DNA from: Shinisaurus crocodilurus
Lineage: Eukaryota > Chordata > Lepidosauria > Squamata > Shinisauridae
Direction of reading: 5' to 3'
Length of the DNA stretch: 64,000 nt
Assembly: GCA_021292165.1 (NCBI GenBank)
Contig: CM037878.1
Location: 11,152,857-11,216,856 of the forward strand
Of this stretch, positions 1-64,000 are shown in pieces. The number at the start of each line of letters is the position of its first letter. Position 1 is the first letter of the stretch. The notes below the pieces were generated by a model that searched no databases, was not told where the DNA came from, and saw only the letters and a list, made by a program, of their open reading frames with translations. The translations under genes were made by a program, and so were the position numbers.

Positions 1-210
1 TGATCTCTGCCAGAAACTGGATATGGAGAGTGTGACTCTGATGGTTCTGATGGACCTCTCAGCAGCTTCCAGTACCATGGTAACCATGGTATCCTTCTGA
101 GGCATCTGTCTGAGATGGGACTGGGAGGCAATGTTATATGGGGACTCTGGTCCTTCTTGGAGGGGAGATTTCAGAAGGTAGTGCTGGGAGATTCCCCCAC
201 TGTTTCTTCC
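1..210 (+). mobile_element. L2-like LINE reverse transcriptase fragment
   Basis: Translation with some frame repair gives the reverse-transcriptase motif DLSAA, then a stretch like FLEGRFQKVVLGDSPT, as in L2-type LINEs. It is cut by the left window edge and has no intact frame. It lies in intron 5 of the P450 gene, opposite to that gene. The clade call rests on motif memory only. Confidence 0.5.
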
Positions 211-534
211 ATCTTTTTTCTTACTATGGAAAACCTGCTAAGGAAGAAATGTTGGGATAGCTGCACCATGCCTTCTGATAGTTAATGTTAGGACCCCTCT
301 GTCTGGACTGGAAGCACCCTGAGAGATAACAGTTTACCCCAGGATAACTACTGAGTTTATGCCGGAGCCAATATCTGAGCCAGTGACTTCCTGGTTCACA
401 AGTGACTTCCTGGTTCTTAGTCACTATACCACAGGATCTCCCCACTACTACAGCCTTTCATCATAACTAAATGGCGAGATGCTATATAACGTGTCTTCAG
501 AGTAATTCTGGTCATAAACAGGGCAGCCACTTAC

Positions 535-711
535 TTTCTCTATTTCAGCAAGGTAAAAATCAATGAAGTCTTGTGGGTCATCTGGAACATCATTATCCAG
601 GTGCTTTTTTATCTCCCTCCTTATGAATGAGCACACAAAGTCACGGGCGCGCAATGCCTTCTTGTGACGTCCTGGGATATGGCACATAAGCCTGGGGAAA
701 ATATCATAAAT
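535..711 (-). CDS. CYP2 exon 5
   Basis: This 177-bp exon starts after the acceptor ...tccag and ends at AAA before donor GTAAGT. It is phase 0 at both ends. It encodes IYDIFPRLMCHIPGRH near its start and DDPQDFIDFYLAEIEK at its end, the usual CYP2 F-G loop to G/H-helix segment (compare YNIFPW...LPGPH in relatives). Length and phase match CYP2 exon 5 exactly. The next exon would be left of base 1. Confidence 0.93.
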
Positions 712-1084
712 CTGGAAAAGACAGAGACATATCAGATGGAGGCGCTGTGAAACAAGATGACATCAACATGGCCCTAGAGGTAGTATCTATAGATAGCCAG
801 TTACTATAAGATCACCTTTTCCTATAGGAGTCTCCCAGAATGCTCAGGCCATCTGGGGAGACCTTGTTCTGAGAGTTGCTGGCGTTGGAGGTTAGGATGA
901 TGGCTACAAGAAGTTGCACCTTTTGTGGACACCTCTCCTTACAGAGGCCTGCATGACCCACTCTCTTTCAGTTTTAGGTCAGTTAAGGCCTAGCGGTTTC
1001 AGAAACCCTTTGAGATAGTGGGCTGTTGTGTGGTTGCCGCTGTTTTATGAATTGTCGTCTTGTTCTTCTTGAGAACTTTCCCAG

Positions 1085-1515
1085 GATTATGAGGTGAACA
1101 GGTGAGGGTTAGGGTGGACATTGACACATCACCCAAAAAGAGGGAAATAATACATCACCAAAAAAAGAGGACTAGGATTTGCATAAAGTTTGCATGTGTT
1201 CCTTTATATGTATGGATGCCAATTTGGAAATAATTGCTATGATTTAAATAGAGATCCGATACATCTCACCATAGCGGGGGGAAGACTGTGACCAGGTGAC
1301 CTGTGTGTCTGCTCAGTCTGCTGTCTGGTACTAACCTCGGATGGGCAACATCGAAGCCCCTGTTCTCCCTTCGTATGGTTCATTATCTTTAAACTGAAGC
1401 GTGAACTAGACAGATCTTCAAATAGAGGATACATTCAAATAGAGTATTCTCCTCTGGCAGCCATTCAAAATAGGGGACTGTCCTCTGTAAATTAGGACAT
1501 TCGGCCACCCTGCGT
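1085..1515. repeat. Unclassified interspersed repeat, copy 1
   Basis: The stretch shares blocks in the same order with 8140-8500: a gaccaggtgacctgtgtg block, a gatgggcaac block, and an end block in which a short tcctctgtaaa motif precedes ggccac. The shared end suggests a dispersed element. No coding capacity or clear TSD was seen. Confidence 0.55.
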
Positions 1516-1617
1516 AGGTCCTTCTCAGTGGCCACTCCAGGCTCTTTCTGTGATGGCTGTGAGGGGGCGGGATCCGTTATCAGATTCTCCGCACTGAGGT
1601 CAAAGGAGTGTCTACAG

Positions 1618-1943
1618 CAGTGTTCTCCAACCTCGGGTCCCCAGATGTTTTTGGCCTACAACTCCCAGCTACGCTGGCTGGGGCATGCTGGGAGTTGTAG
1701 GCCAAAAACATCTGGGGACCCGAGGTTGGAGAACACTGCCGTAGACAGTGCTGAGCTGGACAGACCAATGGCCTGGCTCCGTGTAAGGGAGCTTCCTGTG
1801 AAGCCAATGGCAAGATTTCTCCCCTCACCCCCACCCCCTGGCCACCTCCCATTTCCCTTCGGATGGATGCACCTGAGGGAAATTCTTCCACTGGAGAAGT
1901 TGTAGCCCAAAAACATCTGGGGACCCAAGGTTGTTGATCACTG
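1618..1943. mobile_element. hAT foldback element carrying a captured CAPN10 exon-intron fragment
   Basis: The element starts CAGTGTTCTCC and ends CACTG, flanked by near-identical 8-bp TSDs: GTCTACAG (1610-1617) and GTCTATAG (1944-1951). Bases 1618-1738 are a full palindromic family-A MITE. Bases 1739-1899 match 51564-51719 in CAPN10, with three substitutions outside a C-rich stretch that has small indels; the match includes 27 bp of coding exon (1873-1899) and its splice donor. Bases 1900-1943 are a second, partial right arm of the MITE. It lies in intron 4 of the P450 gene in the same sense as both genes, so P450 pre-mRNA would carry CAPN10 sense sequence. Capture by the transposon is inferred; the homology and TSDs are seen. 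Confidence 0.82.
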
Positions 1944-2723
1944 GTCTATAGCTCAGGAGGGGGAATCCAAAATATCATGTGGTCCCTGGGATGGTCTCTC
2001 AGGGTCCATAGGATTGCGCTGCCCGTGATTAATATGGTTTAAAACCACCAAGACTATGTTTGGTCTGTGCTTTAAAGAAAGCCATCCTGGTTTGCATTTC
2101 CCAGACCTATGCACTGACCAGAACACCATTATCTTTCTGTTTTTGCACGTCTTCTCCAAATTTTGCATAACAGCTCTCAACTCAGGAAAATGTACCAAAA
2201 TGCACATAAAAATGCATATTTTATAGTAAAGTGTTAATATTTTAGGATAGAATGCTTATAAAATGTGTTTTGGGGATGTATATTATGTGAAAAAAATATG
2301 TTAAAAATAATGAACATTTTTGTGCATTTAAAAATGCAAAAAACAATGGCATATTGATGCAGAAATGGGACCAAACAGGCTTATGAATGAACACATTTGA
2401 TACTCATGCAGACTGGAAATAGGCTGATCTGTCTATCCCCAGCAGCACTATAGATAATTAAATAGTTTAAAAAATCCAGCCCAGCATCTCAACTTAACGC
2501 AATCTGAAACAGATGGCTTTTTAAGGCCCACTTAAAAGCCTGTACTCATGGAGCCAGATATATATATCCCATGTGAGGGAGTTCTAGAAATAAGGGGCCA
2601 CCACCAAGAAGGTCCTGTCTCTAGTGCTGCACAAGATTCTTCCCTCACCACAAACTGTCCAGTAACACTAACATTGTATTTTCTGTACATTTTAGGGGAA
2701 ATAAAAAAAAAAGATTTCCTCAC

Positions 2724-2884
2724 ATGATGTGTGAGACTGCCAGGAAATGAGAATATACACTCGATGGCTTTCAGCAGCTCACGAAAGGTTTTGTCCTCAG
2801 TGGAGAAGCGATGCCCAAAGACCACAGCGCAAATCACATTTGAAATGGCAAGTGTGATGGCGTAAGAAGGATTCGTAGGCTTTC
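2724..2884 (-). CDS. CYP2 exon 4
   Basis: This 161-bp exon begins with GA after ...ctgcag (completing GGA with the G of exon 3) and ends CAT|GTGAGG. It encodes KPTNPSYAITLAISNVICAV followed by VFGHRF, then a stretch ending FPGSLTHH. The SNVIC...FGHRF block is the conserved CYP2 E-helix region. The 161-bp length equals the family standard and the frame is intact. Confidence 0.93.
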
Positions 2885-2984
2885 CTGCAGATGGAATGAT
2901 TGGTGCTGTGAATGTGAGCCAATCTTGCAAAGAGGACACAGGGCTTACATGTGTGAGCTGTGAGATCCAGGAAGTCTCCAGCTT

Positions 2985-3098
2985 GAATGTTTTGATAGCC
3001 AGATGTTGCTAGCCTACAGTTCCCAGCACACCCAGCCAACATGACTAATGACTTGTAGGCCTTTTTTCTGTCTAAACATGCATAGGATTGCACCTTAA
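2985..3098. mobile_element. Partial TTAA-type foldback MITE (right half)
   Basis: The sequence ends ttttttctgtctaaacatgc, then ataggattgcacc, then TTAA (3095-3098). The same terminal block ends the elements at 46174 and 50574. The left arm is degenerate. A TTAA flank suggests piggyBac-type mobilisation; this is inference. Confidence 0.5.
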
Positions 3099-3832
3099 GT
3101 CTATGATATAACTACATTCTTAGGGCCATCTCCAGAATCAAGAGATGAAGCTCTTCTTATGCACATTAACATTGCCTGGATTACATCCATGAGACGTATC
3201 CTGAGATGTCTTAATTGTCTTGTGCAGGACCAAGATCATTTGACCAGCGACATTCTCTCATCAAGTAATGTGGTAAGAGAGACATGCAGCAACGTTCCTG
3301 GATTGATTAGGAGGATAACATCATCCATGTTATCTGCACTCAGCCAGACCCAGCAGGCATATAGGTAGGGTCAGTGTGGCACAGTGGTTAGAGACAAAGA
3401 CAAAGATTGGGGAGACAGACAAAGACAAATTCGGACAAAGATATTGGGGAGACAAATTCAGACATAGATTGGGGAGGCCCTGAATCACTTCCCCACTCAA
3501 CTGCGAAGCTTGCCAGGTGACTCTGGGGCAGGCACTAACAGTGGTGCTGCTAGGGCTAGATCTTGGGGCCAAAGTCCAGGACCTACAGCCCGGGGGGGGG
3601 GGGACACACACAAATGACCACCCAGAGTCTGGCAGGTGATGGAGGCCCGACGTCAGCTCATGAGCCAGCATGGGCACGCTGAGGCCCTTCCGAGGCTGGC
3701 TCCGGTCACCACAGCATCCTTCCTTTCTTCTTATTTTTACAAACATCTCATAGTCAGGGGCAGCCAGTCAGGCACATTCATGGTTACAGAGGCTCTTTTT
3801 ATCCTTTTCACTTTTTCGACATCTGAACCAGC

Positions 3833-3931
3833 CCTGAACACGCCCGATCTCGTCTGATCTCAGAAGCTAAGCAGGGTCAGGCCTGGTTAGTACTTGGATG
3901 GTGTGACCGCTTGGAATACCAGGTGCTGTAG
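3833..3931 (+). rRNA. 5S rRNA-derived pseudogene
   Basis: It matches vertebrate 5S rRNA over nearly its whole length: the cgcccgatctcgtctgatct block, aagctaagcagggtc, tacttggatgg and ggtgctgtaggg. The internal control region is damaged: GGATGG is followed by TGTGACCGC, where functional 5S has GGGAGACCGC. It is directly followed by a tRNA-type SINE, so it reads as the head of a chimera and not as a working 5S gene. Confidence 0.8.
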
Positions 3932-4125
3932 GGAGGGACCATCGCTCAGTGTGACAGAGCACCTGCTTTGCAGGCAGAAGGTCCCAGGCTCAACCCCCGG
4001 CATCTCCAGGAAGGGCTTGGAAAGAATCTTGCCTGAAACCCTGGAAAGCTGCTGCCAGTCAGTGTTGGCAATACAGGGCTAAATGGACCAAGGGTCTGAC
4101 AGTATAAGGCAGCTTCCTATCCCTT
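3932..4125 (+). mobile_element. tRNA-derived SINE fused behind a 5S rRNA segment
   Basis: It has a tRNA-like A box region (gctcagtgtgacagagcacc) and B box (ggctcaacccc), followed by a body ending ggtctgacagtataaggcag, then cttcctat. This body is a familiar reptile SINE type. It begins one or two bases after the 5S-like end (ggtgctgtaggg), so the unit is a 5S-tRNA chimera, or an SINE that landed exactly at a 5S end. Confidence 0.7.
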
Positions 4126-4808
4126 TTTTGCAACAAAAGGGTGTCTATTCCCGAGTAAACATGTTTAACATCAGGGTAGCAGAATCAAACACAATTTTAT
4201 TCCTCTTATTGTGGTAGTGCTATGATCAAAGCGAGTTTAAAATACAAAACTGCACACACTCTGAATATTTCTTTTCTCGTCAGGGTCAACGGACAGTTTT
4301 TTTTTCATTTTGTTTTGTGTGTGTGTGTGTGTTTTGCTCTAACATATCAGGAAAGTAGAAGCAGCTGCAGAGCATGTAACGGTGGGGGAGATGAGAAATG
4401 TGTGTGCGTCACAACCCAAGTAACACCCATGACCCTCTAAAAGGGCCCCCGGAGCCCATTGCATCTAGGATTTAAAATTACCCAGCTGCACCGCTGGTCA
4501 CTACCTCACAGGGCTGTTGTGAAGATAACATTGGGGGAAGAGGTAACAGCACAAATGCTGCCTTGAGCGACTTGGAAGAAATATGAGACATAAATGTAAT
4601 AGATGAACGTAAAAATGTATATTTTTGTGCAGACTTTTTAGCCCATCTTAGCAAGCCAATGCAATGATTCCAAGTTTTGCTTCCATCTTCAGCTAAACCC
4701 ACCTGTTTTGTTTCTTACTATTTGAGAACAGGAGAAAACTGGCTTCTTTCTGAACTGGAAAATAAACAAAAGCACACCATTTCTTTTCAGGTGTGCTGTG
4801 TGCAGTAC

Positions 4809-4958
4809 CTTTAGTTTTCTTAAGCACCTCCACCAGGGAGTAGGCTTCCTGTTGGACCCGGTACTCCAGGCCTCTCTTCCCCAAGCCCAGGTTCTTCAGG
4901 GTCATCAGTGAAAATCGTCTCTGATTCTTCCACGTCCTACCAGTTGCCAGCAAAATAC
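4809..4958 (-). CDS. CYP2 exon 3
   Basis: This 150-bp exon starts with GT after ...tttcag and ends AAAG|GTACTG, phase 1 at both ends. It encodes [20 protein letters not shown] and later [18 protein letters not shown]. The WKNQRRF motif is the CYP2 C-helix signature whose Trp and Arg contact a haem propionate. Length and phase are exactly those of CYP2 exon 3. Confidence 0.94.
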
Positions 4959-5052
4959 CTGAAACCACTGAAAATCAGCTGTGACTACTGCAGTTACCGA
5001 TATATTATTAGCATTTGGATTGCAGAATCCAAGTCCCAGTAAATGGTATAAA

Positions 5053-5300
5053 AGCCAGTGTGGCGTAGTGGTGAGAGTGTTGGACTGGGACTCGGGAGAT
5101 CCGGGTTCCAGTCCCCACTCAGCCATGAAACTCACTGGGTGACTTTGGGCCAGTCACTGACTCTCAGCCTAACCTACCTCACAGGGTTGTTGTGAGGATA
5201 AAATGGAGAGGAGGAGGAGGATTATGTCAGCCGCCTTGGGTTCCTTGCAGGAAAAAAGGTGGGGTATAAATATAATTAATAAATAAATAAATAAATAAAA
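5053..5300 (+). mobile_element. tRNA-headed SINE (type S1)
   Basis: The A box TGGCGTAGTGG and B box GGTTCCAGTCC are both visible, followed by the ccagtcactgactctcagcc body, then ggttgttgtgaggataaaat, a tail gccgccttgggttccttgca, and an (aaat) run. Other copies are at 22005, 25892, 42745 (minus) and 57769. It resembles widespread squamate tRNA-SINEs. Confidence 0.85.
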
Positions 5301-6011
5301 GGCTGCCATTGAAATACTAATTCTAATGCCAACGTATCAACCAGCATCTTTGCTGATGACACCAAATTATTTAAAGGGGCGGGGGGACAAGAATGTAAAA
5401 AAAAAAAAGAAAAGAAAAAAGGATCTCTCCAAACTGGGAGAATGGGATTTAAAATGGCAAATGTGGTCCAAAGCAAACACGTGTAAAGTGACGCCCCTGG
5501 TGCCAAACAACGTCCTAACTTCACATGTCTGTTGATGGGGTCTGAGCTAGTGGTTACTGACCAGGAAAGGGATCTTGGGTTGTGGTGAATAGCTCGATGA
5601 AAATGTCCACCCGGTTGGGGACCATTAGGAAAGGAATCAAAACTGAAACACTGCTGGTGTCATAATGCCTTTATACAAATCTATGGTGTGACCATACTTG
5701 GAATACTGTGTATACACTGGTCACTCAAAGATGATATTGTAGAACTGGGAAAGGGGCAGAAAGGGGCAGAAAGGGTCAACCAAAGTGATCAAGGAGTTTG
5801 AGCAGCTCCCCTATTAGGAAAAGTTACAAGGTTTGGTGGGGAGGGGGATAGCTTAGAAAAAAAGGCAAGTGAATAATGCCAGAACCCAAAGGGGTCACCC
5901 CATGAAGCTGATTGGTGAGAGATTCAGGACAGATAAAAGGAAGTCCTTCTTCACACAGCACATAGACATAGTTGAACAATGGAATTCGCTCCCATAAAAT
6001 AGAGTGATGGC

Positions 6012-6157
6012 CAGGGCTTTTTTTCTGGTGGAACTCACCGGAACTGAGTTCTAGCACCTTTTCTTCTATTAATTGCATTACAATTTAATCGCCATCTACT
6101 CCCGAGGAAATGTAATCCAAGAGTTCCGGTACCTTTTTCTCCAGAAAAAAAGCACTG
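6012..6157. mobile_element. hAT MITE with perfect 8-bp TSD
   Basis: Ends CAGGGCTTTTTTTCTG and CAGAAAAAAAGCACTG are inverted repeats; GTGATGGC flanks both sides (6004-6011, 6158-6165). The 146-bp element has inner arms ggaactc/gagttcc. It is inserted in the CR1 fragment. Confidence 0.9.
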
Positions 6158-6180
6158 GTGATGGCCATCAACTTATATGG

Positions 6181-7089
6181 CAGTGGTGGTGAACCTTTTT
6201 GAGCCCGAGTGCCCAAACTGCAACACAAAACCAACTTATTTATTTCAAAGTGCCAACACTGCAATTAAACCTGAATACCGAGGTTTTAGTTTTAGAAAAA
6301 CAACTCATACAGTTGTGCGAACTAATTAACATCTTTTGTCTTAAAAGAAAAACACAATAACAGAGCTTTCAATTATACAGTTTTTGTTGGAAAAAAAATC
6401 AACTCAAAAAATTATTATAGTACTACATTGTACACATAGCCTGAAGGGAATTTATACAAACTTTTAAAATAATTAGGCACATGTATTTTTGGATAAGGGA
6501 TTCTCGACTTGTAATATGATTATATGCCAGACTGAAATTGTATGGGGCAAGCTTTACCCCGGGTCCTTTTCCTGCTTCTACAGGTGTCGGATTAGTAAAA
6601 GTCAGCCTGTACTAGGATGAGCAAGATAAACAAGAAAACTAAACGTGCTTAACACATTTTAAACACTTTATGTCTTGGACTGCAAACACTGCATTAGATA
6701 GAAGTTTGCATTGGGCATGCTTTTGCACAATTAATGTGATTTTTGCTATTGCATGCATGCTGATAATTTGTCAAACCTTGGCTCATACTCCGTTAGTTTG
6801 AGAGCAACACATGCAGCACTCAGGTCAACTGTTAGGGCTTTACATCCAAGCCATGCTCTGTGCATCATTCTCCAAATCTTTTAAATGTGATAACAATGTA
6901 GAAAAGAATTCTGTAACAGGAATTCTAGAATAAAATCATTCTGTTCCACACTGTGAGAAAGAACAAGATCATTAGTGTTTTGCAGAAGGGGACGGTCTTT
7001 TCGCGATCTGGTGACCAATGGCTCGAGTGCCCACAGAGAGGTCCCTGCGTGCCAGCTGTGGCACCCGTGCCATAGGTTCGCCATCACTG
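6181..7089. mobile_element. Non-autonomous hAT element (909 bp) with perfect TSD
   Basis: It starts CAGTGGTGGTGAACC and ends GGTTCGCCATCACTG, flanked by TTATATGG at 6173-6180 and 7090-7097. The 5' part carries gagcccgagtgcccaaactg and the 3' part gtgaccaatggctcgagtgc, as in Charlie-type hATs. No transposase frame is left. The TSD has TA at its centre. Confidence 0.9.
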
Positions 7090-7649
7090 TTATATGGCTT
7101 TAAAGGGGGATTAGGCGAATTCATGGTGGAGGATAAGGCTATCAGTGACTCTTATTATTTGGTTATTTCTAAGAGTTATTAGTTGCCCTATAACTAAAGG
7201 CTCTCAGAGTGACATACAACACAAACATATCGCTGAGGGGTTCTTTCCTGGGAACAGTACAGAGGAAACAACTGCAGCGCTCTGCCTCCTCTGCTAGTAC
7301 CTGCCCGCAGGAGTGTTGGATATAGTGATGCAGCTTCACGAGGGAGCTCCTGGGGGCCCTTTGCAAAGATGCTGCCCCAGCAGAACAATAAATGGACTCT
7401 TTTGAGACTAAGATGAACCTTATAAAAGAGATTGTCCATGCCAGGTTTCATATTGATGGGCTACATCATATAATGTTATAAGAAATAGAATGTTTGTGCT
7501 TTATAGTGATGATAGGGCACTAAAAATGGACTTCACCGTAACTACTTATTATACACCCACTATCGCAGCTCTGTAATGAGAACATTTGCATTAAAGGCAA
7601 CGAGCAGCATTGCCCCGGGGTTCCTATGAAAGTGGGATAACCACCCTAC

Positions 7650-7812
7650 CCTTATTATTTGCCAGAGCTTTGAAAAAATGAAGTATGGGCCGGCCGGCAA
7701 CATCTTCAGGGTGGGTGGCGAGACCATCCTTCACTGCTTGGTATCCATTCAGTATGATCACAGGGACTGGGCCGACCCACAGAGTAAAGATGTTCCCATA
7801 GGATTTTGCCAC
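7650..7812 (-). CDS. CYP2 exon 2
   Basis: This 163-bp exon starts GTGGCAAAA after ...cctacag and ends AAGG|GTAGGG (phase 0 to 1). It encodes VAKSYGNIFTLWVGPVPVII, then LNGYQAVKDGL..HPEDVAGRP, the CYP2 A-helix and beta-1 region (YGNVF, VVLxGyeAVkeaL, GRP in relatives). Length and phase match CYP2 exon 2. Confidence 0.95.
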
Positions 7813-8139
7813 CTGTAGGAAAATAACCGGGAAACCCAGGAGAATACAGTTAAAAACGACACCCAGCCTTTCCGTGACTCTCTGTCTCTCTTTTTTTTTC
7901 CAGGCTAGGCCTGCACAACTTGTAACCCGCCAAGCCAGTCACAGCCGTGTATGGTGGCCCACACAAGGGGATCAATAAGCCTGTTTGGCTGCCTGCTTCG
8001 GAATCCAGAAACAGGAAGAATTGTCAAGTGCCTGTCGGGCTGTAACACCACGCATGGCTGGTAGGCCGCATTCAGTTTGGTTAACCACACGCCGTGCAAG
8101 CCTGCTCCAGACCTGGGGACAGCTAATCGGGCATGGCCA

Positions 8140-8500
8140 AAGAAATGCATCACCACAAAAGAGGTCACCAAAGAGGACACACACACTGTACATGCTCTAA
8201 TTGATATGTACAGATACAAATTTATAGAAATTTTAAAATTGTGGGGAAAGATTGGCCAGGTGACCTGTGTGCCTGCTGGTGCTAACACCTGGTGCTGGTG
8301 TCCAGGTGCTAACTCTTGATGGGCAACTTTGAGGTCCCTACTCTACTTTCTTATGCTTATTTAAAAAACAACAACAACAACTTTAAACTGGGAGTGGGCA
8401 GCCCTTCAAACAGAAGATCCCTTCAAATAAACTGTCCTCTGACAACCTTTACAATAAGGGATTGTCCTCTGTAAAAGAGGATACGTGGCCACTCTGGAAT
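8140..8500. repeat. Unclassified interspersed repeat, copy 2
   Basis: Homologous in several ordered blocks to 1085-1515 (gccaggtgacctgtgtg, gatgggcaac, and a closing block ending ggccac). No gene was seen. Confidence 0.55.
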
Positions 8501-8801
8501 GACCATAGGCTCTGGGAACTTCACCCAACTGTTATTTGAACAGAAAAAAGTTGCTCCAGCTTCTGTTCAGTCCCCAAGTCACCCACCCACCCAGTTCCCC
8601 CTAAATACCCATTTCTATATTACAGTGGAGTTAGATGAGGAGTTGAGGCTCTGACTGTGGCCATGCTCTGGGGACAAGAGACGGCATCACGGCTTGCTAA
8701 CTCCTTGCCCAGCCTGCATTTTGAACGCATGCCGTTTTTAAACTGCAGACGTATTACTTCAGTTATTTATTGATTTAAAGTTATTTTAGGATGCCTTAAA
8801 G

Positions 8802-8937
8802 CAGTGTTCTCCAACCTTGGGTCCCCAGATGTTTTTGGTCTACAACTCCCAGCATGCCCCAGCCAGCACTGTAGGCCAAAAACATGCTGGGAGTTGTAGG
8901 GGAAAAACATCTGGGGACACAAGGTTGGAGAACACTG
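8802..8937. mobile_element. Family-A foldback hAT MITE
   Basis: Ends CAGTGTTCTCCAACC and GGTTGGAGAACACTG; TSDs CCTTAAAG (8794-8801) and CCTCAAAG (8938-8945). The centre is rearranged relative to the 135-bp consensus. Confidence 0.88.
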
Positions 8938-9185
8938 CCTCAAAGGGTAAAACAACCCTCTCAAGGTAGCATACAGGATTTTTAAAAAACCCAAAAAACA
9001 AACATAAAATATGCAAATAGGCAAGAAATATACAATAAAGTACTATAATACAACACACTAAAATAACAGCATCAGAGAATTCACAAGAACTGTTACTGAA
9101 CTCAAATAAATACATGGTGCTGATCACTTTGGTCAGTAATCTGAAGCCACCCTTAGAACCAATCTACCTGTTCATTAAAAGCACA

Positions 9186-10540
9186 TGGTACAAAAGCACA
9201 TGATCCAAAAGAATCTCTCCGAACTGGGAGAAAGGGCATCAAAATGGCAAATGTGGTTCAATGTAAGCAAGTGTAAAGTGAGTGATGCATGTTGGGGCGA
9301 AAAATCCCAACTTCAGGTATCAGCTGATGGGATCGCAGCTAGCGGTGACTGACCAAGAAAGAGATCTTGGGGTTGTGGTGGACAGCTCGTTAGACGTGTG
9401 CCATCGAGCCTCGCGCGGGCATAACGGGCCGAAATCGGCCCTACTCACGCCCAAGTGAGGCCTTACCTTTACTCCGCGGCGAGCCGCCCGCGCGGGCCAC
9501 TCCAGTCCCGTCACTTCCGGCACTGGAAATGATGCGACGGGACCCTACGCAGGCGCGCTGGACCCCCGTGCCGCGTACTGCGCCTGCGCAGGGTCCCGTC
9601 GCGTCATTTCCAGTGCCGGCCCGGAAGTGACGCGTCGGGACCGGAGAGGGTGGGTCGAGTGGCGCGGAGAACTGCTCCACGCCGCTCAGAAGATCGAGGC
9701 GGGGGGCCGCCCCCACGGAGAGTCGAGGCGGGGGGGGCAGGTTCGATTATACCGCTAAGCTAACTATGAAAATGTCAACCAAGTGTGCGGCTGCTGTGAA
9801 AAAGGCAAACGCCATGTTAGGCATAATTAGGAAAGGAACTGAAAATAAAACGGCCAAGATCAGACTGCCCTTATACAATTCTAAAAGTGCGACTGCACTT
9901 AGAATACTGTGCACAGTCCTGGTCACTGCACCTAAAAAAGGACATTGTAGAGTTCTAAAAAGTGCAGACTAAAATTATCAATAGGATGGAGCAACTCCCT
10001 TAAGAGGAAAGGTTACAGCAGCTGGGATCGTTTAGCTTAGAAAGAAGGCAAGTAAGGGGAGACATGATAGAGGTATATAAAATTATGCCTGGTGTGAAAA
10101 AAGTGGCCAGGGAGACATTTTTCTCCCTCTCTCATAATACTAGAACCCAACAGGGTCATCCCATGAAGCTGATTGGTGGGAGATTCAAGACAGATAAAAG
10201 GAAATGCTCCTTCACACAGCACATAAACTATGGAATTTACTTCCACAGGATGTGGTGATGGCCACCAATTTGGATGGCTTTAAAAGGGGATTGGACAAAT
10301 TCATGGAGGAGAAGGCCATCGGTGGCTACTAGTCCTGATTGGCTTTGTGCTTCCTCCAGTATCAGAGGCAGTATGCTTATGTGCACCAGTTGCTGGGGAA
10401 CATGGGTGGGAGGGTGCTGTGGCACTCGTGTCCTGTTTGTGGGATCCCGTGGGCAGCTGGCTGGCCACTGTGTGAACAGAATGCTGGACTAGATGGACCT
10501 TTGGTCTGATCCAGCAGGGCTCTTCTTATGTTCTTACAAT
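9186..10540 (+). mobile_element. CR1-like LINE ORF2 end and 3' UTR with a GC-rich insertion
   Basis: Pieces 9186-9388 and about 9758-10540 read as CR1 ORF2 C-terminus: WQMWFN.SKCKV..VGAKNP, VTDQERDLGVVVDSS, KCAAAVKKANAMLGIIRKGT, VRGDMIEVYKIMPGV, then a 3' UTR ending gatccagcagggctcttctt. Stops and small shifts break the frame. The 3' UTR type recurs at 44258-44560 (minus), 58470-58690 (minus) and 60243-60450. Confidence 0.85.
9389..9757. mobile_element. GC-rich CpG-dense insertion in the CR1
   Basis: About 370 bp of very CpG-rich DNA interrupts the CR1 exactly where copy 5320-7160 is continuous. It contains inverted blocks: tcacttccggcactggaaat (9501 on) and, on the other side, tttccagtgccggcccggaa then gtgacgcg. 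Related DNA is at 37372-37622. A TSD cannot be defined with confidence, so the mobile class is open. Confidence 0.6.
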
Positions 10541-10544
10541 CCTC

Positions 10545-10613
10545 CTGAGCTGGTTGGGGAATGCTGGGAGTTGTAGGACATTTTTCTGTCTAAACATGCA
10601 TAGGATTGCGCAC
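10545..10613. mobile_element. Partial TTAA-type foldback, right half
   Basis: It contains aatgctgggagttgtaggac, tttttctgtctaaacatgca and taggattgcgc, as in the arms of 46174-46309. The left arm and the TTAA are missing. Confidence 0.5.
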
Positions 10614-10827
10614 TAGGATGAAAATGTTCCCTCAAAATTAGGCAGAGAGACAGTCCCCACTGCCTTTCCCAGAGCAGTTATGTAGCCCTGACTGCCTCCA
10701 GGCAAACCCAAGCGTCAGAGTTTCCTCCTGCACCACACACACCTCCTCCACACAGGTGTAAACAAGATAATCCCAGCTGGAGGTGGAGAATCCTATGCAA
10801 ATGTAGCTTCTTCTGAAGACTCTAGAG

Positions 10828-10962
10828 CAGTGTTCTCCAACCTTGGGTCCCCAGATGTTTTTGGCCTACAACTCCCAGCATGCCCCAGCCAGCTATGCTG
10901 GCTGGGGCATGCTGGGAGTTGTAGGCCAAGAACATCAGGGGACCCAAGGTTGGAGAACACTG
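10828..10962. mobile_element. Family-A foldback hAT MITE, full length
   Basis: 135 bp, a nearly perfect palindrome; TSDs CTCTAGAG (10820-10827) and CTCTAGAC (10963-10970). It lies in P450 intron 1. Confidence 0.9.
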
Positions 10963-11035
10963 CTCTAGACGCCTCAGAGTCTCCCATGCAAATGGGGCCC
11001 AAGCACTCTATTCAAGATCAAAGAGTCACCTCTCC

Positions 11036-11425
11036 ATCTAGCCCAGATGAAGTTCATCCTGATTGGCCAAAGGCAGCCAAGCTACAGAAAGTGGGCGGAT
11101 ATATACTGCTTGCCGTGGCTTTTGGGTTGTTGTTGTCTGCACACTTTCACGGGAGGAGGGCTTTTGCTGAGGCAAGCCCTGAAGTAGACAAAAAAACCCA
11201 GGTAAAGGAGTAAAGCCTGGGTAGTTATATAGTAAAGGAACTAGTTTTTGTTTGTTTTGTAGCTCTGCTGTGTATGTACCAAAGTGTCTCCCCACCTTTC
11301 TCCCTCTTCCCTCATTCCCCACCTTTTATTGTAATCTGTTTACCTTGAATAAACTTTCCCGGTTTTACCCCACACGTGTGTGTGTGTGGTTCCTCTGTAG
11401 TTCAGTGCTAAATCCAGTGTATAGA
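11036..11425 (+). mobile_element. LTR-like block, copy 1
   Basis: It shares ordered blocks with 19497-20075: gaagttcatcctgattggcc, agctacagaaag, tgtaccaaagtgtctc, a (c)ttgaataaact polyadenylation-type AATAAA, and ggttttaccccacac. The layout, with a TATA-like gatatatactgc near 11098 and an AATAAA about 250 bp later, resembles a retroviral or ERV LTR. Exact ends were not found. Confidence 0.5.
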
Positions 11426-11939
11426 CCCAGGGCAAGGCCCTTTAGAGAATCCAGTCAAGACGGCAGAGCTAAGGCTGGCAGTTTTGCACCTTTGATCTCT
11501 GGTCTTGAGAAAAGGACAGGTTGGCAGTCCTTCACACAAACGTTAGGGGGCCAGCTGCCAGACGTCTCACTGGCACTCGCTTCCTTGCTCATGGGTCTCA
11601 CCGGTACAGTGCTGCCACCGCCGCTTGGCCAGCCAGCATGTGAGGGAGACTGGTGTCTGCACCTCCCCCTGCTGGTCACGCGTGGGATTACCTGGAGGCA
11701 GTGGCAGCTCTGTAATGGGTTGGGGGCCCATTAAAGTCCAACGGCCAGCCTGCAAATGTGCAGGTGCCTCGATTTCCTCCTGGTCAATACTTTGGCATTT
11801 ACAAGTTAGCATCACCCACAGCGCAATCCTATGCATATTTACTCAGAAGAAAGTGCCACTGTTGTGCTCCATGGCGCATGCCCTCAGGTAAGGGTGCAGC
11901 CCCAACGAAGTTGATTTGCAGTTGTTTCAAGATGCAGTC

Positions 11940-12090
11940 AAAAGTATTTCTTCACACAAGGGATAATTCACTTCTGGGCTGGCATTCATTACCACCAGCT
12001 TAGATTTCTTTAAAAGAGGATTATACAAATTCATGAAGGATAAATCTATCAACAGCTATAAACCCTGAGAGCAATATGCCTCATTTTGGT
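11940..12090 (+). mobile_element. CR1-type ORF2 C-terminal remnant
   Basis: The blocks ttcttcacacaagg, taccaccagcttagatttct, then ttaaaagaggattatacaaa and ttcatgaagg correspond to the CR1 3' coding end seen at 10200-10310. It is strongly decayed. Confidence 0.5.
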
Positions 12091-12474
12091 GTCCAAAGAT
12101 AACATCTGGTGTCAGAGATACACTATGCGAAAGCAACAGCGCGCCAATATCCTCTCCGGGGGTATTTAAGTCCAGTATCCGGTTCCAACCGGATACTGGA
12201 GTTTGCTCTGATCCAGAAAGGCAGTTCTGATCTTCAATAGTAGTTTTTTTTCCCAGTGAAAGAGTTTTTATATTTAATACCATTTCAACCTTGGCAGTCA
12301 ACTCTGTTCTGTGGCACGTGGAACATGTCAAGATGAGGTGCAACCTGAAAGCACCAGAGCACCTGGTCCAGGCTAATTTGAATGTCTCTCTTAAGATTCG
12401 ATGACCACAATTCACACAATTGCGGTGTGGTTATCAAGCTGTGGTGGCTTGTTAAACCCGCTGTGCATGCCGAT

Positions 12475-12710
12475 CGCATGCCAGCCGGATTTCCCTAATT
12501 ACCCTCGTTGGCACAGCTTGCCATGCCATACGAACCTGGGCGGCATGGCTTTTTTGAGGGGGCAGCAACCCGTAAATAACCCATGGCCTGTTGCTGGGTT
12601 ATTTGAGGGTTGCTGCCTGCCAAACAATCTATGCCCCCCCCCCCCGGTTTGGATGCCATGGCAAGCTGCACCAGCAAGGGTAATTAGGGAGATGATCTGG
12701 CCAGTATGTA
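12475..12710. mobile_element. Foldback MITE (family B type)
   Basis: A long imperfect palindrome: ccctaattaccctcgttggc and cagcttgccatgcc on the left pair with ccatggcaagctg and aagggtaattaggg on the right. The centre is caacccgtaaataacccatg against gggttatttgagggttgctg. The TIR ends and TSD are not clear. Confidence 0.6.
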
Positions 12711-12929
12711 CGGCGGGGAAAATACACCGCAGTGGCTTATTTCCCTTACTGCAATCATGCAAACTGATCCTATGACTTCAGCATCAACCAGCACTTTTTT
12801 CTTTCCTTTCTTCTCTCTAGGGATATGCAAGGAATCCTTTTGGGGGGGTGACAATTAGTGGTGGGTGATCCATCACCCTACTCATGGGCATGCTGGGAGA
12901 CGCTCGCCAGACGTCTGGGTTCCCTACTC

Positions 12930-13060
12930 CGGAGCGCTTTTAACGTAGAAAATGGTGTAAGATACATTAAATGTGGCCACGATTTGTGTAACTTGCACAA
13001 ATTGTGGCCTTTTTTTAAACATATCTTATGCCATTTTCTACGTTAAAAGTGCTCTGGAGG
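12930..13060. mobile_element. Palindromic MITE-like element
   Basis: The left arm ggagcgcttttaacgtagaa aatggtgtaagata is mirrored by tatcttatgccattttctac gttaaaagtgctcc. The inner part also folds (gtggccacgatttgtg against cacaaattgtggcc). It would form a long hairpin. The class is unknown. Confidence 0.65.
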
Positions 13061-13904
13061 GAGGGAACCCGGAAGTTGCTTCCCTGGCTTGCTCTGGAGA
13101 ACGTGAGTTGAGCCGGGGAAGCAGGTAAGTTGAGCCCAGCGAGTTTGCTGGGCTTCTACCACCCCCACCCCCGAACGAGCTACACACACATCCCTAGAGA
13201 CAATCTGATTCCGTTCCATTTCCCCCATGCTGCTGCCGACTCGATCTGACGTGAGTGGAGCCAGCATGCAGATTTCTGCTTTTAAAATGGGCCGCAATTT
13301 GCACAAGTCAATTTCTTTAAAAAAAAAAAAAAGCTCAGCAAATTTGCATAAATTGCAGAGCCCGAAATTTGCGCATGTCTCAAAGTTGAGGAAATTCAAG
13401 TCAGGGGGCTGACCTGACTCGAGCTGGCTGCCCCACCACCAAGAACTACCTCATTGCTAAAAACAACAACCCACCGGCAGCATGATCATAAACAAGTGAA
13501 CACAATAAATGGTATTTGTTGGAACAAATACATTACTGAAAGAAATCAGGTATTGTACGTATAATATTGGTGAGAAGAACGAGGTGGGAGGGAAGAGACT
13601 AAAAAAAACACAACCCCGTTTTCAGAAACCACTGGGAGCTGAAATATAATAACTGAAAATAATACTTTAAAATGTCTTTATTGTAACCCTTGAAAACTGA
13701 AGAGCCAATGCCGAACTAGACGAAATTGACAATAACAAGTTCTTTGTGAAGTAGGGAATATGGGGAGCTAAGGGTGAGGCAGGTAGTGAGAGAGTGAAAC
13801 TGACAAGGATATTTACCAAGGGGATATGTTATGCCCAGGGTTTCATAAAGGGCTTGCGAATGTGATAAAATATTAAAAACAGTGCAAATCCATCTACGCA
13901 AATC

Positions 13905-14206
13905 ACTGGTGGGCACCCGGGCACGCGTGGCAAAAGCGGCAAGGGTTTTTTGCTGCTCTTGCCAAGCGAGTCGCTAGCCAATTCCCAGTACCCATGATGG
14001 GGTCAGTCACCCAGATTTGGATGACACAACAACCCATCGTGGGTACAACAACCCCTACAACAACCCATGGGTTGTCAGGGTGGCTTGTTGTCATCAAACG
14101 AGCCACCTTATGGAAATCCGTCTAGGTTCTTACGACACGACAAACCATCGTGGGTGGGTAGCAACCCATGATGGGTTCTTGTGTCATGTAAACCCAGGCA
14201 AAGAGT
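13905..14206. mobile_element. Family-B foldback element
   Basis: Blocks of gacacaacaacccatcgtgg and acaacccatgggttgtcagg, with gtgtcatgtaaacccaggc at one side. The outer part (cttgccaagcgagtcgctag) is found inverted at 35262-35350, showing that both are copies of one element. Confidence 0.6.
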
Positions 14207-14423
14207 TAACGTTGCAGCCATTATGAGGAAAGCTGTGGCCGCACAGTAGCTACCACTAAAGAACAATTTGACAACCAAGTCCTTAGCATATACAAACCCC
14301 TCGAGTGTACACAGAGTGACCGTATCACTTACCAAATAAACTACCAAATAACTGGTCTTAACTGTCACCCCTCCAGTCCCAATGATACTCAGTCAACCGA
14401 TTAAGCTGTTGGAAAAGAAATAC

Positions 14424-14603
14424 CTCAGTCAGGAGTTCACGACTTAGCCGGAAAAACTTCCGTCGCCATAAGCTGCCAATAAAAGGTAGAGGAGTTGGTC
14501 CAGGAGGCCACTGCTTTCTTCTGCCCTGCAGCTTTATGAACTGGACGATCAGAAAGCACAGAACAAGCAGAATGAAAACAGAACTCAGGGCCAGAATTCC
14601 CAT
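14424..14603 (-). CDS. CYP2 exon 1 (start codon to first donor)
   Basis: ATG at 14603-14601 opens a 60-residue exon ending CTGACTGAG|GTATTT. Residues 5-23 (ALSSVFILLVLCFLIVQFI) form the ER signal anchor. QGRRKQWPPGPTPLPFIGSL follows: basic stop-transfer residues, then the proline-rich PPGP hinge that orients the catalytic domain. The frame is open further upstream, but this Met puts the anchor at the usual distance. No clear TATA box was recognised upstream. Confidence 0.92.
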
Positions 14604-15139
14604 GCTGTGTTCTAGTAAAAGGATGCTCTGTGCCGGGGTGGTGTCGCCAAAGCATTTTGTTGTTCTACTAGTTCTTTCTCGTAGGGGTGATTCCATCCGG
14701 CACACCTTTTTTCCCCACCGGCCCTGCCTCTTGCAAATGCTCTCTCCTCGCCCCACATCTGACTGCTTGAAGCATTTTCTAGGTTGAAGCATATTCAGTA
14801 AATTGAATTATGTAAATGCATAAATGTAAATCCATAACCCACTGAATAATTCCTCACACACAGGCATGGCTTAGGTCAAAAACTACAGCTCACACACAGC
14901 TGTATTTACTTTAAATGTTCCATTGGCCGGATGCATCAAGTGCGGTCGAGCCTGTGGCACAAAAAGGCAAAATCAGTTGCCTAGAAAGGGTGTGGCTTGC
15001 AGGCCCTGGCCTGTTTGTTTGTTTTTTTGTTTATAAACATTTTTTATATCCCACCTTTCCATAAATCATGCCCTCCCAGTCAGCCAACAACAATACTAAA
15101 TTCAAAGGTCAATAAAGTAATCCACAACTATTAATTTTG

Positions 15140-15600
15140 TTTATTTAGGGAGCAATCCTACGGCCCCTAGACAGTATCTAGGGTGCCATGGGATACCTTG
15201 GATTCCCGGATCCAAAGTTGGGAGACAGAGCTCTGGCCTCGGTGCTGGGGAACCGTGTTCCAATACCACTCTGCCCCTCCCAGCCAGCGTGGAAAGAACC
15301 AGGCCAGCTGCCTCTCCGAGGTCAGGAAATTGACCTCAGAGAGGGGGATTAGGGGGCATTTGGGGGGAGGGGAGGGGGCTGGGGCTGCCAGGATATGAGC
15401 TATCCTGATGGTGCTCCAACCTCCTTCCCTCCCCCTCCAAAACTCCTCCGCCAGGCAGCCGAAATCGGCCATCTAGCTACAATGCAGAGTGGGAGGGGTG
15501 GCAGAGGTGGAGAATGCTTCCCACGCTCCTCCCGCTCTGCTCTGGATGCTCATAAAGCCTCCAAGTTCTGAGAAGTATCGAGGGTGCAATCGATAAGATT
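15140..15600. repeat. Unclassified repeat G, copy 1
   Basis: It starts gagcaatcctacggccccta and shares long ordered blocks with a copy at 26595-28145 (ggagacagagctctg, tgcctctccgaggtcaggaa, ccgaaatcggccatctagct). The shorter 16978-17130 palindrome shares its start. No coding capacity was found. Confidence 0.6.
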
Positions 15601-16084
15601 GTGCCCTGACTGTACTTTTACTCTGCCCAATAACCAAAGTGCCCTGGGTGGTGTACAATACATTAAAAACATACAGTACAAATACTAAAACAAAGCAAAA
15701 AAAAAAATAAAAACAGCACAGAATAAAACCAAGATAAAGCCAGCAGCAAAGAATAAAACTGTGGAGAAAGCCTGAACACGCATACACAACCACACACAAC
15801 TTCCCCGTAGCAACCGCACGTAACTTTCCCTGACAACCCCATGTCTGCATAATCCCTCCCCGGGGGTGGGGTGGGGGATGGGAGATGGGCCGGAGATGTA
15901 GGATCGGCCAGACATGTATCCCGCATATCTTCAATGGGGCACATCAGCCCAAATCCACAACGGAGAAGGATGGACCATCAAGAAGTGCAGGGCAGTCTCA
16001 AAGAGCTGCAAAGTGTTCCATACCTCCAAAGGCACCACCTTTTCCTGGGCAGGAATAAGCCCACCTGATCAGCAAGGGGCGGGA

Positions 16085-16561
16085 AGGAGGGAGGAAGGGG
16101 TAGAAAACCCCTCTACCCAACCGTCACGGGTCGTCGGGAACACGGGTGCGCAAACAACATCCACGTCCAGCTTTGGCTGGGTCAAGCAGTTCTCTTCCCT
16201 GGGCCAGGCGGACTCGGAGTCGGGCTGGAAACCCGTAGAGAAACGGCGTAGAGTCTCAGATCTAAGGTAACTCGTTGCCGCAGTACGCTAGCCTGGGAAC
16301 CCGTTTATTCATAAAATCTAAATCTGAGCTCACGCTCAGGTCTTGTTGATGGTATAGTAGTCCTAGAAGTCTATTAGTTCCGCTCCATTTAACCTATCGT
16401 AAATAAACGTCTATTCTTGTTATAGATAGACTCCTGTGCTTCCTTTAAGTCGCGTACGAGTTCTAGTCAATTACACTTGCTCTGACAGGCTATATCTCAG
16501 TGCCGGTTAACCCGTTAAGTGCCGAACTCACGCAGAAGACCCAGTTGCTGGTCTTCCACAA
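16085..16561 (+). mobile_element. Candidate LTR remnant
   Basis: It contains aaataaacgtctattcttgt and closes with cgcagaagacccagttgctg then gtcttccaca. The closing block is almost the same as the 3' end of the solo LTRs at 24432 and 32934. The 5' end was not located. Confidence 0.5.
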
Positions 16562-16692
16562 AAACCATTACAACCAACATCATAAAACCAGATTAAAACC
16601 AGCGGTATAATAGAGTACTAAAAGCAGTTCTTAAAATGCCTGGGAGAATAAAAAGGTCTGGTGCTGAAAAGACCAGAAGGTAGGCACCAGGC

Positions 16693-16696
<4 letters not shown>

Positions 16697-16725
<29 letters not shown>
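16697..16725 (+). repeat. (CT)n microsatellite
   Basis: A continuous run of ct dinucleotides. Confidence 0.95.
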
Positions 16726-16727
<2 letters not shown>

Positions 16728-16977
16728 AACGGGGTGCCACCACTGAAAACGCCCTCTCACTTGACCTGTTTTGCCTCATTTGCGGGGGGGAGGTGGGAAC
16801 CTGGAGGAGGGCCTCAGATGATGGTCTTTAAGTCCAGGTAGGTAAATTAATAAAAGATAACAGCAAAAATATCAAATTCACAAATACAACAAAGAAACAA
16901 GCAGGGTTAAAACATAACAAAAGAGTGGAGAAAATCTTAACATGAATAGTAGTGAGAATATAAGACAAATAGTCTTA

Positions 16978-17130
16978 GACAGCAATCCTATGGTCCCTGG
17001 GAAAGAATCCCAGGGACCATAGGATATTGCGGAGTTCCCCCATAGACGCCGCTATGACCTCAGAGGGGGGGATCCGAATGGGATTGTCCCCCACCCCCAC
17101 GCCTCCAAGCCCTCGCAGCCACCATGGAAA
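16978..17130. repeat. Palindromic start of repeat G
   Basis: The block agcaatcctatggtccctgg is followed within a few bases by its inverted copy cagggaccataggatattgc. A body with gacctcagagggggg follows, as in repeat G. Confidence 0.55.
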
Positions 17131-17149
17131 GACCTCAGGTTTTTTTCTA

Positions 17150-18045
17150 TGAATGTTCAGTACTAATGAGATAATTAAGACTGTGAGTCCTAATTTATGT
17201 GACAGAAGATAATAATCAATATTCATTGTGGTCACAGACCCATAAAAACAGTACAAACAGAGCATTAAAAAGATATAATCATTAAATCATACACGTGTTT
17301 AAAAATACAATCTAAAAACATTAAAAAGTTACAATGGAGGTGAAAGAATAATCTTGCGAGACCTTATTACAGGAGGGGGGGGAAGGAACTTTGCCACTAA
17401 ATCTTTCGTTGACTGATTTACGTCAGCCAAAAAACATGCCAAATACGGTACCATTTCAGTGACCTTCGCGGGCATTTGCTCATAATAAGGCTAAGTAGTC
17501 TATGGCGTCCTTCACTGTGAAGACTTCATTAAAAAAAAAAAAACATGTCCCAAGGATTTGACTACTTCATCACCACAAGGACAAAGTTGATCTTCATATA
17601 GGACACCCTGATATCGCCCTTCCAAAACTGCAGAGAGCGGGCAATTAAATCTGGCCCTGGAAAAAAGATGGCGATATCAGGAGCAGTCAAATTAGACCAG
17701 TGTTCTCAAACCTTGGGCCCCCAGATGTTTTTGGCCTACAACCTTGGCCCCCCAGATGTTGTAGGCCAAAAACATCTGGGGGCCCAAGGTTGGAGAACAC
17801 TGAATTAGACGGAAGGTAATATTCGCTATGCGGTAATCTCATCATAGATAAGAAACTGTGATTCATCATAGATAGAAACTTTGTGATTTCGGAAGGATGT
17901 AGCTTTTTAACATCTAGAAATTCACCAGGCCAGTGTCCCTGTCAGCAGAACAGCCTATTCCAGAAGCTGAATAGGAAACCTGGTACTTCAATAATCATTT
18001 TAGACTATCAGGACTAGAAATCTTTGCTAATAAGAAACGTTTAGG
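17150..18045 (-). mobile_element. LINE ORF2 C-terminal remnant
   Basis: Read on the minus strand it gives a decayed CGDEVVKSLGHVFF stretch with a C-rich motif before it, like the CxCG...E...H tail of several non-LTR retrotransposons. It is broken by stops and by the MITE at 17698-17802. The clade is unresolved; it could be the family of 29150-32690. Confidence 0.45.
17698..17802. mobile_element. Family-A foldback hAT MITE, shortened
   Basis: 105 bp; perfect 8-bp TSD AATTAGAC at 17690-17697 and 17803-17810. The centre of the palindrome is deleted and replaced by a second ccttggccccccagatgttg block. Confidence 0.9.
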
Positions 18046-18048
18046 AAA

Positions 18049-18173
18049 TTCATAGATCATAGAGTTGGAAGGGGCCTACAAGGCCATCAACCCCCTGGAA
18101 ACTAGAGGAGGGGGTCTCCCATCCAAGTAATCACCAGGCCTGACCCTGCTTAGCTTTCCACGCTCAGACAAGC
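18049..18173 (-). mobile_element. 5S rRNA-derived SINE with CR1-like tail, internally deleted
   Basis: Minus-strand order: 5S-like aagctaagcagggtcaggcc tggtgattacttggatggga, then the CR1-like tail ccttgtaggccccttccaac tctatgatc. A part between head and tail is missing. Confidence 0.75.
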
Positions 18174-18249
18174 TTAAAAAGTTTCTTAAGAACGTTTTAA
18201 TTAATATTATGTTTTAACCAGCTTACGTATTTGTGTGAAATGCATACTG

Positions 18250-18370
18250 CAGTGTTCTCCAACCTTGGGTCCCCAGATGTTTTTGGCCTACAACTCCCAG
18301 CATGCCCCAGCCAGCGTAGCTGGGAGTTGTAGGCCAAAAACATCTGGGGACCCAAGGTTGGAGAACACTG
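18250..18370. mobile_element. Family-A foldback hAT MITE without TSD
   Basis: Both ends are intact (CAGTGTTCTCC, GGAGAACACTG), but the 8-bp flanks GCATACTG and TCCTAGCA do not match. Confidence 0.85.
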
Positions 18371-18626
18371 TCCTAGCAGATGAAAACTCCCTGAACAGGT
18401 CTGTTGATATGGATCTACACAGCAGCCTGCAATTTTGGACTCCCCCCCCCGGGGGGGGCCTATGGGGACTTGTCATGATGAGCGCCTGCACTTCAAAGCT
18501 GACCACTACACCGCTGATGAGAACATAAGACCTGCCTTTCTGGATCGAAACAAAGGCCCCATCCAGTCTTGCTTTCTGTTTCCAACACGGCACGCAGCCA
18601 CATGCCGCTGGGAGATCGCAAGCAAG

Positions 18627-18806
18627 ATTTCATAGATTTCATAGATCATAGAGTTGGAAGGGGCCTACAAAGGCCATCGAGTCCAACCCCCTGCTCAATG
18701 CAGGAAACTAGGGGAGGGGGTCTCCCATCCAAGTAATCACCAGGCCTAACCCTGCTTAGCTTTCCACGCTCAGACAAGCTGAGCCAGCATGAGCCACAGG
18801 CCTCGG
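18627..18806 (-). mobile_element. 5S rRNA-derived SINE with CR1-like tail, near full length
   Basis: Minus-strand order: ggctcatgctggctcagctt, gtctgagcgtggaaagctaa gcagggt (5S-derived), the cttggatgggagacc box, then cctgcattgagcagggggtt ggactcgatggcc and an (atagatttc)-type tail at 18627. About 180 bp. Confidence 0.8.
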
Positions 18807-19327
18807 ATCTCCTCCGAAAAGAACCGCACCGGCTGCTCCCTTGAGGTTGCAAAAGTGGCCTCCTCCTCTCCTCTTCCCCTCCCCCTCCAATGCAAAATGC
18901 CTAGAGAAATTTATTTTATGAGGTGTTTAATAAATGAATGAATGAATGAATAGCTAAATAAATAAAATTCCTCCAGAACATGACTGGGGAATGAAGAGAT
19001 AAGCCTCCCCTCGCGCTGCGCTATATACAAAGAAAGAATCAACACACATACCTGTAATTAATTTATCCACCCCTTTAAAAAACACACACACACAAAAAAA
19101 AACACACCAACCCCCAAGATAAGCGTAACATAGCCCCTCAGCCGGCAAGCCCTTCAGCCCCTCAGTAATATAGGATTGTGCCCTTTATGGCCTGTAAACT
19201 ACCCATAATCTAATTTACATGGATTATTGGAAGCAATTTTTGTCATGAGGAAAGCAAGGGACTTGGTATACTAAAATATGCTGCAAGCAGGATTAGTAGT
19301 TGTGAAGGAAGGAGCCTTTGGGGGTTC

Positions 19328-19329
<2 letters not shown>

Positions 19330-19362
<33 letters not shown>
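19330..19362 (+). repeat. (CA)n microsatellite
   Basis: A continuous ca run. Confidence 0.95.
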
Positions 19363-19363
<1 letters not shown>

Positions 19364-19496
19364 CCTCATGTGTGAACCGGCTGGGTGGGGTGGGGTCGGG
19401 TGTGCATAGTTCCTATGGATGGCACCTGGAAGTCCGGAAAAGCCGGTCTAGTCAGTGACCCGGCTTTTAGATGTAAATGTCATGAGTCCCCCTCCC

Positions 19497-20075
19497 TTGC
19501 CTGGCCAGGTGAAGTTCATTCTAATTGGCTGGAGGCAGGAAAGCTACAGAAAGGGGGACGGGGGAAGAGCTATTTCCCAACGCGTGGGTTTTTGTCTTTG
19601 TGTCTTTGTCTTTGGTCATCGCATGGCTGCCCGGCTGTTGGAGCAATGGCGGCGCGCCAAGGAGAGGCCCAAGCCTTCGGGGGCCCCCCCTCAGGATCCA
19701 ACCCCAGGTAGCTCCTGGTGAAATTAGCTGAATAAGGGGGCTCTGGTAAAGGCAAGCTTTGATGGGAGGCTACCCACCTCGGACCTGTGGGTAGATGTGG
19801 TAAATCTCCATCGGGCAGCAAGGCTGTGCTGGATCTAACCCTGGAAGAGGACTGACCCTCAGGTAACAGAGGAGTGTGCCTGAGAGATATTAAGAATCAG
19901 GTTTTGTTATTTTGCAGCTTTACTGTGTACCAAAGTGTCTCTCTCTATTTTGTGTGCTTCCCTCATTTCCCACCTTTTGTTGTAAAATGCTACCAGAATA
20001 AATAACTTGTTTTGGTTTTACCCCACATGGGTTTTGTAGTTGCTCTGTGGCTTCAGTATCTAAATCCAGGTTACA
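19497..20075 (+). mobile_element. LTR-like block, copy 2
   Basis: It shares gtgaagttcattctaattgg, gaaagctacagaaag, tgtaccaaagtgtctctc, an aataaataacttg signal and ggttttaccccacatg with 11036-11425. It is longer in the middle than copy 1. The ends and TSD were not determined. Confidence 0.5.
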
Positions 20076-20966
20076 GAATTAAAGGCGAGTCCCTGAACAG
20101 AGATTCAAGTAGGATTGCAGACAGCTGAGGCTGGCAATCTGGTATCTTGAGATCTCAGGGGGTCTTGGTTCCTTTGGGGTAGGAAAGGGTGGGGGTGTGG
20201 CGGGTCAGCCAGCCCCCCCTTCCTCCACATGGTGGCAAGCGCTGGGATTCGAAGCTGAACCACAGAGTGTGTGCATGTGGGCAAATTGGGAAGCAGGAGA
20301 GACGTTGATACATGAGTAGAGGGTTTGTTATTTTTTAGAGATTTAAGTGTGAGTAAAAGTGGAATCGCTGTATAAATAACCATGTTGGGTTCACATTCAG
20401 TTTCCTAATACTTTTTACTATAGGAGTTTGACTTTAAAAATAAAATGGTATCTTTAAAAAATGGTACTAAAGGGTAAATTTCTGCATGCAGAGCGGTGGC
20501 AAGAAACATGCCAGTATTCCCCCCCCCCCCCCATTACCATTCTGCAGATTAGGAGAAAGAAGTGGTAAAGCCAGACACACGGGAGATTGTCATGCAGTTC
20601 TAATCAAAATATAATTTTGATAACCACTTGAGGCGGTTCCCAGAATTCACACAAAGTAAAACAGGCTCGTGGAAGAGACCATCATGACACGTAAACAATA
20701 ATTTGAAGTTAAACCCAGCAATCACTCAGAGCTGTTGCCACTGCCAGACTAGTTTCCCCAAATAGAGCACAGGTAAAGTGCAGTAATTAGAACTTGAAGC
20801 ATTAAGACAGAATAATTGCCCAAACTTCATCCTGTGGGTAGCTAAGAACATAACCTCATGACATTAACACAGACCAATCGTTCATTTATCCTCCTAGCAC
20901 TGTTTTGCCCTCTATGTGGGATCTTGACATAATTCTATATCAAATAACATCACTCCCTCTAATTAA

Positions 20967-21082
20967 CAGTGTTCTGCAACCTTGGGCCCCCAGATGTTTT
21001 TGGCCTTCAACTCCCAGCATGCCCCAGCCAGCTACGAGTTGTAGGCCAAAAACATCTGGGGACCCAAGGTTGCAGAACACTG
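20967..21082. mobile_element. Family-A foldback hAT MITE
   Basis: 116 bp with ends CAGTGTTCTGCAACC and GGTTGCAGAACACTG. Both arms carry the same compensating change (CTGCAACC against GGTTGCAG). Flanks CTCTAATT (two bases further out on the left) and CTCTAATA. Confidence 0.82.
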
Positions 21083-21224
21083 CTCTAATAGTTAACTCGG
21101 GTGCTGAGTGCCAACAGGATTAGAGGCAAAACAGAGCCACTGAGAAACAAGAGGTACCAGCATGTTCAGAAGAAGTGTGCAAGGTTTACAGAAGTACAGA
21201 AACCCTGTTCAAAATAATCTAAGG

Positions 21225-21595
21225 CAGGGGGAGGCGACATGCACCCCACAGGTTACACGCGGCCCACCCTGGCCTCTAGTTTGGCCTATGCCACCCCGGC
21301 CGCCAAAATTCGGCGATGGCAAAAATAAAGAAGTGGTTTTTGCGGCCAAATTTCCAGCAGCAAAACACGACGGAGGCGTCGAAGGGACAAATGTAGCTTG
21401 TTTTGAAGCTACGTTTGTCCCCTTTAAGCCTCCGTTGCAGTTGGTCACCAGAATTCTGCAGCAAACCATGGATTTTTTTTGCCGCAGTGCCACAGCAGCA
21501 GTGTGAGAAGTGCAGCCCATGGGCAGGTCTGGTGTGTGTGTGTGTGTGTGTGTGTGGAAAGTGGCCCCCAGACACTCCAAGGTTGCCTACCCCTG
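21225..21595. mobile_element. hAT element (371 bp)
   Basis: It starts CAGGGGGAGGCGACATG and ends GGTTGCCTACCCCTG, with TSDs ATCTAAGG (21217-21224) and ATCTAAGT (21596-21603). It contains a (TG)n run at 21532-21556. No transposase frame was found. Confidence 0.85.
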
Positions 21596-22004
21596 ATCTA
21601 AGTGGACAACTATCCCCCCAAAACAGCCCAGGTAGCCACAGAAAGTTGAGCGTCAACTGGTCAAGCAAAACAGAAAATGGGGGGCATGGGAATAGAATGG
21701 CCTACTGGAGGAGGTCACGGCTGGCTGGAACCTTGAACTGAGCACTCCTATTAGGAAGGGAGAATACATTGCAACATTTATTCATTTACCGTACTTATTT
21801 ATACATTCAAAGCACTTTTTACACCACTGTTCAGATGAAAAATCTCTCACAGCAGGCTTAGATACAATCGATAAAACAAGACAATTCCTGCCCGTAGGCT
21901 TTTTCGATCTAAAAGACATAACACAAAAAAGATGCCTTGAAAGGCAAAAAGCTGGCACATGGCCTGAGGGTCTAGATCGGAGAATGGCCCGGAAGTAAAG
22001 GGGC

Positions 22005-22204
22005 GGAGCCGGGTTCTAGTCCCCCGCTCAGCCATGAAACTCACTGGGTGACTTTGGGCCAGTCACTGACTCTCAGCCTAACCTACCTCACAGGATTGTT
22101 GTGAGGATAAAATGGAGGAGGAAGAGGAGGATTATGTAAGCCGCCTTGGGTTCCTTGCAGGAAAAAAGGCGGGGTATAAATATAATAAATAAATAAATAA
22201 ATAA
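22005..22204 (+). mobile_element. tRNA-headed SINE S1, 5' truncated
   Basis: It begins near the B box (gggttctagtcc) and continues with the S1 body to an (aaat)n tail. The A box is missing. Confidence 0.8.
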
Positions 22205-22859
22205 GGGGTGGAGCGAGCTAGAGATGTGAAGGTCCAGAAAAATGACGGATAGCTCTTTGCTTCTGCTTCTGCTCCTGATAACCGCATCTGATTGGAACCC
22301 ACCGCCACAATTATACAGCCTGGCCCCAATCCAAAGAAAGATTGTTGTGCTTAAGTTGGCTGTGACAAACCCATCTCATTGATCTCAGTGAGACTTATGT
22401 ATGACTCACTTTCTCTGGACTGGAGCCTTTTGGCTGATATTTGGTCGGTCGGCTCCCTGACTAGCTGTTAAATGTATTTGCCACCTTTCCACACGCCGGG
22501 GCCCTCTCATAAAGACAGTAAGGCAATGTGAAGCACCATAAAACTTCTCTGAGCTATTGCAACAGTCCTCCGGGACTCAAGTCACCCTCCTCCTCTGGCT
22601 GAAAACAGCTATAAAACTGAGAGCCCGCTTGCCTATATAGCTGTGCTTCTGCTCAGCTGGCGGGGGTCAGGAAACATCCAATAAATATTATAGAACAAGC
22701 TCAGCAGCAACACCCAACAACAGCAGCAGAAAATAGTTGGACCCCTCAAAGGCTTTGTGGAATAATACCCAGTAAGGGAGCAACACCCTGAAGTCAACAA
22801 GATAAAATCTGATTTCTGCGAGTCTCCCAATGTTTTATTTTAAAAACATGTTTATTTCC

Positions 22860-23700
22860 AACACATTTCACTCACAACTTATCATTACTCAGTTTTCTGT
22901 CACATGTGGGAAATTGTGATGGCTTTGGCTATACTGTATACTTTAACTGATGGAAGTTTTCTAAACACCCCTTCAAAGAATGTTTAGCTATATACAGAAT
23001 AAGTTCTTGTCACTCTCAAGATACCAAGCAGAAACCAGCCTGAGGAGAACAGCAAAGGTATTAATTAGAGCCACCAGCTGGTTAAAGGCATTTCGGTCAA
23101 TTAATGGTATGAGTTTCAGGGCGCAACCCCTGTTGGTGCTGTTGCATAAATATGCTCTGAGAATTGTTTGGGGATATGGGCCCTTGGCAGGTACCCAATC
23201 ATGCCTACTCATGATGCCAGCCCTGAGTGCAAACATTCTAGTAGTAGTAAGCGATCACTTGTGACCTAGTAAGATTGTCTTCCAGGATAAAATTACAAAA
23301 AGAAAATTATATAAAGAGGAAATTGTAAAATATTGTGTAGACTCTGGCGATGGGTCCATAAGTGACTGTGGAGGCCAATTCTAGATCCACACAGCTTCCC
23401 ACAGTGAGGACACAGGTTACCAGATGGAAGACGGTCCTGTAAAGGATTCGTTTGACGTGCTTTTCGCTTAGCACGTTTCTCCCTTTCACCTTGCACTGAG
23501 TGCAAACATTCTAGGAGCAGCACTAAAAGGTTTAGTTTCCTTCGGCTGAACGGAGTCCTGGAGACTGAAGGTGTCTTTATAATATTTGCATATACAGAAG
23601 TAGAGACAAAAAGGCACTCCTACAAGGCAGCAGATTGGCTGTCCTGCATTGGATCCCTGGGAAGAGACCCTGTACCCCAAGATGTTTTACCAGCCAACTC
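22860..23700 (-). mobile_element. LINE C-terminal remnant with zinc-knuckle motif
   Basis: Minus-strand reading at 23293-23523 gives CPHCGKLCGSRIGLHSHLWT H, the CxxC...SRIGLxSHxxxH motif typical at the end of many non-LTR retrotransposon ORF2 proteins. No host zinc-finger array is present. Stops break the flanking frames; the outer limits are uncertain. Confidence 0.5.
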
Positions 23701-23834
23701 ACCACCCTTTCTTGCTGCCTTTGCTTCTGTTTCTTCACGACTTCCAGCTCATCTTTTGCATGCACAGTCTAACTTCACCATCATGCATGCATTAGTTACA
23801 TGGAGATTGTAATACATGGGAATGCCCCTGAAGT

Positions 23835-23970
23835 ACGTTCAGAATCTTCTGCTAGTGCAGAATGCTGCTGCTAGGACTTTGACAGGTGCCATGTTTTGGG
23901 ATCATAAAACCTCTCGGCTCTACTAACTACCTTTAGTTGCCAATCTGTTTCCAGATATATCTCAGGGTGG
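23835..23970 (+). mobile_element. L2-like LINE ORF2 fragment
   Basis: It translates with repair to LLVQNAAARTLTG..FWDHKT, then LPICFQIYLRVG, a familiar L2 C-terminal block. It is short and truncated. Confidence 0.55.
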
Positions 23971-24084
23971 GCTGGTGATCAGTAGATCGCCCTTAAAACT
24001 GTAAACTTGAGTTGAAGATACCTAAAGGATCACCTCCTCCATTTGAGTCTGCCTGCCCGTGGAGATCATCTGGTGAGGTCCTGT

Positions 24085-24152
24085 TCATAGATTTCATAGA
24101 TTTCATAGATCATAGAGTTGGAAGGAGCCTACAAGGCTATCAAGTCCATGAG
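24085..24152 (-). mobile_element. Tail fragment of the 5S/CR1 SINE
   Basis: The tail only: repeated catagattt units, then tcatagagttggaaggagcc and tacaaggc on the plus strand. No 5S part remains. Confidence 0.7.
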
Positions 24153-24371
24153 GTACAGTTGGCAGGATGTGTGAGATGGACTTTTCCGTTCTGGAATCCC
24201 TTCTGCCACGAAAGGTCAGATTGTCTCTTCTTCTGCCAGTGTTCCATCACCTGTTTTCTTTTCCACCAGTCTTTCAAATTGTCTCTTGTCCTGTATAGAC
24301 TTGTTTCATTTACGTAGTTCTGGCCTTCGTGGGAGTGGTATACAGGTTTTAAAAAACTTTTTTCTGCTGCT

Positions 24372-24372
<1 letters not shown>

Positions 24373-24410
<38 letters not shown>
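24373..24410 (+). repeat. (CT)n microsatellite
   Basis: A continuous ct run. The antisense translation gives the meaningless Glu-Arg repeat frame. Confidence 0.95.
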
Positions 24411-24412
<2 letters not shown>

Positions 24413-24431
24413 AGTGATTGCTTTTATTTGG

Positions 24432-25466
24432 TGTGGAGAAAGCCAACCTAAGCCCCCTGCCTGACACACACACACACTCACCAAGGAGGGGGAAAGGAGA
24501 CCCGGGGGGGGAGACAGCCAGTCTCCACAGATGCCAAAGGGGACAAACAACATCTGCATAGAATCACCCCAGGGGGGAAGGCAGGAAGCATCCCCAGGTT
24601 TGTCAATGCTCTCGCATATCAGCCCCATCTACATAAGACTTGAATACCTCTCCAGAGCAGACACTTCGGCACCCCTAAGGAATGGCCACTCAACACCATA
24701 GGATGGGACCATTAAGCAAGTGGCTTCAAAGGGACCCCACCCCACGGGGGGAGGGCGTCACCCCACCTGACCCAAAAGGCCGCCCCTCAGGGAGGGTGTC
24801 AACCCATCTGATTGCGGAGGGAGGGGCTACCTGAAACACCAAGGTATAAAACACCCTGCGCAAGGGAACCTGAGCAGCACTCTTGCCATGCCTGGGGTAA
24901 GGGAACGAAGGATCGGCAACCCCGGGTAGCAGCACCCGGCGCGCTCCAGCTAGCTGAAATCAGTGGCCGCTTGGGTTGACCGGACCCCCGGGAAACCAAG
25001 CTGGAATCACTGGCCGCTTGGGTTGACCGGACCCCCGGGAAACCAAGCTGAAATCACTCACAAGCCGCTTGGGTAGACCGGGCCTCCGCCGGGAACCCAG
25101 CTAGCCGCTTGGGTAGACCGGGCCTCCGCCGGGAACCCAGCTAGCAGCGTGCGGTTGACCGGGCCTCTGCCGAGACCCGAGCTGAACTAACTAGCTGAGA
25201 GCCCTGAAATCACGGTGTCCTCAAGACTTCTTGCTTGCTACTTTGTACCGTACTGATAAGCTGTATTGCTGGCGTGTGTCTGGGTTTGTGAAGGTAATGT
25301 TGTAAATAAACTTGTTTTCTAAAAGATACTTCTGTGGCTATAAGTTATCCCTTTGTTCTGGGCTAAGGGTGATAGTCGCTGGGGACCTCGGAGAAGGCCC
25401 GCCCCAGGACTCTCTACCCCCTTAGCATTGAACCCACGCAGAAGACCAGGTTGTCGGTCTTCCACT
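24432..25466 (+). mobile_element. Solo LTR (1035 bp) with 5-bp TSD and internal tandem repeats
   Basis: It begins TGTGGAGAAAGCC and ends GGTCTTCCACT, flanked by TTTGG (24427-24431 and 25467-25471). It has a TATA box (ggtataaaacacc near 24843), GC-rich tandem units (two of gccgcttgggtagaccgggc type, two of the gggttgaccggacc type) and aaataaacttg (about 25306). It is a long terminal repeat of an endogenous retrovirus-like element; no internal genes accompany it. Confidence 0.8.
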
Positions 25467-25891
25467 TTTGGATATTGACTTTATGCTGTTTTTATATTTT
25501 GCTTTGGTTGGCTGCTTTGACCATTTCATTTCTGGGAAGGGGATCATCCCGAAATGAATAATTACGTAAATCTGCCAAGCATTCACCCCATTCCCCACCC
25601 CTGCTCATGGATGCCCATTCAGGGGGCCACCTGCAGTCATTTAAAAAACATTAACATGCTTTTATTGTGTCTTGGACAACCCCAAAGTGATAGACCCATT
25701 CCCAATAATCAGAAAGCGGACTCACAACACTGTCTGGGAAAGAGGGGAGATAATGGTGGGGAAGCAATATTTTTAGGGGCAGCTTGTCTGCCAGATTACT
25801 GATCTGAACCCCACGATAAGTGTCTGAGGGACACTTCCCAATACCAGAGTTCACTTCCCAATACCAGAGCCACCTTTAAAATGTCACAGTA

Positions 25892-26150
25892 GAAGAGCCA
25901 GTGTGGCGTAGTGGCGAGAGTGTTGGACTGGGACTCGGGAGATCCGGGTTCTAGTCCCCGCTCAGCTATGAAACTCACTGGGTGACTTTGGGCCAGTCAC
26001 TGACTCTCAGCCTAACCTACCTCACAGGGTTGTTGTGAGGATAAAATGGAGCGGAGGAGGAGGAGGAGGATTATGTAAGCCGCCTTGGGTTCCTTGCGGG
26101 GGGGGGGAAGGTGGGGTATAAATATAATAAATAAAATAAAATAAATAATA
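25892..26150 (+). mobile_element. tRNA-headed SINE S1
   Basis: Full A box (TGGCGTAGTGG), B box (GGTTCTAGTCC), body and (aaat/aaaat) tail. Same family as 5053-5300. Confidence 0.88.
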
Positions 26151-26663
26151 CAAGGAATTGCCTACAGCTTTAGCATGATAAGGATCTGCAGAGAGCAGGA
26201 TCCCTGGCCCTGGGGCCATCAATCACTACCACAACCTCCAAAAGTAAAGATGTATATGATTAAAGCATTCCAAAACCTACATATTGGAGCTTCTGGATCC
26301 CTTCCAAAAGATAAAATTGACCCTTCCTTGGCTGCCAACTTTTACTTAATTGAAATATTGCATCAAAACATAACAATGGAAAATAAGAGCTACATCATTC
26401 ATCCATAAACTCGGAGCCTATGCCAAAGGAAGGCAGCGTTTATTGGAGAATCCCTAGCCACGCAACTTTTTCTAACAACGTGATCCCTGTGAGAGGTCTG
26501 CGTTGCAAATGCTGCAGATGAGTGGAATTGACATCAAGATCTCCTGCAAATGGGAGCTCTTTAAAGGCAGGTTCTGGCATAGGGGAGTGGCATTTAGACC
26601 GTGATCTTATAGGGCCCCGAGACAGCATCTAGTGGGCCATAGGATAATTCAGAGTCCCAGTTC

Positions 26664-27649
26664 CAGGGATGTTGAAGAGTCCTTGGTCTCGAGTCACGAG
26701 TCTTTGGACCCGAGTCTCGAGTCCGAGTCCTTGGTCCAAAATGGTGACTCCTGAGTCCCGAGTCCCGAGTCACTCCCAAAGCTGACTCCACGAGTCCCTA
26801 TTAAAATCAATGGGGTTTTTTCCCAACAAAATAAGGCTACTTCAGATGTGTGGTTTAAATAAATTCTAGGCACAAGTGTGCCTTTTTATTTCAAAACTCT
26901 GCAACTGATTTTGGCAAGAACAGACCAGGCAGAAAAACCCATAATAACCAGGCAGGCAGAGGAGGCAGGGAACCCCAAAGCAGGCAGGCAGAGGCCTTTG
27001 TCTTGGACAATTCAACTGTTGAACTGGTCATGAAGAGACCAGGCAGGCAGAGGAGGCTGGGAACCCCAGACAGGCAGGCAGAGGCAGCCAAACCCAAAAT
27101 GTCTGAACGGTTGCATTTTAGAAAAATGATTTTAAAAAATAAACTTGCTGTACTTCCTAAAACTTATCCATGTTGCATTTGAGGAACATGATTTTTCTAA
27201 ATGTTTGGCCCCTATTCTGGAACGGTGAGATCTCATCACAATTCCACCTTCACTGAACACCCGCTCCACTGGTGATGAACTTGCTGGAACCAGAAACACA
27301 CTCAGAGCAGCCACACAGAGTAATCTCAGGTCCTTCTTCTGCCTCTCCCAAGTACGCAACACATCAATCAAATAAATCTTGACTACACTGTTGGGGCTGC
27401 ACTCCTGGTAGCCGTCCATAGTGGCCGAGCAGCGGCGCACCTCGCTTCCATGCGCTCTTCGCCGGCAACCACGCTCCTCTCCACTCCTTCTGGCACAGCC
27501 CAGGGATGTTGAAGAGTCCTTGGTCTCGAGTACCCGAGTCGAGTCTCGAGTCCCATTGAAAAATATTGGGACTCGAGTCCGAGTCGAGTCAGAGGGGGGA
27601 CTCAGTCCGACTCACGAGTCGAGTCCTCGAGTCCGAGTCCCCATCCCTG
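26664..27649. mobile_element. hAT element with transposase C-terminus (family D, 986 bp)
   Basis: It starts CAGGGATGTTGAAGAG and ends CCATCCCTG, with perfect TSD CCCAGTTC at 26656-26663 and 27650-27657. Both sub-terminal regions are dense in gagtc/gactc repeats. It keeps a transposase remnant on the minus strand (27132-27440). A second left-end-like block at 27503 lies directly after the remnant, so the 5' transposase part was probably lost by deletion. Confidence 0.88.
27132..27440 (-). pseudogene. hAT transposase C-terminal (dimerisation) domain remnant
   Basis: The frame encodes about 100 residues with VPASSSPVERVFSEGGIVMR followed by SRIGAKHLEK, the conserved end of the hAT dimerisation domain in ZBED-type transposases. 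The DDE/RNase-H catalytic core and BED finger are absent, so it cannot be active. It lies inside the element with intact ends at 26664-27649. Confidence 0.8.
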
Positions 27650-27908
27650 CCCAGTTCCAAGGTGAGAGACGGAGCTCTGACCATGGATCTGGGGATCCAC
27701 ACTCCAATCCCCCTCTCCCCCTCGCAGCCGGAACAGAAAGAACCGCGCCAACTGCCTCTCCGAGGTCAGGAAATCCACCTTACAGAAGGGGGTAAAGGGG
27801 GCATTCTGGGGGTCAGACTCAGGGACGGGAGGAGACCAAGGCACTCCAGCCTCCTTCCCTCCCACTCTGAAGCTCCTCAGCTACACAGACCAAATCGGCC
27901 ATCTAGCT

Positions 27909-28043
27909 CAGTGTTCTCCAACCTTGGGTCCCCAGATGTTTTTGGCCTGCAACTCCCAGCATGCCCCAGCCAGCTACGCTGGCTGGGGCATGCTGGGAGC
28001 TGTAGGCCAAAAACATCTGGGGACCCAAGGTTGGAGAACACCG
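27909..28043. mobile_element. Family-A foldback hAT MITE, full length
   Basis: 135 bp; perfect TSD ATCTAGCT at 27901-27908 and 28044-28051. The right end reads CACCG where others have CACTG. Confidence 0.92.
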
Positions 28044-28255
28044 ATCTAGCTGAAAGGCAGAGCAGGAGGGCCGGGAGTCAGTCGGAAATGGCCTCTGCTG
28101 CGCCTCCTACTTTGCACCGGATGCTCGTAAGCCTCTGAGTTCATTTGACCCTGAGGTCATCCTGTTTGACCTTAGATCCGTTTTTAGAATGAAAGGAAGC
28201 CAACGAAAGAGAAAAATGGGCCAGTTTTTCAAAACAGGAAGAAGTCCCAACCTCA

Positions 28256-28427
28256 GAGATTTCATAGATCATAGAGCTGGGAGGGGGGGCCTACACGGCC
28301 ATCGTGTCCAACCCCCCGCTCAATGCAGGAAACCAGAGGATGGGGTCTCCCATCCAAGTAATCACCAGACCTGACCCTGCTTAGCTTTCCACGCTCAGAC
28401 AAGCTGAGCCAGCATGAGCCATAGGCC
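28256..28427 (-). mobile_element. 5S rRNA-derived SINE with CR1-like tail
   Basis: Minus-strand order as in 18627-18806: ggctcatgctggctcagctt, 5S-derived box, gggagaccccatcctctg, then the CR1-like tail. Near full length. Confidence 0.8.
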
Positions 28428-28539
28428 TCCACCATTCTTCTGTTCTACATAGCAAAGTCTGCCAGTTGGTAGTCAGGCATGTTGATCAATCTTTTCAGAT
28501 AAAAGAAAATGTCCTTGTTCACTCTGGCAGACACTGATT

Positions 28540-28680
28540 TTATTTATTTATTTGTTTATATACAGCATTTTTTCCCTGCTCTTCAGCCAGAAAAGGCTCC
28601 CAGAGTGGCTTACAAAGATTAATATCAGGCAGTCCCTGCCCTCAGGCTTACAATCTAAAAGACATGACACAAAAGGAAAG
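28540..28680. mobile_element. LINE 3' UTR-like fragment
   Basis: It has an (attt)n start, then cccagagtggcttacaaaga and cctcaggcttacaatctaaa agacatgacac. The second block recurs at 21880-21930 and 56140-56180. Confidence 0.5.
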
Positions 28681-28721
28681 AGGATTGGGAGGGAGGAGGG
28701 AAGAAGCAAAACTCAGGCACC

Positions 28722-28976
28722 TCTTCTTCTTCTTCTTCTTCTTCTCTTCTTCTCTTCTTCTCTTCGCTTTCTTCTTCTTCTTCTTCTCTTCTTCTCTCGT
28801 TTTCGTCTTCTTATTCTTCTTCTTCTCGTTCTCTTGTCTTTCTTCTTCTTCTTCTTCTTCTTTCTTCTTCTTCTTCTTCATTCTGCTCTTCTTCTTCTTT
28901 CTTCTCCTTCTCTCTTCTTCTTGTCTTCTTCTTCTTCTTCTTCTTCTTCCTTCTTCTTCTCTTCTTCTTCTTCTTC
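28722..28976 (+). repeat. (TTC)n polypyrimidine tract, about 255 bp
   Basis: Nearly pure ttc/ttct/tctt repeats with few interruptions. It produces long Leu/Phe/Ser and Glu/Arg/Lys frames that are not genes. Confidence 0.95.
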
Positions 28977-30597
28977 CCTGGCAGAGAAGGGCAAAACATG
29001 CTGTTTCTTTCTTTGGCTGATGTATGGGGTCATGGCTGGCCTGAGCAGCTGGAGTGTGAGGAGGAAGGGCTAGAATGCCACTTAGAAATTTATTCTGTAT
29101 CACCTCCAGATAGTCTGCTCTACCCAGCCCCCCCAAATGTCGGCACCATTCAGGATTGTGCTAAGATCTTCTGCTCAAATATTTTCAATGCTGGTACACT
29201 AACTGGCCTCCCTTGGTTTTGAAGAAGGTATAACAAGCTTTTGTCAGTCTAGAAGCAGCCAAAGTAATAGTCTGTTTATGTGCCTTCCAGGACAGATCCT
29301 CTGAGAAATGTTTATCCAATACTTGTAAGATGGGCACTGTGCAATACAATGTTTATCCAGGAACCATTTATATCTTCGGGGTCTTTGGGCAAGCACCATA
29401 ATTTTAGTTTTATCATAACTAATGTTAAGAAATTCAGTTCTACAATAAGTTCCCGGTTTTTTCAATGATCTACATATCCCTATTTGTGTAAGGGATAACA
29501 GGATCATATCATTTGCATATAAGAGGATAGAAGGCTTATGTTGTCCTATGGACAGACAGGGCAGGGGAGGGAGAATAGAGTTCATCCACGATATTATTAA
29601 TGTAGAAACTGAATTTAAAAGGTGCTAACAAACACCCCTGCCTTACCCCTCTGAGAGATGCAATCTTTTCTGTCAAAGTGCCCAAAGAGTCTGTGCATAC
29701 CTGCATACTTTTATGCATATACAGCTCTTGAATTAGAATGAGAAATCTCCTATCAGTATTTGTGGCCTGTAATTGATTCCATAGTCTGGTCCTCTTTGCC
29801 AAATCAAATGCTGCTGAAAGATCAACAAATGCGGCAACACAGAGATTTCATAGGCTGACTTCTGAATTAGATATTGCAAAATAAAACACTGATCTATAGC
29901 ACTGAATCCCTTCCTAAAACCAGCGTGTGCAGGATGGATTATCTGATGAGTCTCTGCCCAGTCTAATTATCTATTTAGTAAGTATATAGAATAAGGTTTA
30001 GAACTAATATCTAATAAGCTAATTGGTCTATAACTACTGGGGTTTGTTTTTTCACCTTTTTTGAAAATGGGGAACACAATACAGTACTGTACTGTTTTCC
30101 ATCCCTGAGGCATCCAACTTGACGAGTTAATTAAGGAGAACAGTCATGCTTGAATCAGTGCCTACCAATCTGAATTTGTGCTGAATAATTCTGGCAGCAA
30201 CATAACCTCGCCTGGGGCTTTACCACTAGTCAGCTGAGAAATCAGTCTTTTGATTTCTTCAGCTGTTACAGGAGCCCATTCTGGAGTATCTTCCAAAGAC
30301 TGTAATGTCTCTACACAAGATCTTTTTTCTTCTCACTCACCAAAAATGGCTTGTAAATGATCAACCCACACAGAGGGTGTAATCGTACTTCTCTGAGATC
30401 TGACAAAACCATCGCCCAAAACCAATGTTCTTTTTTCTGGAGACAAGCCAATCCCAGCTCTCATCATAGATACTTGGAATATGCAACATCTTTGTTTTTA
30501 GAAGGGTTTTAAAATATATATACAGATACTGTTTCTCAGCGATAGCCAAAACTGCTTGTTTGGTTTTGGAATATCTTGACTTTCTTTTGGACCTAAC

Positions 30598-31027
30598 CAG
30601 TGGTGGTGCTAGGTACTGAAAGATACAGGGCTCAGGCCCACAGGACAAAAAAATAATGCACACATTTCTATATGCTAATTTACATATGCCCTAAAGTCTG
30701 TAAAGGACCCTGTCTCCTAAGGACACCCCTATTTGTAAAAAGGGATGTATGGACAGGGGAGAGGAAGGCATTTGATTTCAGAAAAAAACCTCGGGCAGAA
30801 AGATTCAAGGGGTGGGTCGGCAGGAGGTGAAGCACATGTGGGCAAAAAGCCAGCTGATCCAGGGGGATCAGATGCCACAGAGATCCTCAGGGCCCCTGTA
30901 CTTTCTTTTCAGCAAGTCCTCCATGGACAGTAGGGTGGTGGGGCAGATGGCCTCCCAGAGATTCAGGGCTCCAAATGGAAGATTTGGGGCTCCAGTCCTA
31001 GTGGGTCACCCCCTAACACTGCCTCTG
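30598..31027. mobile_element. hAT element inside the LINE (430 bp)
   Basis: It starts CAGTGGTGGTGC and ends ACTGCCTCTG; perfect TSD GACCTAAC at 30590-30597 and 31028-31035. The LINE frame continues across it (ECRKAREEL then KRKSRYSK). Confidence 0.85.
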
Positions 31028-31207
31028 GACCTAACTAGTTCTTCCCTGGCTTTCCTGCACTCAGGATCAAAACAGGGGGCTTCAGAAATATAGCGGTTTC
31101 TAGGCTTGAAGGTTTTAATCAAATGAGGCTTCAAGATATTTATATTACTAACGTATGCATTTCTAATGTCTCCATTGTTATTTAAAAAGTTTGCTCTAAG
31201 ATGAATT

Positions 31208-31713
31208 AGACGTGCTAACATTAACATTTAAAGCCCTAAACGGTTTGGGGCCAGGTTATCTGAAGGAACGCTTCTTCCCATACGTGCCTACCCGAACCCT
31301 GAGATCTTCTTCGGAGGTCTTTCTTAGAGCGCCCCCTCCAAAAGAGGCTAGGAGGGTGGCTACTAGGGGAAGGGCCTTCTCAGTTGTGGCACCCCATCTA
31401 TGGAATCAACTCCCCAAGAAGGATGTCTGCCTGGTGCCTACCCTCTATTCTTTTAGGCACCAGGTGAAGACCTTTTTATTTACCCAATATTTTAAAGGAT
31501 TATTTTATTCCTTTTATTCTTTTTATTATTGCCACTATACCTCGGGATTGAATTTATTTGGCTGCTTGTTTTTACCTTGGTGTATTTTTAATATGTTTAT
31601 GTTTTTGTTGTTTTTATTGGTTTTTTGGTACTGTTTTTGTAAACCGCCCAGGGAGCCTTTTGGCTGATGGGCGGTAAATAAATGTTTTAAATAAATAAAT
31701 AAATAAATAAAAT
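31208..31713 (+). mobile_element. L2-like LINE 3' end inside the LINE
   Basis: A frame reading LTFKALNGLGPGYLKERF, RTLRSSSEVFLRAPPPKEAR and AFSVVAPHLWNQLP is the usual C-terminus of L2-type ORF2. It ends with aaaccgcccagggagccttt tggctgatgggcgg and an (aaat)n tail. It is inserted opposite to the host LINE. Confidence 0.8.
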
Positions 31714-32695
31714 GTGGGTTATTTAGAAGTTGATGGATTTCTTGTTCCAGAAATTCAGACCATTTGAGTCTCCTGTGTCCCATTCTCAAGCTAGCCAAGA
31801 TGCCCTGCTCTTCGTGGGGTTCATTCCACACGTTGTCTGATAGAAACAAGATGAATGGCAAGTGACAGCTCACTCTTCAATTTGAAACTTGCCACATGGA
31901 GCAATAATGTAGCAGACATAAAAAGCATAGTCTACCACACTCCCACCTCCTCTAGAGCTCAAAAATGTAAAGTATCCATCAGATTTATCAAGATAACGTC
32001 CATATACACCCATTATCTGATGTTTATAGAGAATATCCAGTAGTTCCTGACCACTAGAGTTTAAGGTGTCATCTAGTGAGCAATGGCCCAGGGGGGAAAT
32101 GTCCTCCATATAGGTAGAAATTTGACTGCCCTCACCTATACGAGCATTAGAAGATCAGTACCAGGGTAGCTTAATAACAGAATAACAGAAGCAATTCCAG
32201 ACTATTCCACCTGCTGGAGGAATGTAAACATTAATACAAATAATCCTTCTACTCTTCCCATTGTAAATCATCGAAGTGTGGGTGTATTGACTATTTATTA
32301 ATGCCAGGTCTTCCACTATAGCCTTCAAACTGAGCGAGATCAGAAGTATCAAACCACCCCTGCCTTTCCCCATGTTTTGAGTGTTAATGGGCTGGTTTAT
32401 CATACATGATAAATCCTGGAAGGTATAAATTGGTATTCACTGAATGCCATGTTTCTTGTAGACAAACTATGCCCTAACCTTTTAAGAATTTTTTTAAAAA
32501 AACAAAAAAACTTCATCCACCAATCTGTTTGCCCACCCAGCAATATCTCATGATAGCAAACAAAACTGATCTGTTGATGTCTCCTTCTCCAGTCACATCT
32601 GTGTTCCTTCCCACCATCCCTTTCCAAATCAAGATATAATTCCATAATCCTATCGTGATCTAGAAATTGGGATTCTATCATTCTACCAAAGATGA

Positions 32696-32928
32696 AGTCA
32701 TTGCCTTACCGTTAGTTCCAGAGACAGACCCCAACCCATTAGAATGCATAATGAAGAAGCCTCTTGTTGAGGCACCAGCTAGATTGCAAAGAATGATTTT
32801 ATGTCTACAGAAATGTGGTCTGAGAATCACTGACAAGCTAGCAGAAATGAATTCCTGTATCCGGAACATTCCTACCAGCAAAGAATACCAAAGAGGCATT
32901 CTTGTTACCATGTGTCCCCGATCACATA
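32696..32928 (+). mobile_element. Ty3/gypsy-type pol fragment (RNase H region)
   Basis: The frame gives ETDPNPLECIMKKPL, then APARLQRMILCLQKC, resembling the end of the RNase H domain in Ty3/gypsy Pol (DHkPLe.i.kkpl...pRLQRm.l.Lq.y). It ends where the solo LTR at 32934 is inserted (TSD TAATC). A short remnant; nothing else of the element was recognised. Confidence 0.55.
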
Positions 32929-32933
32929 TAATC

Positions 32934-34082
32934 TGTGGAGAAAGCCAACCTAAGCCCCCTGCCTGACACACACACACACTCACCAAGGAGGGGGGAAGGA
33001 GACCCAGGGGGGGGGGGAGACAGCCAGTCTCCACAGAGGCCAAAGGGGACAAACAACATCTGCATAGAATCACCCCAGGGGGGAAGGCAGGAAGCATCAC
33101 CAGGTTTGTCAATGCTCTTGCATATCAGCCCCGTCTAAATAAGACTTGAATACCTCTCCAGGGCAGACGCTTCGGCACCCCTAAGAAATGGCCACTCAAC
33201 ACCATAGGATGGGACCATTAAGCAAGTGGCTTCAAAGGGACCCCATCCCACGGGGGGGGAGGCGTCACCCCACCTGACCCAAAAGGCCGCCCCTCAGGGA
33301 GGGTGGCCACCCACCTGATCACGGAGGGAGGGGCTACCTGAAACACCAAGGTATAAAACACCCTGCACAAGGGAACTTTTCTCTGGACCTGATCAGCAAT
33401 CTTGCCCATGCCTGGGGTAAGGGAACGAAGGATCAGCAACCCCGGGAAACCAAGCTGAAATCACTGGCCGCTTGGGTTGACCGGACCCCCGGGAAACCAA
33501 GCTGAAATCACTGGCCGCTTGGGTTGACCAGACCCCCGGGAAACCAAGCTGAAATCACTCTCAAGCCGCTTGGGTAGACCGGGCCTCCGCCGGGAACCCA
33601 GCTAGCCGCTTGGGTAGACCGGGCCCCGCCGGGAACCCAGCTAGCCGCTTGGGTAGACCGGGCCTCCGCCGGGAACCCAGCTAGCCGCTTGGGTAGACCG
33701 GGCCCCGCCGGGAACCCAGCTAGCCGCTTGGGTAGACTGGGCCTCCGCCGGGAACCCAGCTAGCAGCGTGCGGTTGACCGGGCCTCTGCCGGGACCCAAG
33801 CTAAACTAACTAGCTGAGAGCCCTGAAATCACGTTGTCCTTGAGGCTTTTGCTTGCTACTTTGTACCGTACTGATAAGCTGTATTGCTGGCGTGGGTCTG
33901 AGTTTGTGAAGGTAATTTTGTAAATAAACTTGTTTTATAAAAGATACTTTTGTGGCTATAAGTTATCCCTTTGTTCTGGGCTAAGGGTGAGGCGCTGGGG
34001 ACCTCGGAAAAGGCCCGCCCCAGGGCTCGCTACCCCCTTAGCATTGAACCCGCGCAGAAGACCAGGTTGTCATTCTTCCACT
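32934..34082 (+). mobile_element. Solo LTR (1149 bp), expanded tandem repeat
   Basis: It begins TGTGGAGAAAGCC and ends TTCTTCCACT, flanked by TAATC (32929-32933, 34083-34087). It is closely similar to 24432-25466, but the gccgcttgggtagaccgggc unit occurs five times (33563-33750) instead of two. TATA box ggtataaaacacc near 33349; aaataaacttg near 33920. Confidence 0.82.
33563..33765 (+). repeat. Tandem array of about 38-40 bp units in the LTR
   Basis: Five units of gccgcttgggtagaccgggc plus (ct)ccgccgggaacccagcta, alternating between a longer and a slightly shorter form, followed by one divergent unit (agcgtgcggttgaccgggcc). They are contiguous, not separated by unique spacers. Confidence 0.9.
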
Positions 34083-35082
34083 TAATCCAACCAAAACAAG
34101 GACCCATTCGACATAAACAATATATTTATATATGAAAAAGAGTGAATAGAAAAATTATATATACCGTATACACCATTTCAACAACACATACGTGAGAATA
34201 CATGGTAGAGAACTATATTTCAGACTCCAATCACAACTATGGAGTACCGGTAAAATTACGTTTCAACTATGTTGAGCCTTTAACAAGTCACTATGAAAAA
34301 GAAGTTCAATGTACTTGGGAGAAAATCTTTTCTTTTTGTTTTGTTCTGACTGAGGTTGTCAGGTTGCGATCCTCCTGTTTTTTTGGTGATAACAAGAAAT
34401 TCCTCCAGTTGTTCACACCCTTCTAAAAGAGTTTCTTACTCTATACTCCCATTAATTACAAACGACATCATGCACCAAAGGCAAAACTCTTACTGATAGA
34501 GCATCATCAAACATTTCTTCATCATGAACAGGTTGTCCCGAAACCAATTCCTCTTACCGCAGTCCAAGGACAGATTGAATGCAGCTCCAAACTTAGCTTT
34601 TAATTTCTCTCCACTGCAGTCACCACTCCCTTAGAATGTTCATCTTGAAGGAAGAACAGGTTTGCACATCACAAGAAGCCATGCTGAGAACAAGCCATGC
34701 TGGATTGGCTAATTGCTCGCTAAGCTGCACTGCTGCTGACAGACAAGCAGGTCCTTGCTGGCGTGCCATGGTTTGTTTCCCTCTTCGTCCACCTGCCCAC
34801 TCCCAGCATATATCCCAGGGGCCTTTGCAGCACAACTCGTTTACACTCCTGCTGTGATGAGTTTTCCCTCACCTTTTTTGCCTGGCAAAGCACCTGCATT
34901 GACATATATATGCCATATTCTCGGAGTGGGGTTGGGGGGGGCTTACCTTACTTTTTAGGACAAGGTGGCTGAGGGTTTTATTTATTTTCTTTCTTTAACA
35001 CTAAAAATAAAATAAAAATAAGCCTCATTTGCTGGCTGCTCCTTGCAGCCCATTCCTCTTTCTTGTGCAGCTATGCATGATT

Positions 35083-35350
35083 AACTGGGTTCACACAACA
35101 TGACAACCCATCGCGGGTTGCCGTGTCATGCGAACCTGCAGGGTGGCTTGTTTGAGGGCAGCAAGCCACCCTGACAACCCATGGGTTGTAGTTGGGGTTG
35201 TTGTACCCACGATAGGTTGTCATGTTGTCCAAACCCGGGCGACTGATCCTATCATGTGCACTGGGAATTAGCCAGCAACTCGCTTGGCAAGAGTGGCAAA
35301 AAAAAACCTTGCCGTTCTCGCAAAGCTTCCCCGGGCACCCGCCAGCGCCA
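35083..35350. mobile_element. Family-B foldback element
   Basis: It holds tcacacaacatgacaaccca, a centre caagccaccctgacaaccca tgggttg, and gataggttgtcatgttgtcc. Its right part (agcaactcgcttggcaagag) is the inverse of 13930-13980. Confidence 0.6.
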
Positions 35351-35372
35351 GCTGTCCCACACAGGACCGGTG

Positions 35373-36075
35373 CAGGGCAGTTTGGCGCCCTAGGCTAAAT
35401 TATATTTAGCGCCCCCCCTCTCGTGCCGTGGGGGGGGCTCCGGAAAGCAGCCCTGCTCTGCAACCTCCCGCCCCCCCGCCGCCACCAGACCCCCCCCCGC
35501 ACGCTGCCGCTGCCGCCCCCCACCTACCTTCCCACGCCTCCTCCGAAAAGGGACCCCGCGCTCTGATTTGGCCGGGGGAAACCAGAGCAACAGGGCTGTT
35601 TAAGCCCTGTTGCCCTGGTTCCTCCCGCCAAAACAGAGCGCGGGCGGGGCTCCGGAAACAGCGCGGAGAAGGTAGGTGTCGGGGGGGGAGGCGGCGCAGA
35701 GGCGAAGCAAGGCGAGGTGGGGGGGAGGCAGCGGAGGGGGGAGGTGGCGCAGAGGCGAGGTGGGGGGGAGGCGGCGCGGGGGGGAGGCGGCGCAGAGGCG
35801 AGGCGAGGCAAGGCGAGGTGGGGGGAGGTGGCGCAGAGGCGAGGCGAGGTGGGAGGCGGCGCGGAGGCGAGGCAAGGTGGGGGGGAGGCACCCAGGCTCG
35901 GCCCCACCACTACTCCGGGCGCAATCTCCCGCACTGACCTGGCTTTCTCGGTGAGGCGGGCGGGCGGGCAGGGCAGGAGCACGCCGGCAGCGAAGAAGAG
36001 CGCAGCGTTCTGCGCCCTCTTCCGCTACGCGCCCTAGGCAACAGCCTAGTTGGCCTAGCGGTAGCGCCGGCCCTG
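35373..36075. mobile_element. GC-rich hAT-like element with low-complexity interior
   Basis: Ends CAGGGCAGTTTGGCGCCCTA and TAGCGGTAGCGCCGGCCCTG are alike in inverted form. The interior is a CpG-rich run of gaggcggcgcagaggcgag units and a block gaaaccagagcaacagggct gtttaag shared with 37592-37622. No matching TSD was found. Confidence 0.55.
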
Positions 36076-36159
36076 GTCCCTCAAGTGCCCAAGCAGCACT
36101 TAAAGGCAACTGGCACTGGCTGGATGTCCTCCGCCATGATCACGAACCATTTCAGCAGA

Positions 36160-37001
36160 CTGTGGCTTTCTTTTTCTTTTCTTTTTTCCCCCCCAAAAGA
36201 ATTTTAATCATAAAAAAGACACAAAGACACATATACAACAAACAATAAACAAAATTAAAATGGGCTTCCAGTCTTCTCCACAGCATATAAGCAGCCACAG
36301 TTATTCTTAGAAAATCTTCTATTAACCAAAGATCACTTCCAGTTATGGCAAAAAACAAAAAAAGGACAAACACAATTTATTTATTTATTTAATACATTTT
36401 TATACCGCCCAATAGCCAAAGCTCTCTGCGGGCGGTTTACAACAGTTAACACAAGAGGTCTCCACCCACCCCAAATATAAATCAACTATTTAATCTACTT
36501 TGAATTCAACATTTATGGATAAACAAAAAACTATCGTTTCATTTAATATTGTTTCCAATTACAAGATAGAGCATATTGAAAATCCCAAGGATAAAAAGTA
36601 ACTATAAACTATTTAGTAAATAACCACATGACAAAGGTTTTTAATACTCCCCCCCCAACTCTCAAGTAGCCAGCACATGTGTCTTATTACACTTGCTCAT
36701 TATTTCTTTCTATCTATCCAACAGAAACTCCTTCAATTTTAATTTTAAAAATTAAGAGATAAGCCACGGCTAACAAAACAAAAGAGGCACGTAAGCCATC
36801 TTTTTACTTTAAAAAAAAAAAAAAAAGACTCCCATTTAATGCTTCAAAGCCTGGACAAAACATACTAAAAACTTTAAGCCCTACCAAATAATTCCAAACA
36901 GACCAAATATCTTGATTATAATCATAATTTCTCTTACATCACCATTAATATTTAAAATCCAAGTACTGTAAGTCATATAAGAAATCCCTTTATCTTTGCC
37001 A

Positions 37002-37039
<38 letters not shown>

Positions 37040-37120
37040 AACTAGACAAGTAATTCAGTATACAATGACCTTTTATCTTTTCCCAGTAAAAACCATGTAA
37101 ATAGTCTCTTTCTTATCACT
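36160..37120. other. AT-rich region with LINE 3' tail piece and (TA)n
   Basis: It holds a LINE/SINE tail (ataccgcccaatagccaaag ctctctgcgggcggtttac, 36400-36442), an A-rich tract and a (TA)n at 37009-37037. The rest is AT-rich and unassigned; it may belong to an L1-type UTR. Confidence 0.45.
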
Positions 37121-37370
37121 TTCCTCTGTCAAACGGATAATCGTTAAGTTTCAATTTTAGAACGAGGAATACAGTCAGTCTGTTCTCTGGCTTTGTGAAT
37201 TCCTGCATTCCGGCTTGCAAGGCTAAAAACAGTGCGTCAGCCATCTTTTTTCTGACAAACTGCGTCACAGTCATTTTCTGGATTCTTTTTTCAAACAAGT
37301 TCAATCCAATTAAAACTTCAAAGCCCCTATGGATCTCTGGTAAGTTTCCAAAATCTAGGGATGTTACCGT
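37120..37370 (-). mobile_element. Possible L1-type fragment
   Basis: The minus-strand frame gives EKRIQKMTVTQFVRKKMADA, then LFLALQAGMQEFTK, without a recognisable domain. It adjoins AT-rich repeat DNA. I regard it as a probable retroelement fragment, with little certainty. Confidence 0.3.
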
Positions 37371-37371
37371 T

Positions 37372-37640
37372 GGCTCGCGCAGGCGCGAGTGGGACCAAAC
37401 TCGGCCCCGCGCATGCCTGCGCGAGGCTCGCACGGGCCTACCTGCAGGCGGTGGGTGGCTCCTTGGCTCAGCTCTCTGTGGCGAGCCGGCCGCGCCGGCT
37501 GCACTGGGTCCGTCGCGTCACTTCCGGTGCGGTGGAAGTGACGCGACAGGACCCTGTTCTGGTGCGCTGGACCCCCGCGCTATGTTTTTGGCGGGGGAAA
37601 CCAGGGCAACAGGGCTGTTTAAGTGATGCGCCGGAGGACC
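37372..37640. mobile_element. GC-rich CpG-dense element, second copy
   Basis: It starts ggctcgcgcaggcgcgag and contains an inverted pair gtcgcgtcacttccggtgc / ggtggaagtgacgcgac, then gcgctggacccccgcgc, as in 9389-9757. It continues into the block shared with 35574-35604. Confidence 0.6.
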
Positions 37641-38371
37641 AACCGGCTCGACCGGCGCCGGCAGCTCGAACGGAGCTGGGACATGCAGCTGCATTATCTG
37701 ATTGAATAAGGCTTTGTTCTTTACCTGTATTTGGCTGATGGATTGACCTAATCAGCTAGACTCGAACCCAGGGCTACTTGAGCCCTTACCACAATAGTTG
37801 GGAAACTTTTAATTTACATTTTTTCCTTTATTTATTTATTTATTTATTTCTTCATGCCGCACTTGTGCAACTTGCGCATTTGTCCCTCTGAGTGGCCTCT
37901 GACTAAAGCCTTCCACCACTTCCCCTACTCGGTTATCCCCTCTCCTCCATGTGATGGGGAAGCAGCGCTTTAATTACAAGTTCATTCTCAGGAAGTCATT
38001 TCAGGGGCAGAAGCCGAAGGAGGGTGTGCTCTTAGTTTGTTTGCTGGTTTTATGGTTTTTGCTGCAACTGACAGTATACTGCCTTGGGTGCCTAAAAGAT
38101 TGCCTCTCCAAGATGGCAAGATAATTGATTCTTTTCGGCTGCAATCCTGTTCACAGTTGCCCAGCCAACAGTGCCAGTGAACACAGTGAGACCTGCCTCT
38201 GAGTAAACCTGCATAGCACTGCTCTGCAAACGAAGGAATTAACCAATCAGTCAGTCAGTGGTCTCCCTGGGAGAAACACATCAGACATCCCTGCGAAGGA
38301 TTGAGGCCTACCCAGGCTTGAGTTAGGTTGAGGCCTGAAGGCCCAAATATCTCCTGATGGGAGGGGGCATT

Positions 38372-39014
38372 TGTGAGGTTCGTTTCACCTCATGGAGTTA
38401 AGTTTCATTTCCCCCCTAATGGAGTTAAGTTTCATTTCCCCCCTAACGGAGTTAAGTTTCATTTCCCGTTTTAGGTTACGTGTTTGTAGCCTCCTAGTTA
38501 TGTGGGAGGCGGGTATATAAAGACAGCGTGTGGTGGGGAACTTCAGTGCAAGAGGAGAGAGAAAATAGAGTGTGAGAAGAAGCTGCAGAGACAGGCAGTG
38601 AGAGGCCGGGAAGCTGCAACAGCAGAAGCTGAGGTTGAAAACTGCAGAGCAGCCAGAGCCAGGGTCTCTACCAAGGCCTACAGGTGAAAGTGTGGCTAGG
38701 TTAGAGGGAACTGCGGCATTATTTCTTTTATTTCCATTATACGTGCTTTTTGAAGTCTTAACAGCTCTATTTGTGTAGATACCCTAAGTTAATGTGAATT
38801 TACCATACCAAGTTTAGCAAAGTAAACAGTTATTGTTAAACTCAGTTTGTTTGGCGTGTCCTTCACAACACGCCTAAGGCCTAATCCCACAGTTACGGGG
38901 AAGGAAAGGCAAAGGGCAGGAACGTGGCATCCTGATGGCAGGAGGGGCTCTTAAAGAGGCAAAATATCTTTAAGGAGCTGATCAAGGTGTCCTGGTACAG
39001 GTGGAACCTTGACA
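38372..39014 (+). mobile_element. Candidate solo LTR of a second type
   Basis: Ends TGTGAGGTTC and GGAACCTTGACA are roughly inverted. Inside are three 30-bp units (ggagttaagtttcatttccc), a TATA box (gggtatataaagac, 38511) and a splice- or leader-like A-rich region. No TSD is visible (GCATT, AATCC), so the call is tentative. Confidence 0.45.
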
Positions 39015-39514
39015 ATCCCACCTTTGTGATTCACCGTTCGTTCGTTCTCTGCCTGCCCCACTGCAAAATAACCTTTGGATGTCAGTGACACTCTTCACCT
39101 TCTCTCCCCACACCTGCTGCCCCCTCCGCTGCCTCCCTGACTGCCCACCTTCCCCCTCTCTGCTCCAGTGCTTTCACTGGCCATGTGACCCCAAATGTGG
39201 CGTATGATTGGCTCAGCTTGCTGCCACCTCCCAGACTGGGAGAAATGCTTCCAGTGAAAATGGTGCCCGGCTGCAGCCTCGAATGCTTTGCAGTGTGTGG
39301 GCAAGCATGCCTCCTCCTTTCTGGCATCATTGGAGGGCCCTCTGGCCCCAGACGTTTGCCCTGAGGTCCGGTAAGAATGGTGCTACTGCCTTTGGAGGGG
39401 AGGGGGGCTGGATCAGTACCTAAAGAAATTAGCCAGAGTGATCGTGCCTTAGTGATGGGGGAACCAGACGCAAAAGAGATGAGGGCTCAGATTCACACAG
39501 TGTTGTTGTTGTTC

Positions 39515-40080
39515 TTCTCCTCCTCAGAAGTGCCTCACCGCCTCAGAAGATCTCCGCGCTCGCCGCTGCTGCCATGTCCTCCCCTCAATAATCGCCTCAC
39601 CACAACGATAACCACCCGCCGCCTGAGGGAACGCCCACCAAGCCGGGCCTGAACAGCTCCTGGGTGGAATTGCAGATGAATGGAAATGGCAAGGACAACG
39701 CCAATGCAAAAAATGGGGGTCTGGAACATGTTCCTTCTTCATCTTCCATCCACAATGGAGACATGGAGAAGATAGATACTTCTAGGTGCTGAGCATGAGT
39801 CCGGGCAGAGCAGTTCAAGGGGTAGTTCTCACTGTGACCGCCCTTCTCCTCAAGAAGATGGACAGATGATGTTTGATGTGGAAATGCACACAAGACAATA
39901 ATTCTCAGGCTGAAGCATAGCAGCCTGGTAGTCTGCCGGATCTCTGCCTAGAGTGTCTACTGGGGGTGCTGCTTTTAATATCCCCAACTCAACCAGAGCG
40001 GCTATGAATAGCAATGTTGCTTTCAAACCAGCATTATTTTTTTTTCATAGAATGGAGTTGAATAAAGATATTTCAGGCAG
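39515..40080 (+). pseudogene. BNIP3L: Processed pseudogene of BNIP3L (NIX)
   Basis: An intronless copy of the mitophagy receptor BNIP3L N-terminal half. ATG at 39574 is followed, after a frameshift, by GLNSSWVEL, NGGLEHVPSSSSIHNGDMEK, then a damaged LLDAQHESG stretch, SSHCD, and [14 protein letters not shown]. These are contiguous although the parent gene has several introns, as expected of a retrocopy. The BH3-like region end, the transmembrane segment and the C-terminus are missing; after codon HTRQ there is a stop and then non-coding sequence ending with aataaa at 40061. Frameshifts and stops exclude function. The family identity is recognised from memory of the motif order. Confidence 0.75.
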
Positions 40081-40104
40081 GAATGGGGTGTGGGTTAGGA
40101 TTTA

Positions 40105-40105
40105 A

Positions 40106-40162
<57 letters not shown>
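40105..40162 (+). repeat. (AAT)n microsatellite
   Basis: A continuous aat run beginning just after the BNIP3L retrocopy. It may have grown from a poly(A) tail. Confidence 0.95.
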
Positions 40163-40854
40163 TCTATACTGTTTTAATTGTGTTGTTTGTTTTGTTATTG
40201 TATTGTTTGAATTGTACATCGCCCAGGCCGGCCGGCCAGATGGGCGATTCACAAATGTAATAAATAAAATAAAAATAGTTGCGTAGAAGAGGGAAGTTTG
40301 GCTTATATGGCTTTAACTCAGCCTTTTGGAATTACAAGGTCCAGGATAATATTAATCCATATGTATTGCTGCCTACAATCTAAAGTTACCTAAATATTAT
40401 ATTTACACGGTTTATATTTCACCTATTTGCATATTACTTTTATAGGTATATTCTCACAGTATTGATATTGATCTACTTATATTTTGAATGTGTTATCCTT
40501 TTATTGGAATTGTAGAATTGATTTTGATAGATTACTGTGATCCTTTGTAATTATTTTTCAAATAAATAAATAAATAAATAAATAAAAGTAGTCTCGGCAT
40601 GTGCAATTTCACATTTTAAATTGACTTCGGTCACAGCACCAGCACGACTGTAAGAAGAAATGGAGTTTGCTTCTGCGCTGTTCTGATACCCTCATTGCCT
40701 GCCACTCTCTGGTTCAGGCCAAGCTTCATCACTGCTGTAATGCAAATATAAAACCCAATGCCTCTTCCCCCTGTTCTTCACTGCTCACCAGCTATTAACA
40801 CAGGCCACAGTCAGGGGCAACTTAATCTCAATGTGTATGATAAAAGCTCTAAAT

Positions 40855-40924
40855 CAGTGTTCTCCAACCTTGGGTCCCCAGATGTTTCTGGCCTACAACT
40901 CCCAGCATGCCCCAGCCAGCGTAG
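40855..40924. mobile_element. Left half of a family-A MITE
   Basis: CAGTGTTCTCCAACC to the gccccagccagcgta centre; the right arm is absent. Left flank CTCTAAAT. Confidence 0.8.
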
Positions 40925-42196
40925 ATTGAAAAAAATCTAAGAAGGAGGAGGAGGAGGAAGACCACACAACTAGATAAAAAGCTTGTACTCAGGATGCCAT
41001 TTAACATTTTAATTTGTTTTCTCCAAAAGACATTTCAACCACCATCTTGCTTACTTTAAAAAAAAAAAAATACAGTATTTTAAAATCTCACTTAAGAAAT
41101 GCTTTCCAAGGAAATTTGGGGGGCGGGGGGACATCGGTAAGAACTAGTTTCCTGCACCCAGGGGAGGCAAAAAACCCCCGCCCCCAAGCAATAATTTTAA
41201 AAGTATAGTTCCCCGGAAATCCACCACAAGTAATTTCTCTCCAACCCAACAGTGGCAAGCCGATAACTTTTATATTATTCTCACCCTTTCTGTCTCACAT
41301 TCCCCTGAAATAAGCTCCCTAAAATGTTTCCAAACAGATTAGTTCAATAATTTAAATAAATAAAGACTCGGAAAGGCTGTGCCCCGGCCATCACAAGATC
41401 AGGCGTGACTACAGGACAACTGGACCAGTGTAATCTAGCAGGAGGCGCTGACGTCACTGGGGGACCTTTTGTGCAGGCCTCAGCCGAGCCCGATGACTGC
41501 GAAGCTAGCCAAGGGAAGAGAAGGAAAGCACTGGAACCAGGAGATGGAGGGTGCAAGAGGTGGAACGCTGTAGGATTGCAGTAGGAAGCAGAGAAAGTGC
41601 CAAATAAATTCAGTTTTGGAGGAGCAGAAGGATGCCTCGAGTTGGGAAGGCGGATGCATCAGGGCCTGGCTAGCTAGGACTCTTCCTCCCGTATTCCTCC
41701 TTTTATCTCTCCCTCCACGCTGTCTTTTTTTAGCAGGAGAACAGCTGGGGAGGTTTAATATGGAATAGATATTCCTAAAGAGGGGGGAGGTTTAATATGG
41801 AATAGATATGAAGGTAAGGACCTCCGGAACAGGGTCATTGCATGGCTAAAGCAGGTTTGCACAGCTCGTGACCTGCCGTGCTGAACGCAAGTCCACGAGC
41901 CATCTCTGGCACCCCCTCCACCCCAAAGACTCGATACGTCTCCTGTATTGATTGCCCGCTAGGCCTGCAAAAACAGCGCGGGGGGAATCAAACACCTGGC
42001 AAGCTGTGGGATCTTGCATATGGGGATAGGTTATCTGGCGGTCACATACTCCAGTGTTCTTTTCTTAAAAAAAGGATTTCCTTCCTGAAATGATTGGAAA
42101 CCCTCCTGTTTCTTCTCCCAAGCCTCCTTTCCTTACTCATTGCTCTCTGAAAGTTGCTGGGTGAATTTATCCTTCTCCACAGCTGGTTTTCGCAAG

Positions 42197-42201
<5 letters not shown>

Positions 42202-42235
<34 letters not shown>
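42202..42235 (+). repeat. (CA)n microsatellite
   Basis: A continuous ca run. Confidence 0.95.
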
Positions 42236-42237
<2 letters not shown>

Positions 42238-42744
42238 GCAAACGTATTGACCACCACAGCATTAAAACCGATTTGAACACAGCACGTGGGCAGCACAATG
42301 ATATTTAGAGGCAGGTCGGATGCGAGGAGGATAAACAGAAGCACACAGAGCCAAGTCCATGAAACACTGCAAAAGGTCTCGACGGAGGCAGAAGTCCAGA
42401 TGGGCGCATTCTAAAAACAAAACAAAACAGAGGAAGGATCTCAGTTGGGATTTCAATCCGTTCGTTTTTTTTACAGAGGGGTCGGATGAGAGGGCCGGAT
42501 GCTCCTGTGCTCAAGGAAGCCACTGGGACCGACGTACATTCGGAGAATTTCAGTTCAAAGTGCCTTTTCCCGGGCTCCCTGCTGGCTCCCCGCCTGTGTT
42601 GGAAGTCCCCATTTCAAATTACATTTTCATCACAGCTTTAAAGGAGACCTGCAGAAAGTGTGGGGGGTGGGGGGTGGGGAACAAACCCATAGATAAGGCA
42701 TTAAAGAATGTTACGTATGCCGTAAAAAAGAAGAAGTATTCAGG

Positions 42745-42988
42745 AATTTATTTATTTATTCTATTTATACCCCGCCTTTTTTTCCTGCAAGGAACCCAAG
42801 GCGGCTGACATAATCCTCCTCCTCCTCTCCATTTTATCCTCACAACAACCCTGTGAGGTAGGTTAGGCTGAGAGGCAGTGACTGGCCCAAAGTCACCCGG
42901 TGAGTTTCATGGCCGAGCGGGGACTAGAACCCGGATCTCCCGAGTCCCCAGTCCAACACTCTCACCACGACGCCACGCCGGCTCTCAG
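42745..42988 (-). mobile_element. tRNA-headed SINE S1, minus orientation
   Basis: The plus strand reads from the (attt) tail through tttcctgcaaggaacccaag gcggctg to the B and A boxes near 42930-42980. Confidence 0.85.
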
Positions 42989-43245
42989 AAGATCAGAAGT
43001 CAGAAGATCAAATCTGCATGGTCAGGGCTTCCAACACGGACTCATGCTGGCTGCCAAGCAATCCGGAGAACCTGAACTCTCACAAATAAGCAAAGTGTCT
43101 AGTCCTTGTGATAAAAGCGTGAAGAGAACTCCCAATGCATAGTTGCCAGTTAGACAGAGGTCTGGATGGAGCTTTTAGGGTGGGGGTGGTCTGAATGGGG
43201 TGCTAAGGGATTATTAGCACAGATTTGAGTCCGCTCACCTTGTGT

Positions 43246-43326
43246 GTCATAGAATCATAGAATCATAGAAAAGTAGAGTTGGAAGGGGCCTACAAGGCCA
43301 TCGAGTCCAACCCCCTGCGCAACGCA
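43246..43326 (-). mobile_element. CR1-like 3' tail
   Basis: The plus strand reads (catagaat)n, gagttggaaggggcctacaa ggccatcgagtccaaccccc, the shared CR1/5S-SINE tail. No head is present. Confidence 0.7.
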
Positions 43327-43912
43327 GTGTCGTCCCGTCCCCCCCGCAGTTCCATTCACTCTGTGTTTTTCTCATCGAAACAAACTTCCTGCCGTTAGTA
43401 ACTAAAACAGGCTGAATTCTAAATGAAAGGACAATATAATGTCCTTCACAATCCAAAAGCAATCCATTAAGACCCCCCCCTATTATTATTTGTAAATATA
43501 ACAGAAACAAAAAAAGAAAGTGGTGGTGGGGAGACACAAAAGAGGAAAAAAATATTCCTTAGATTGATGAGAAAAGCAAAAGTAGCAGTGTTGGAGCTCC
43601 CGGATCATGGCCCGGGGAGACTTTGAGACTTTGGAAAACTGGGGTCCATTTTACCGCACAGAAAAAGAACACAACTCAAGTGAAGGGTGGCGTTGCGTTG
43701 CTGGCTTCTCACATGCAAGGCCCCATAATGACACTTCGGGGTCAGCGTCAAAAAACGCAAGAGCGAAGGGCCCGCTCCCACGTTGCGAAGTGATATGAAT
43801 AATTACACCTGTCTACACAAATATCATATGTGAAGGTTTAACACAGTGACCTGGCTGACACGTTACGATAAGCCACTGCAGGTTAATTCACCCACAGGGC
43901 ACAGAGACATGC

Positions 43913-44127
43913 ACCGGCCGCCATTTTGAATATGCAAGCCACGGCAAGGGTGCACCATGGCTCGTGTTGTGCGAACCCAGCCGCCATGGTTAATTTGAGG
44001 GTTAAATATGGGTTGTTTGAGGGTTGTGTAACCCTCAAATAACCCATGACACCCGGGATTGCATGACACGACAAGCCATGGTGCGGCCCCACTGTGGCTT
44101 GCATATTCAAAATGGTGGCCACCACAT
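43913..44127. mobile_element. Foldback element (family B type)
   Basis: The left arm ggccgccattttgaatatgc aagcca pairs with tggcttgcatattcaaaatg gtggcc. The centre ttgagggttgtgtaaccctc aa is also palindromic. The family core (cgacaagccatggtgc / caccatggctcgtg) is present. Confidence 0.7.
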
Positions 44128-44257
44128 GTCCCGGAGCTCCGCTGGTGAAGAAACACACAGTCGCTTATCATGATGTGCGAACTGGCCCGGTACAATGCCA
44201 CTGATGTGCATGGCACCTTACAGAGTGCCACCGGCAAATATCGTAGGAATCTAAGAA

Positions 44258-44560
44258 GAGCCCTGCTGGATCAGACCCAGGGTCCATCTAGTCCAGCATT
44301 CTGTTCACGCAGTGGCCGACCAGCTGCCCCAATGGGAAACCCACAAGCAGGACATGAGTGCCACAGCACGTGGAAAGCTAAGCAGGGTCAGGCCTGGTTG
44401 TTACTTGGATGGGAGACCCCTCCTCTAGTTTCCTGCATTGAGCAGGGGGTTGGACTCAATAGCCTTGTAGGCTCCTTCCAACTCTATGATCTATGACATC
44501 TATGAAACCTTCCTGCCCATGTTCCTCAGCAACTGGTGTACGCAGGCAGGGCTCTGCCCC
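44258..44560 (-). mobile_element. CR1 3' UTR fragment interrupted by a 5S SINE
   Basis: The plus strand reads agagccctgctggatcagac, catctagtccagcattctgt, ..aggacatgagtgccacagca, then the SINE, then tgcccatgttcctcagcaac tgg. It is the reverse of 10370-10535. Confidence 0.75.
44377..44511 (+). mobile_element. 5S rRNA-derived SINE with CR1-like tail, 5' truncated
   Basis: It starts gtggaaagctaagcagggtc aggcctgg (5S-derived), then cttggatgggagaccc, cctgcattgagcagggggtt and the tail ctatgatctatgacatctat. Confidence 0.8.
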
Positions 44561-45124
44561 CAAGGACGTTGTTGGAATGCTCCTGCAATATTGTTAAATT
44601 GTAACATGGCCATCACCATGTCGAGAGCTTTTACGGAGTAACTCCTAAGAGTGCCAGCCTAAGAGAATTGGGAAGTTCCCAGTTTATTGCAGCCACGAAC
44701 TGCTTAGGTGGCACGAAGCATGCTGCTTCCTCTCAGCTGCACTATGATCATACTGACCTACCTTGCAAGGCTGTTGTAACAGTTACTGAATGGCAGCTAT
44801 TCATCCCTTGGCTTTCTCCCGTGTTAGTCCATTCAGAGACACCACTGGGGTAAGGACTACATCTGCTCCCTGCCCTGGCTGACGTGAGCCACTGAGAATC
44901 TGGAGGTGACCACGGTCTCGGGTCTGCAGCGGCACGCACAAACCTCTGGCCCGCCAAACCATGTATTGGGGCTGGCTGGCTGTTTGGCAATCCCCCTGTA
45001 TTTGCCGTCCCAGACAGGCAGAAAAGTCAGGGGGCTTTTGAGACCCTACCGGGCTGCCATATATGGCTGGCGGGACAGTGGTTTTGACGGTTCACAAGCC
45101 TGCACTATCTACATTCTGCCATGC

Positions 45125-45260
45125 CCTAACGCAGGGGCGGGCAACTTGGTGCCTTCCAGATGTCTTGGATGACAACTCCCATCAGCTCCACCCAGCATGT
45201 CCGATGGTCAGGGATTCTGGGAGTCATCACCCAATGCCTCTGGAGGACACGCCTGCTCTG
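45125..45260. mobile_element. hAT-type foldback MITE, old copy
   Basis: caggggcgggcaacttggtg, then cttccagatgtcttggatga caactcccatcag, and the mirrored ctgggagtcatc..cctctggagg. A distant relative of the family-A core. Confidence 0.6.
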
Positions 45261-45445
45261 ATGGGAGCAACAGAAGCTGAATCTAGGGCAGGGCTGTGCG
45301 TATCGGAGCGCTCTCCAACGCATACGCACCCCAACCTATTCTACTTGTGTCGTTTTGAGGACTTTACCGAAAAAATCACTGATCAGCACAACCTAGAAGA
45401 AAATGTGCAAGGCCACCTAATGCTTTAAAGATAACTCCACCTAAT

Positions 45446-45613
45446 CCTGTGGCTCACGCTGGCTCAGCTTGTCTGAGTGTGGAAAGCTAAGCAGGGTCAG
45501 GCCTGGTGATTACTTGGACGGGAGACCCCTCCTCTAGTTTCCTGCACTGAGCAGGGGGTTGGACTCGATGGCCTTGTAGGCGCCTTCCAACTCTATGATC
45601 TATGAAATCTATA
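45446..45613 (+). mobile_element. 5S rRNA-derived SINE with CR1-like tail, near full length
   Basis: Plus-strand order: cctgtggctcacgctggctc, agcttgtctgagtgtggaaa gctaagcagggtc, ttacttggacgggagaccc, then the CR1-like tail and (ctatgaaat). About 168 bp. Confidence 0.82.
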
Positions 45614-45728
45614 ATCCCTCCTTAACCCCTCAGATATTTTATCTGGCTGCTCTTTGCCTTGCTCAGGAAAGCAAATCCGATGGTCTCATCTCACTCATAA
45701 ATCACAGCTGCTGAGCAAGGTTGGAGAT

Positions 45729-45871
45729 CCACAGATCACAGAGTTGGAAGGGGCCTACAAGGCCATCGAGTCCAACCCCCTGCTCAGTGCAGGAAACTAG
45801 AGGAGGGGTATCCCATCCAAGTAATCATCAGGCCTGACCCTGCTTAGCTTTCCACGCTCAAGACAAGCTGA
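45729..45871 (-). mobile_element. 5S rRNA-derived SINE with CR1-like tail
   Basis: The reverse of 45446-45613 and only about 115 bp away, so the two would form a hairpin. It ends at acgctcaagacaagctgag. Confidence 0.8.
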
Positions 45872-46173
45872 GATTGCAATGGCATGGGAGAATAGTCAAC
45901 CAAGTCCACTCTCCCAATGGGCCAATAGGTTGTGGTCACTCGCACTGAGACACAACTCCAGACTATGCCAACGGGTAAACCATTTTTAGGAGATATGGCG
46001 ACCGTGGATTAAACATTTGAACTTGAATAAAGACCCAAAATGGCCACTGGAAACGCATTGCTCTTTATGGAAAGACTTGTTAAACTGATGTACTGCATGC
46101 ACTGAGCCGAACCCCAGTTTATTCAGGAAAAAGGTCTTAATGGGTTTAATGGGATTTGCTCCTTAGTTAGTAA

Positions 46174-46309
46174 GGGCGAAATCCTATGCACGTTTAGCCA
46201 GAAAAAAAGGCCTACAACTCCCAGCATGCCCCAGCCAGCTATGCTGGCTGGGGCATGCTGGCAGTTGTAGGACTTTTTTTCTGGCTATAAACGTGCACAG
46301 GATTGCGCT
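46174..46309. mobile_element. TTAA-type foldback MITE
   Basis: Arms gggcgaaatcctatgcacgt ttag and ctataaacgtgcacaggatt gcgc enclose the palindrome core cctacaactcccagcatgcc. Right flank TTAA (46310-46313), left flank GTAA. It lies just downstream of the CAPN10 stop and may be in its 3' UTR. Confidence 0.7.
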
Positions 46310-46662
46310 TTAAGTATGCTTAGGAATTGCAACCACATTCCTAAAAGTCTCACAGGCCAACTGTCTCCAAATATTAATTTCCTCTTCCACCGTTTAAGAC
46401 ACCTAATGTAAACCAAGGTTTTTAGAGGGTTTTTTTGGTATTGGCTTGGCTATGTTCTTTGTTTGTCCTCTTGCTGCTTCAATGGAGCTATGCCCTTTTT
46501 TTTTACTGGTTTTCCTGCTGGCTTTACTGTATATTAACATGTGATGGTTTCTTATTAAGTTATTTTTAAGACAGCCACTTTGGCTTCTTTGGTGTGATGA
46601 GACGACAAGGACTGATGTTCTAAAAAAATAAATATATATATACTTAATTGATATCAAATTAT

Positions 46663-46729
46663 TTAATTAAACATGACACTCACCTCTCGCAGCCTTTGCC
46701 CCAAGGTCTCCTTGCTCCGAATGCTTTTT
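46663..46729 (-). CDS. CAPN10: CAPN10 last coding exon
   Basis: It starts after cttttccccag and encodes KSIRSKETLGQRLREVSVMF N, then TAA at 46665-46663. It aligns with the calpain-10 C-terminus (..QEMLGQFLQEVSVM.. in human). The first base completes the AG left by the previous exon. No convincing polyadenylation signal is near; an AATAAA complement lies at 46118-46123. Confidence 0.9.
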
Positions 46730-47085
46730 CTGGGGAAAAGCAAACACAGACCTATTATTACATCAAAAGACAAGATTTGTGGTGTGATTTTGGACCTTTC
46801 TAGAGTATTTGGGGGATCGTTTGGTCCTATGAGAAAGTGATGGATTTGCACTGTTTTTATGGTTATTACTGTTTTAACTTTGATATTTTTATAGAATTGT
46901 AATATTATTGCTGATGTAATTATATTTTTAACTTTTGTATTTTTTCTATTTATGTTTTAACTATACCAATTTTAATGTTGTGTAAAGTTGCCTTGAGTCC
47001 CTGTACTGGGAAAAAGGTGGGATGATGATGATGATGATAAACACCTGCCTGAAACCCTGGAGAGCCGGTGCCAGTCAAGATAACC

Positions 47086-47167
47086 CAGTGTTCTCCAACC
47101 TTGGGTCCCCAGATGTTTTTGGCCTACAACTCCCAGCATGCCCCAGACCCAAGGTTGGAGGACACTG
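47086..47167. mobile_element. Family-A MITE, 82-bp deletion form
   Basis: CAGTGTTCTCCAACC at the left, GGTTGGAGGACACTG at the right, most of the right arm deleted; TSDs AGATAACC (47078-47085) and CGATAACC (47168-47175). Confidence 0.85.
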
Positions 47168-47175
47168 CGATAACC

Positions 47176-47470
47176 CACACTCACGGGTTGAGTATGGGTT
47201 GCGTGTGAATTGCCGTTGAACCATGGGTTGTCATGTTGTCTGAAGCAGCTAGCTGCGCTAAGAAGCCATGGCTTGTTAACCACGAGCAACCCATGAAGAG
47301 AACTCAGGGTATGTCGTTCGGTTGTGAACTGTGGCTTGTTCACCATGGTTCGTTACTGCGGCTGGGTTCAGACAATACGGCAACCCACGTTTCAACAACC
47401 ACGGTTGAGTCCCAGTACTGGGGGAAAAGGTGGGTTATAAATAAATATAATAATAATAATAATAATAATA

Positions 47471-47517
<47 letters not shown>

Positions 47518-47710
47518 AATAATAATAATAATAATAATGAGGATGATATTTCTGGGGGCTTGGGGTTTATTTTGCAACACGAAGTCAGCAGCAGGAGTTA
47601 TCGTACATTGTTATTCCACACAAGTAGCTCCTTCATAAGGAGCCGCGGTTCAATGACAACCCACACTCAACCCCTGAGGGTTGGTTATTATCGTGTTGTC
47701 TGAACCCGGC
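47176..47710. mobile_element. Family-B foldback pieces around a microsatellite
   Basis: Pieces such as acccacactcacgggttgag, atgggttgtcatgttgtctg, gttcagacaatacggcaacc and gacaacccacactcaacccc, with a microsatellite between them. The order suggests one or two insertions, but ends were not resolved. Confidence 0.5.
47445..47540 (+). repeat. (AAT)n-(GAT)n-(AAT)n microsatellite
   Basis: A compound run of aat, then gat, then aat triplets. It causes Asn/Asp and Ile frames that are not genes. Confidence 0.95.
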
Positions 47711-47911
47711 CAGCAAAAGGCAGCTTCCCAGGTTCCTATGTTAGAGTGGTCACTGCCCACGGGGGTACACACACTCATTTCTTTGTGTCCAAGGAAACAT
47801 TTGGGCCAAAAATGGGGCTTTATATGAAAAACACTTCAGACGAGACAGGCACTCAAGTCCTTCTCTTGCGGATACATTCATCTAGCTGAACAGAAGGAGG
47901 CGTAGCTTTAC

Positions 47912-48117
47912 CTGTCTATTTTGGTTGCTACGATCACTGTGAAGTTGCCTTCCGTATCAGGCAAGTACGTCGACGGGACAACGGCGTAATTCCCTGAAGG
48001 CAGTCGGCACAGGTGGCTTACTTCCTGGGAGTAGCAATGAGGTACGCAACTAACCACCGGCTCCAAGTGCAGGAAAGAAGCTGGAGGCATTTTCACGTTG
48101 TTGTTATCGCTGGGGAC
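47912..48117 (-). CDS. CAPN10: CAPN10 exon, second C2-like domain (part 2)
   Basis: 206 bp from ...cttttag|GTCCCC to GACAG|GTAAAG. It encodes [40 protein letters not shown] and [11 protein letters not shown]. The [14 protein letters not shown] block is the C2-like beta-sandwich end and closely matches human calpain-10. Phase 0 to 2. Confidence 0.95.
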
Positions 48118-49016
48118 CTAAAAGGATTGTAGACTGATTAGAAGATTCTCCCGTGATCTTACGATATATATGTCAGGCATCTCCCCCTTCAGTCAACAGC
48201 TGCATTCAGTCATAACACAAATCCTGAACCTGAGCCTGCCCACAAAATGCTGGCAAGTCAGGATCTGAAACCACAGCTTGAAGCTGGTTTGCAAACCATT
48301 TGTAAACCACAGTTTGTGCTAACCGTGGTTTGCCGTTATGTCTGAATTCACAAACCACTGACAAAATGCAGCTGGGCGCGCTGGGTCTGCCTCAAGAGGC
48401 TGCTGCATCGTGGAGACGGGAGTGAACTATTTCAGAAGCAGAGTCCTGAGAAGATGGGAAACACAAGCAGACAAGCCGCTCCAAACTATGGTTGGCCTGT
48501 TGAACACCCGGAAGCTCAAACTGTGTTGTGTGGGTTCTTAATTACGGTTTCCACAAACCACAATTTCGCATCAGATCTGAACACAGCCAGGGTAAGTTCC
48601 AAATATCATCCGGACAGTATGGTGTCAGTATTACACTCCAGTCCAAGGAGATGTGAACAAACGTAAAGATCCAGAACCACCCCAACAGTTCGACAGAGGC
48701 ATAAGCAGAGTTCCACTTCCCCCGCCCCTTTCCCAGAGTTCCACTTGGTTTTTACTTAAAGGGAAAGTAACACATTAACCATCAGTAAAGGCAAAGTTTA
48801 AGGCAAACTGTAAGTTAACAGAAGATTAAAACAGATTCTAATTACTTAGCACATGAGTCCCCCCAGCTGAGGAGGTACAGGGGCTATACCCAAAGGAATG
48901 TGCCCAAGCAATTGCAGCTCAGCGGCTTTCAAAGCTCTCTCTTTTCTCTCCCATCCTTTTTCATTCATTTCATACTTTCTGTCTTCAGAGAACACTTTGC
49001 ATGTTGACCTGCCCAA

Positions 49017-49130
49017 GAAGAAACCCCCGTGTCTCCAGATGTTTTGGACTTCAACTCCCAGTATTCCTGACCATTGGCCATGCTGGCAGGGTCTTCTGGG
49101 AGTTGAAGTCCAAAGCCTCTGGAGATCTAC
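49017..49130. mobile_element. hAT-type foldback MITE, relative of family A
   Basis: tctccagatgttttggactt caactcccag is mirrored by ctgggagttgaagtccaaag cctctggaga. Confidence 0.65.
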
Positions 49131-49402
49131 CATCCGCCCACCCTGTTTTAGGGTGTATCCTCCATTTTATATCAGGCACACACTGGTTAGGTCTCTTGGG
49201 GCTTCTCTGTGACCCATCTTGAACTGGAGACTAAGACACCTGTGTATTGCAAGGGAAGATGGGTAGTGGTGGGAAAACTGCCTTTCAGGGAAGCTTGTCC
49301 ACCATCACTGATCGCTCCATTAAGAAAGATGGAGAAAGTGGGTAGAGAAGTTTGTTCCACCTCTCCTAATACAGCATTAGATAGCCATGCATTTGTCCAG
49401 TG

Positions 49403-49537
49403 CAGTGTTCTCCAACCTCGGGTCCCCAGATGTTCTTGGCCTACAACTCCCAGCATGCCCCAGCCAGCATAGCTGGCTGGGGCATGCTGGGAGTTGTAGG
49501 CCAAAAACATCTGGGGACCCGAGGTTGGAGAACACTG
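49403..49537. mobile_element. Family-A foldback hAT MITE, full length
   Basis: 135 bp; TSDs GTCCAGTG (49395-49402) and GTCCAGCG (49538-49545). It lies in a CAPN10 intron. Confidence 0.9.
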
Positions 49538-49963
49538 GTCCAGCGGAACTCCGCAGCAGTCAGTTCTAGGCCTGGCTTCTCCAACATGGTGCCCGTTGGA
49601 GCACACCTCTCCGGCTGCGAACCAAGCTTCCTGCCCCTCCAGATTTAATTTCTCAAGATCTGTCTTTCATGTTTTGAACTGGGCAGGGTTGCATGCCGGC
49701 AACTTTCCCTCGCTGCAACTGTGTGAACCCGGCCCAGTACGTAAACCCAGGATGTATTCATTTAGCCCAGATGGAACCTCTGGGCCAGTGAGACTGTGGG
49801 GGCCCAAATCCGGCACGCGCAGCCGGGAAAGGGACCCTTGTCCGTGACCCTGGAGAGGCACCGCCAGTCAGAGGGTCGACGGTACCGGGAAAGACGGACC
49901 CATGCTCTGACCCAGTCTAAGGAACTCAAGTTCCCCCTCGGCAGTCGCTAACCTAAATCCTAC

Positions 49964-50219
49964 CTGGAAGATATGGAACCCTATCGGGCGGCACTTGTTA
50001 TCCGGGCAGTGCTGGCGGAGGGCGACCTTGATGCTGCCCTGCCCCACGCCGGCCGGGACAGACAGGGGGAAGCAGGGGTTCCTGTGAAAGGAGGGGAAGT
50101 TCCGGCTGCCCCCTGCGCTCTGCCCTTTCCTCCAGCACCCCTCCAGGTGGGCCGTCTCCCACTCGCCTCCTGGGAGCTCTTCACGGATGCTGTTATCCGC
50201 CTGGGGCAGTTTGATCTCA
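49964..50219 (-). CDS. CAPN10: CAPN10 exon, second C2-like domain (part 1)
   Basis: 256 bp from ...ttttggtag|T to CAG|GTAGGA, phase 2 to 0. It encodes [38 protein letters not shown], then IGFHIFQ. The GxWxxGxSAGG.RN motif marks the start of a CBSW/C2-like domain and repeats the one in exon 53131-52848, showing the duplicated domain typical of calpain-10. Confidence 0.95.
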
Positions 50220-50573
50220 CTACCAAAAGGGAAGACGAGAGGTGTGGGGAGGAGGACGACGACGCGGGGAAGATCGGGCGGGGGGGAGAGAAAGGAGAGA
50301 GAAGAACAAGAGGTTACACGGCCTGCGGTTTCTCGAGTTGCAATACGGAGTATATAACGCCGTTGGCCGTTTTCCACGTTCCTGGTTCGGTATTGGCTGC
50401 GCAGAAAGCGTCGCCGGGAGAGGTAAGCATCTGTTTGGAGACAGGCATACTGTAGAGGTTAAGAGCATAAGCCGTGACTTGGGAAGCGCCCCCCCACCCC
50501 ACCCCCGTTCAAATCTCCCCTTCACCATGAACTCACTGGGGGTAGACTTACACCACAGCCTTAAAGTAGTTAA

Positions 50574-50711
50574 GGGTACAATCCTACGCATGTTTAGACA
50601 GGAAAAAAAAGTCCTACAACTCCCAGCATCCTCCAGCCAGCATGGCTGGCTGGAGGATGCTGGGAGTTGTAGGACTTTTTTTCTCTGTCTAAACAAGCAT
50701 AAGATTGCACC
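50574..50711. mobile_element. TTAA-type foldback MITE
   Basis: Arms gggtacaatcctacgcatgt ttagacagg and ctgtctaaacaagcataaga ttgcaccc. Core ctacaactcccagcatcctc cagccagc in inverted pair. Left TTAA (50570-50573), right decayed to CTAC. Confidence 0.72.
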
Positions 50712-50958
50712 CTACGCTGACATCCTACTTTCCCAGGAATCCCCGAGAACAGGCGCTGTTACAGTTTTATCTCCTGGGGCACCCCGCCCCCCCCCAACTA
50801 TTCAAAGTGAGACAGTCCCCACACACACCCTGCGCTGCTTCTCCACCTGCCCGGCCCGCCCACCCCCCAACACCAACTGGTCAGACGTCCCATAACGTGG
50901 GTTGATGCGCCACCTCCGACCCCATAAAAAGAGAGCCGCCTGGACCGGTTATGCTTTC

Positions 50959-51498
50959 TGTGGAGAAAGCCAACCTAAGCCCCCTGCCTGACACACACAC
51001 ACTCACCAAGGAGGGGGGAAGGAGACCCAGGGGGGGGGGAGACAGCCAGTCTCCACAGATGACAAAGGGGACAAACAACATCTGCATAGAATCACCCCAG
51101 GGGGGAAGGCAGGAAGCATCCCCAGGTTTGTCAATGCTCTCGCATATCAGCCCCGTCTACATAAGACTTGAATACCTCGCCAGAGCAGACACTTCGGCAC
51201 CCATAAGAAATGGCCACTCAACACCATAGGATGGGACCATTAAGCAAGTGGCTTCAAAGGGACCCCATCCCACGGGGGGGAAGGCGTCACCCCACCTGAC
51301 CCAAAAGGCCGCCCCTCAGGGAGGGTGGCAACCCACCTGATTGGCAACCCACCTGATTACGGAGGGAGGGGCTACCTGAAACACCAAGGTATAAAACACC
51401 CTGCGCAAGGGAACTGGGTTGTTGGACCTGATCAACAATCTTGCCCCATGCCTGGGGTAAGGGAACGAAGGATCAGCAACCCCGGGTAGCCACACCCG
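50959..51498 (+). mobile_element. 5' part of the solo-LTR family, truncated
   Basis: It follows 24432 and 32934 closely from TGTGGAGAAAGCC to gcaaccccgggtag, including the TATA block (ggtataaaacacc, 51388). It stops before the tandem array and runs straight into the MITE arm at 51499. Confidence 0.8.
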
Positions 51499-51563
51499 GC
51501 ATGCCCCAGCCAGCGGGAGTTGTAGGCCAAAAACATCTGGGGACCCGAGGTTGGAGAACACTG
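51499..51563. mobile_element. Right arm of a family-A MITE beside the captured CAPN10 segment
   Basis: From gcatgccccagccagcggga, gttgtaggccaaaaacatct to GGAGAACACTG at 51563. The left arm is replaced by the LTR. The sequence after its end (CCGTAGAC...) is the one found behind the MITE at 1739. Confidence 0.82.
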
Positions 51564-51692
51564 CCGTAGACAATGCTGAGCTGGACAGACCAATGGCCTG
51601 GCTCCATGTAAGGGAGCTTCCTGTGAAGCCAATGGCAAGATTTCTCGCCCCACCCCCGGCCACCTCCCCCATTTCCCTTCGGATGGATGCAC

Positions 51693-51895
51693 CTGAGGGA
51701 GATTCTTCCACTGGAGAAGACCCGAAGCAGGAAGTTCCCCTCAGCATCGTTCAGGAAGGTGCTGGGGACGACAAGGTAATACCCAGGAGAAAGGTTGCAA
51801 TGCAGGTGCACCTCCCGATTGTAGGAGTGACAAACAGTGCCCGAAATCGGGGGCGCAGAGAGGGTCTTCGGGAGGTTGAACTGTTTCTTCTCGAC
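51693..51895 (-). CDS. CAPN10: CAPN10 exon, end of first C2-like domain; source of the captured fragment
   Basis: 203 bp from ...ccctccag|GTCGAG to CTCAG|GTGCAT, phase 0 to 2. It encodes [41 protein letters not shown] and [13 protein letters not shown]. It matches the human calpain-10 order (NLPRVLS..PVAGT..HLRCELSPGYYLAVPSTF). The last 27 bp (51693-51719) and the donor reappear at 1871-1899. Confidence 0.95.
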
Positions 51896-52847
51896 CTGGA
51901 GGGCGGGAAAAGTCAACAAAGGTGAAAAGACAACAGACCACTTGGGGGGCGGGGGAAACAACACTCAGGTGCATGTCGCATTTTCACACATTTCGTTTTC
52001 ATTGTTTACTGGGGAGAATGAGGGGGGGGTGTTATAAAGAATTGTTGGCGATGCTTGTAGGGGCTGCGAGAACCGAGAACTTGGAAAAATGCCCAAGGCA
52101 TCTCGTTTTGGAGATACCTGGATAGAATACGGTCGGTTGCGCTAGCGGAGAAACTAGCCTGCCGCTTTCGTGTGGCTAGAGGAGAAATAAAGAAAGATAA
52201 TTTTGTAACAACTTGGTACCCATTCTTAATGGTTTTCCCAGAACTGAATGGTGAAGATGCACCTCCAACTAATAAGCTGGATTTCTGGCAAAGGCGTAGT
52301 AGATTCTAATCTGGCATAGATTTCGGACCAATTAATAATAGATACAGTCATGCCTTGGATTGAGAGCATAAATCGTTCCGGAAACGTGCTTGTAATCCAA
52401 AACACTCTTATATCAAAACGAACACACACACCCCAAAAAAAAAATTGGTAGAGAGATTTTTAATTTAAGCCGTACTGCAGTACTTGTATTGCAAGACGAC
52501 GCTTGTATATCAAGTAAAAAAATATTAAATAAATATTTAAAAATTTGCTTGTCTTGCAAAACGCTCTCAAACCAAGTTACTTGTAATCCAAGGTATTACT
52601 GTATAATATTTTAATTGTGTTATTTACAGATGTATGAACAATGTTGTGTATGTGACTGTATTTAACATATTGCTACAATTTGTTCGTTTTCGGAATTGTT
52701 ATTGTTGAAAAACGCAAATAAAAAAAATAAAAATATATATTTTTCACGCATCTCTGCAATCCTGAGGGCTAGAAACTTTTTTTGTTGTTGTTGGTAAAAT
52801 AAAATAATCCCAACAACACACTATCGTCCAGCTAACCTTCAAATTAC
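51896..52847 (-). other. CAPN10 intron
   Basis: Contains a Tigger-like element (52345-52601). Bases 51900-52340 and 52605-52847 show no repeat that I recognise. Confidence 0.7.
52345..52601. mobile_element. Tigger-like (pogo/mariner) MITE
   Basis: Ends CAGTCATGCCTTGGATTGAG and TTGTAATCCAAGGTATTACTG, with TA on each side (52343-52344, 52602-52603). The same family occurs at 56999-57251. Confidence 0.85.
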
Positions 52848-53131
52848 CTTCCATATATGCAGTCCCACAGCATGGTAATTCTTCCCTCGGAGGCCATCCG
52901 TCAAAGACGGATCCGTTTCCACTAAGCGGGGCCAGTTCCGGATCCTGCCCGCCCAATCCGTGCTATACTTCCGATGTTTCTGCAGGAGGGCAATGCACAC
53001 CTCGCTCTGCTCACAGACCCTCAGCCAGAACTTGGGGTTCGTCGGGAACGTGCTGTTGTTACGGCAGCCCCCTGCGGACTGGCCCCTCACCCACGACCCG
53101 TACAGCTTCTGGGTGTGGCTCAGAACCCGGT
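52848..53131 (-). CDS. CAPN10: CAPN10 exon, first C2-like domain
   Basis: 284 bp from ...cttgacag|AC to AAG|GTAATT, phase 1 to 0. It encodes [47 protein letters not shown] and HAVGLHIWK. The [10 protein letters not shown]..FPxNPxFWLxV sequence is the calpain C2-like (domain III) hallmark. There are no gaps against the human exon pattern. Confidence 0.96.
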
Positions 53132-53326
53132 CTGTCAAGGGAGACAAAAATGCACACGCATCACTTCACTTATTCGGATATGTAGATCTCGGGAGTATAG
53201 AGGCAGGTACAGAAGGTGTGAAATGAGTATCTTCAAAGGACTGCAGGCAGCTGCGAGCTTTCTTCCTTGAGCCACGGAATGATTGAGAAAATTAGCGATG
53301 GAGAATTTAGCTCGACCTACATTTTT

Positions 53327-53695
53327 TTATTTTTTATTTAAAATTTTTATTTAATTTTTTTTTTAAACAATACAAAAAAAAATAACACACACATATAACT
53401 AATATAGTGCTCCCATCACCATGGGACCAAATAATACAATGACTCTATAATTGTTCATTATTCCAAAAATACAACATATCTTGACAGGGTAAACTCCCTT
53501 TCCCCTTTTTTAACACATATTCCAGAAATAAACCCCATATATCCTTGAAAATATTTTTCTTTAATTGACCCCTTTTGCACTTGATATTACAAGTCAACAT
53601 ATCATTCAATGCCATATCCCATACTTCTTTATACCAATCAGTAATAGTGAAAACTTGCTGAATTTTCCATTTCCTTGCTATCATTAGTCTACCTG
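53327..53695 (-). mobile_element. L1-like LINE 3' end with 16-bp TSD
   Basis: The minus-strand frame reads ARKWKIQQVFTITDWYKEVW DMALNDMLTC..., KCKRGQLKKNIFKDIWGLFL EYVLKKGKG, an L1 ORF2 C-terminus. The 3' end is T-rich on the plus strand. The TSD ctcgacctacattttt is perfect at 53311-53326 and 53696-53711. It is a short, 5'-truncated insertion. Confidence 0.85.
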
Positions 53696-54269
53696 CTCGA
53701 CCTACATTTTTAAGTGAACTGACCCATTTCACACTTTCTCGGACTAGTAAGCAGATCACAACACGCTTATCCCGTGGATGGCGCATGCCTGAATTTTGCT
53801 ACGCTATGCAGTTCTCGGGTCCAAAACGGCATACGGAAAATGTCTACGTTAGGGAAATTTGAGTACAAAAATGCATATATTTGGGAAAGACGTGCACGGA
53901 ATGTGTGCGTTAGGGCAAGATCGGTCAAAACCAAATGTGAATTTTTGTGCCTTTTTTTTTAAAAAAATGCGGAATTATGCAAAAATTGTACAGAGCTGAC
54001 TTACGACTGAATACATGCAAAACTGACAAGGACAGGATGCAGACTGATTTGCCGATCCCGAGATGCATGCGGTGGGCAAGCAAAAAAGAGAGAGCATATC
54101 TGGGCTTCTTCTACTTTTTGCACTTGTGTCCAATCACTGCTGGAGTTGGCAGCAAACCTATTTTTCCCACGACCTTTTTCTTCCCGCTTATGCTTTCTGC
54201 ATGGGCATCAAAGCATGTTGTACATACTTGTATGCACCCTAGCTCCCTTCCTCTTCTTTAAGAGACGTC

Positions 54270-54510
54270 ACTGGTGACAGCTGATGCGGCAACGTGGATC
54301 ATGGGGAGAAATCTACTTGCATGACAATGGAACCAACGACCTAGGGAGGTGGTGGGCTCTCCCACACTGGAGGCATTCAAGGTGCAGCTGGACAGCCATC
54401 CGTCAGGGATGCTTTGACTTGGGTTCCTGCATTGAGCAGGGGGTTGGACTCGATGGCCTGGTAGGCCCCTTCCAACTCTACTTTTCTATGATTCTATGGT
54501 TCAGTGTGTG
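54270..54510 (+). mobile_element. CR1-like LINE 3' end
   Basis: The frame reads LGRWWALPHWRHSRCSWTAI RQGCFDLGS, the C-terminus of CR1 ORF2, then cctgcattgagcagggggtt ggactcgatggcc and (tctatgatt) units. The tail is nearly identical to the 3' tail of the 5S-derived SINEs. Confidence 0.82.
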
Positions 54511-55200
54511 AGAGGGTGCTCCTAGAAGGTCCCAGCAGCTTTGTCCAAGAAAAGGGACTTCCCATTTCCATGATGCTTACAAAAGAGGCTGCTGTGATCT
54601 TCCATGACTACCATCTCTCACATTAGTGACCTGGACTTATCAGCCAGCTCCAAAAACATCAGAGGCGAGGTCTTAATTTCCAGGAACATCTCAAAAATTC
54701 ACAGATTTGACACTGAGTTATTGTCACTGTTGGATCAGGGCAAAGTTTAAAATCAAATCCTTTCAGAACCTCATTCGGGCCATTTAAAATGAGAGCAGAG
54801 GTTCCGAAGATGTCACATTCTACACTTCAGTGGGAAACCTGGGAGAGACGCACCTGGCCCTCCTCACTGCACGCTCCTAGAGGAGCCTTGAAAACTCTCT
54901 TGTTTTGGAGAGTATTTGGACGGTAGGAGGATCTCTTCAATGGTGCTTTATCTTGCTGCCATTCTTGATTATTTTGATCATTTTAAGTCATTGAAGATAC
55001 ATTTGTAAGCATTCATGACGATCTGGTTCCAAGATTTGTTTTCAATTTTTTTTATTATTTTAGGAAGGATGTAAAAGGGGCAAAATAGGCATGGGAATTA
55101 GGGTAATGTGGCCAGTGAAGGCAGGGGACAGAAGCTCTGGAAGTGGCACAGGGAATTCTTGGCAGTTTTTCTCAAAATCTTCTCTGTGAGTATTACAGTA

Positions 55201-55452
55201 CAGGCAGTCCCCAGGTTACAAACGAGTTCCGTTCTTAAGAATGTCTTTAAGTCGAATTTGTAGGTAAGTCGGAACAGCATAGCGTTCTATATGTTAAAAT
55301 CGGCATTTATGCAAATTGCATAAATTACCCAAATTGCGTCGTATACTATGCTATGCACTCTATGTAAACGACCTAGCGCCGGGGAACCCAGAAGTCCGTT
55401 CTTAAGTATGGGTTGTCTGTAAGTCGGACGTTCTTAACTCGGGGACTGCCTG
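55201..55452. mobile_element. Tigger-like MITE, second type
   Basis: Ends CAGGCAGTCCCCAGGTTAC and TAACTCGGGGACTGCCTG, with TA at 55199-55200 and 55453-55454. Inner block gagttccgttcttaagaatg / cgttcttaagtatgggttg. Confidence 0.82.
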
Positions 55453-55878
55453 TATTTGAAATGAAAAGCAGAAAGCTGAGAGTCTCCAGATACTGAATTC
55501 TGAGACATTCTGCAGCACAGTCCACATCCTGTAAGTGCCAGGCACAGGATCACAAAGTGGAATGGGGTGGTTGGGTTAACTCTGGGTTGTTTAACCGCTA
55601 AACAAGCCAGAGTTTCTGGATTCAGACATCACAAAACGACCCAGGAACACTGATTGAAAGTGGAAGTGGCGAGTGGGTGGGAGGCAAGCTGCGTCTCGCA
55701 AACCAGGTCATTGGCTGGTCACGAGCAATGAAACTTGCTTTCCTTCTTGCAAGCAGGATATAAGGCAGAGCTGTGGGGAAGAAAGATGGGGAGCCAAATG
55801 AAACGTGATGCGGTTAAGGCAGGACCAGGGCAGTCTCGGGAGGAAAAAAAAAAAGGCTCTTTTTTGGCCACACCATAC

Positions 55879-56045
55879 CAGTGTAAAGGCTCTGAAGCTG
55901 CCCTTCTTCAGTGACTGGGTACCCAGTTATGATCTCATCGAATTCTGCGAAAAATTCCTCCTCCTCGACCCAAAATTCTCCTTCCTGTATCTGGGACAAT
56001 AGTTCCGCGGCAACCACTGGATCCAGCTGGCTCCACCCTGGACCA
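55879..56045 (-). CDS. CAPN10: CAPN10 exon, protease domain end
   Basis: 167 bp from ...gttcttcag|T to ACTG|GTATGG, phase 2 to 1. It encodes [55 protein letters not shown]. The EGEFW..EEF..EFD block is the end of the calpain protease core. It continues the NPWGRR exon in frame. Confidence 0.96.
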
Positions 56046-56283
56046 CTGAAGAACAAAGGCAATGCAAAGCAAGATGGATATTATCATCTATACAGAGCCA
56101 TCCATGTACACACGGTGCTTTACAAAGAAGAAGAAGGGGATAGGTCCCTGCCTCAAGGGGACTGCAATCTAGAAAAGTGACACAAAGAAGACACAGTGTG
56201 TGCATGTTTAGGTATCGGGAGGGGTATTTTAAAATCAGGAAAATGGATTCAATACACACACACACACACACACAAAATACACA

Positions 56284-56318
<35 letters not shown>

Positions 56319-57468
56319 ATCAGGCCTGGCACCAGGTGTGAGAGGGTCTGGTGGTTCCCAGTGGGCTTACCTGGTTGTGACAGGAGAAAGCAGCAGCGCT
56401 GTGATCATGCCAGGCCGCACAAAGTCGTCATTTTAATCTCTCTCCCACAATGCCCCGCATATAGCACTCCGCTGGGGCATTCTGGGGATATGAAAACGGG
56501 GCGGCCATTTTAATTTCCTGCAATGCTCCAGAGCAGTGTTACGCCAGGGGCACTGAGGGAGGGAAATTAAAAGGGCAGCTCCGAGCTACCCACCACGGAG
56601 GGGGCGGGGCAGGTGTGAACACACAGCAGTGGGGCCTGCCAGGGGGCTAGTAGCCAATCACCCGCCTGAGGGTGCCGCATGCCAACGTCGGGCCTGTGGG
56701 AGCCCCCGTTCACAGGCCTCCCGCGTCACGTCGCAATTGTGATTTTAATCACGTCGCTGTGGTCTTAATATTTATATGGAAACCGCTTAGGGATTTTCCT
56801 TAATGTTACACAGCATAGAAATAGTACAAATAAATACATAAATGTCTAGTTTGGCCGTATGGAAAGAGACAACCGTGGCCATGCTGAAATGGGCCTAGAG
56901 GCAAAAAGCCAAGAATGAATTTAGGCACAGAGGCCAGCAACAAGCAACACAACTATTCTCCATACACTGGCCGAAATGCCGTGGGCATTTCGTTAGTACA
57001 GTAACACCTTGGATTGAGAGCATAATTCGTTCCGGAACCGTGCTTGTAATCCAAAACACTCTTATATCAAAGCGAGTCTCTGGCGGGCGTGAGCGGGGCC
57101 GATTTCGGCCCGCTTGAGGCGAGCGGTTACATCCCTACACTACTTGTCTTGCAAGACCTTGCTTGTTTATCAAGTCAAAAAAAAAATTCAAAAATTGCTT
57201 GTCTTGCAAAACGCTCTCAGACCAAGTTACTTGCAATCCAAGGTATTACTGTAAATATATAGCCCCCCTTTTTTGAAGAGGAAAGCGGAGCATCAATTAA
57301 GAGTCCTGCCTTCGCGGCCCATACGTTGAGATCTTCTCCGCTGAATAAGCGGCTTGCTTTCTGTTTTTGCGACAGACTCCGAGGAGTTCCAACTGGCACT
57401 CCACGAACAACGGCATCCAGCCAAGCAGGAATCCTAAGAAGCCGGCGACTGAAAGGCGAGTCACTCAC
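56046..57468 (-). other. CAPN10 intron
   Basis: Holds a LINE-tail piece (about 56085-56190), two (CA)n runs (56255-56275, 56287-56315) and a Tigger-like element (56999-57251). Bases 56330-56990 and 57255-57468 are unassigned. Confidence 0.7.
56999..57251. mobile_element. Tigger-like MITE with a GC-rich internal segment
   Basis: Ends CAGTAACACCTTGGATTGAG and TTGCAATCCAAGGTATTACTG; TA at 56997-56998 and 57252-57253. A CpG-rich segment (about 57077-57130: ggcgggcgtgagcggggccg atttcggcccgcttgaggcg) is present only in this copy. Confidence 0.85.
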
Positions 57469-57610
57469 CCCTCCCTCCAGGGCCCTTTCCAGCAGCGCCT
57501 CCCCCATGGGTTGTGTATCCTCAGCAGGACAATCTCCTTCCTGGACACTTTGGAAAGGTCCTGCATGTCGACCACAATGAAGGCATGGAACTCCCCCAGT
57601 TCGCTGGTAC
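57469..57610 (-). CDS. CAPN10: CAPN10 exon with the catalytic His and Asn
   Basis: 142 bp from ...ctgccag|GT to GAGGG|GTGAGT. It encodes TSELGEFHAFIVVDMQDLSK, VSRKEIVLLRIHNPWGRRCW and KGPWREG. GEFHAF holds the catalytic His and NPWG the catalytic Asn of the calpain triad. Phase 1 to 2 joins both neighbours. Confidence 0.95.
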
Positions 57611-57768
57611 CTGGCAGGCAGAAAAGGCAAGCGCCGGAGAGAAGGAGCCGACATTCAGTGTTCCACAGGGAAAGCGGAAGAGCTATCGCATCTTCTCTGC
57701 GCTCTGCGCACGAGAAAAAAAAAGTTGACTGCTTTCAAGGGGACTCGGCGGCAACCGAGAAGAAAAGG

Positions 57769-58019
57769 GCAGAGCCAGTGTGGCGTAGTGGTGAGAGTGT
57801 TGGGACTGGGACTCGGGAGATCTGGGTTCTAGTCCCCGCTCGGCCGTGAAACTCACTGGGTGACTGTGGGCCAGTCACTGACTCTCAGCCTAACCCACCT
57901 CACAGGGTTGTTGTGAGGATAAAATGGAGAGGAGGAGGAGGATTATGTAAGCCACCTTGGGTTCCTTGCAGGAAAAAAGGCGGGGTATAAATAAAATATA
58001 AATAAATAAATAAATAAAT
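57769..58019 (+). mobile_element. tRNA-headed SINE S1
   Basis: A box TGGCGTAGTGG, B box GGTTCTAGTCC, body and (aaat)n tail. Same family as 5053. Confidence 0.88.
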
Positions 58020-58070
58020 CTTCTCAACAAAAAAAGATACCCACGGAGGCTTCATAGGGCCCCTTCGTGT

Positions 58071-58104
<34 letters not shown>

Positions 58105-58469
58105 GTGTGTGTGGCCGCAAGAGGCTTTTTTGCATGAACCCCACCCCAAATCTTCGTACTTAATAAATAATTGTTTTATTTGTGCTGTTTAACTGCACAA
58201 TCAGGCACATGTGTAATTAAGTGAAGAGGCAACCAATTCCATTGGGAAAATGAGAAGCGGAGCGAAACTGAGCTGGACAGGCTCACCCAATCCCTAGAGA
58301 GTCGTCTCCAGCAGAAACAAGTACGGACGGGAAGACAAGGGAGAGGCTGGATAAGGAGATGCGCAGCTTTATCCTGTGGTGCAAGACAATGGCAGGACCA
58401 CCCAGGGGCTGCTTCCCCAGCTGAATGCTGGGACCGAACTGGCCCTGCGGAATTCTTTCCTTCACATGA

Positions 58470-58690
58470 GAACGGAAGAAGAGCAGTGCCGGATCAGACC
58501 CAGGGTCCATCTCGCCCAGCATTCTGTTCACACAGCGGCCAACCAGCTGCCCCAATGGGAAACCCACAAGCAGGACATGAGTGCAGCAGCACCCCCATGC
58601 CCATGTTCCCCAGCAACTGCTGTACATATAGGCGTGCTGCCTGTGATCCTGGAGATAGCATACAGCCAATCAGGACTATGCATCCCTTAC
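58470..58690 (-). mobile_element. CR1 3' UTR fragment
   Basis: The plus strand reads agcagtgccggatcagaccc, cagcattctgttcacacagc, aagcaggacatgagtgcagc, ccccatgttccccagcaact. It is the reverse of 10330-10530. Confidence 0.72.
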
Positions 58691-58908
58691 CTTGCCGTGA
58701 GCTGAAGACGGAGCAGCTCATCACGCACTTCTCCTTCAGGTTCATCAGCCTCCTGAATACTGCCTTCTCCAAAACTTTGCCGGCCCTTTCCCTTTCTGTG
58801 TTTCGGCCCGGGTCTTTTAGGGCCCACCTTTCCGCTAGGCCTCCGGTCAGGTCCACAAGGGCATCTGCAACCTGGCCAGCCCAGAGCTGCTCATAAGATC
58901 CATGCACC
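58691..58908 (-). CDS. CAPN10: CAPN10 exon, protease domain middle
   Basis: 218 bp from ...tttctag|G to CAAG|GTAAGG, phase 2 to 1. It encodes VHGSYEQLWAGQVADALVDL TGGLAERW, then LMNLKEKCVMSCSVFSSRQG. The GSYE.L..G...DAL.DLTGG motif is the conserved calpain core. It follows the ..LEKAYAK exon in frame. Confidence 0.96.
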
Positions 58909-60242
58909 CTAGAAATGTATAGGGGAGGAAAGCTTCAGGATATCATAGCAGGACTTCAAAGGAAGAAGGAAATCACTCTCATCCGCTGGGCCAGCTTACA
59001 TCGGTGAAAAGGATATGAACGTCCTTGCCGATCTATGACAGAATTTGCATCAGGCAGACTGGAAAAGAAGCTTATTTTAAGTGGTATCTTCCACATGCAA
59101 AGGAAACCTGTTTAGGCCCCTCATGTAAACTGTCATGCCTAAACTGTCACTCACATGATTGCTTCTGGCAAATAAGAATTCGTTCAGGCTCTCGTGTAGG
59201 AAGCCTCAAGAAAAGGCAATTTGGTTTTCTTCTTTTGCTCGACAAAATTATATAGGGTGCACGTGGGCAGACGGCCTGGTGGATATTTTTGAGTACTAGA
59301 ACCTTTTGGACTGCTTTTGCAATCTCGTCTGTTCATATTAACAACTCTGCCATGTCAACCAACAGCAGCAGAAATTATTCTTACGAATGGAAGAGTGTTA
59401 TCATCCACATGGATTTTTTTTTTTATTTGCTCAAATTGTTATGTGCGTGCAGTTAGAAAAAATCTACATGGATAGCCAATTCTACCATTTCTCACAAATT
59501 CACAGTCCAACCAGGCAGAAAACATACCTAAGGACAATTCTGGAAAAGGAAGCAAGAGCTGCAAAATGAAACACTCATGTCCAACGTTCTTTTAATCTAC
59601 GGGGAGTTCGGCCAACAGTGGCTAAAACATTTGACCCTCTTCCGGGGGAGTGGAGACACAGGGGACAAAGAAAAAGAGAGAACAAGATAAAAGCAACCTT
59701 TTTAGAAGTTTTTCTGATTAATAACCATTGCTGTTTGTTTATTTATTTATTAAAATGGTAAAGATTCAACTGAATGATAAAATCTTTGTGTTGATTGTTT
59801 TAGCCATTTTAACTACGGTATGTCAATTATTGGTGGTTTCCAAGTAATTTTGTTAGGGCTGTCACTCAATTAAAGAAATCATAGTCAATTGTAAGAGTTT
59901 TAAGTGATTATTTGATAAAATCTGCATGTGAATAGAACAACTCCTCCAAAGAAAAGCATGATATATTTTCAGATGATGCACACACATTTCACCCTGTCTC
60001 AGGGCCAAAGTAGAGGTGATGTTATTCACTGCATTAGCCAAACATGGCTGATTAACAAAAAAAATAGCTGGCAGGGATGGGGAACTGGATTGGGACCCTG
60101 GAGTTTGGGGCTCCAAGGTCCCAGTTGCCTCCACCACAGTTCTGACTGGAATAGTTGCAGGCAGCGGGGGGGGGGGCGGCGGGTGTTGCCAGCTACTTGT
60201 AATGGGAGCCAAGTTCCCATTGGCACCGACAGGTTGAACTAG

Positions 60243-60450
60243 AGAGCAAGAATAGAATGTTGGACTAGATCAGTGTTCTCTAACCTTGGGTCCCCAGATG
60301 TTTTTGGCCTACAACTCCCAGCATGCCCCAGCCAGCTACGCTGGCTGGGGCATGCTGGGAGTTGTAGGCCAAAAACATCTGGGGACCCAAGGTTGGAGAA
60401 CACTGGACTAGATGGACCCTTGGTCTGATCCAGCAAGGCTCTTCTTAAGA
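60243..60450 (+). mobile_element. CR1 3' UTR end interrupted by a MITE
   Basis: agaatgttggactagat, the MITE, then gatggacccttggtctgatc cagcaaggctcttctta. It matches 10475-10535. Confidence 0.7.
60271..60405. mobile_element. Family-A foldback hAT MITE, full length
   Basis: 135 bp: two arms of 66 bp with one mismatch around a 3-base spacer. Perfect TSD GACTAGAT at 60263-60270 and 60406-60413. The best-preserved copy. Confidence 0.93.
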
Positions 60451-60689
60451 AGTTGAGAAATGGAAATGCAGCTCAAGCACTGCTGTCCGTCCTGTTCTCC
60501 AGCAACTTCCCTGCATCCCCGGCAGTGAAACAGAACTCAAGACCTGCTTGCTACAGCCAGCCAAGAAGCTTTACAGGGGAGTAGGTGGGTGAAGAAGAGA
60601 TCTCCCAAATCTCACATTCCTGCATAGAGAGGTCCCAAAGTTGGCACCTGTGGAATAGGCCCACACAACTATACACAAATTAGGAAACA

Positions 60690-60985
60690 CTGTTTGGGTT
60701 CACACAACATGACAAGCCAGAGTACAGGTTGAATGTGGGTTGTTGTTGAATCATGGGTTGTTGAGCTGTGTGAAACCAGCCGCACCAACAAACCATGCCT
60801 TGTTAACCCATGAACAACCTGCGATGAGAACCTATAGTTTGTTGTTGGGTTGTGAACTGTGGGTTGTTTAAAGTTAACAAACCAGGGTTTGTTAGCGCAT
60901 CTGGGTTCACACAACACAACAACCCATGATTCAATGACAACCCATACTCAACCTGTACTCTGGCTTGCCAAATTGTGTGGACTAG
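60690..60985. mobile_element. Family-B foldback element
   Basis: gttcacacaacatgacaagc cagagtacaggttgaatgtg pairs with ccatactcaacctgtactct ggcttgcc near 60940-60970, with gaatcatgggttg and aacccatgattc inside. Confidence 0.7.
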
Positions 60986-61384
60986 GTCACTGTTTTTTTT
61001 CTTCCACAGCTTGAGCTTGGCTTCCTGCCCCAAGTTTCATAATGCATTTAACAGATCTACTGAACAATGAAGTGGATGTTAATAGGGAGAACTGCTGTCT
61101 GGGAAGGTGGCTAAGAAATGCATTAAATAATAAAAGTAATTCAGCAGTATGTCTTGCTCTTCTATCTGTGCTTCAGGCAGACTTTTTGACTTCTATATCT
61201 CGGTGTTTGTTTGTTTAAAAAGCAGAATGGGTTATTAAAATGTTGAAAACCATTTGGTGTGTGGGGGGGTGATGTCACCAGTCTCAGCCAATTAGTGCTG
61301 TACAGAGATGGCTACTGCTGAAACCACTCACAACCAGTTCCCCTCTGCCGCAATCTGGCAGTGAAGACTGTATGTCTGAACCAG

Positions 61385-61505
61385 CCTTCTACAACCTGGT
61401 GCCCTCCAGATGGTTTGGAATTGCAACTCCCATCAACCCCAGTCAGCATGGCCAATGGTCAGGAATTCTGGGAGCTGCAGTCCAAAATGTCTGGAGGGCT
61501 CCGTG
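61385..61505. mobile_element. hAT-type foldback MITE, relative of family A
   Basis: acaacctggtgccctccaga tggtttggaattgcaactcc is mirrored by gggagctgcagtccaaaatg tctggagggc. Old and imperfect. Confidence 0.62.
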
Positions 61506-61612
61506 AAGGTTGGTCTAAACAAAACACAGCAAGTGCACTTCCACAGCAGCTCAACACTCAAACTATGTACAAATGTGCACCCTGGCACACAAAACACATG
61601 CCCTCCACGCAC

Positions 61613-61809
61613 TTGGCATAGGCCTTTTCCAGCAGGGGGAGCCAAAACACGTCTTCTGTCTGGCACTGCGAGAAGCACAGCTTGCCCCCAAGGCAAGGCA
61701 AGCGATCATCAATGGTGACCTCCACCCAGTGTCCAAACTGCCAGATGCGACAGGTGAAACAGCCTCTATATTTCTCATCTCTCCAGCTGGGTTGCCCTGG
61801 AGGTATCAC
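61613..61809 (-). CDS. CAPN10: CAPN10 exon, first protease lobe end (5'-most exon in window)
   Basis: 197 bp from ...tttccacag|GTG to GCCAA|GTGCGT, phase 0 to 2. It encodes [40 protein letters not shown] and [15 protein letters not shown]. The [11 protein letters not shown] and [11 protein letters not shown] motifs are the classic calpain core. The upstream exon(s) with GDCWFL and the start codon were not found up to 64000. Confidence 0.96.
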
Positions 61810-62334
61810 CTGTGGAAAGGGAAGAGCAACAAGTCAGCAAGAGTCAGAGCAGGCATGCAGTTTTACGTTCCACGTCTGTGGACTCGCCAGTGAAGTATGT
61901 AGCATCTGGAGACCCCTTTCCTTCCTGCCTTTTTAAAATTGAAGATAAAAAATTCAAGCCCTTACTTACGGCTGCAGATAAAAGCTTGGAAGCAAATGGA
62001 CACCTACTGAAATCTCACGCCCAATGGGTCTCACGCCCATGCCTCTCCCCTATTCTTCCAAACTCATCTCCACCACCACCCGTTCCTCAGATCTCCATAT
62101 ACTTTCCTCCTTCCATTTCAAAAATGGAAACCTCTGCTTCACTGATATAATTTAATCTCATTGCAAAACTGGGAGTTCCCTGGCATTTGAGATCTGGGGT
62201 GCAGAGATTCGAAGGCCTGAATCAAACATGTAAGAATAATGCGGTAAAGTGGGTTGCATGCACACAGTTTTACTTGGTGAGGGAAATTCCAGACAGGCTG
62301 AAACCACAGAACATGAATACTGGATATTCAGCTT

Positions 62335-63375
62335 GAATATTCAAGCTGCAGCGGGCGGTCGCCGTGGCTTGTCGCATCATGCGAAGCCGACGAGGGTGGC
62401 TTATGCGAGGGTTAAAGAACCCTCGCATAAATCTAAAACAGCCCATGGGTTATGTGAAGGTCTTTTAACCCTCACATAAGCCACCCTCGCCGGGTTCGCA
62501 CGACACAATAAGCCATGGCGACTGCCCGCCATGGCTTGAGCAGGGATGTTGAAGAGTCCTAGGTCTCGAGTCACGAGTCGAGTCACGAGTCTTTGGACCC
62601 GAGTCCGAGTCCTTGGTCCAAAATGGTGACTCACGAGTCCTGAGTCACTCCCAAAACTGACTCCACGAGTCCCTATTAAAATCAATGGGGTTTCCCCCCA
62701 ACAAAATAAGGCTACTTCGTATGTGTGGCTTAAATAAATTCTAGGCACAAGTGTGCCTTTTTATTTCAAAACTCTGCCACTGATTTTGGCAAGAACAGAC
62801 CAGGCAGACAAACCCAAAATAACCAGACAGGCAGAGGCGGCAGGGAACCCCAAAGCAGGCAGGCAGAGGCCTTTGTCTTGGACAATTCAACTGTTGAACA
62901 GGTCAAGAAGAGACCAGGCAGGCAGAGGAGGCTGGGAACCCCAAAGCAGGCAGGCAGAGGCCTTTGTCTTGGACAATTCAAACTGTGGAACTGGTCAAGA
63001 AGAGACCAGGCAGGCAGAGGAGGCTGGGAACCCCAGACAGGCAGGCAGAGGCAGCCAAACCCAAAATGTCTGAAAGGTTGCATTTTAGGGAAATGATTTT
63101 AAAAAATAAACTTGCTGTACTTCCTAAAACCTATCCATGTTGCATCTGAGGAACACGAGTCCTTGGTCTCGAGTCTCGAGTCGAGTCTCGAGTCCCATTA
63201 AAAATATTGGGACTCGAGTCTGACTCGAGTCAGTGGGGGGACTCAGTCCGACTCACGAGTCGAGTCCTCGAGTCCGAGTCCCCATCCCTGGGCTTGAGTA
63301 TTCAAAAGGGCAGACAGCACACGCCACAACGAGCCATGATGGGCTACGGTGATGATGGGAACCCAGTCAGTAAGT
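62335..63375. mobile_element. Family-B foldback element split by a hAT
   Basis: Left part cggtcgccgtggcttgtcgc and gacacaataagccatggcga ctgcccgcc up to 62540; right part tattcaaaagggcagac after 63298. The inner repeat cgagggtggcttatgcgagg / ctcacataagccaccctcg folds. Confidence 0.65.
62541..63290. mobile_element. hAT family D, 750-bp copy without transposase
   Basis: It starts CAGGGATGTTGAAGAG and ends CCATCCCTG; perfect TSD GGCTTGAG at 62533-62540 and 63291-63298. It is the same family as 26664-27649, lacks the transposase part, and has one more copy of the roughly 100-bp ggcaggcagaggcctttgtc unit. Confidence 0.9.
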
Positions 63376-63900
63376 CTATATGCAGTGACGTGGGGTGGAG
63401 ACTGTCCAAAATGGGACGTCTTTCACCGCTTTCTTTTTCCGCAGAAAAATGTTTCCATTTCACAAGTTCGTGAGTAACAATGAATGGATGCCAACTGCAA
63501 ATATACTATTAGGCAAGCGAGGTAGTTTCAAAGTTGCCATGAATAATTTTTTCCTGTGATCATCCCTAGCAAGAATGTGAGAGAATACATATGCGTCACT
63601 GAAATACATATATATATGTCTCAGTGTGAAATAGGCAGTGACAGCGAAACTGACGGTCCCCCCTACAACCTCAGTGGAAGAGAGCTGACTTCTGTTGAAA
63701 TATGCTGTTGCCAGCGTATCATGCACAGTTCTTCGGGCGGCTGAAATGAATTAGTCTGTCAACAGCTTTCAGTAACTTTGCTTCCCCCCCCACACCCCTT
63801 AAAGTTAAACAATGTAAGGGAAGTACATGCTATTGACTGTACATGCTTACAAGTATTCCAGGAAAAATGTCTACATAATATAACATTTAAATCGCATTAA

Positions 63901-64000
63901 GGGCACACTGCCATGCAAGTTTAGACAGGAAAAAAGGCCTACAACTCCCAGCATGCCCCAGCCAGCATAGCTGGCTGGGGCATGCTGGGAGTTGCAGGCC
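63901..64000. mobile_element. TTAA-type foldback MITE, cut by window end
   Basis: TTAA (63897-63900), then gggcacactgccatgcaagt ttagacagg and the core cctacaactcccagcatgcc in inverted pair up to base 64000. Confidence 0.7.

Follow-up and report, generated by a model that had tools for sequence, protein, structure and literature searches.

A hAT-type MITE unit carrying calpain-locus DNA in Shinisaurus crocodilurus may have formed by homology-primed gap repair

Introduction

The way in which DNA transposons take up host sequence remains a matter of debate. The Pack-MULE and Pack-TYPE elements of plants belong to superfamilies other than the one treated here and form larger amplified families, and in Xenopus tandem repeats grow inside MITEs. 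For animals, the survey of Tan et al. 2021 (PMC8277862) reports 370 Pack-TIRs in 100 genomes, 208 of them hAT. They are described as mostly single-copy, with 160 of 281 unique cases (56.9%) lying ≤15 kb from the donor and with microhomology that, where present, has a median of 2 bp, and gap filling is given as their explanation. According to the Methods of the survey, parental copies with a TE within 100 bp were discarded, and the authors state that end-bypass cases may be missed.

Here we describe a comparable unit in a 64,000-nucleotide stretch of the Shinisaurus crocodilurus genome (the window). The unit has non-TE host sequence between two ends of one TIR family, and one TSD (7/8 match) surrounds the whole, with empty sites elsewhere. 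Its parental copy is identifiable and intron and splice site are included, so that it is not a retrocopy; lying inside a real TSD and joined to a hAT-type MITE, it bears out the DNA-level capture read by the first-pass annotation. Members of its MITE family have the 8-bp TSD and CAGTG/CACTG ends of hAT-type MITEs. The unit also shows what characterizes Ac/Ds-type composite insertions, namely TE ends, a flanking duplicate, an 8-bp TSD and short microhomology at the junction. A MITE abuts the donor segment at 51563/51564, within the 100 bp that Tan et al. kept free of TEs, a rule that was a survey filter and not a mechanistic criterion. The first-pass annotation had read the locus as a CAPN10 fragment captured by a hAT element in a P450 intron, and overall that interpretation is partly supported.

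Results

Structure of the calpain unit

We confirmed that 1618-1943 (326 bp) is a real MITE-bounded unit with copied calpain-locus DNA. The order across 1610-1951 is GTCTACAG, a 121-bp MITE, a 161-bp calpain-locus copy, a 46-bp MITE arm and GTCTATAG. The features of the unit, its site and its donor are:

1583..1617, plus strand: older dispersed repeat, left of the insertion point
1610..1617, plus strand: left target-site duplication GTCTACAG, present as a single copy at the empty site L028
1618..1738, plus strand: complete hAT-type MITE (CAGTG...CACTG), a near-perfect palindrome
1739..1746, plus strand: CCGTAGAC, flank of the donor MITE, identical in the calpain locus
1741..1800, plus strand: SINE tail (dispersed repeat), formerly part of the donor flank
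1801..1872, plus strand: calpain intron sequence, otherwise only in the calpain locus (4/40 scored places in all)
1873..1899, minus strand: 27 bp of calpain exon adjoining the splice donor CAG/GTGCAT
1898..1943, plus strand: 46-bp right arm of another (resident) MITE
1944..1951, plus strand: right target-site duplication GTCTATAG, 7/8 against the left
1952..2024, plus strand: the same older dispersed repeat as at 1583..1617, right of the insertion point
51464..51563, plus strand: donor MITE in the calpain intron
51564..51719, plus strand: source of the copied flank, made up of SINE tail, intron and 27 bp of exon
51693..51895, minus strand: calpain exon, domain III

The within-window search aligned 1690-1899 to 51515-51719 with 93.4% identity over 212 columns (E 8e-89). 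Taken alone, 1739-1899 matched 51564-51719 of the calpain locus at 91% identity (E 1e-58), and the exon piece 1873-1899 shares 26 of 27 bp with 51693-51719, so the annotated coordinates and the match with exon and splice donor hold. The calpain-locus match extends to the left through 49 bp of MITE arm that are identical at both places, and the filler begins exactly where the donor MITE ends. The splice donor is intact in the window unit, and the bases preceding it are altered in the duplicate copy.

Of 132 candidate places for the 161-bp query, 40 were scored; 36 of these matched about positions 3-62 only, at 80-88%, and positions 63-161 were present at four (two units and two calpain loci). 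The captured "intron" of the first-pass annotation is accordingly calpain intron at 1801-1872, whereas about 60 bp (1741-1800) are a dispersed SINE tail, which can be aligned with a SINE elsewhere in the window (about 4064-4118) and with sequence flanking the family MITE L006. Positions 3815-3934 are 5S rRNA-like (Rfam 62.5 bits) and head a SINE-like stretch, the tail of which resembles the sequence adjoining the donor MITE in the calpain intron.

The left arm of the unit is a perfect inverted copy of the inner arm (0/46 differences, with the CTCGGG variant) and differs from the outer arm at 5 of 46 positions. The outer right arm has variants, GATCACTG and TAGCCC, that are absent from the inner arm and the donor, and the AG common to both sides of the junction at 1898 is a 2-bp microhomology. 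The MITE loop is 14 bp longer in the duplicate unit copy (L002) than in the window copy. Between the 8-mer CCGTAGAC and the left TSD of the unit, no more than 3 of 8 positions agree. The fragment had been described as lying between MITE ends in one 8-bp TSD; the TSD stands, at 7/8 and with empty sites, but the left part is a complete MITE. With two MITE ends in one TSD, the unit may be able to move.

The plus strand of the unit is predicted to fold into a strong hairpin (z -11.1). The orientation fits the earlier prediction that P450 pre-mRNA, transcribed from the minus strand, would carry calpain sense sequence beside this hairpin; any effect on the P450 transcript is hypothetical.

Insertion site and target-site duplication

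The TSD of the unit, GTCTACAG/GTCTATAG, matches at 7 of 8 positions. Of 40 places scored for a query of the joined flanks (from 840 first-look candidates), 37 matched across the insertion junction without a break, and the remaining three rows were flanks of the two unit loci themselves. One copy read base by base (L028) runs ...GGAGT-GTCTACAG-TCTTGGGAGGGGG, with one 8-mer and without the insert. These empty sites are paralogues within the repeat family and do not represent the orthologous position in a relative. Because joined flanks run through the insertion point in repeat copies, the TSD is real, and the comparison shows that a MITE-ended insertion with an 8-bp duplication happened at the P450-intron site.

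The MITE family has CAGTG/CACTG terminal inverted repeats and an 8-bp TSD, which matches at 7-8/8 in most listed simple copies, and its target resembles nTCTAGAn. We rejected fold-back synthesis from the palindrome-like extension GTCTACAG/CCGTAGAC, as the family shares this nearly palindromic target. The family MITE at L006:1501-1673 (TSD GTCTACAC, 8/8) occupies a SINE-tail site like the one used by the calpain MITE, a hint of a target hot spot.

Donor locus, host gene and duplicated block

The right arm of the donor MITE is identical to the inner arm of the unit (46/46), and its left half is degenerate (38/79 columns). The translated exon 51693-51895 matched Pfam Calpain_III (E 1.8e-10), and the solved structures that match it are calpain-1, calpain-2 and a mu-like calpain; the name CAPN10 is an assumption taken over from the first-pass annotation, and our analysis supports calpain domain III only. 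We saw no second MITE end in the donor exon. The host gene is presumably a P450, a label that comes mainly from the first-pass annotation and from sequence motifs: among its exon-like minus-strand pieces one gave a weak match (E 2.7e-4, below the Pfam cut-off) and another gave no hit.

The same contig carries, about 409 kb away, a further copy of both unit and donor; identity, flanks included, is 97-98%. The homology of this block spans at least 10.99/11.40 Mb to 11.30/11.71 Mb on C3, sampled pieces are mostly 96-99.7% identical, and short N gaps are present in 4 of 18 fetched pieces; the block may be a genuine tandem duplication, or it may represent two haplotypes assembled one after the other. 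We rejected two independent units, and count one capture event, because the second unit/donor pair sits in the duplicate block. A search of the assembly for further copies had been suggested; the one found is that in the duplicate block, and the genome search with the 161 bp gave no second insertion site for the calpain unit. Both unit copies share about four substitutions and one indel relative to the donor within 161 bp, and the duplicate blocks differ by 30 mismatches in 3117 columns. Because the shared changes are denser than the mismatches between blocks, capture probably preceded the block duplication.

Recurrence of the build

We examined 244 kb, made up of the window and 18 pieces and holding partly the same sequence twice, in which there were 40 left and 39 right MITE ends. 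A second unit lies outside the window at L031:1043-1445 (C3:11241042-11241444) in a perfect TSD (CGCTAGAG, 8/8). A 71-bp part of one MITE is followed by about 226 bp of unique DNA and then by a complete MITE; read on the opposite strand, this order is that of the calpain unit. Its junction microhomology is GC. Its filler was found in four places only, two of them in the duplicate block, and its donor lies in the window, 67 kb from the unit:

20737..21082, plus strand: donor of the second unit (unique flank and MITE 20967-21082)

In a third candidate at L037:2784-4033 (C3:11542783-11544032; 1250 bp, TSD 7/8), a P450 exon fragment, 98.9% identical to C3:11400788-11400969 at a distance of about 143 kb, is combined with flank sequence of another MITE about 12 kb off. 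An LTR-like insert complicates this candidate, and it was left out of the unit/donor pairs below.

Genome-wide, we searched for a right MITE end followed after 50-80 bases by the start of a right arm, a distance too short for a full second MITE. This pattern, which used exact consensus stretches and short fillers, gave 210 + 252 = 462 hits, against none for the pattern read backwards. About 100 of the 462 hits were listed, including tandem arrays and repeated fillers, and 20 loci were taken in list order, with arrays and further same-filler copies skipped by eye. At 11 of the 20 the outer flank equalled the left TSD at 7-8/8 and the inner flank matched it at 2-6/8. Six loci were local tandem duplications or arrays (L048, L051, L057, L058, L063, L065), two were ambiguous (L050, L055) and one had no left end in range (L066).

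Fourteen loci were classed by the script as not local, and 12 of them had a TSD match of at least 7; on permutation the mean was 1.6 and the maximum 9, and none of 20,000 shuffles reached the observed sum. Without L063 and L065, which are local by eye, the count was 11 of 12. Because permuted TSDs rarely match, the outer-flank matches do not come from a shared target preference. Left MITEs were <105 bp in L060, L061, L062 and L064, and L052 and L060 are weaker members, as their left TSD matches the inner flank at 6/8.

Tandem arrays of MITE arm plus flank were seen at C1:314414810-314415587, C1:317439079-317439562, C1:4498365-4499617 and C2:146160409-146160642, with spacings of about 48-49 and 84 bp. 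They are possible cases of minisatellite birth.

Donors and same-filler units

Donors were found for four of the eight fillers searched. Three were on the same contig as their units, at 66 kb (L047), 5.7 kb (L052) and 11.7 kb (L054); the fourth, for L061, lay at 1.5 Mb with 93% identity, and the L061 filler is partly repetitive, with four further partial matches on other contigs. Donor searches with the fillers of L053 and L056 gave no result, that of L059 gave only a 30-bp piece 153 bp away, and that of L049 gave none beyond L084, which we rejected as a donor as it is another copy of the L049 locus. The four fetched donors are single MITEs with TSDs of 8/8 (L081, L085), 7/8 (L082) and 5/8 (L083). 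Each of the four units has the order donor right arm, donor 8-mer (one base changed in the L052 unit), donor flank and MITE arm. The bases common to both parents at the last junction number 2 (L047, L054) or 4 (L061), and filler and donor are 93-100% identical, compared with 91-96% for the calpain unit and L031.

We fetched five groups of same-filler units, of which three (L067/L071, L072/L073 and L079/L080) had different TSDs; the other two were L074/L075 and L076-L078. The units L067/L071 and L072/L073 (the latter 2.4 kb apart) lie in unrelated flanks, a sharing that may reflect transposition or MITE-to-MITE conversion. L079/L080 is the youngest case. L079 (C1:319485350-319485890) holds the filler, arm and TSD of L080 (C1:320600850-320601390) and 84 bp beyond, and the two are identical over 173 bp beyond the inner MITE end, 92 bp of them from the TSD of L080 outward. 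Five of the 121 sites in their left MITEs are different, two of them in the flank-side arm, and the TSD around L079 is not that of L080. A plain move of L080 was rejected for L079 in favour of a second-round capture of L080 plus flank.

Many hAT transposase domains were found in the genome (150 scored of 7321 candidates; hits in 0 of 14 control genomes), several of them in open frames >800 aa and none linked to the MITE family.

Position of the switch within the MITE

We compared six unit/donor pairs (calpain, L031, L047, L052, L054 and L061). The flank-side 46 bp agreed with the donor at 45-46 positions in five pairs; in the sixth the donor has an insert, and agreement covers the last 30 bp. 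The distal MITE half was 48-85% identical to the donor in all six pairs (38/79 columns for calpain, and 56/70, 79/93, 59/75, 62/89 and 51/96 for the others). L054 and its donor L083 have in common a private base in the flank-side arm that is in neither the outer arm nor a family copy.

As a control we used 18 simple MITEs, all those listed outside the duplicate pieces L039-L043. Their 153 pairs had a mean distal identity of 80%, with 79 pairs at ≤85%, and mean divergences of 8.3% flank-side and 19.6% distal; for 10 chosen MITEs (45 pairs) the divergences were 3.0% and 9.9%. Among the 153 pairs, 51 reached 45/46 flank-side and 20 of the 153 were also ≤85% identical distally. Because a flank-side match of 45/46 occurs in 51 of 153 unrelated pairs, flank-side identity alone is weak evidence. 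The control also makes the distal halves of the donors like those of unrelated MITEs and not worse, which leaves slightly less weight for gap repair, and for the genome-wide capture reading discussed below, and slightly more for transposition of a finished chimera. Taken together, these data suggest that the switch lay inside the MITE and that the resident site supplied the other end, not that the donor MITE travelled with its flank; for the calpain unit itself the evidence is mixed, as its left arm matches the inner arm and not the outer one. The main escape from this reading is that the distal halves of the donors may have decayed later.

Discussion

With moderate confidence, we interpret the calpain unit as a hAT MITE of Pack type whose origin was homology-primed gap repair from a nearby MITE, with run-through into its flank. 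A MITE would first have inserted into the old dispersed repeat in the P450 intron, making the 8-bp TSD seen against the empty sites. This resident MITE would then have broken near its palindromic centre, through hairpin breakage or attempted excision. The broken end would have invaded the related MITE about 50 kb away in the calpain intron and copied its right arm, and copying would have left the donor MITE end and run on through the 8-mer, SINE tail, intron and 27 bp of exon, whose presence in the unit is observed directly. Finally, the nascent strand would have dissociated and joined the right arm of the resident MITE at the observed 2-bp microhomology.

This repair reading is favoured by the TSD and empty sites, the start of the filler at the donor MITE end, the outer-arm variants, the recurrence of the build, the nearby donors and the distal halves, and also by the private base of L054/L083, the 2-4 bp of junction microhomology and the L079/L080 case. 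Against it, left and inner arms are identical, which is what transfer of the donor MITE itself would produce, and the reading must assume later hairpin conversion to account for this. In L079/L080 two of the five differences are in the flank-side arm, donors are missing for four of eight fillers, the TSD is 7/8 and flank-side identity is weak evidence. A pre-capture allele with the resident MITE alone was not found in the one genome searched.

A chimera may instead have formed near the calpain locus by template switching and then transposed whole into the P450 intron, making the TSD as it inserted; either the FoSTeST model (Tan et al. 2021) or an end bypass that used a second MITE end would account for the chimera. 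We consider this unlikely, though a serious contender. It fits the identity of the left and inner arms, both of donor type, as well as the same-filler units with different TSDs at two sites (L067/L071; L072/L073), and the genome has hAT transposase domains, some in open frames >800 aa, though none was tied to the family. However, MITE-to-MITE conversion could also yield same-filler units, the calpain unit was found at one independent locus only, the donor exon shows no second MITE end, and the distal half is unlike that of the donor in all six pairs. The last point also weakens the proposal of the first-pass annotation that the exon-adjacent MITE and its flank moved as one; the unit's left arm does fit this proposal.

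By analogy with maize Ac, a hAT, the unit might be a composite insertion from alternative transposition with re-replication, in which the ends of two linked elements are used and the re-replicated flank is end-joined in one 8-bp TSD. The maize cases share its anatomy of TE termini, flanking duplicate, 8-bp TSD and short microhomology at the internal junction (PMC4270019), and several of our donors are linked in cis. Most of the insertions described there measure 10-24 kb, and large tandem duplications accompany several of them, whereas the fillers here are about 30-230 bp, and we regard this origin as improbable. Ordinary segmental copying (an old calpain fragment with independent MITE insertions) or a chimeric, mis-assembled contig is least credible and very improbable. 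In its favour, the region belongs to a block that recurs about 409 kb away, and short N gaps occur close by. Against it, the site is crossed without the calpain fragment by 37 of 40 scored copies of the repeat, the 161 bp begins exactly at a MITE end, the unit is in both duplicate copies and the build recurs elsewhere with other donors.

Beyond this unit, gap repair leads to a broader and more tentative reading, which we put just short of an even balance: one abundant palindromic MITE family would be a genome-wide capture system acting through break repair from neighbouring copies, in which synthesis tends to continue past the end of the template copy and take over its flank. A rough extrapolation, from 462 hits, a share of roughly one half of the listed rows judged distinct by eye and 11 of 20 sampled loci, would give around a hundred short-filler units; longer units with calpain and P450 exon pieces would come on top of these. 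As part of the same tentative reading, the process could act on its own products (L080 into L079).

One genome thus offers many units, several nearby donors, base-level junctions and a one-sided homology tract that may record the template switch. With so many readable units and donors, gap filling, end bypass and transposition of a ready-made chimera become distinguishable from sequence. The findings suggest that copying a neighbour's surroundings during repair of a broken element may be a common route of gene-piece shuffling, and that a genuine pathway by which animal DNA transposons shuffle exons could escape surveys in which donors next to a transposon are discarded.

Comparison with known systems

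At the level of titles and the openings of abstracts, we found no description of this build in a squamate or of MITE-to-MITE run-through. The view that such capture is rare and chiefly a plant phenomenon is weakened by the 370 animal Pack-TIRs reported (PMC8277862) and by the further units of the same build in this genome.

The local tandem units of MITE arm plus flank (6/20 loci) resemble the tandem repeats growing inside MITEs; those repeat their own flank, whereas the calpain unit carries a foreign one. Plant Pack-MULE and Pack-TYPE elements, the subject of PMC8903248, likewise capture gene pieces at the DNA level. The maize Ac/Ds composite insertions reported by Zhang et al. 2014 (PMC4270019) are alike in having hAT ends around a copied flank and an 8-bp TSD, with microhomology at the internal junction in several alleles as in the calpain unit. 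They differ in their kilobase scale and their origin by reversed-ends transposition with re-replication, and they were seen in new alleles, whereas here the event is inferred from sequence.

A close likeness is to the hAT members of the animal Pack-TIRs as surveyed by Tan et al., which have a host fragment between TIR ends in one TSD with a donor on the same chromosome. The calpain unit, with its donor 50 kb off, shares with them the 2-bp microhomology, the single copy and the gap-filling model. In contrast to the surveyed elements, a MITE borders the copied segment in the donor here, and one switch would accordingly go via long homology and not microhomology, and the build recurs within one MITE family. 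This build is a variant of Pack-TIR formation which the 2021 animal survey excluded by design.
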